Positions 1 through 34,718 of a DNA stretch of 34,718 bases are shown here, one piece after another (position 1 is the stretch's first letter; each line of letters begins with the position of its first letter). Below the pieces are notes generated by a model. That model was not told the DNA's origin and searched no databases. It saw nothing but the letters and a program-made list of their open reading frames with translations. Position numbers and translations under genes: made by a program. This DNA comes from Saccoglossus kowalevskii (Eukaryota > Hemichordata > Enteropneusta > Harrimaniidae): contig NW_003143820.1 in the NCBI RefSeq assembly GCF_000003605.2, positions 121,581 to 156,298 of the forward strand, written 5' to 3'.

Positions 1-147
1 ATCAAAACAGAGTAGGCATTGCTGACATGCGCCATGTGTACCATCACAGAATTCACCGGGCCCGCACTTACACCCGAAAGATAACAATGAACAACAAAGG
101 ATTGCTATACACGTAGTGAGTATACCATGTAGTGGAAGTCGATTCAT
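1..147 (-). CDS. N-terminal part of a secreted/membrane cysteine-rich protein (runs off left edge)
   Basis: Reading down from an ATG at 147-145, 49 codons stay open to the window edge. Residues 1-25 look like a signal peptide: basic start MNRLPLHG, then a hydrophobic core (ILTTCIAILCCSLLSFG). A compact cysteine module follows: CKCGPGEFCDG, then GACQQCLLCFD, giving C-x-C-x5-C-x6-C-x2-C-x2-C. An in-frame TGA lies 9 bases upstream of the ATG, so this is the first possible start in this exon. The spacing (CxPGxFC...CxxCxxC) resembles a TNF-receptor-type cysteine repeat or an EGF-like/knottin fold, but too little is visible to choose. What is seen is the signal peptide and cysteine spacing; the secretion and domain assignment are inference. 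The gene is transcribed away from the rest of the window. Confidence 0.6.
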   Translation of the reverse strand, partial: MNRLPLHGILTTCIAILCCSLLSFGCKCGPGEFCDGTHGACQQCLLCFD

Positions 148-2774
148 CGTCAGCAATCAGCTTTAGTTGAGAAAATTCCAAAATATTTTTAAAAAGAGCA
201 GCGGACCAGATCAATGCGTGCGCACAACTTACGGATTATCGAGTTTTCCCACAATGCCATTGGATGGAGCATACTATTCTTTCAGTGCGGTTAGGTCACA
301 GTCCCTCAACACCGGTGTTAATGGACTGTGGTTAGGTGAAAACATATTATTTGTTCACAAAAAGAATTTGATTTAATTTTATTCATCACTAATATTTTAC
401 TATTGCCAATGTTACATGAATGTGTTATTTGTATAGTTCTTATTTGTATCATAAATGTTTCGACGTCCCCAACATACGTCGTTCACCCCTACGATATAAG
501 TGCAATGTCAACGGTCAGCGCCGGCGTCGACCCGCCACAGTGGTCCCGTCGTATAAAAAACTAAACAATAGATATCGGTATCATTTGAGCATTCTTGACA
601 TGTTTGATATGTGAATATTTATACATTATATGGTACAATGACGTCACTTAGAGTTGCCGTGAATTAACGAAACATATTCGGGTAATATATATGCTATAGA
701 TACTATGGTAATTAGTGTTTAATGTGATATGCCCCGTCCACGTCATTCCGCTGTGTATGACTCGTAATAACCCCGCCGTGACAATAACAATAAACATATA
801 TTCGGAAAGCGTTTTGCCGGACAGTAGATACGAATCATTATTTACCGTACTCGAACGTTGGACGCATGCGCCACCTATGGCAGTTCATGGTAACGTTCAC
901 GTTGTTCAGGACCCACTTGGGACCCACTCGAAACGTGCCGAAATCGTGTCCTCATTCCTAGATCTGTCTGTAACGCATAAAGAAATCGGTAACAACAGCA
1001 CATAAATATGCGTCACCGACAACGTCCTGCATTCATTTCATTTATGACTCGAGTCCAGCATCCGAACATTTCTTTCTCGACAAGATAGCTGCACCTTTCT
1101 CCTGTTTACAATTGATATCGATATACCACGTTACTATCACTGATTTATCATGATTACACTGACATCCTATATTATACCAATGGAAAACCCCGCAGGTATA
1201 TTACATTACACGTACTGACTATCATACGTTTCCCCATTGAGTTTACGAGTTTAACTAATTACCGTGTGTAAAAACAAATAATCTGCCCTCGTTACAGGTC
1301 AACTATTGTGCCTTCATCAGTATTCCCATAAGGTGTACTGGCGCTGAACTCCGGCGTGCACCTCCAAAAGTACGTTTGCGCATGCGCCAGCTAAGCAACC
1401 GAGGCTGCTAATACATGTGTATGCGGAAACGGGAGATGGGACTCAAAGTTGTTGACAGGGTGTTACAATAACATGGACCAGTGACAGTGTTGACACAGAT
1501 TCCCTGTGCATGAACGAATACGTGGACGCATTGTCAATTTGTAATTGATGCTTACTCATTGCTGGTTAATCAGCGTCCTCGAAGCATGTCCTAATTCGAT
1601 ATTTCATTATACATATCAGTCCATTTTAAAACTTAGCAATAAATACGAACGTACAATAAACGAACGACACCATAATTTAATTAAGTTACCCAGAGCCGGC
1701 GGAAACAATCTGCGTCACCGCATGTACAAAATATATGTTACATGAGGTCATTGAACTTTGGAATCTTTTGAATGACATGCTAAATACACGTTTGCTCTCG
1801 AAAATGTTTATATTGACAAATAGATAACTTTACAAGAAGTGATATAAATTTACTAGTATTTGAAATGAATGTTTGTAAAATAACTTTAGAAATCACACTT
1901 GGCATAGCGCCCCCTATAATAAACTGCGTGTGTTGCTCTTGTCTGAACCGATTTGGTACATGCAATTCATATCTGTAAAGTTTGGGTGAACAATACCTCT
2001 TTGACGGGTGATACCAAGCGTGTACGAGGCGTGACACAATACCTACATATAACATATAAGATAACTAGATAGAGAGGTTCTTCGCCGAAATAGTTTGATA
2101 TTGTATCAAATCTCCTCGACTGGTGCATATCGCATTATCTTGTTAAAACTATGATAACAAAATTCATAATTGGCTCATTGAGTATATGAAAGTAGTGTGT
2201 AGAGTCAGTGTCGTATCAATGTATTATATGATAGCAACCCCTTGCACAGTGATCCCTGCCAGTTATTTCATTTTGGCATTCCTCCTCCAGAGTTCCTAAT
2301 TGTCAAGCATTATTTTTTTTGTGGCTTGTACATTTCTATTTAAAAATACAATTAGTTATTTGTGTTGGAAAATTCTTAATTATTCAATACCTTCAATACT
2401 ATTTCAATTACATAGTAAAACAAGTGAAACGTTTATCCAATATTTATTATCCAATGGTTTATTCACTGAATGTCTTATTTAAGGTTAGACTCATTTTTGG
2501 GACAGGTATATTCTGTAAAGTATCCGACTTGTAATTTTTGAGTTTTGGGTGTTATACCATTCTGATTTAATAATTTAATATTTAGTAAATTCTTCAAAAT
2601 GGCGTTTTCGTTATGCTCATAACAAGGAATTGTTTTGAAACGCATTCAAGTGATAACACTTTTACAATGAAAATAGTTTGGCCGTATTGACGCAATACAA
2701 AATGGCGTCGGTCAGTGACCAAGGCAATGCATAGCTTATAGTTAGATACAGTTATTTTTCGATCACCATTAATG
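148..2774. other. Non-coding stretch, no gene recognised
   Basis: The region upstream of the left-edge gene holds only short chance open frames, the longest being 715-1005 without splice or domain support. NRF1-like motifs (TGCGCATGCGC core) occur near 865 and 1378. Nothing else could be assigned. Confidence 0.5.
297..330. repeat. 34-nt cruciform-capable inverted repeat
   Basis: Outer arms CACAGTCC (297-304) and GGACTGTG (323-330) are perfect complements. They enclose the 12-bp perfect palindrome AACACCGGTGTT, with one 3-nt asymmetric bulge (CTC/AAT). The whole is bracketed by direct GGTTAGGT copies. It lies about 150 bp upstream of the start codon of the minus-strand Cys-rich gene, so it could be a promoter element or a 5' UTR hairpin. 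Confidence 0.6.
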
Positions 2775-3391
2775 TTCAAGTGCAGTCAACGAGTAAATTT
2801 TCAAAAATGTTTGGTTTTTATGTTTGATCAACAGTAACTTAATTTATGAACATTATTAAGGCTTAATTAATTTGGAGGGGAGAGGTCAAGCTGTTCGCAA
2901 CTCCCCTCCCTCTCAATCAAATTAAATTGCCCTCCCACTGTTTTTTGCTCCCACTGCCCTCTCCCCACTCGGTTTTGCTCCCACTGCCCTCTCCCCACTC
3001 GGTTTTGCTCCCACTGCCCTCTCCCCACTCAGTTTTTGTTCCCCGCTGCCTTCTCTCCAATCGGTTTTTCTCCCACTGCCCTTTTCCCACTCAGTTTTTG
3101 TTCCCCATGACCCATTTCACCGACAACACTCTTTATTAAGAGAGTTGTACCCAAGTTCAAATTTTGCACTTCTGAAAAATACAATGTATAATCAGTCATT
3201 TTGCTCTTACCCGCTCAATCTAAAAATGAAACTTGCCTGCCCTCTGAATAAAAATCTTCTCCTACTGGAATTCCCCTCTGAGAAACCCTATTTTTAATTC
3301 CCTCCCACTGAAGATGTTTTATTTTGCCTGCCCGCTAAAAATCCCCTGCGAACACATTTTTTCACGAACAGCCCCGTTGACTGCACCTGAA
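2775..3391. mobile_element. Non-autonomous DNA element with ~19-bp terminal inverted repeats
   Basis: The left end (2775-2793) reads TTCAAGTGCAGTCAACGAG. The reverse complement of the right end (3373-3391) reads TTCAGGTGCAGTCAACGGG: 17 of 19 match. A second inner motif, GCTGTTCG near 2890, is matched by CGAACAGC just inside the right end, but on the left it is displaced about 100 bp from the TIR. This suggests a later insertion between 2792 and 2889. The interior is C+T-rich and carries a 30-bp minisatellite. No coding capacity and no clear target duplication are seen, so the superfamily is unknown. Confidence 0.5.
2948..3107. repeat. 30-bp polypyrimidine minisatellite
   Basis: Two perfect 30-bp units (2948-2977, 2978-3007; CTCCCACTGCCCTCTCCCCA followed by CTCGGTTTTG), a nearly perfect third from 3008, then diverged units to about 3107. 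One strand is almost pure pyrimidine over long runs. A chance frame through it encodes repeated LPLPSPHS; this is repeat-driven and not taken as a protein. Confidence 0.85.
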
Positions 3392-6300
3392 TGTTTCAAC
3401 AGTGATTTGGTGATTTATCAACCCACGATAGCGATTGTCCACTGAATTCCAATATATACATGTGATAATACAATCACCCTCCTAACATGAGTAGTCACGT
3501 CTAGAAAAGAATAAATAAGATTTTTTGGATGTAGATTAACTTATAATCATACATATACAACACTATATATCTTGTTATCGCAGCATACAATATGGGGTAG
3601 TTTAATTCAGTTGTATTCACTGCACATACACCGTACCGCTTCATAACCTGTGACATTAAACAGCAATATTCTTCTTAAATTGTGCATGGTTCATTTTATT
3701 TGACAGTGTCTTTCATATTTTATCAATTCAATTTTGTGTTACTTAGGGATGTTGTTTATTTGTTCAACAACTTGTATCTATTTTAAAGTTTGTCTACGCT
3801 GACACTACGCACAGCCTATCTGGTGGCGGTCGTTTATTTACAATATATAGTAAATATTCTCAATGCGTCCTGTTTGGCACTCCCACGTGTATGTGGTATT
3901 GCTACAGCTACGTGCCAGTAAAAGATTCGTGATAACCATTGGTCAAATATTTTTAACTACATTCGGTCGTTATTATTTACTTTTGTGTGATATAAATCGT
4001 AATTGTATATAATTTACATAGTGACATAGTGTGCTGTGAAGTAGTGTATTCTAAAAATGTTCCAAAATTCAATGATCTCGAGTAACGTATACTTCAAAAG
4101 TCCACTAGGAATGTAACCGGGTATCTACTTAAAGTGACGACCATGTACACAATTAGTGTATGACAAAGTACAAGTTGAATCTACTGTTTCGCACAATAGA
4201 AATTTAGTGCTGGTGAGTTTAATGTGGGTTTGTTATGGAAAATAATAAAAAAATAATAATATATGTAATCGCCGGATGTTTAGTATCAGCACCAATAAAC
4301 AACAATATCAATGTAGATTTCTTTGTAGTGTTGTATTGATTTATAACAAGTTTAGTGTAATAATGGGAACTTGTTCTATTTGTAGAAGCTTATTTAGGTA
4401 TATCATTCACTAAAGTTTAGGGATTCTGTTAGGGATTATCACAAATTGTGCAGTTTCTCAACAGATTATACAAAGTGGCACACTGGCAATATTGTACTAG
4501 TCAATATTTATGACGACATACATATGCGATATGTTATATGAAGTGTAAATTTATAATTAGCATTTGCTGCAATTACTATATTATGAGAGGTAATTTCTCA
4601 TGCTGTTCTATTTGTAGAAGCTATCTGTTTACATCGTTACAACCCAAGTTTGAATGAGTGGCTAGTTCTACTATTATCATATATATTTGAGGATCTAAAA
4701 TCTTCATACATGATTAGTCAAGTTACTTCAAGATAACTTCCATTGCTTTGTGATTAGCCAAGCAGCTCGTACGTTTACAAGTTTCGTAATGTTGCCTATT
4801 CTATAGGGATCCATATTGTACTGACAAAATCCAGTTTAAACGAATTAAACTGTTATTCACTTTTCTGATAGTATTTGGCTAGGCATGTTTCATATATGAC
4901 GTATAATACCAAGCAATTTGTTACATTCAGTTGCTAGCTTATTACAAAGATCGTTTTACTCCATGCCACAATTCAACTCTACGCCTAAATATATTTTACA
5001 GTTTGATGATTGCAATGCTATGTCGTGATGAAAATATTACCTGTCTACTGGTCAATCTACATTTGCAAATATTTAAATTCAATAACCAATCTTTACACCA
5101 TTTCTCAAAGATGACTACGCCATATACCAAAGTGCTCATCATTCGTGATAACAGAATACAAGTGACAATCACGGTCAACAGCAGACAGTTTTGTTTTGCC
5201 ATTTCAAATTGACTGAGATATCATTTATAAATGTAAGAGAATTAGGGGAGAGGTTGGAAGGCTCTTACCATTGGAGCAGATGATTAATGAACCGCTACTC
5301 ATGACCGTCACTTTACGCCCGTGTACACGCATTCATTTCCGCTGCTGCTTTTTAAATTCGATTTGATGAAATATGTTTCTTATTGTGAGAAAACTTTTCC
5401 GACAGCGTATGCTGCAACCCTGTCTGGATATAACTATATTTGGTTACGAGAAAACAATATCCTCTGGGAATAACAATTGCAAACAGTCACCAAAGAAAAG
5501 CTACTTCGAGCACCAGCGCCCCCAAGCCGACAATGTACTCAACATACAAGTTTACTTACAATACGCGTATCCCAGCTTAAACTTTTCTAAATACTTGTGT
5601 ATTCAGATATTTGATATCAAATGTAAACTTATATTAAGTGTACTTAAGTATTTAGATAGATGTGAATACACGTGACGCCTTGAAGTGAACCGACGTACCA
5701 TCAAGCTACAAGGCATAGTAATGTATTATCATACATACCACCACTAAGTTTATTGTGAACGACATTTAACGATAACCCGATATTGGAAATATGCACACCA
5801 GTCACGGCATTTCGATCCCTCGCCCAAAAGTTGCAATGATTAGACAGACATGAGTAATTCAAATCTCGGACGTCACGAAATGATTAAAATAGACGTTGTT
5901 ACCGTTCGGGGAAGTTATCATATGTCAACTTACAAATCTTTTATAAAAGTGTCCAAGCACGTATGGTGGCCATGGCAACACCAACAATTTTGTTCAACTT
6001 ACTGCACATTTGTAATTAGTTTCCTACAGCGTCTTCATTATTTATGAATTGTTTTGGATTATCTTAATTCTAAATTTTGAATGAACTTTCGTATGAATAG
6101 TGGCAGAGCCAGGCTACTTGAATGCCATGTCGATTGAGGGCGCTTAGCGTTTTGTAAGCTATCATCAGCTTGCAACCAACACGTTGTTGAAAGATATTGT
6201 TTTGAATACTCAATCACACTAGCTAACAACAAATGCAATGCAATCTCCAAGTATGAATACATTATCCAAGAAGCTGTGAATATGGGCAACTTTGGCCAAC

Positions 6301-7161
6301 TTTTTAAATCATTTTTGACCATGCTTACTAGGGCATGATGTCATACGAAATGAAATATAATTCCAATACATTTAAACAACAAATACGCAGGGCATTGGCC
6401 CGTTAAGCAAATGGTGTGACTTTTTCAAAAGAAGTCCCATAATTTCACGGGACAAAACGTTTTTGTTTTCATCGCCTATAGGATTACTTGTATTTCCATA
6501 AATTTCATATCTCCATTCTAAGGGTGTTGCTAGAAACCTGACGTTTTATCAATGACATTCCTTAAGCCATTATGTTTAGCTTCCCATCGATGGATAATCA
6601 AGCGTGGTTTATATATATATACATGAACTTGTTTGCAAATGTTATGCAGAAGAAAGTATTTGAAATTTGGGTGCCGATTGAGTTGATAGTTTACGATCTT
6701 TCAAATTAACAATCAAATTCTAAATAGCGCCCATACCTTTTAAGTAACACCGATTCAGACACAAGAACAAATTGCTACCAAGCACTATCCCCAATTTTGG
6801 GGAAAAAACAAGACGTTTCAAAATCGATTGAAAAAACAATAGTAATATGTACAAAAAAGTGTGATGTGAACTTAATAATATGTAATAAAAAAAGATGACA
6901 ACATACAAATGAATTTGGAAAACCTAATAATAATGACAATAATACTCATTTTTATACTAGTAATGGTTTGTAGTATGCTTGCTGCAAATATAATGAGAAA
7001 TATACACATTAGATGGAATTGATTGGTGGTGTCTAGAAACGAGTACATTACACAATCCCTTCAAAATGTATACGCTTTATTCCAACCACGGACGATTTAA
7101 CAATAAAGTCACTGGGACAAGCGCCGCCAATAGATGATGTTGTTAAAACATTCCATCAGCT
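3392..7161. other. Non-coding stretch, no gene recognised
   Basis: No open frame here has splice, domain or composition support. Small items: the 17-bp word TTCTATTTGTAGAAGCT occurs at about 4376 and 4606, and a perfect 14-bp palindrome ATTTGATATCAAAT lies at about 5608-5621 among further short inverted words. Otherwise A+T-rich unassigned DNA. Confidence 0.5.
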
Positions 7162-7209
7162 CAGTTCACTGCGTAACACAGGACACACTTGGTTAATGCT
7201 GACAATAGG
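7162..7209 (+). promoter_or_regulatory. Likely transcription start and 5' UTR exon of the TSP1 membrane-protein gene
   Basis: A TCAGTT initiator match (TCAKTY type) at about 7161 is followed 48 bases later by a strong donor, AATAGG|GTGAGTACG, with the intron starting at 7210. A pyrimidine-rich acceptor (TTGTTTCGTAG, ending 8121) sits six bases before the gene's ATG. Joining them gives a leader exon plus GTGGAA-ATG. No TATA box is visible. The motifs are seen; their use is inferred. Confidence 0.4.
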
Positions 7210-8127
7210 GTGAGTACGTTTACTCCAGCTTCAAACATCATTATTTCATTCAGATTATAACAATATATTTTTACTTTACAAATTAATGAGGGAAGTATGC
7301 ATTTACGTGCCTTTCTTATCTGTCATACATGTGAGAATTTTGCGTCTGTTAGTGTAAGCGGAATCGCAAACTCCTTTGAGCGGATTTGATCAACTTTGGT
7401 ACATTTGGATAATGCGCAGACATGATTAGATTTGTGAATATGTCGGTGCATATTAAGTAAGCAAAGTTTCCAAATCTTCTGTGTGATTTCTGATCAAAAT
7501 TAGAACGCAGTCACCTTGGGGATAAGACGTATGACATGATTGGTTCTGTTAACAACAGTTAAAATGTGAAAAGCTCAAATTTGTTTACACTGTACTTGCA
7601 ACATTTATCCTAAATACGTTTTCACTGTACCTAGAAACTTTAATATTTAATTTAAAGGAATATAATCACTTGTCCCCACCACCCATTCCTTTTCATTGCT
7701 ACGAGCAATACTGGCATAACTAAACGTTTTTATGCGGAGAAACAATCTGAATATTATTACTTTAAACTCACTGTAACCGCCATTTGTGACCACGCCGATT
7801 GGTAGTCCCAATCCGCTCAAGTGTTACTGGTAGTAATAACAAATAATAATAATGCGGACTAATAATACCAACAATATATCACCTGTCGTGTTTGTATTAA
7901 TAGTGAAACAGCAATATGTTATCTCCTGTAAGAGGCATGCAGCCCGAGTAGTCCCATTAGACCAATTTTTGCGATGCATTGGATATTTTTAACAATCAAG
8001 AAAGACTGGAAACATACTACAGGCACTTCCACCCATGAATCCTCACCACTGCGCAAACTAATTGAAGAAACGAGCCCATTATTGTGCATCATATTATTCA
8101 CGTTGTTTCATTGTTTCGTAGGTGGAA

Positions 8128-9461
8128 ATGGCGTCACGATTCTTCGCAACGTTCTTGCTGATGATGGTCCTATACGGATTGTGTATTAACGTGAATGGGT
8201 GGAGAAGGAGGCGGCGTTCGTGTTCGCCTACTGACTGTATTCTCAGTAGCTGGTCGTCGTGGTCGTCGTGTAGTTCAGAATGTGGAACGAATGGGTTGAA
8301 AACTCGTACCCGTACGCTATATTCTCACGCGACTTGTGGGGGATCTTGTGGTTCACGATCCGAAAGCGTGTCATGTAACAACGATGCAGCTAGTTGTCAT
8401 TTCCATGGATACCCAAGCGGTAGTCAGTGCATCTGCTACGACGGATTCCATGGACTGTGTTGTGAAAATGAAAAGACTGGTAATTCAAATATTTATTTCT
8501 CCAGTTCGACTTTCATGTAACTTGTGATTATGACACGTATAATTATTGCATTAAACACAGATATATCTATATTGACATGAAACGCACACATAATGAGTTT
8601 ATTATATTCAGTCTAGCTAATTAGCGCCCAGGAGGCGTCAACTGCGCATGCGCGAGGATTAAGACCTAACAGTAGAAGTGATATAGCATATTCACACCAG
8701 TGGCGGCCGCACGGGGGGATCGTCCCATCGTAAAAAATCAAGCTGAAATCTTTTGTGTCAGCAAAATTTACCCCTCAAAATGCAAGAAATAGCGTTTCAG
8801 AGGATCTGGATTTCAAAATTTTTATGGGGGAGCATAAACCCTGACCCCTTAGTAAGATCGCGCCTTTGGCGCGTGGTTGGAGAGCACATCTCGCCCCTCC
8901 ATGTAAAATGTTGTGCCGTCGCCTCTGCACACACATATTTCGCATTCTATAACGATTTATTTCCACTTAATTTCAGACAATAACATAAACAACAACTACA
9001 ACTACAACATGCGCAATGCAGGTAAGTACGCTTGACATGATAGGATGGTCTTCTTATACTACATTAACTTCCATCTTTTTCAAAACATGTATCTGTTATA
9101 AGTGCTATATGAAATACATTTTGTCATCAATACAAAGTGACTAAGCGTGGACACGTAAAAAAGGTACACTTCTAAGGTTATTGGAATTATATTTGTTTGG
9201 TTTCAAGATCTGATTTAAAATAATTCAGGATTTCATTCACAACCAAGCCTATCCTATCCTCTGACGGAAATAAAAAAAACGCATTTAAATGTGAATAAAA
9301 ACGGACCCAGAACATGTAACAACACATTATAATATTCATTTGAAGCAATTTTAAAAGTATGACATATATTTATTTCAGGCACCTTTGCTAAAATGATCAG
9401 TGGACTGGTCGGAGGGATTTTTATTATGGGATTGATCATAGTCTCCATGATGAAGAACTGA
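8128..9461 (+). CDS. Predicted type I membrane protein: signal peptide, TSP1 repeat, EGF-like tail, Asn-rich linker, TM helix
   Basis: Three coding exons: 8128-8479, 8977-9021 and 9379-9461, all with GT/AG junctions (G|GTAATT, TTTCAG|; G|GTAAGT, TTTCAG|), both introns phase 1, total 159 residues. Residues 1-24 form a signal peptide. WRRRRR (25-30) gives a furin-like polybasic site at the mature N-terminus. Residues 36-84 form a thrombospondin type 1 repeat: WSSWSSC, the CxxxCG...RTRT stretch, CGGSCGSRSESVSC. Residues 90-112 carry an EGF-like end with CICYDGFHGLCC. Exon 2 encodes only an Asn/Tyr linker (DNNINNNYNYNMRNA). Exon 3 encodes one hydrophobic helix (about 138-157) and a two-residue tail (KN) before the stop. 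ATG 8128 is the first Met downstream of the apparent 5' UTR acceptor. If intron 1 is retained, the frame ends at 8520 without a helix, giving a soluble form. TSP1 repeats usually mediate adhesion, matrix or ligand contacts; the real function is unknown. Confidence 0.8.
8690..8915. repeat. Probable old repeat inside intron 1 of the TSP1 gene
   Basis: The segment begins AGTGGCGGCCGCACGGGGGG and runs through patches such as GGGGGAGCATAAACCCTGAC with much higher G+C than the surrounding intron. It looks like an inserted, decayed repeat with a short open frame on each strand. No ends or target duplication are clear. Just upstream (about 8643) is a GCGCATGCGC palindrome. Confidence 0.3.
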
Positions 9462-10036
9462 GAATAGGGAACACCATCTCGTTTAATCAATTTTCAAAGC
9501 GCAAACATGTAATCTGGTATTAATACTACATTCGCTTAATAGCAACATTTTATTAACATTTCCCTTTTATATCTTTATATATTTGCTGCGTTAGTGGTTA
9601 TTATATTAGTGATACTTTTTATTTTACGTTTATATTTGCATCGTTCATCATTTCACACATGTATTTTTATATTGGTTCAATGGCCAGATCCAAGATGGCC
9701 GAATGAAGGTTACTGTAATGTTGATAAGCCTCAACTTAAACGATTCTTGCATTCCGGGCACGTATAACGGTCAAACTTTGGCAATTGTTTTTTAAACTGT
9801 GTACACAAATTGAACAGGGAACCACAATGTTTTTCACACCGTACTCCAAATTGCTGGGTGACGACATCTAATTTTGACCTGGTTTTGTGTTTGTTATTTT
9901 TTACTAACGTCGTAACAATAGTCATGCTTGCCTGCCAGCGAACAATAACCCGGATCCATGATATATAACAATGAAGTATAGGAATAAACAATAGTGCATA
10001 TACCAACATGTGATTATACCTTAGCTATTATAGATC

Positions 10037-10067
<31 letters not shown>

Positions 10068-11924
10068 CATGGGGGGGGGGGGTAGATGGTGATTTAATTC
10101 AAGGCTCTTTAAAATGCATTCTAAAAGATTGCTTCATTCTATGCTCAACAACTCAATGCAAAATGATATCTAGCTAGCGAATAACACATGTCATTTTTCT
10201 GGGGGTTCTTTTGATAAGAAATTGTTATGGATTTGACGATCAGTAATGAGAGTATACCAAAGTTGCGTAAATGAACTATGAAAAACCAAGCCAGTATTTC
10301 ATTACTTTTGAGTGAAAAGTTCGTTGAATATCAAATAATAGAACGCTTCAACGAATTAAATGTGCTTTAATGAGTTTAATTTACATAAACTACTGAGTTT
10401 ATGTACATAATAAGATGCGAAGGTAGTGGTAAAACAACAACACAATCTTCCTGCTTCATGGCGCGTCTGACTATCGACTTACAATGTACTAGTATCAGTT
10501 GTTATTGTGGTGTTTATCGCACATTGTATTGTTATGTCAGTCACGTACTGACATCCCTGGCCACTGGAAGTGTGAAATCACTAGTGTGGTATCAGATCGA
10601 TCCACATTCTTTATACATGCGCGTACATAAAACGGTTCAGTAAAACGTTCTCTGATTTGAAAATATTATTTGGATCGTAGAGACATCCAGAATACTGTGG
10701 CACGAGAAGTGCAATATCTACAATCTCAAGTTCAGCTGAAAAAATCATTGGAATATATTAACTTAAGATTTTTATTAGAATATAAATTAAGTAAATAACC
10801 TGAATTAAAAGATTTGACTTTTTATATCTTATTTTAACAAATCTATTTAGAAATTTAGCTTAACGCAGGTAAAGAATACAATTCGCTAGAAAAGAAGATG
10901 GGCACAATTTCCCTTTGAATGATGAAGCTTCTTAAAAACGGCTGACGAATATATGTATGTTGATAGTGAGAAAAGTTACACATGTAACATACCAAAGAAA
11001 CGGATATATTTGTAATACAAGAACCATTTCTATTAAAATGTTTTATATAGGGTGGAAAATTGTAGACTGAAGTTACGTTTGAAATTATTTTTGTTAACAA
11101 TTTTTCCTCAAAATTGTCCAATATTCACAATTAGAAAGGATTGGTTAAACTGTTGGATGACGTCATTCTGGATTTTCATAATTAACAGAAATTGGCCAAT
11201 TACTTATGAACAATTTGTCATCTACCTCACTAATGCAATCATCCGATAAAAGTATCGCACTATAGCCTTTATAGACAATGTATGTTTTGACAAAATAACT
11301 GGAACACATTTTGTTTAGTCACGTCGCCATCTTGGATTTTGTAAAACCGAAAGTGCTTATATAAATTGTACTTTTTTTTGTTGGCGGGTCTAGGAGTTCC
11401 GACTTGTTGTTTGTGCAACATACATGGCATATGTGTAATTCATATTCATAAAAAAAAATTAGCGGAGTTGGCAGTAATTTTTAAACTGTATCTTCTTCTA
11501 CAAATCTTGGAGTAAAAGACCTCGAATTCGGGGTACCGTTTTGGCAGGCTGGGTCAATATTGGTGAAACTTTACAGGAGGGTTAAACCTGTACTATGGAA
11601 AAAAGATAAATTGAAAAAAAAACATGATTTTCGATCGTAGCTTCCCTCAAAACCCTTATTTACACTTGACTTCATTGGTTGAAATAGCGGTGTTAATAAA
11701 CCTCTTTAAAAGTGCCTTGTCTGTGTGTCTGTTCACACATAATACGCTGTTCACACCTGCACTTTAGGTGAACAAATTTGGAAAAACTCCGAGCAGATCA
11801 CCAATCGGCCTACTGGCAAGACGGCTTTGTGCTCTGTTTGACATTTTGTCCCTAAAAGTCCACATTATTCATTATTACACTCTGCTTTTAACAGTACGAC
11901 GCCCATAATCAGGCAACTTTTTCT
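9462..11924. other. Non-coding stretch downstream of the TSP1 gene
   Basis: No canonical AATAAA follows the TSP1 stop closely. The longest frame (10009-9731, minus, 92 codons) starts with a hydrophobic segment and ends in a CPEC motif, but has no splice or family support. No repeat other than the TG/G tract at 10039-10082 was recognised. Confidence 0.45.
10039..10082. repeat. (TG)n microsatellite followed by a 12-G run
   Basis: Uninterrupted TG dinucleotides at 10039-10067, about 14.5 units, then CAT, then 12 consecutive G at 10071-10082. A simple-sequence tract likely to be length-polymorphic. Confidence 0.95.
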
Positions 11925-12232
11925 ATGTCGGATGTGAACCTGCGGCCGTCTTAGCAACCGTTTGTTTATGCCGAGTAATTTGTGCAATGCGATAACATTA
12001 TCGACGACTGGAGCGTGATCAATTCAGACGTTAGTAGACGAACGTTTGGCTGTTCGCCAACATATTTTTAATAGTTCTCTCTCTATTGTACAACTAATAA
12101 TGAAATAGGTAAATAGGTTCAGAGATCACGGATGTCTAATATCAACGAGCGCCATAGCAACCGTTTGTCGAGCAGGTTATGCAATCACATTATCAATGAT
12201 ACAAGCATTGAATAATTGTACCCGTATTCACT
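11925..12232 (+). repeat. Two copies of an interspersed repeat family (third copy at 15525-15660)
   Basis: Copies at about 11925-12058 and 12118-12232 share the order: CGGATGT..., TAGCAACCGTTTGT, a GAG-containing word, TGCAAT, CATTATC-A-GA, then AGCGTGA or a degenerate form. The copy at 15525-15660 shows CATAACAACCGTTTGTTTAT, GTCGAGT, TGCAACCATATTAC, GAAGCGTGAACA. All copies are diverged and have no evident coding content. Ends are approximate, so the element class is not assigned. Confidence 0.5.
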
Positions 12233-12429
12233 TTTTATTTCGTTTTAAGGGTAATGAACGGCAAACGAGAGTATTTGCGGATGTAAGAGCTCTCGGGGGA
12301 ATTTGCATATGTGGCGGAAAATAATAACCGAGCCTAAACGAATTTGTATATCCGTATATTTCAACTAACTGGTGGTGTACACTGTTTACTCAAATAAAAC
12401 GAAGCAAAACAAGTAAAAATAGTTTTTAA

Positions 12430-12617
12430 TTGTCATTATTTGCATTTAAACTGACGACGACAAGCCCTAAGATTGCCAATGACGAAATTGACGTCACGTG
12501 TTCGATTCGTACCCATGCACCAAAGAACGACGGAATTTGCTTGCGATACACACAATATAACAACAATTTTGACAACAATAATTCGTATTATTACTTGTAC
12601 CAGGTTTCCACTATTTC
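12430..12617 (+). CDS. Possible internal exon with Cys pair and Asn/Tyr-rich end (weak)
   Basis: An open frame ends with CSIRTHAPKNDGIC, then YTQYNNNFDNNNSYYYLY, and runs into a good donor TTC|GTAAGTTG at 12618. The Asn/Tyr-rich end recalls the linker exons of the two membrane-protein genes in this window. Against it, no convincing acceptor is visible on the 5' side (candidate AAG near 12465 is weak), no partner exon was found, and low-complexity AAC/AAT runs can arise by chance. The composite TGACGTCACGTG (CRE plus E-box) at about 12490 may instead mark a regulatory site. Confidence 0.2.
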
Positions 12618-12673
12618 GTAAGTTGACCATACACAATTCACTAAGCAGTGCAGCAAGATGTTTGATTCAGTAA

Positions 12674-15524
12674 GTTATTTAAATCACTTTATTCAATTTT
12701 TGGGAAGATACAAGGCCTTACATTAGCCAATAAGCTGACTAGATTTAGACTATATATTACACACTACACTACATACTTACAGTGGCATGTTTACATTCCC
12801 TTAGTTACAATGTAAAAACTTCTGTAACAATTTATAATTACTTTTATAGGAGTCAATGCTTTCATTGGGAGTTTACACAAATTGCGTTTTAACCGATCAG
12901 AGAGTAGTTTATTCGTTGACGACGTTAGCTAATTCTAACCAACTGTCGGTTATCGAAAAAACTGCCAAAATTAGCTTTCAAAGGTCTATTGCTAAAGCTT
13001 CTATTAGCAGGAAACCCATATTTATTAAATAGACTTTGACAAGTTCTTGATTTATATCTTTTTAAATCGGTGATGTTGCAGACGACACTTTCCTCACTTT
13101 TTTCATTATTTAAAGCGCAGTGGTCGTCGCGCAGCGCGTGTTCGAATTTCATGTAAATAAACAATGTATTTTACACGCGTTGTATACGTCGCTATGAGTC
13201 CCATATCGAACAGGACGCGGCACGACGACTGCCGCCCTTTAACATACTAGTACTCGGCGTCGGCTCTCTGTGTCGGCTGACTGAGGTTTAAAGTCAACAT
13301 TAGGTATGCGCCGTCGATTCCATTCCATGGGGGAATTAAATAAAATGTACTGCTTACTTTTATTTAGTTTTGACCACACTGTCCAAACAGATCTGAATAC
13401 CGTACTAATGCGTCACGCATGTCTGGCAGAGTATAATGACCCGCATTCACGGTATCAAACAAAGTAGTACACAACTACCTTAAAGGTTGGGACATGAATT
13501 ACAAATCGCTAAGAAAAATCTAGTGCAACAGCGCTATTGTACAATAACTCGGATCTGGAAATCAAACAATGCAGTATACACGTAAACAATTAATTCAATC
13601 CAATTGATTACGTTATATGACGTTTTTTTATTTTATTTTTTTATTGCATTCAAATTCTTTTATAACTCTAGCGAGAAGTTTTTCTATTGAATATTTTCAA
13701 TTTCAAATAGGTCCAATCTGTCGTATCCTAATTACAAAGACTCTGAAGTGTCCGAAAATTTGATAATTCATAATCTTCATAGTGATAGTGTGCTGATTGA
13801 GACTTTGGTCAAAATACTATCTGACAGTACCACCCTGATAAGTGTCCTATTATATTTTCTAATAACAAAATAACACTAGAAGCACATAAATGAAACCCCT
13901 TGGGGGAAATTACCCAATCTTGAAATACATCTCACTGGAAAACGTCATAATAGGTTAGAAAAGTTTCTAGGTGTTCAACGTGCTTTTTTGAAGAATACTG
14001 CAAAATGGAACAAAAACAAACCCATTCACTGCTATCGATTGATGAACGAAACTCGCATACTTAAAGTACAAGTTCAAGGATATTGTGCGACCAAAGTACT
14101 TGGACAACACATTTCAACATTTCAACACAAGGTCGTGTCGGTGAAAGTAAGATACATGGGCCATAAAACTATACAGCCAAGATGTGATATCAGGTTAAGT
14201 AAGCACATGATCGACATGTGTCACCGGAATACACTCATCTATACTATACTTCAATTATCCATACAAACTACACGACAAGCATGAAATGCGGTATGCGGTG
14301 GTTGCAGTACCCAGGAGCCACACGCGTTTATTACAGGTATCCCCCCTTACATATGTAAATACACACGAAATAGTTGATAATCGACCGCCCAGGAAAAACC
14401 AGATATAAAAACCCGTCATGGGAGAAACACGTCTGGAAACTTGTACCCGACGCAATGCCAGATGTACCTAGGGGTGGATGTCGGGCGTCATCCATATTAA
14501 GAAAAATGTATATTTATAAAAATAAATAAAATAAAACATCGCGAGTTGTTGACTGAATACAATAGAGTACCCTTTCTACTATATATACTCATGAGCACCT
14601 GACTACTTAGCCAATAACCAATCGGAGCAGGTGAAATCCCACCTGTTTAATTTACATACGAATAGATAGCAATTATCTGCTAATCTACGGAACGCAGATA
14701 ATTTATCATTCTGAAATATAATCAAATAATATCTGTCATCTGAGATCATAGGTGTAACAGTTTTACAAAATTTAATCACAAGCACATTATATTTGTCAAA
14801 TTGTATTTTGAAACGGGAAAATGTATATCATATAGCTAGAAGAGATTATTTCAGTGAAGGTGTGAACAATTGGTGATGGCAAAAATAAAATCATCTTTTT
14901 TGTCCTATAGTCTGGAGGAAAGCGGTTGCTATAAGCAAAACGGATTCTATAAACCATGATCTCAAATTCAGCTTTATATAATATTGGATTATACTAGTAC
15001 TAACTTAGGATGAGCATCAACAATATAATGAGATAAAAACGAATTCTGCTAGTTCCAGGTCTAATCCTAATAAATCAAGTGGATCCAATTCAATAACTGG
15101 TACACACATTCGTGCTGTAACATGTCTTGAGTTTTTAACTTAGCATTCGCAATAACATTCTGAATACAGCTTTCTTTTAAATTATAATCCGACGATTTGT
15201 TTTTGAATCGGTTCGATTACATGTAGATTGGTAATTTGCATACGTAATAGTGTCATGCATTTCTGAACTTATAGCTCGGCCAGGTATCAAGGTTTGGCGG
15301 TAAATGAGAATTCCCTCTCAGCTATTGACGTAGTTGTCCAAACTGCATTCAAACCACATGACTTTCGTTAATGTATATATAAACCCTTTTTATAAGGGAT
15401 TTGGTTGGGATGGCATAACAGACGTGAACGATTGAAGAATAAATCGTCGACATGTGATATGCAAGACAATGCATTGACTTGTACCTTAGGCTTCAGGCAT
15501 TACTATAACTAATTTTGATACGGA
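12674..15524. other. Non-coding stretch, one unexplained stop-free interval
   Basis: The plus frame from 13880 to 14284 has no stop for about 134 codons, but its first ATG is far inside and no family is recognised. A TATAAAA word at about 14404 and a TATATAAA word near 15374 have no gene clearly attached. The rest is A+T-rich DNA without assigned features. Confidence 0.4.
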
Positions 15525-15660
15525 CACACGGGGTCACTGATCCCGGATATGTATTGAATGTCACCATAACAACCGTTTGTTTATGTCGAGTGTTTTTTTA
15601 ATGCAACCATATTACTGAAGCGTGAACATTTTACACGTATTTACTCGGCAAACAATGAAC
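15525..15660 (+). repeat. Third copy of the AACCGTTTGTTTAT repeat family
   Basis: Same orientation and word order as the two copies near 12 kb: CACTGATCCCGGATATGTAT at the start, CAACCGTTTGTTTATGTCGA in the middle, GAAGCGTGAACA and CTCGGCAAACAATGAAC at the end. It lies about 0.85 kb upstream of the Cys-tail gene. Confidence 0.5.
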
Positions 15661-16513
15661 TCTCATTGCATGATTCATGAAACTGATTTTTCCCTATTAC
15701 ACTAAACAGCTACATCGCTAGACTTACATTACCAAGGTAGAAATGTTAAATGTTTAACAAGTTGCCAAAACACAACATCAAAAGATAGTGTTTTCAATAG
15801 GGTGTTTAGACTATGGGCAAGGGCTGAAACGTCCATGTAAGCCATTCGTCCCATACTTCAATCATTGACGTGACAAGCAAATTTCGTATAAGGTACAGCC
15901 AAAAATAAAAAAAAATAATCTGAAGTTGGAATACAATCATTTATGGTTTATTTGTTCAGTTTAAGTAGGAAAAAATAAACGTTGACAAATGCGAGTTCTT
16001 CTGAAATCGGCGATGTTGGTTTCCTGCCTTCTGTCGTTACTCATAAATTCGAAGTCATTGGTGCGGACATACTCGTACTGATTTAAAAGCTAAATAAATG
16101 ACACCAGACATACTCGTAAGTGCGCAGGCGCAACACAAACAAGCAGTAGCACTGTAACAAACAACATATTTTCTGGAAGCAGAAGCAGCGTTGTGATTGA
16201 GAGGTGTAACGAAGTTGAAATTTTTCTTCAATCGGAAATTTGCCGACGTTATCACTCACGGTTATTTTTATTAAGTGAAAGGTATGGATTATGAAAATAT
16301 TGTCAAATATTAACATATTCAGTGACATAGCCGCACGCGTCGGGAGGTAGTGCATTCGAATAGCGCTCAAACACCAGCGATTTGAGTGCGCCCTCTATCG
16401 AGCTCATGTTATCACCCAAGACTTTCATTCGCTATCCGTGTGCTATGTAATAAACTACTCCACATCAATACCTAATAATTTTGTTTTATTTTAATTTTCA
16501 TCATTCAACAAGG

Positions 16514-18037
16514 ATGGCGATAATTAATGTGATGAATGTATTAATGGTGTATGTTTGGTTTCTCGGGGCATATGCATTTAATCCAAGAGGTAGGTATCAA
16601 ACAGTAGAACGATGACGTCATTACAAACTAAGAAGTGTATACTAGTAAATGTGCGTGTTCCTGTAAGTAAAATAAATATAACTCTCTTCTCTGTTTTCTT
16701 GTGAGTAACAATTATTTTTATGGTGTCGTTTCCACAGACAATATAAATGAAAATACTAATATTAATTACTACAATGATAGCGACGACAGTGGTCTTGGAG
16801 GTAAGTGTACACTTACATAAATTTGAAAAATAGTTGTGAACTATTAAATCCCATCATGAAATAGTGCAATATTATTCTTCGGTAAAAAAATCGAAAATCT
16901 GTTTTTGCGTTCTTCATTTATGCTGTTCATGAAGTCAGATATATATCACTGCAACAATGTTTGAAACAAAATGAAGGAATATGTATACGTATATATTTGT
17001 ATTTGGTGAACGTGGTGCAAGGCATGTTAATTACTGGGTCTCGGTTATTTTTCTCCCATCAATAATGTGCGGGTCTAATTAATTAACTAATAGACTTGGC
17101 TGAATTCCAACTTTGTAGTCAAACTAAGGTAACCGTTGTTCCTTCGAATAATGTATCTGTGTTGTAACTCTGGAGGGCGCGATATGGAATGTTTCTAGAT
17201 CATTAAACTAAACATATAAATCCACCCATAATCATTTTAATACAAGAACAATTCTAGGACAGTTTTACGGTGTATCTGTTACAAGTACAGTTACTTTAAT
17301 AACTTTGAACTTAAATTTGTTAATTACAATACGTTACGTTCACCTTTCACTGTGACGTCATACAACATTTTGGTTGAGAAAATATCAGTATTATTCAGGT
17401 CAATAAGGGTATATTATTGAAAAACGACGATTTTTGTTTATAATGTCTTCTAATTGTATATCTGATTTATCGTCGAAACATCTAGGGTTAAGAGCGCTCT
17501 CTATACGAGTCAAGATTACCCCAACTTCATCGACATGGCGTTAGTAAATGTAAATTATGTCATATTGGACCCACTAGTTTTGACAATTTCACTCACCTCA
17601 TAAAATTGTGCATAACCTTGCGCGACCTTTTAAGACAATATCCATACATATTAAGTAGCTAATTTGCATACTGGTTCCAATAAATATAATTTTTCATTGA
17701 CTATATGTCATGATCACTGTTTGTAGATACAAGTTTAGTTGTGTATTTAGCATTAAAATGGTTATTACTTAATGTATGGGTTAATGTGGCACCATTTGGA
17801 AAAAAACATTCAAATTAAATATTTGATCCTTAATTTGTGTAATATGATTCTAATTGTTTTGTTTTCACTCAGTTATTTTATTATTGTTCTTTTTTTTTAA
17901 TTTTAGTACTGGAACTTATTGGAATTATTATTGGAGTAATCGGCGCAGTTTCTCTGAGTATTGGCATATTTTGTTGCTGTTACTGCGAATGCTGCAATTG
18001 TTGCAAAACAGACAATACTGTCAATGTCGTCTACTGA
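16514..18037 (+). CDS. Small predicted type I membrane protein with Asn-rich linker and Cys-cluster tail
   Basis: Three exons: 16514-16589, 16738-16800 and 17907-18037, with junctions AGAG|GTAGGT, TCCACAG|, GGAG|GTAAGT, TTTTAG|; both introns phase 1 (148 and 1106 bp); 89 residues. Residues 1-21 are a signal peptide (MAIINVMNVLMVYVWFLGAYA). Residues 26-46, exactly exon 2, form an Asn/Asp-rich ectodomain with one N-glycosylation sequon (NDS at 38-40) and YYNDSDD. Residues about 48-68 are one membrane helix rich in Ile/Gly. The juxtamembrane tail is CCCYCECCNCC (69-79), then KTDNTVNVVY. The cysteine block suggests palmitoylation and recalls the layout of Shisa/CYYR1/VOPP1-type adaptors, but homology is not shown. 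The start context AAGGATGG is good. Neighbours in the DNA are repeats; exon structure matches the TSP1 gene 7 kb upstream. Possible ATTAAA poly(A) signal at 18247. Confidence 0.75.
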
Positions 18038-18513
18038 CGAAGTGTTTTTGGTCCATATCATTGGCACTTATACTACAGACTAATACTACTACTAACACTT
18101 TCACTATGTGGTTCGCGTACGTATTGTAAAATTATTAACAGGACAATGTCGTATTATACACTTTTTATACAAGTTCCAGGATGCTTTACAGAAAAAAACA
18201 AACATACAATACATATACAAATATACAAAAGATTAGAAACAAAACCATTAAAAAAACTGTTTAAAAGACATTTTTGAGATTTTTTATTAAATATGTGTGC
18301 CGTAATTTTAATGGTTAATTGTTCCACAAGTAAGCAGCAGCGACAAAGAAATCACGACAGCCATACATATATTCTCAGTGTTTTACAATTGTCATTACGT
18401 GTGGTAGTGTAGTTGTAGCTGTGCTGTGATCGAGCAATGTGCTGATTGGCACTTTACGATTAGTTGTTCACGTAACATGTATAAGTTTAATTGATTGATT
18501 ACTGTACGTTTAC

Positions 18514-18599
18514 AACGGGAGTGTCGTCACCTGCGCTTATTTGTAAACAATGACACGCTATGGCCATCTGACGCATGCGCAGGTGACGACTCTCCCGCT
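18514..18599. mobile_element. 86-bp MITE with TTAA-type target site (copy 1)
   Basis: The left arm from 18516, CGGGAGTGTCGTCACCTGCG, pairs with the right arm ending at 18597 with one mismatch over 21 bp. TTAA follows at 18600-18603, and a mutated TTAC precedes at 18510-18513. The interior TTGTAAACAA...CTATGGCC...TCTG matches the longer copy at 26975-27130, from which about 70 bp on the left side are missing here. A TTAA target and short TIRs fit a piggyBac- or Kolobok-type non-autonomous element. Confidence 0.7.
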
Positions 18600-18840
18600 T
18601 TAAGAATCGTCGACTGAAATGTTAAATTAGAGACTGTCTCGGCTTGGTTCCATTATCAAATGTTTGATGACGGCGCATTTAAAGACACGTGGAACAGTAC
18701 CCGTAGAAAGCGACACATTATATGAAGACGAGTAATAAGAAAGGTGAAAGGTAAGAAATACATTTTTTTAAAAACGCAGTGAATAAAGACCCTGTGCAAC
18801 ACGTTTGAAATCTGAGAGCGTATAACGTGGAATTTGACTA

Positions 18841-19153
18841 TCTTCGGGGGCGGAGCTACGTCACAAGACGCTCCACGTTGCTAAGACGCGCACCATCGCA
18901 CCATGTATTTTTATAGGCTCTGCGCGAGCTACTGTGGAACGCCGGTCGAAGAGCCGGTGAAAATAGCTGAGTTCAAGAAAACAACACAAACTCAACTTTG
19001 AAGTAATTCTGAACAACCAAATTTATATATGCTGAACACGCAGGCCTAATCTCAGGGGAGTCTCAACAACTTTCCCAAAGTACCGTTTTCTGGGAGTTTT
19101 CGGCCTTTTTTTCATCGTGATGGTTGCCAGGCGGTGAAAATTCCCGGATGTTC
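18841..19153 (+). repeat. Dispersed direct repeat, copy A
   Basis: It starts CGGGGGCGGAGCTACGTCAC and ends GCGGTGAAAATTCCCGGATG. It shares long words with copy B (21571-21843): CAAGACG, AAGACGCGCACCA, ACTCAACTTTGAAGTAATTC, GGGGAGTCTCAACAA, CCCAAAGTACCGTTTTC. Copy A carries about 40 extra bases, including a CGGTC/GACCGG-like G+C patch. No coding potential. Confidence 0.8.
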
Positions 19154-19306
19154 GTCCCGAGAATTGCAATTGGTTTATCGACAGTTATCGTAATAAATCT
19201 GTAATTTTTTATCAAAGATATATATCAGATATAATTGATTTATGAAAATTCATATTAATGCCGAAACTTAGTCTAGTAGATAATCGGCAACACGTACACT
19301 GCGTAT

Positions 19307-19703
19307 TAGACTGGCGCAGTCGAGGCGATTAATTTGTTTTTGTAGTTTAAATAAAATTAAAAAAATCGCGAAATGGAGGTGTAAGCGCGAAATCACCCCG
19401 ACTGGTTTATTCTGCAGGAATTCATAGCTAATAAATATTCATGAATTGCACGTATTATAATGAGGTGGGCGCGGAAATACGTGCATAATGAGGTCAACAT
19501 GGTAAAGGTCACACTGCAGACCCCATGGCACGTTGAAATTCGAGTTTGTCGTAGNNNNNNNNNNNNNNNNNNNNNNNNNNNNNNNNNNNNNNNNNNNNNN
19601 NNNNNNNNNNNGGTGATTTCGCGATAACACCTCCATTTCGCGATTTTTTTTTATTTTATTTAAACTACAAAAACAAATTAATCGCCCCGACTGCGCCAGT
19701 CTA
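19307..19703. mobile_element. Foldback DNA element with ~91-bp inverted arms and a 9-bp target duplication
   Basis: Left arm 19307-19397 begins TAGACTGGCGCAGTCG. Right arm 19612-19703 is its near-perfect reverse complement, ending CGACTGCGCCAGTCTA. The arms match through the GATTAATTTGTTTTTGTAG and CGCGAAATGGAGGTGT words. The element is flanked by the identical 9-mer ACTGCGTAT at 19298-19306 and 19704-19712, which fixes the boundaries. A 9-bp duplication fits Mutator-like or Merlin-like elements. The centre is unique DNA plus an N gap and has no recognised gene. True length is uncertain because of the gap. Confidence 0.85.
19555..19611. other. Assembly gap (57 N)
   Basis: The N run ends exactly where the right inverted arm of the foldback element begins, which suggests the palindrome disturbed sequencing or assembly. 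Confidence 0.99.
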
Positions 19704-19712
19704 ACTGCGTAT

Positions 19713-20271
19713 GTCTGTTTTAGAGATGCTTGAAACATAAATAATTCATTTGAAGTTCAAGACGTTAGTTCTCTGTCCCGTGAATATTCATTATGTCGAA
19801 AATTATGCATGAAGCATGCTTGGAGAAGACGACCCGCATCGTGAAGATCTATAAATAGCCTCGTGGATATCGGGCCCACGAAAGTATTCAACTTAGCGCT
19901 TTGCTCCTCGGTCGCTGGCCCGTATTTGGATATGCTTGATATTTTAGTGCCCATAAATAACCTTGTATTGCAAGCCTCATCGTGCTATGAGGACCAGAAT
20001 AGTGAGCTATGCAATAATGTCCTTGTTGATGTCGTCAGAAGCACACAGACACCATTCTGCATTGCGAACGTTCAAATAAATGACAGAAAACGAGTATTTT
20101 AACTAGAAAATAAAAAAAATATATTTTTAGTTGAAGTTGAAGGTATATGATAAAACCTTAATGAACTGAATATAGATATATCTGCTCGCGGTTGTACAAC
20201 TAACGTATACTTGCAAGTTCGGGCACGATATCTAGCCACAATAGCCGTATCCAGTTCTTACGTATTATTAC
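19713..20271. other. Unassigned stretch right of the foldback element
   Basis: Both strands are open for about 65-80 codons between 19757 and 20102. Neither frame begins with a well-placed ATG plus splice signals or shows a known family. The segment 19850-20050 has richer G+C than its surroundings and could be an old repeat. Confidence 0.3.
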
Positions 20272-20274
20272 GGT

Positions 20275-20742
20275 GCATTCGTCTGAAAATTCAAATTAAT
20301 TATTCATTAGCTTCATTTTATTAAATATATTGAATATGTTTCTAGAATTTAAGATGAGAACCCGATTTAGTTGAAGCATACTTGTAGCAAGCGCCCTCTA
20401 CGTTGAACTAAATTAATAGTCGTTAGGTTATTCAGTTTACACGAACGTTCGACTTTGGCTGTTTCGTCTGTCTCTGTCCTATGAAAAATATTCGATATTA
20501 TAACACTAATACGTAAATACGTTGCATTCGTCTGAATATTCCAAAAGATATTCTTTAGCTTCATTTTATCAAATATATTCGATATGTTTCAAGAATAAAA
20601 GATGAGGACCCGATTTAGTTAAAGCATACTTGTAGCAAGCGCCCTCTACGTTGAAATAAATTAATAGTCGCGAGGATACTCAGTCTACACGAACGTTCGT
20701 CTTTCTCTGTCCTTTGAAAAACATTCGATATTATTAGATTTA
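20275..20742 (+). repeat. Tandem duplication of a ~249-bp unit (two diverged copies)
   Basis: GCATTCGTCTGAA recurs at 20275 and 20524. Downstream words repeat in register: TTAGCTTCATTTTAT, AGATGAG-ACCCGATTTAGTT, GCATACTTGTAGCAAGCGCC, AATTAATAGTCG, CACGAACGTTCG, CATTCGATATTA or a near form. Each copy contains GCGCCCTCTACG, a word seen at the ends of some invertebrate repeats. Confidence 0.85.
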
Positions 20743-20798
20743 TATATTTATATATGTTATATTAGTACCAATAAATAATTATTTAAAATGCGAAGGCA

Positions 20799-21251
20799 AT
20801 GTCTCGTGGATATTCTACCAGAGCGGCAGGCGGAGCACTTGAGGTACTCGTAAGTCTGCTTACAATAACAATGTTGCATAGTATGAACACATCAGTTTTC
20901 AATTCCGTATTTATAAATTCCTTAAAAAATGACGTTTTAAGTTGTAGCGACTGGAGTTCAGAACTTCTGAGCCCCCTTTAGCCAATCATCAAAATAACTG
21001 AATTTTTACACACAAATTCCCCAAATTAGTTTTAAATATGTATACCAATCTTGGTCATGTGACTCATTGTTCTATTCGTTGGTTTATTTTAGGAAATCCA
21101 TACATGTCTCGTTGCCTTTATGCTAATTGTAAACCGGCCATATGGAGAGTGTAATTTTTACAGTTGCATTCATATGCTAAGTGTAATTTCTACAGATAAG
21201 AGTGGCATATTTTGTATTGTAAATCAGGTCCTGCACCTTGACTTGGAGTGA
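20799..21251 (+). CDS. Candidate two-exon small protein (unrecognised)
   Basis: Exon 20799-20849 starts MSRGYSTRAAGGALEVL and meets a consensus donor CTC|GTAAGTCTG in phase 0. An acceptor GTTTATTTTAG ends at 21092, and phase-0 reading stays open for 52 codons (EIHTCLVAFMLIVNRPYGEC ... VNQVLHLDLE) to TGA at 21249-21251, giving 69 residues. Exon 2 has four cysteines and a hydrophobic start but no recognised domain. Matching phases and good splice sites support it; small size, A+T-rich context and lack of family are against it. It may be chance, or the first exons of a gene spliced differently. Confidence 0.25.
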
Positions 21252-21329
21252 GCAGCTTTAGTCGTAGTGTAACCTCTAGATTTGACGAGGAGGTAGACTT
21301 CTTCTTCAAGTATTGAAAACGTTGGCCAA

Positions 21330-21390
21330 GTACAGGGGATTAGAACCCACAACATCAACGACAGTAGGTAGATCTTTTAGCTCCTGAGGT
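21330..21390 (-). repeat. Degenerate tRNA-derived (SINE-like) remnant
   Basis: The minus strand reads GGAGCTAAAAGATC, then GTTGTGGGTTCTAATCCCC. The latter is one mismatch from a Pol III B box (GGTTCRANNCC), placed about 50 bases after an A-box-like stretch. No full cloverleaf folds, so this is not called a tRNA gene. Confidence 0.3.
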
Positions 21391-21570
21391 GTTGGTTTTC
21401 CGATGGAGGTTTTTGAAGAATAGTCATGTCTATGTCAAATGTTTTGTTTTGAATTATTCATGAGCAAATGACGAAGCATACAATACATCTTTTGTATATA
21501 TATTAACATACGTTAAATGCTTCGCACTAGTTTAGCGTCTTTTTAACACACTCCAACTCGTGCGATTAAC

Positions 21571-21843
21571 AATCCTCGGGGGCGGAGCTACGTCACAAGA
21601 CGTTCCAGGTTGCAAAGACGCGCACCACTGTACCACGTATTTCTATGGGCTCTTCTATGGGTGAAATTCGAGAAAACAGAAACTCAACTTTGAAGTAATT
21701 CTAAAAAAATAAAATTTATATGCGTTACATACGCAGGGGTAATCTTATTACACTGTTTAGGGGAGTCTCAACAATCATCCCAAAGTACCGTTTTCGGCCT
21801 TTGTTTTCATGGTTGCCATGCGGTGAAAATGCCCTGATGTTCA
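21571..21843 (+). repeat. Dispersed direct repeat, copy B
   Basis: Second copy of the family at 18841-19153, same strand, about 2.7 kb downstream. It starts CTCGGGGGCGGAGCTACGTC and ends GCGGTGAAAATGCCCTGATG. It is shorter in the middle than copy A. Both copies keep an Sp1-like GGGGCGG box beside a TACGTCAC half-CRE. Confidence 0.8.
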
Positions 21844-22026
21844 CCTTAGAATACATACATATCTGTGTAATTTCTTTGAAAGAACCTTTTCATAAGTAAA
21901 TGGCGCCCTCAGTCAACAATAAATAGAATTAGTGGTTGGTGAAAAGCTTGATGAGTCACGTGCAGCTATTGGCTAAGCTTGTCGTATACATACATTCAAA
22001 TGAGTATAGAAACCATTGGTGCTGAA

Positions 22027-22052
22027 GGGTATATTGGGGGTGGGGGGTGGGG
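22027..22052 (+). other. G-quadruplex-capable motif
   Basis: Four G runs (GGG, GGGGG, GGGGGG, GGGG) with loops of 6, 1 and 1 bases satisfy the usual G3+ pattern on the plus strand. The surrounding region has no recognised gene. Confidence 0.5.
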
Positions 22053-23807
22053 TGAGGCGAGTCATGTTTGCAATGATTGGTTGTAACATATTGTTTCGTG
22101 CAGCCTGATGTTTCTTGCCTTCTTGGTTGTTCAATCATTATGGATACAATTTTTGTGGTAGGGGGAAGATGTGTTGATTGGTTGTTGGATCATTAGTTTA
22201 GACCCTGTATCTTAAAAGGGTGTTGTCCTAATCAATCATACCTAATCGATATGGTGGTGTCTTCTGAAAACATGGCATCAAAATGATTTCCGTGTATTTA
22301 TTACTGTTGTAGATCCTGAGAACTAGACATTGAATATGATGTATTAATTATTGCTGGCAATATTTCAATTTGTATTGGGTGCAAACTACGATAACAATTA
22401 TAGTCGTTGTATTGTTGTAATGCTTCTGAAATAAGTGTCTTGAAACAGATTTGAATACAAGGACATGGATTGTAAAATATGAAAAGAAAATAATGTTCAA
22501 CAAAATAATCGAACTTTTGAGATGGTGTACTTTAATGTGGTCTGTGGCTATTTGTTCGTTTTCAATTTTCAACTCAGTATTTATTTAAGTGTATTGTTAC
22601 AACGGCTCAAGCATTTCTCCCTCCCTGTTTATTGTTACTGGTCTACCCCTTACTTGATACAACTATGCATTTATGAATTAATTAAATCTGTTATTGAGTG
22701 TTTTAAATTACTATGTAACACTTCTAAGAGTTTTAGTATGGCTGTGTATAGCGAAAGTACAAATCCAACAAAATCTATCGAAACACTTTACAAATTATAT
22801 ACCAAATTAGTTTCAAAGAATTAAGTGAAAATATTATGAAACAAAATAAAATTAAATAGATTTAGTATGTGTATTTTTGTATGTGGAAGATTTGGCTACC
22901 CATGCAAAAATATAATGATGTGAGGTGTGAAAAAAATACGTTTTTAAAACTACATAGAATGAAACACTGAGTGCAAGAATGGTTCAACAACATGTCTGTA
23001 TTTACGTTCTTACTAATAGATAAAAATGATATATAAACCAATGGATGTTTCAATTATAACATCACATATATAGATCTCCAATGTGTAACCGTGTTGTATT
23101 GGATTTTTAAACGGGTATTTGTCATATGGTGAGAGCCTTAGGGATACGTTGTGGGATATCGAAAATAATAATTGGTTGAATTACATCATGCAGACATGGT
23201 ACATAGGATGAATGTTAATGTATAATATTAAAAATATTTGGTGGTTTATTTATGGCAACTCAATCAGGTGGAAGTGTATCGCTTATTCATAAAATACACA
23301 GGTAATTCACCGCAGTTACAATTAAAATATACGTTACAAATTAACCTAAATTTCGTGAGCTTGCAATAATGATATTTGTAATATAAATGTCTTTTCAAAA
23401 TAGACAAAGCTAACAAGCACGGCACATATGCCTCGCATATGTGACCAGACGCATACTATATTATGCTGGAAATAGCTTGTAGTGAACACAAGCATACAGT
23501 GGCTAAATTCACAATCTCTGACGCCACAACACAACATTCATAATATATTCCTTTGCATAGACAAGTATGTTATGTTTAGAACGACTTGCAGAGTTGTTGT
23601 TGTCTTCGAGGACAAGCAACAGACACACTTTAATCGCTTCTTACGGTATCCTGATATGCATACAATGTAACATCTCAGTATGTCATCAGATTTCATCTTA
23701 TATAATTCCTTCTTGCTTTACCCTATTTACCTAAATATGTGCCACTGTACCATTGGTGACACAATTTCCGTGTTAATTATAAAATTTTAGTACAGTAATT
23801 AATAACA

Positions 23808-24011
23808 ATGGGAAAGACGGGCAAACAACAAGCCTTGATTAGTAGTTGCACGAAGGAAATTCTGTTCGACGGTAATTATTTTAGTAAACTCGAACATCAC
23901 ACCTCTTCGCAGTGTATCCTGTTGGACGAATACGAACTTTACATTTTGCTCGTCATCCTCATAATTATTCACAGAACGAGAAACAGTTATTTGCCCTTGG
24001 TACAGCTTTAA
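23808..24011 (+). CDS. Possible 67-residue tail-anchored small protein (weak)
   Basis: The ATG has a strong context (AACAATGGG). The product starts MGKTGKQQALISSC, is polar in the middle, and has one near-terminal hydrophobic segment (YILLVILIII) followed by basic HRTR and a short tail ending LVQL. That layout fits a tail-anchored or single-pass protein. There is no homology evidence and no promoter or poly(A) signal beyond A+T-rich words, so this may be chance. Confidence 0.2.
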   Translation: MGKTGKQQALISSCTKEILFDGNYFSKLEHHTSSQCILLDEYELYILLVILIIIHRTRNSYLPLVQL

Positions 24012-24528
24012 AATTAAACAGCTTCGTTCATACAATTATATGTTCAATACTAAAGTTAGGTCTCCCTCTAGAGTATGTATCTTGAAACCCCTCATTACAT
24101 TGTTGTAGAACGCATTGATCGAACGTTTTATACAATGTTTTACCGATTCAGTGCCAAGTCTGTCTAACTCAATTAGGTAATATAATTAGCTAGCTCATTC
24201 GAATTCTAAATTTGCGTAACATTGTGTACCATATTTTATCATCCATGAAGTACACTGGTAAACATAACGTAGGTTGATAATAAATAAAACGTAAGAAAGT
24301 AGGTTTTTCGAATCTAAGTTTTACAAAGCAGTGTCATCCATCAATCTCCATATCAATCATTGCCGTTCACAATCCCCTGATAATTAATTACTCGTGAAAA
24401 TAACACATAATCGGATACGCAATAATTCAACCTGTATTTCATGTATAAGTGTCAAACATGCACATTTTAACATTTAAAAAAAATATGTATACAATTGTTA
24501 TATGTCTCCAATTAACATTTATTCATAT

Positions 24529-24974
24529 ACATGTGTAACGTTTCTGTTTTCAGTAATTATTTGAGAATCTGATATGTTTTGCAACATGTGTAACGTTTCT
24601 GTTTTCAGTAATTATTTGAGAATCTGATATGTTTTGCAACATGTGTAACGTTTCTGTTTTCAGTAATTATTTGAGAATCTGATATGTTTTGCAACATGTG
24701 TAACGTTTCTGTTTTCAGTAATTATTTGAGAATCTGATATGTTTTGCAACATGTGTAACGTTTCTGTTTTCAGCAATTATTTGAGAATCTGATATGTTTT
24801 GCAACATGTGTAACGTTTCTGTTTTCAGTAATTATTTGAGAATCTGATATGTTTTGCAACATGTTTAACGTTTCTGTTTTCAGTAATTATTTGAGAATCT
24901 GATATGTTTTGCAACATGTGTAACGTTTTTGTTTGCAGTAATTATTTGAGAATCTGATATGTTTTGCAACATGT
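24529..24974 (+). repeat. 55-bp minisatellite, eight copies
   Basis: Units begin at 24529, 24584, 24639, 24694, 24749, 24804, 24859 and 24914, each starting ACATGTGTAACGTTTCTGTT, followed by the partial unit ACATGT. Copies are nearly identical: unit 5 has CAGCAATTA for CAGTAATTA, unit 7 has ATGTTTAACG, unit 8 has GTTTTTGTTTGCAG. Every unit contains a splice-acceptor-like TTTCTGTTTTCAG (or variant) and the AT-rich core TAATTA or CAATTA. High identity implies recent expansion. Confidence 0.97.
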
Positions 24975-26589
24975 AAACATTTACCGTCATCCAAAATGCC
25001 GAGAGCCAATTAGTATCAAATTCTAAAAATGATAATATAACGTGTCTTAGTACAGCGGATATGCAACATACCACTTAAGTCCGGATTCCACGTCAAATAC
25101 GCTATCAAACGTTAATTCACAAGAATTCAATTGATAGCATTGTGTCCGCACGACACCATGCGTCACATTATCGAGTGCGTATTGTAACCATTAGAATGTT
25201 TGATTTTCTATAATCGCCGCGATGCTGGTATAATTAGGTAAATATCACAACTAAGCTCTCTACGTAGGAAAACACATTAACTATATACATCAATGTAAAA
25301 CACTTGTCTAAATTGCATAATATGTTAAAGAACGGGGCTGTAATAAAAGTATCTTCTTTCTGAAATCGATATTTATCAAAGATATTGCGTTTCACCATTC
25401 CTAGGATAAATATAATTTACGTCAATCTACAGCGTTTTATAGAAAATTGATTGTTTAATGATCACATGGAAAGTGTGCCACGGAAAATATTGTCAGTGAA
25501 GATAAGCTGTGGAGGATAAAGTCGGTGTATTTGATGAACCAATGCATCGGGCAACACATGAAGGTGTGCGTGCGACCGAGATGAGTACTCATTTCAAAAG
25601 GCACCCGACAGACGATTTGTTTGCAAGTTGTTATATCACGAATAACTGAAATTGTTTTTTGTTATGACAACTTTTGTGTTAAAAAATGCTACAAATTACT
25701 TCCTTCATCCTATGACTAATTATTCAAAGAAAAGCTAAAATATTAGATCCCATGGGCAAGTGCATGTTAAATGCCGATATTTATACAATTGAATGATTAA
25801 ATTGACACAGATAAAACAGTGTGATAAATTGCAAACCTTCGAATATAAAAGTGCAGCACACCAATCATGCCTACATTGTATTAACTCATATTTTACTCAA
25901 CGCTACTCAAATCGGATACGTTAATATTATCTCTATTCGCAATTTTTGAATGTGAATCTAAATTTTCCCTATTTGCATAAATAAACGCATTTGCATAAAT
26001 TCAAGATTGCCGCCACAGTATTATACTATTGACTTTTCTACAAGTTCTTCGTTTAGGTTAAAAGTTGAAATATTATTTTTAGGTACTGGAAGCATTCACA
26101 AAGTTCTAAAATAGCGGCCATTATTGCATATTATGCTTATTTTTAAATACGAACCTTTTTGCATGTATTGAAATAAATCTTAACACTTAGCATACAAATC
26201 TCATAATACATATGAGATGAATAAATTGATGAACCACTGTACAGTCGTATTTTTATTAACATTTACATCGCTCATACATCTTAATATAAGGGGATACATA
26301 CGAAGACTAGTAATCAACGAATACAGATGTGTGTTTTGTGTGCTGTGCGATCCTTTGCGTTTGTTGGGCATTGATGTGTATCATCGCATAATGAAGTGTA
26401 CTGACTGTGGAAATGGTGATCCAAGGTTTGTTTACTTGAGTAAAGCTGATTATACACTGTGTATCTTGTACTCAACGCAGATTTTGTGTCCTTTCTGAAA
26501 GTACCGCAACCAATGGCGGCCACCATTGTTACCAACAGCATTAGAACTATCAGTCGATCGCCGCGCAGATGATACACCACCAATACCCC
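24975..26589. other. Non-coding stretch, no gene recognised
   Basis: A+T-rich DNA with chance frames. The frame at 26217-26498 has two CxxC motifs and might be upstream sequence of the retroelement ORF that follows, but the match is too weak to claim. Confidence 0.4.
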
Positions 26590-27688
26590 ATTTATAATCG
26601 ATACTGCACTAACAGATTTGGAAGCTTTTAGAAACATATTTGTGCAGCAAAACAAAGATATGCTAGCTCTGGAAAGCAGAAAAGTTGAATCTAAGATCAG
26701 ATCAAACGATGGCTATATGAAAAATATTCAACTGTGAAAACAATCATACTCCATCGACATCTCCGCCAAATGAATCTGCATCTGATTGGCTTAATTCAAT
26801 TATTATCATATTGGAGATTCACTTCGAGAAATTGAAACAAGTTTATTGCACAAAACCGAAGTTATTGTCTTGTCAGGGGCGCTTTCACTATGTGTCCAGG
26901 TGTATTGACAATATGTCAGAAGTTATTACAAATGGAGACTCGGTTACCATTCATTGTGGAACTAATGATGTTAAAGCGGGACGGCCATCACCTGCGCACG
27001 CACGGGAATTGGGTCCCAGGCGACGATAACCGCACACACTAAAAACTCAAAGGCTCATGTGTAGACGCTTGTTTGTAAACAACCACAGGCTATGCCCGTC
27101 TGCTGCATGCCAGGAAACGACTCTCCTGCTTTAAGGATTTCATTTTTTAACACGATATCGTAAAAGTGAGTACTTCATCCATAAACAAAGTTAAAGCTAT
27201 TAATTCAACAAAGATTTTCATTTTAATTGTGTGTCCAAGAGAAGACTATCTACATGTAGCTGTGAATTCATTAAACCGATCACTTCGACTTGTGGCGAAA
27301 AACAATAGTACACCTTTTATTGCCAAGACATAATATTACGTAACAATGTTCGTAATCAACACTAAATTGTACAGTGACAAAAATTACCACGAGTATTATC
27401 ACCCGATCCATCCAGTTTCCACATCGACATAATAGCACTCATCGTAGGTCAATACTAAAATACTAAAATACTAAAAGCCGGCGTATAACGTGCAACAGCT
27501 GTGGCAGAGTTGGACATACTTTGCACGAGTGTAATTCCAATAGACACAGCAGCACAACAGTGGCGATTTAAGATGTTGCGTTGTGGCAGGCCTTACAGTT
27601 CGCGTATATCAGGCCAGGTCTTGTGACACCTTTCCGATGCTGGAGTTGTGGGAAAACGGGTCATAAACAGAAATACTGTAACTATTAG
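26590..27688 (+). pseudogene. Decayed retroelement ORF: SGNH-hydrolase-like domain plus two CCHC zinc knuckles
   Basis: Pieces in order on the plus strand: a charged stretch (LTDLEAFRNIFVQQNKDMLA); IGDSLREIETSLLHKTEVIV at 26810, the SGNH block-I GDS motif; NGDSVTIHCGTNDVK, the GTND block, ending at the MITE insertion; EDYLHVAVNSLNRSLRLVAK at 27241; LYSDKNYH, the position of the C-terminal D-x-x-H; then CNSCGRVGHTLHEC (27491) and CWSCGKTGHKQKYC (27638), both C-x2-C-x4-H-x4-C, ending NY-stop at about 27688. At least three frameshifts, internal stops and a MITE break it. Esterase-type ORF1 proteins occur in CR1/L2-like LINEs and CCHC knuckles in gag or ORF1 proteins; the exact element is not identified. 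Confidence 0.65.
26975..27130. mobile_element. 156-bp MITE with perfect TTAA target duplication (copy 2)
   Basis: TTAA at 26971-26974 and again at 27131-27134 brackets an element starting AGCGGGAC and ending GACTCTCCTGCT-like inverted sequence. It shares TCACCTGCGCA, TTGTAAACAA, GGCTATG and CGACTCTCC with copy 1 at 18514-18599. It sits directly after the GTNDVK codons of the SGNH fragment, so it inserted after that retroelement arrived. Confidence 0.75.
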
Positions 27689-28419
27689 GTATCCGGCCGG
27701 GATATTATTATTAAGATAGAATATTATTTTATAAGGATATGTGATTTGGTCGTTTTGTGTGATTTTGGTGTTTATTTATCTCCGTAAAACTCTGACTGCT
27801 TCCAAGTTTAACGCTAATTATTCACGCAATCGCATTTTGTAAATGTTTAGCAAGTAAATAAATCAAATCAAAGCGATCATGGAACTTTAGTTTCAGTACA
27901 CAATATTTCCGATACTAATTTGGCATTTGAGACGTGGCATTCTGGTTTTTTTTCGCATGCGCCTTTTGTTTGTAGACGTGTGAAAAAAATAAGACAACCG
28001 GTTGGCTGAATATTATATCACTTAAAATTATAGAAGGAGGTAATTTTCGAAGGTTTGCGCGTATTTTGGGTAATATTACTGTTCTAAACCAATATAGAGC
28101 CAAACGTAATTTGGTAGTTAATTTAATGTAGACCGCTGAGAAAAATGTTATGTTCATCTTATCGAAGTCAATAAATCAAACAGTGCTGGCCACCATGTGA
28201 AAAACGAATTGATCGTTTATGTTTCAGTTGGCCATGGCTTTAGTAATTTTAATACACTTCCGCATCAGTTGTTTCAATGGGATTCATATTTTCCGTGAGT
28301 AGCCAACTGTTCGCACTCTGAACTGGCCTTGACAATATGTCATCTAGATTTTGTGTATTTCTGCTCTTTTCATTTGTGTATTTCTAATTTATTCATTTAA
28401 CTCAACCTCAGTATTCGAC
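27689..28419. other. Unassigned stretch between retroelement pieces
   Basis: If the flanking ORF1-like and RT pieces belong to one LINE, the endonuclease part should lie here, but no endonuclease motif was recognised. The pieces may come from different elements. Confidence 0.35.
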
Positions 28420-29455
28420 CACGAATTTTCCCGGACATGTTTAAGCATGCAAAAATCATTTCATTACACAAGACTGGATCCTATTTCGTTACATTTATTG
28501 ATCTTTAAAATCTTTGAAAAACAGGCGCATGATCACTTATACCATTTTTTGAATTGTTATAATTTAATTTCTATATCGCCGTCAGGTTTTCGGAAATCCC
28601 ATTCCGAAATCCCACAGCTATGATTAAGCTATGTGATGCATTACTTTATTGAGCCGTTTGCTTTTTCTTGAATTAAGCAAGGCGTTTTATATGGTAGATT
28701 AACACTTGTTATTGAATAAGCATTTTCCAATTTCTTATTTGTCTGCCAGAAAGAAAATTGCATTGTTGATGAGTGAACAGTCCGCATTTCAAGTTTAGGA
28801 CGATATTATTTCTTTATTCATCAATAACCTTTTAATTGATATGTATTCTGACGATCAAACTCTGTTATCATCTGGACCAAGTGTCAATGTAGTATCAATA
28901 TGTATTAATGATGATGTTTGCGTTCGGTCAATCTAAATCAAAATCCATGCTGATTGGATCCCGTCAAAAGTTAAACTAGGTTGGTGAAGATTTTTTAGTT
29001 GATTTTGGTGGTGAAATAATTAAAAGAGTCATTCTCTTGGAGTGATAAAAGATTAAGCTTTTAACCTACTTCCGTCAGGAGAACATTGTATTTTTCAATT
29101 ATCCAGTAGTTGTTGGACTATTGTTACATAGTATGGAGAAATACAAGTCAATCACATGCTGGGTTTATAAACTTCAAAAAAGAGCAGTTCGTGTAATTTC
29201 TTAATGCAACATTAGCTAATAGTCGTTTGGCATGGTATCTTGCCCACATATATTCATACTTTCTAGTAATCTTTATGTATTTTAAGTGAGATGATGAGAC
29301 CGATCTGACAAGTATAGTACACGATTTATGCATTTGTAAATGGAAAACATCTATGGGTCAAAGGACGTTTCATTACAGACGAGTAATGCTATAGAATAAC
29401 TTGCCAACTCATATTAGCAATTCAGCCGCATTAGGAAGAAAGAAAATATAGAAAT
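28420..29455 (+). pseudogene. Decayed LINE reverse transcriptase (Jockey/CR1-like)
   Basis: Recognisable blocks in several frames: PISLHLLIFKIFEKQAHDHL and SISPSGFRKSHS near 28480-28605 (RT blocks 1-2); LFLELSKAFYMVD near 28665-28700, where the usual catalytic Asp contexts are changed to Glu and Tyr; IDMYSDDQTLL with the YxDD box at 28844-28855; KSKSMLIGSRQKL near 28940-28970; LQKRAVRVIS near 29175-29205; and a C-terminal NNLPTHISNSAALG near 29397-29430. Multiple stops and frameshifts show it is dead. The order and motifs are those of a non-LTR RT; the clade is approximate. Confidence 0.75.
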
Positions 29456-29529
29456 TAATACAGTATTAGTATTATATTTGATTAGTATCGAAAAGTACAA
29501 CGTATCAAGCCTCCTTTTAAAGTTTAATA

Positions 29530-29904
29530 CGCTGGTAGCATAGTGGTTGTCGCATCAGACTCATGATCGGTAGACCCAAGTTCAAATCCTACCTTAGGCT
29601 GAACATCAAAAGGGTCGACCCCTACCCTGGGTGAGTGTACCACAGATTCATTGGGAAGGCCAATTCCACTGGCCGAGATTCATTCACTGACGAATGCGAC
29701 TTTGGGGGAACCTTGGTTTAGGTTCGCAGGTGCTTGTGTTCGACCGGGCCTGGTTGACGATAGGATAGTGCATTACAAATTGCCATTTGACAGAGAGATG
29801 GCCAAACAGCCCTGTCATGTAATCCTAAACATGAATATGACTTCTGTGGCAAAATGCACTAGGTGTCGTCACTAGCACTTGCAATTTGCACATACAAAAA
29901 AAAA
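29530..29904 (+). mobile_element. tRNA-derived SINE with A tail
   Basis: The head contains a perfect Pol III A box TAGCATAGTGG (29536-29546) and B box GTTCAAATC (29580-29588), 33 bases apart, with an anticodon-loop-like CTCATGA between them (CAT). The anticodon stem has mismatches, so it is not a functional tRNA. A tRNA-unrelated body follows, then A9 at 29896-29904. No flanking duplication is clear. Confidence 0.65.
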
Positions 29905-31284
29905 GTCAGGAGAGACAACAGTGGCACTGAATGTCCCGGAACTGTTTAATACGCAACTGTAATGTGACGCATATAGGAATAATTGCTTTATCGACGTCAA
30001 GGAGTATCCAACCATGCACAGCTTATTCAAATAGTATAATACATCTATTCAATGAGCATGCATGTGGATTATATGTCGATGATGACCTACCACAGTGTTC
30101 GTCCATCTTATTGTTACACTAGTATATTACGTATTTATGAGATGCATACGTGTTTTCAACGTTTAACGTTAACTCAGTTTCTAGGTTTTATGTGAAATGA
30201 GACATGTTTTTTATTCCAGTTGGTTCTGAATACAGTAAGATTTTTTTTTTTTAAATCGAACAGTTGTCCAAAAATTTTTAACATGCTAGAATTCCCAAAG
30301 CACTGATGAGAACACTACGATACAGACTTGGAAACAAAACAACTGATTTTTACAATAAAATTAAGAACTATATTTATGTCATGACGAAATATTTCATATG
30401 CAGACCAATGATATTTTCCATAATTACTGATTATACAAGAATATTACAGAAAGAAAATATTTCGCTCTATTTTATATTTTTGCATGATTTTAAATAATTT
30501 CCAATTAAAGCAAAAATTATTTTAGATACTAACAAGATTTTGATTCTGCACAGGACCTTACATATCTAGACCAGACATATCTATATCATATCTATATTAA
30601 ACTGGGTCAAAAACAGAAATAACAAAAAATAAGACTAATCTCAACATTAGAATGCCAAACGCACAGAGAATCTGTAAATATAATGGAAATAAAGTGGAAT
30701 GTTCATAATAAAATTGACACATGATGCTCAGTATCAGGAACTCCCCGCGAGTATGTAAAATAAACACAAAACCATCAAAAAAGCATAGAAGTTACAAAAT
30801 AAAATTATAGAGATAGAGTAAAACATTAAAAAGGGACTGAATGTTTGGCGACGACTAGTTTAAATTGCTTTTATATTGACCCCAGGCGTACACGCATATT
30901 ACTAAAAACGATTACATCCCTGAATTACTACAGTATACTGGCACAAATGTTCTCAAATATGTATGTTGTCAGAATCCTTTGTTCTATGTTTGTTATATTA
31001 CCTAAAACCTTGCAAATTGAAGTGTGCATGGAATCATGGAAAGAAACGGTATGCATTGCCATGTGATAACTGTCATAAAGGTGATTGACAGGTCATACGT
31101 GTTTACAACTCTTGAGGGACAATTGTAATCTACCAGGTGTGCTAGTGATTTACATAACAACTGATGACGATCTACTGATTTGCCTACGTGCATGTCTTCG
31201 TGAAACAGCTGCTAGTAAGACCACATTCTGATTGGCTCCTGTGGAAACCTAGGTGGTGTACCTGAAAGTAGGCCATTTGAGCTC
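29905..31284. other. Non-coding stretch, no gene recognised
   Basis: A+T-rich with chance frames only and one T12 run near 30241. No retroelement motif could be read here with confidence. Confidence 0.4.
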
Positions 31285-31292
31285 TATAAATA
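31285..31292 (+). promoter_or_regulatory. TATA box candidate (TATAAATA)
   Basis: GAGCTCTATAAATAAG sits in otherwise moderate-G+C DNA. A start site would be expected near 31315. The first ATG downstream begins a three-codon frame (31388), the next begins the short frame at 31407. The match is good, the function inferred. Confidence 0.3.
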
Positions 31293-31406
31293 AGCTAGAT
31301 TGGGGATGGTTGTGGTTCACCATTTCAAAGAAGTACTATGTGTGTTGCTACTACGATATTGTGAGACAAGTGATACAGGCTTCAATCATGAATCTGTGAA
31401 ACTTGT

Positions 31407-31544
31407 ATGAACTGCCCCTTTGGTGTCCTCCAGAATAACAACGTTCCTCTGCAAGCAAACCTCCTGTATCTCTTCGTCCTTGTATTGCAAGAAGCCATTG
31501 ACTGTCATCAATTTCCACACCCTAGAACTGTGAGTTATCACTAA
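31407..31544 (+). CDS. Possible 45-residue ORF or first coding exon downstream of a TATA box (weak)
   Basis: The frame starts MNCPFGVLQNNNVPLQANLL, has a hydrophobic LLYLFVLVL core resembling a signal segment, then EAIDCHQFPHPRT. After ACT at 31529 a GTGAGT donor word occurs, so it could be a first exon; without splicing it ends SYH-stop. Phase-0 partner exons were not found. No family recognised. Confidence 0.2.
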   Translation: MNCPFGVLQNNNVPLQANLLYLFVLVLQEAIDCHQFPHPRTVSYH

Positions 31545-32039
31545 TGCACATCCCCCAGACAATACCCTATTTCATTGAATTTATGCATTGTATTATTGTG
31601 TTTTTTGTTTCTTTCTTTTGTTTCAATTATTTTGAGAAGTATTAAAGCAAAGAGCTTTAACTTGATATTTTAGTGTGTGCGTAGTTCATTTCCAGTTCTA
31701 ATGTCTCGTTTACCCATTCTACCAATGAAAGAACACCCTGCCAAGTGTGAGTTGTGGATATCCCTCTCAATATTAATAAGCAGGCCCTACCCGTTGACAT
31801 GTGTATTTCTGGTAGTTCTTGGCGACAACCAATATTGTCGTGTTGTAAATTGGCACTGTAGCTACATTGTTTTTGCTTAACAATTTCTCACTGTATATAT
31901 AGTGGTCAAACACGTGCTAAGGGATATTAGAGGCTGATACCGATTTTAAAATATACTACATTGAAAACTGCATAGAGATAGAAATAACAAAATGACTGAT
32001 ATAACAAAATACACACCTAATGGAAGCTTTGACATTCCA

Positions 32040-32460
32040 TTAAATCAAATCTGTGGAATCACCAGATCGTGATGCTATCATCAATGACATACTTAAGTTC
32101 TCAAATTCTTCACTAATAACCTGCTTCAGGAAACTTTTCAACCAGATCTATCAAATTGTGTTTTTCCATCTGAATTGAACACCAGCTCATAGAGGTATTG
32201 CATCTCCAAAATTTATATCAAAAGCAAAATCAAAACTTCCAAAATTTATATCAAAACTTCTGAATATTAAACAAAATACAACTATTTTTAGATTACATGA
32301 CATGACAAATTCAATTTTGAAAAAAAAAACATCGTACCACAAATATTAAAATCATTAACGAATAAATATGTCTACAAAGCAGAAAAATCTCATCTTGATG
32401 CTTGCATTGTTGATCTGCGGTAGGCTTTTTATAGTGGAGTTTCAAGAAAAGTGTTGAACT
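32040..32460 (+). pseudogene. Fragment of a second LINE reverse transcriptase
   Basis: DAIINDILKFSNSSLITCF and RKLFNQI at 32071-32145 resemble the segment just before the RT fingers. HRGIAS follows. KYVYKAEKSHLDACIVDLR, a stop, then AFYSGVSRKVLN at 32365-32460 matches the RT block normally reading FVDFRKAFDSVW, with the catalytic region broken by the stop. It is short, frameshifted and dead, and differs in wording from the RT at 28420-29455, so it is probably another element. Confidence 0.6.
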
Positions 32461-32683
32461 AGATAAGATCTATGTACTCTTTAAACAAACCAAATCAAAA
32501 CTGTTAATTTATTCCCACCATCTTATGGAGTGAAAGAAGGCCGACAAGTAAGTGAATAATTTATCGTGCAGTAGTTTGTGTTTAGGTATGACGGATGAAA
32601 AACGTGTATTTTTGGAGTTGACATCTGTAAATGTGGTACATTTGCACGATTCTCAAAATGAAGCTCACATCTGGTTGTTTCAT

Positions 32684-32686
<3 letters not shown>

Positions 32687-32774
<88 letters not shown>
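32687..32774. repeat. (AT)44 microsatellite
   Basis: 88 uninterrupted bases of alternating AT, 180 bp beyond the stop codon of the sulfatase gene on its 3' side. Apparent open frames encoding poly(Ile-Tyr) across it are artefacts of the repeat. Confidence 0.98.
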
Positions 32775-32780
<6 letters not shown>

Positions 32781-32896
32781 CGAAAAACAAAACAATCAAG
32801 CATATGATTCGAACTAGCATACTTATCGTATGTTACACACACTATATAATTAAACACAATGAGTGTAAGAACATAGGTTTGCTATTGAGTATTGTG

Positions 32897-32902
32897 TTTA
32901 TT
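32897..32902 (-). terminator. Poly(A) signal AATAAA of the sulfatase gene
   Basis: TTTATT on the plus strand is AATAAA on the minus strand, about 52 bases after the sulfatase stop codon. Confidence 0.55.
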
Positions 32903-32953
32903 AGTTTTTCTAATATTACTATATTCCATGACTGATATGTATTGTGCCATTCG

Positions 32954-34718
32954 TTATACCCATGGACTTATGCATTCTCCCATCCCATCAAAATCAGCAC
33001 GCGGATATATTCTTGACTGGGCAGGCACGGACTGCTTCGAAAAGTTATGAAGCTTTGCAAGCATTTCAATCACAATATGCTGATTCATCTCTGACAAATC
33101 AGTTGTTTCAGTTTCATCGTCTTCTATGTTATATAGTCGCACCATACGTGTTGAGTCGAAATCAGGATCCTCTACTATTCTATGGTCGGAGTTTATCTCT
33201 TGGGGTTTAACCCAATCACTTGGTCCTGACATACACAAAAAGTAAAAATATTAATAAATAAATAATTTGTGATGATATCAAGTCTGATTGCTTTGATACT
33301 ATACATATAGGTACCTCAGGTAAACCTCTCTCACATTTGTTCATTTTGTGATGATATCTTCAATTGTCTAATTTTGGTGAATATGTTTGTAATTTTTGTT
33401 AAAAAGTGATATTTTGGAATTCTTGTTGAAAATTCGTTTGCTTTGATACTATATATATTGTTCATTTTCTAATGATATCTTTAGTTCTTTAATTGAAATG
33501 TGCATTGCTAACAGTGGGGCTATCTCAGCAAATAGGCTGCTTGTTTCATTTGAGAAGGTTTGTCTGCATATGAATATTTCGCACTCAAAATATTGGAGAC
33601 GGATAATATTGATAAGCACTCACCTCCAATTGGTCCAGTCAATAACTTCCATTTTCCCATTTTTATCGCTGCATGTGTTGTTATGTCAAAAGCATTATTC
33701 TTATATATACCAGTTCTATAGTGTGCACCTGCTTTATTATCTTCCTCAAGTGTAATCAACACATCGTCGCGCCCAGATTTGTCTTCACCTCTGTAAGATA
33801 TCAAAGTGGGATTTCGTATTGTATGACTACCCAATTATTACACTGTAGTTTGCCATGCCTTAGTTAAATTTTGTGATAATATACCACCTCACTGAATACT
33901 GGCACAACTACAACAACAGCAACAGCGGGAAACACTATACACAGTTTTACGCAAATGAAAAGAAAATACAGGATTGATACGTAAGTGTGGCACATACGTT
34001 ATCATATTCCACTGATCAACTCCGTATAGCTTCTTTCCGACATGTGGATTGCCACCAGCCAATGTTATTAAAGTTGGGAACCAGTCTGTGATATGCATTA
34101 GACCCGTATTCTCGGTACCTCGTGAGTGACAAGGAAGCAAATCACCATAAACGAATCCAACAGCTCTCACACCTCCTTCCCAACTCGTATGCTTTCCTCC
34201 TCTCAGGGGCCAGTTGTTGCCAGCAGAACCTACCAAAGCCCCGCCATTGTCTGTAATGTTGTATGGTTAAACACTAAATTAGGAACAAACATTTTGAACC
34301 TCACTTGAAAATGTATACGAACGTTTAGCTGGATAATGAAACTGAATGTCAAGCAATAAATTTGATGAGAAACAATGATTTCCGACCTTCCGTAAATTTG
34401 CTAAGCTGATTCTACCAATTGTCTATCAACATAAACAGATTCGTCGTGTAACGGAAGGAATAAATATGATAAGAGGGTTGTATCACAAACAATCATTATG
34501 TATATTACTTTAATATTTATTACCGGAAGTGAAAACGATTATACTGTTTTTTAACATGTTCTTCTCTTCAAGTGCCTCAGTGATATTCGCGATAGCCTCG
34601 TCTACACATGATGTCATTGCTGCATATGTTCGTCTGTCCTCGTCATGAATAGTTGACTCGTATTGTTTCAAATACGAGGACGGAACCTCGAGAGGTGCGT
34701 GTACCGCAGAAAATGACA
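32954..34718 (-). CDS. Arylsulfatase B-like sulfatase, C-terminal half (four exons, 5' part outside window)
   Basis: Exons in gene order: 34718-34524 (partial), 34250-33998, 33790-33624 and 33225-32954. Junction phases agree throughout (1, 2, 1), with donors G|GTAATA, AAC|GTATGT, GGAG|GTGAGT and acceptors ending ACAG, TACAG, GTCAG. The visible part is 294 residues; related enzymes are about 500-560. Motifs: HAPL (substrate-site His); VDEAIANITEAL; VFTSDNGG, with the metal-binding Asp-Asn split across an intron; GNNWPLRGGK and SWEGG, active-site Lys and the ARSB-type signature; HITDWFPTL; GVDQW; KMGKWKLLTG; and a C-terminal RLYNIEDDETETTDL. These enzymes hydrolyse sulfate esters, typically of glycosaminoglycans, in lysosomes or outside cells. 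The formylglycine cysteine and signal peptide should lie beyond 34718. ARSB versus ARSI/ARSJ cannot be settled here. The gene looks intact. Confidence 0.93.

Follow-up and report, generated by a model that had tools for sequence, protein, structure and literature searches.

A recurrent TSP1-bearing start exon and two predicted small membrane-protein genes of shared three-exon layout in Saccoglossus kowalevskii

Exon 1 of a small predicted gene in Saccoglossus kowalevskii recurs at 17 loci on 9 contigs of the same genome, and the gene appears to be a membrane-anchored member of this start-exon family: the recurrence is read directly from the DNA, the splicing from its signals. The gene (gene 1) lies in the window that we analysed, a stretch of 34,718 nucleotides (GCF_000003605.2, NW_003143820.1, positions 121,581 to 156,298, forward strand), together with a second gene of the same layout (gene 2). 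On sequence grounds both genes are probably real, each coding for a small type I membrane protein. On balance we favour an account in which the two genes are real, gene 1 belongs to the start-exon family, and the common layout arose because exons of secretory and membrane proteins are compatible in phase 1 and because AAC/AAT triplets generate runs of Asn.

The start exon of gene 1 (8122..8479, plus strand, as are all features below) follows a possible acceptor; its first six bases are 5' UTR, and the ATG stands at 8128. It encodes a signal peptide, a Trp, five Arg, a spondin-like TSP1 and an EGF-like Cys module, and closes with a phase-1 donor. After intron 1 (8480..8976, phase 1) comes an Asn-rich mini-exon 2 of 45 bp (8977..9021), D-NNINNNYNYNMRNA-G, then intron 2 (9022..9378, phase 1) and the terminal exon 3 (9379..9461), which holds one hydrophobic helix, a very short tail and the stop. 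The predicted splice product (8128-8479, 8977-9021, 9379-9461) is an open reading frame of 159 aa. Its donors score 5.7 and 12.9 and its acceptors 6.9 and 6.4 on a simple matrix of our own; synonymous codon use gives +5.9 bits for exon 1, +0.8 for exon 2 and -0.3 for exon 3. Pfam TSP_1 matches above its curated cut-off (23.9 bits against 21.6, E 4.9e-5). No Pfam EGF model exceeds its cut-off, EGF_TEN alone appearing at E 0.041 (13.9 bits against 65); the Cys spacing is EGF-like as judged from the sequence.

A genome search with this exon returned 42 matches at E<=1, and 15 at E<=1e-9 outside the window; a search started from another family member recovered all 17 loci. The recurring unit consists of a signal peptide, a Trp, 4-9 Arg, a spondin-like TSP1, an EGF-like Cys module of the form C-x-C...CC and a phase-1 donor, all of which gene 1 possesses. 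TSP1 models (PF19028, PF00090) match 15/15 aligned members at E<=0.01, a threshold reached by EGF_Teneurin in two and by EGF_TEN in one of the 15. The WxxW motif is present in every aligned member (15/15), and the Trp and Arg run, adjoining or within three residues, in all 14 that keep their N-terminus. Immediately after the Cys module, a phase-1 donor was found at 16 of the 17 loci in a search restricted to phase 1; when donors of all phases were admitted, all 11 strong ones that lay no more than 8 nt from the match end were in phase 1. In C2863:31127, C2863:28815, C3647:715556 and the second unit of C2507, the Cys module itself contains a phase-1 donor that is somewhat stronger.

What follows the start exon was identified for 6 of the 17 loci: four continue with calcium-binding EGF (cbEGF) exons and two, gene 1 and C2261:2838151, with a helix exon. 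Splice signals suggest that the start exon is joined through its phase-1 donor to these different ends, either cbEGF arrays or a helix exon. At C2261:2838151 the helix exon stands 736 bp behind the start exon, with an acceptor score of 12.5; in the tree this locus and gene 1 form a pair, at weak support (68/83), and the two helices are not demonstrably alike (P 0.23). Used as genome queries, the mini-exon and the helix exon of gene 1 returned only themselves, and the DNA behind the 17 other exon units, covered for up to 7 kb, contains nothing credible that resembles them. Comparison of paralogue pairs for conserved downstream exons yielded recent duplications or diffuse similarity. The original prediction had proposed exon shuffling and perhaps a larger local family. 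Shuffling gains ground for gene 1, through a phase-1 start exon with differing ends at those six loci, with exon 1 as the shared unit. A family does exist, at 17 loci; what its members share is the start exon of gene 1, not the Asn-rich and helix exons. Within the window, a scan for full models found only genes 1 and 2.

Gene 2 opens with an exon (16514..16589) that encodes a signal peptide and only four further residues, Phe-Asn-Pro-Arg, before its phase-1 donor; it lacks the polyarginine-TSP1-EGF start exon. Intron 1 (16590..16737, phase 1) leads to an Asn-rich mini-exon 2 of 63 bp (16738..16800), D-NINENTNINYYNDSDDSGLG, with one N-glycosylation sequon, NDS. Behind intron 2 (16801..17906, phase 1), the terminal exon 3 (17907..18037) carries one hydrophobic helix, the cluster CCCYCECCNCC, a hydrophilic C-terminus and the stop. 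The predicted splice product is an open reading frame of 89 aa, with donors of 10.0 and 11.8 and acceptors of 7.0 and 5.4 on the same matrix. NCBIfam matched neither protein.

In the window, no RNA family (at gathering thresholds) and no tRNA was found. Ten other ORFs, out of 36 listed for the window, were compared with Pfam, giving one weak sulfatase match; weak matches to HTH_ABP1_N and DUF998 were taken as chance.

Genes 1 and 2 lie 7.8 kb apart on the same strand, and both open with ATGGCG. All four introns are GT-AG and in phase 1; behind the acceptor, both mini-exons open with AC-AAT, which gives Asp-Asn, and their last G is followed directly by GTAAGT. This is the layout first proposed, with plus-strand exons 2 of 45 and 63 bp between phase-1 introns and an exon 3 of a single helix and a stop: the models splice cleanly, each into one open reading frame. 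With thresholds set at the weakest splice sites of the two genes, which makes this test of rarity post hoc, a scan of the window yields exactly genes 1 and 2 as full models. The same scan gives one full model, its exon 2 holding fewer than 4 Asn, in an own-genome control of 19 stretches (177,611 bases, both strands) chosen as carriers of exon-1 relatives and not at random. An order-1 Markov control of 208 kb contains none, and 119.8 Mb of single strand simulated at order 3 contain 10, again none with at least 4 Asn. Mini-exons with at least 6 Asn number 4 of 6,473 in the order-3 simulation, and two in the window. At relaxed thresholds, the other mini-exons with at least 5 Asn (eight entries at three loci) are all pieces of cbEGF exons.

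These counts bear on whether gene 2 is a gene at all, rather than a reading path left open by chance in AT-rich DNA. Its codon use falls below background (-8.0 bits over 85 codons, on a measure trained with just 2,692 codons) and lends it no support, exon 3 scoring below 91% of 1,500 open background stretches. No paralogue was detected in the genome, where exon 1 is single copy, and its Pfam matches all stay below cut-off, Podoplanin (PF05808) reaching 17.3 bits against a curated 30 (E 0.006). Against a chance path stand the rarity of full models (10 in 120 Mb simulated, 1 in 355 kb of real strand), the strength of both donors and an ATG context with A at -3 and G at +4. Altogether, we consider it unlikely that gene 2 is spurious.

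Whether the two genes share an ancestor is a separate matter, and the original prediction had suggested diverged paralogues. In composition-controlled shuffles, the exon 2 proteins give a borderline P of 0.047; the exon 2 DNA gives P 0.34 and the helix exons P 0.13-0.29, neither significant, and no paralogue of gene 2 was detected. It is possible, rather than probable, that the genes are tandem paralogues whose stalk and helix exons come from one ancestral gene, gene 1 having gained or gene 2 having lost the start exon. Their proximity on one strand, the identical phases at both junctions, the shared ATGGCG and the stalk protein alignment speak for such a history; the Asn codons of the stalks (AAC versus AAT, P 0.0097), the absence of mutual similarity among direct repeats of at least 40 bases and the strong acceptor that precedes the ATG of gene 1 by 6 nt and has no equivalent at gene 2 speak against it, as do the stalk DNA and the helices. 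A loose pattern for the Asn-rich exon start, Asp-Asn-(x)-Ile-Asn-x-Asn-x-Asn, in frame behind CAG, occurs at three places in 572 Mb, two of them genes 1 and 2; the third, C697:57696, is in frame yet meets a stop after about 15 codons, has no usable donor and was set aside. A stricter pattern matches only the two genes, with no control match. That the two stalks are the sole live in-frame matches in the genome and also lie next to each other is not predicted by chance convergence; however, the patterns were written from these very exons, so matching them is no evidence in itself, and the loose one gave as many control matches as matches outside the window (4 and 4). A shared origin for the stalk and helix exons is possible but unproven. 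A more specific version, in which the genes are local siblings with a homologous stalk-helix pair unique in the genome, gene 1 having arisen when a mobile start exon inserted in front via a phase-1 intron, seems doubtful to us.

The mini-exons might instead be worn remnants of cbEGF exons (DINEC...), the partner of the start exon at four loci. Both kinds start in phase 1 after AG with Asp, and NINENTNI of gene 2 resembles DINECNTNI of locus C1101. Shuffles against 24 cbEGF exon starts, however, gave P 0.19 for gene 2 and 0.93 for gene 1; this origin is unsupported and very improbable.

In the account that we favour, the Asn-rich mini-exon of gene 1 would form a flexible stalk and exon 3 a membrane anchor, so that the basic TSP1/EGF head would be displayed on the cell surface, where it would most likely bind sulphated glycans or matrix. 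Gene 2 would repeat this layout without the head: its signal peptide would be followed by an Asn-rich stub and a helix, and its Cys cluster would lie on the cytosolic side and probably be palmitoylated. If real and related, gene 2 would show the same chassis without a head. If the models are true, one animal genome holds a secretion signal, a basic stretch and an adhesive head in a single start exon, used at 17 loci with ends of two or more kinds. Such a family would be a compact test case of shuffling that makes new N-termini, for which no in-frame acceptor is needed. We found no description of it in the open literature searched, judged by titles and the starts of abstracts.

Among known systems, gene 2 is closest in plan to small single-pass proteins that carry a Cys cluster on the cytosolic side, such as Shisa and CYYR1: it has a signal peptide, one helix and a membrane-proximal Cys cluster. 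Unlike Shisa, it has no Shisa or related Pfam model among its three families at E<=1. The start-exon family resembles spondin-type TSP1 (PF19028, PF00090) in its invariant core of WxxW, CxxxCG and CGG, and among solved structures gene 1 is matched best by F-spondin (PDB 1vex, E 2.5e-6); gene 1 nonetheless differs from TSP1_spondin in scoring below the curated cut-off of PF19028 (35.8 bits against 41, E 1e-8). The POFUT2 O-fucose consensus of TSP1, C-x-x-[S/T]-C as given in PMC11990869, is absent from 15/15 members. The class 1-1 exon-shuffled modular proteins of animals described by Patthy have, according to PMC3927616, phase-1 boundaries and EGF and TSP1 modules. By that description, the start-exon family is like them in its phase-1 boundaries, its EGF/TSP1 modules and its new combinations on the C-terminal side, and unlike them in that the start exon is not a symmetrical module with phase-1 introns on both sides, because the piece that is reused carries the signal peptide.

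The window forms the end of contig C3484 (the final 34,718 of its 156,298 bases), in a genome of 572 Mb and 4,830 contigs whose gene content points to an animal. The two plus-strand gene models of the original prediction, each with three exons and phase-1 junctions, are present in the sequence as claimed: the frames are confirmed, and each of the four introns has GT-AG ends and lies in phase 1. Splicing would join the exons of gene 1 (8128-8479, 8977-9021 and 9379-9461) into a frame of 159 residues, and those of gene 2 (16514-16589, 16738-16800 and 17907-18037) into one of 89. From its N-terminus, the gene 1 protein comprises a signal peptide, a Trp, five Arg, a TSP1 domain, an EGF-like Cys module, an Asn-rich stalk, a helix and a tail only a few residues long; that of gene 2 comprises a signal peptide, an Asn-rich stub, a helix, a Cys cluster and a hydrophilic C-terminal part. 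The signal peptides and helices were called by hydropathy alone, and the topology is a prediction.

Judged by its sequence, gene 1 belongs to a family built on its first exon. With its protein as query (42 matches in total at E<=1), 15 places outside the window match exon 1 at E<=1e-9, and C3647:710604 does so at E 1.3e-7. The family comprises 17 loci on nine contigs, window included. A second query, the member at C2261:2838151, gave 19 matches at E<=0.001, namely all 17 loci, the second unit on C2507 and C3226. Among the 17, two copies seem to be damaged (C2863:28815, lacking the N-terminus, and C2863:32788, with an in-frame stop); C3226:458107 and C1750:202724 seem to be members that have diverged further.

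The 15-row alignment of exon 1 has 19 invariant columns. All 15 aligned members match TSP1 models and contain WxxW, and none carries the POFUT2 O-fucose consensus (PMC11990869). Four to nine Arg follow the Trp, directly or at most three residues on, in each of the 14 aligned rows that keep the N-terminus; at C3647:710604, outside the alignment, the Trp is replaced by Leu. On the minus strand of C2507 (288895-289470), a single open exon encodes two successive TSP1-EGF units after one signal peptide and Arg run. In the member at C2261:2837986-2838453, a polyproline run of about 20 residues separates the Arg run from TSP1, and the Cys module is followed by an acidic stretch. Five polyArg-TSP1-EGF start exons, one without an N-terminus and one with a stop, lie within 22 kb at C2863:11283-33036 (minus strand); the downstream DNA of some copies is 85-89% alike, and we read this cluster as a recent local duplication.

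The family members share one exon boundary, and what comes behind it varies. A search restricted to phase-1 donors found one immediately after the Cys module at 16 of the 17 loci (scores 3.3 to 11.9); at C2261:2838151 the acidic stretch intervenes, and on C2507 the donor comes after the second TSP1-EGF unit. C2863:32788 was skipped in this search for its stop, and a search in all phases finds the same donor there; in the latter, strong donors at most 8 nt from the match end are in phase 1 in 11 of 11 cases. In four cases the Cys module itself contains a phase-1 donor that scores slightly higher.

The next exon was assigned at six of the 17 loci, gene 1 included. Calcium-binding EGF (cbEGF) exons with phase-1 acceptors stand behind the donor at C1101:8235, C2261:2768415, C3647:715556 and C3647:758619, and these three contigs provided 24 distinct starts of cbEGF-like exons. 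At C2261:2838151 a helix exon lies 736 bp downstream (acceptor score 12.5); its helix and the gene 1 helix are not demonstrably related (P 0.23), and helix-like open ends arise by chance 4,146 times in 120 Mb of simulated strand. A tree of 14 exon-1 proteins, built without the partial C2863:28815 and with one row trimmed differently from the rest, groups these two helix-anchored loci together at low support (68/83). Acceptors of score at least 6 occur within 30 nt 5' of the ATG in six of 14 loci (two being near-copies). The corresponding figure for random places is 7%, which makes a 5' UTR intron just before the ATG probable for several members. Gene 2 has no acceptor of this score within 30 nt upstream of its ATG.

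Gene 2 falls outside the family because it lacks such a start exon, and a genome search for a paralogue matched only its own exons, the next match (E 0.11) having three stops. The larger local family envisaged by the original prediction was not seen in the window; the family with 17 loci is built on exon 1 of gene 1, not on the Asn-rich and helix exons. That the two genes are diverged paralogues, as was also suggested, is favoured at a borderline level by their stalk proteins (alignment P 0.047 against shuffles), but not by their helices (P 0.13-0.29 against shuffles) or stalk DNA (P 0.34). Their Asn codons differ (six AAC and two AAT in gene 1, six AAT in gene 2; P 0.0097), as would be expected had the two Asn runs expanded from separate triplets. 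A loose pattern for the start of the stalk exon has six matches in 572 Mb and four in controls; two of the six are the stalks of gene 1 and gene 2, 7.8 kb apart, and a stricter pattern matched these two only. Both patterns were derived from these very exons, so that their matching is in itself no evidence. C697:57696, the sole in-frame one of the other four, was rejected as a third stalk exon, ending after about 15 codons. The lack of anything comparable to the two stalk exons elsewhere in the genome is weak evidence for common descent, and we consider a shared origin of the stalk-helix exons possible but rather doubtful.

To gauge chance, models were sought that have a first exon encoding a signal peptide, then a phase 1-1 exon of 30-90 bp, and last a helix exon entered in phase 1, with splice cut-offs set at the weakest sites of the two genes; these criteria were chosen after both were known, and the counts serve as guides only. 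The window yields two models, exactly gene 1 and gene 2. In this genome, 19 stretches totalling 177,611 bases and scanned on both strands, all carrying exon-1 relatives and with L053 omitted for its overlap with L043, yield one model, and none with a mini-exon of at least four Asn. The same scan finds no model in 208 kb of order-1 Markov sequence and ten, none Asn-rich, in an order-3 simulation (119.8 Mb, single strand), which contains four mini-exons with at least six Asn. When the splice scores were relaxed and at least five Asn required, every mini-exon beyond those of gene 1 and gene 2 was part of a cbEGF exon. The synonymous codon score of gene 2, -8.0 bits over 85 codons, argues against its being a gene, and its last exon scores under 91% of 1,500 open background stretches; the helix exon of gene 1 scores just -0.3. 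The training set, 2,692 codons, was taken from TSP1 and EGF exons.

Elsewhere in the window, three open stretches on the minus strand (32954-34266) resemble, by ORF reading, pieces of an arylsulfatase gene, which we take to be B-type; one of them gives a weak match to Pfam Sulfatase (E 0.006, 16.4 bits vs 25). A 55-bp unit is repeated in tandem at 24529-24974 (8.1 copies, 98% alike). Dispersed repeat pairs occur at 18834-18921 and 21566-21653 (86% identity, CG-rich, containing ACGTCA) and at 20301-20462 and 20549-20710 (89% identity). About 126 bases at ~13121-13242 share 87% identity with the DNA that follows C2863:32788 downstream and are probably a dispersed repeat as well. Perfect dinucleotide runs are AT at 32687-32774 (44 copies) and TG at 10039-10067 (14.5 copies).

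Most likely, the product of gene 1 would expose on the cell surface a TSP1/EGF head, basic and rich in disulphides, carried by a short stalk rich in Asn. There the head would most likely bind sulphated glycans or matrix partners; in some related genes, rods of cbEGF modules would carry this head. The product of gene 2 would be a membrane anchor bare of any head, bearing a short stub and a Cys-rich tail that is probably palmitoylated.

We found no publication on the start-exon family in the open-access literature. It is established that exons flanked by phase-1 introns have been shuffled among the extracellular proteins of animals (PMC3927616). Genes of this kind should therefore have phase 1 at both junctions, in agreement with the earlier caution that phase 1 is common next to extracellular modules. 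The reuse of a start exon, as in the family of gene 1, is somewhat unusual.
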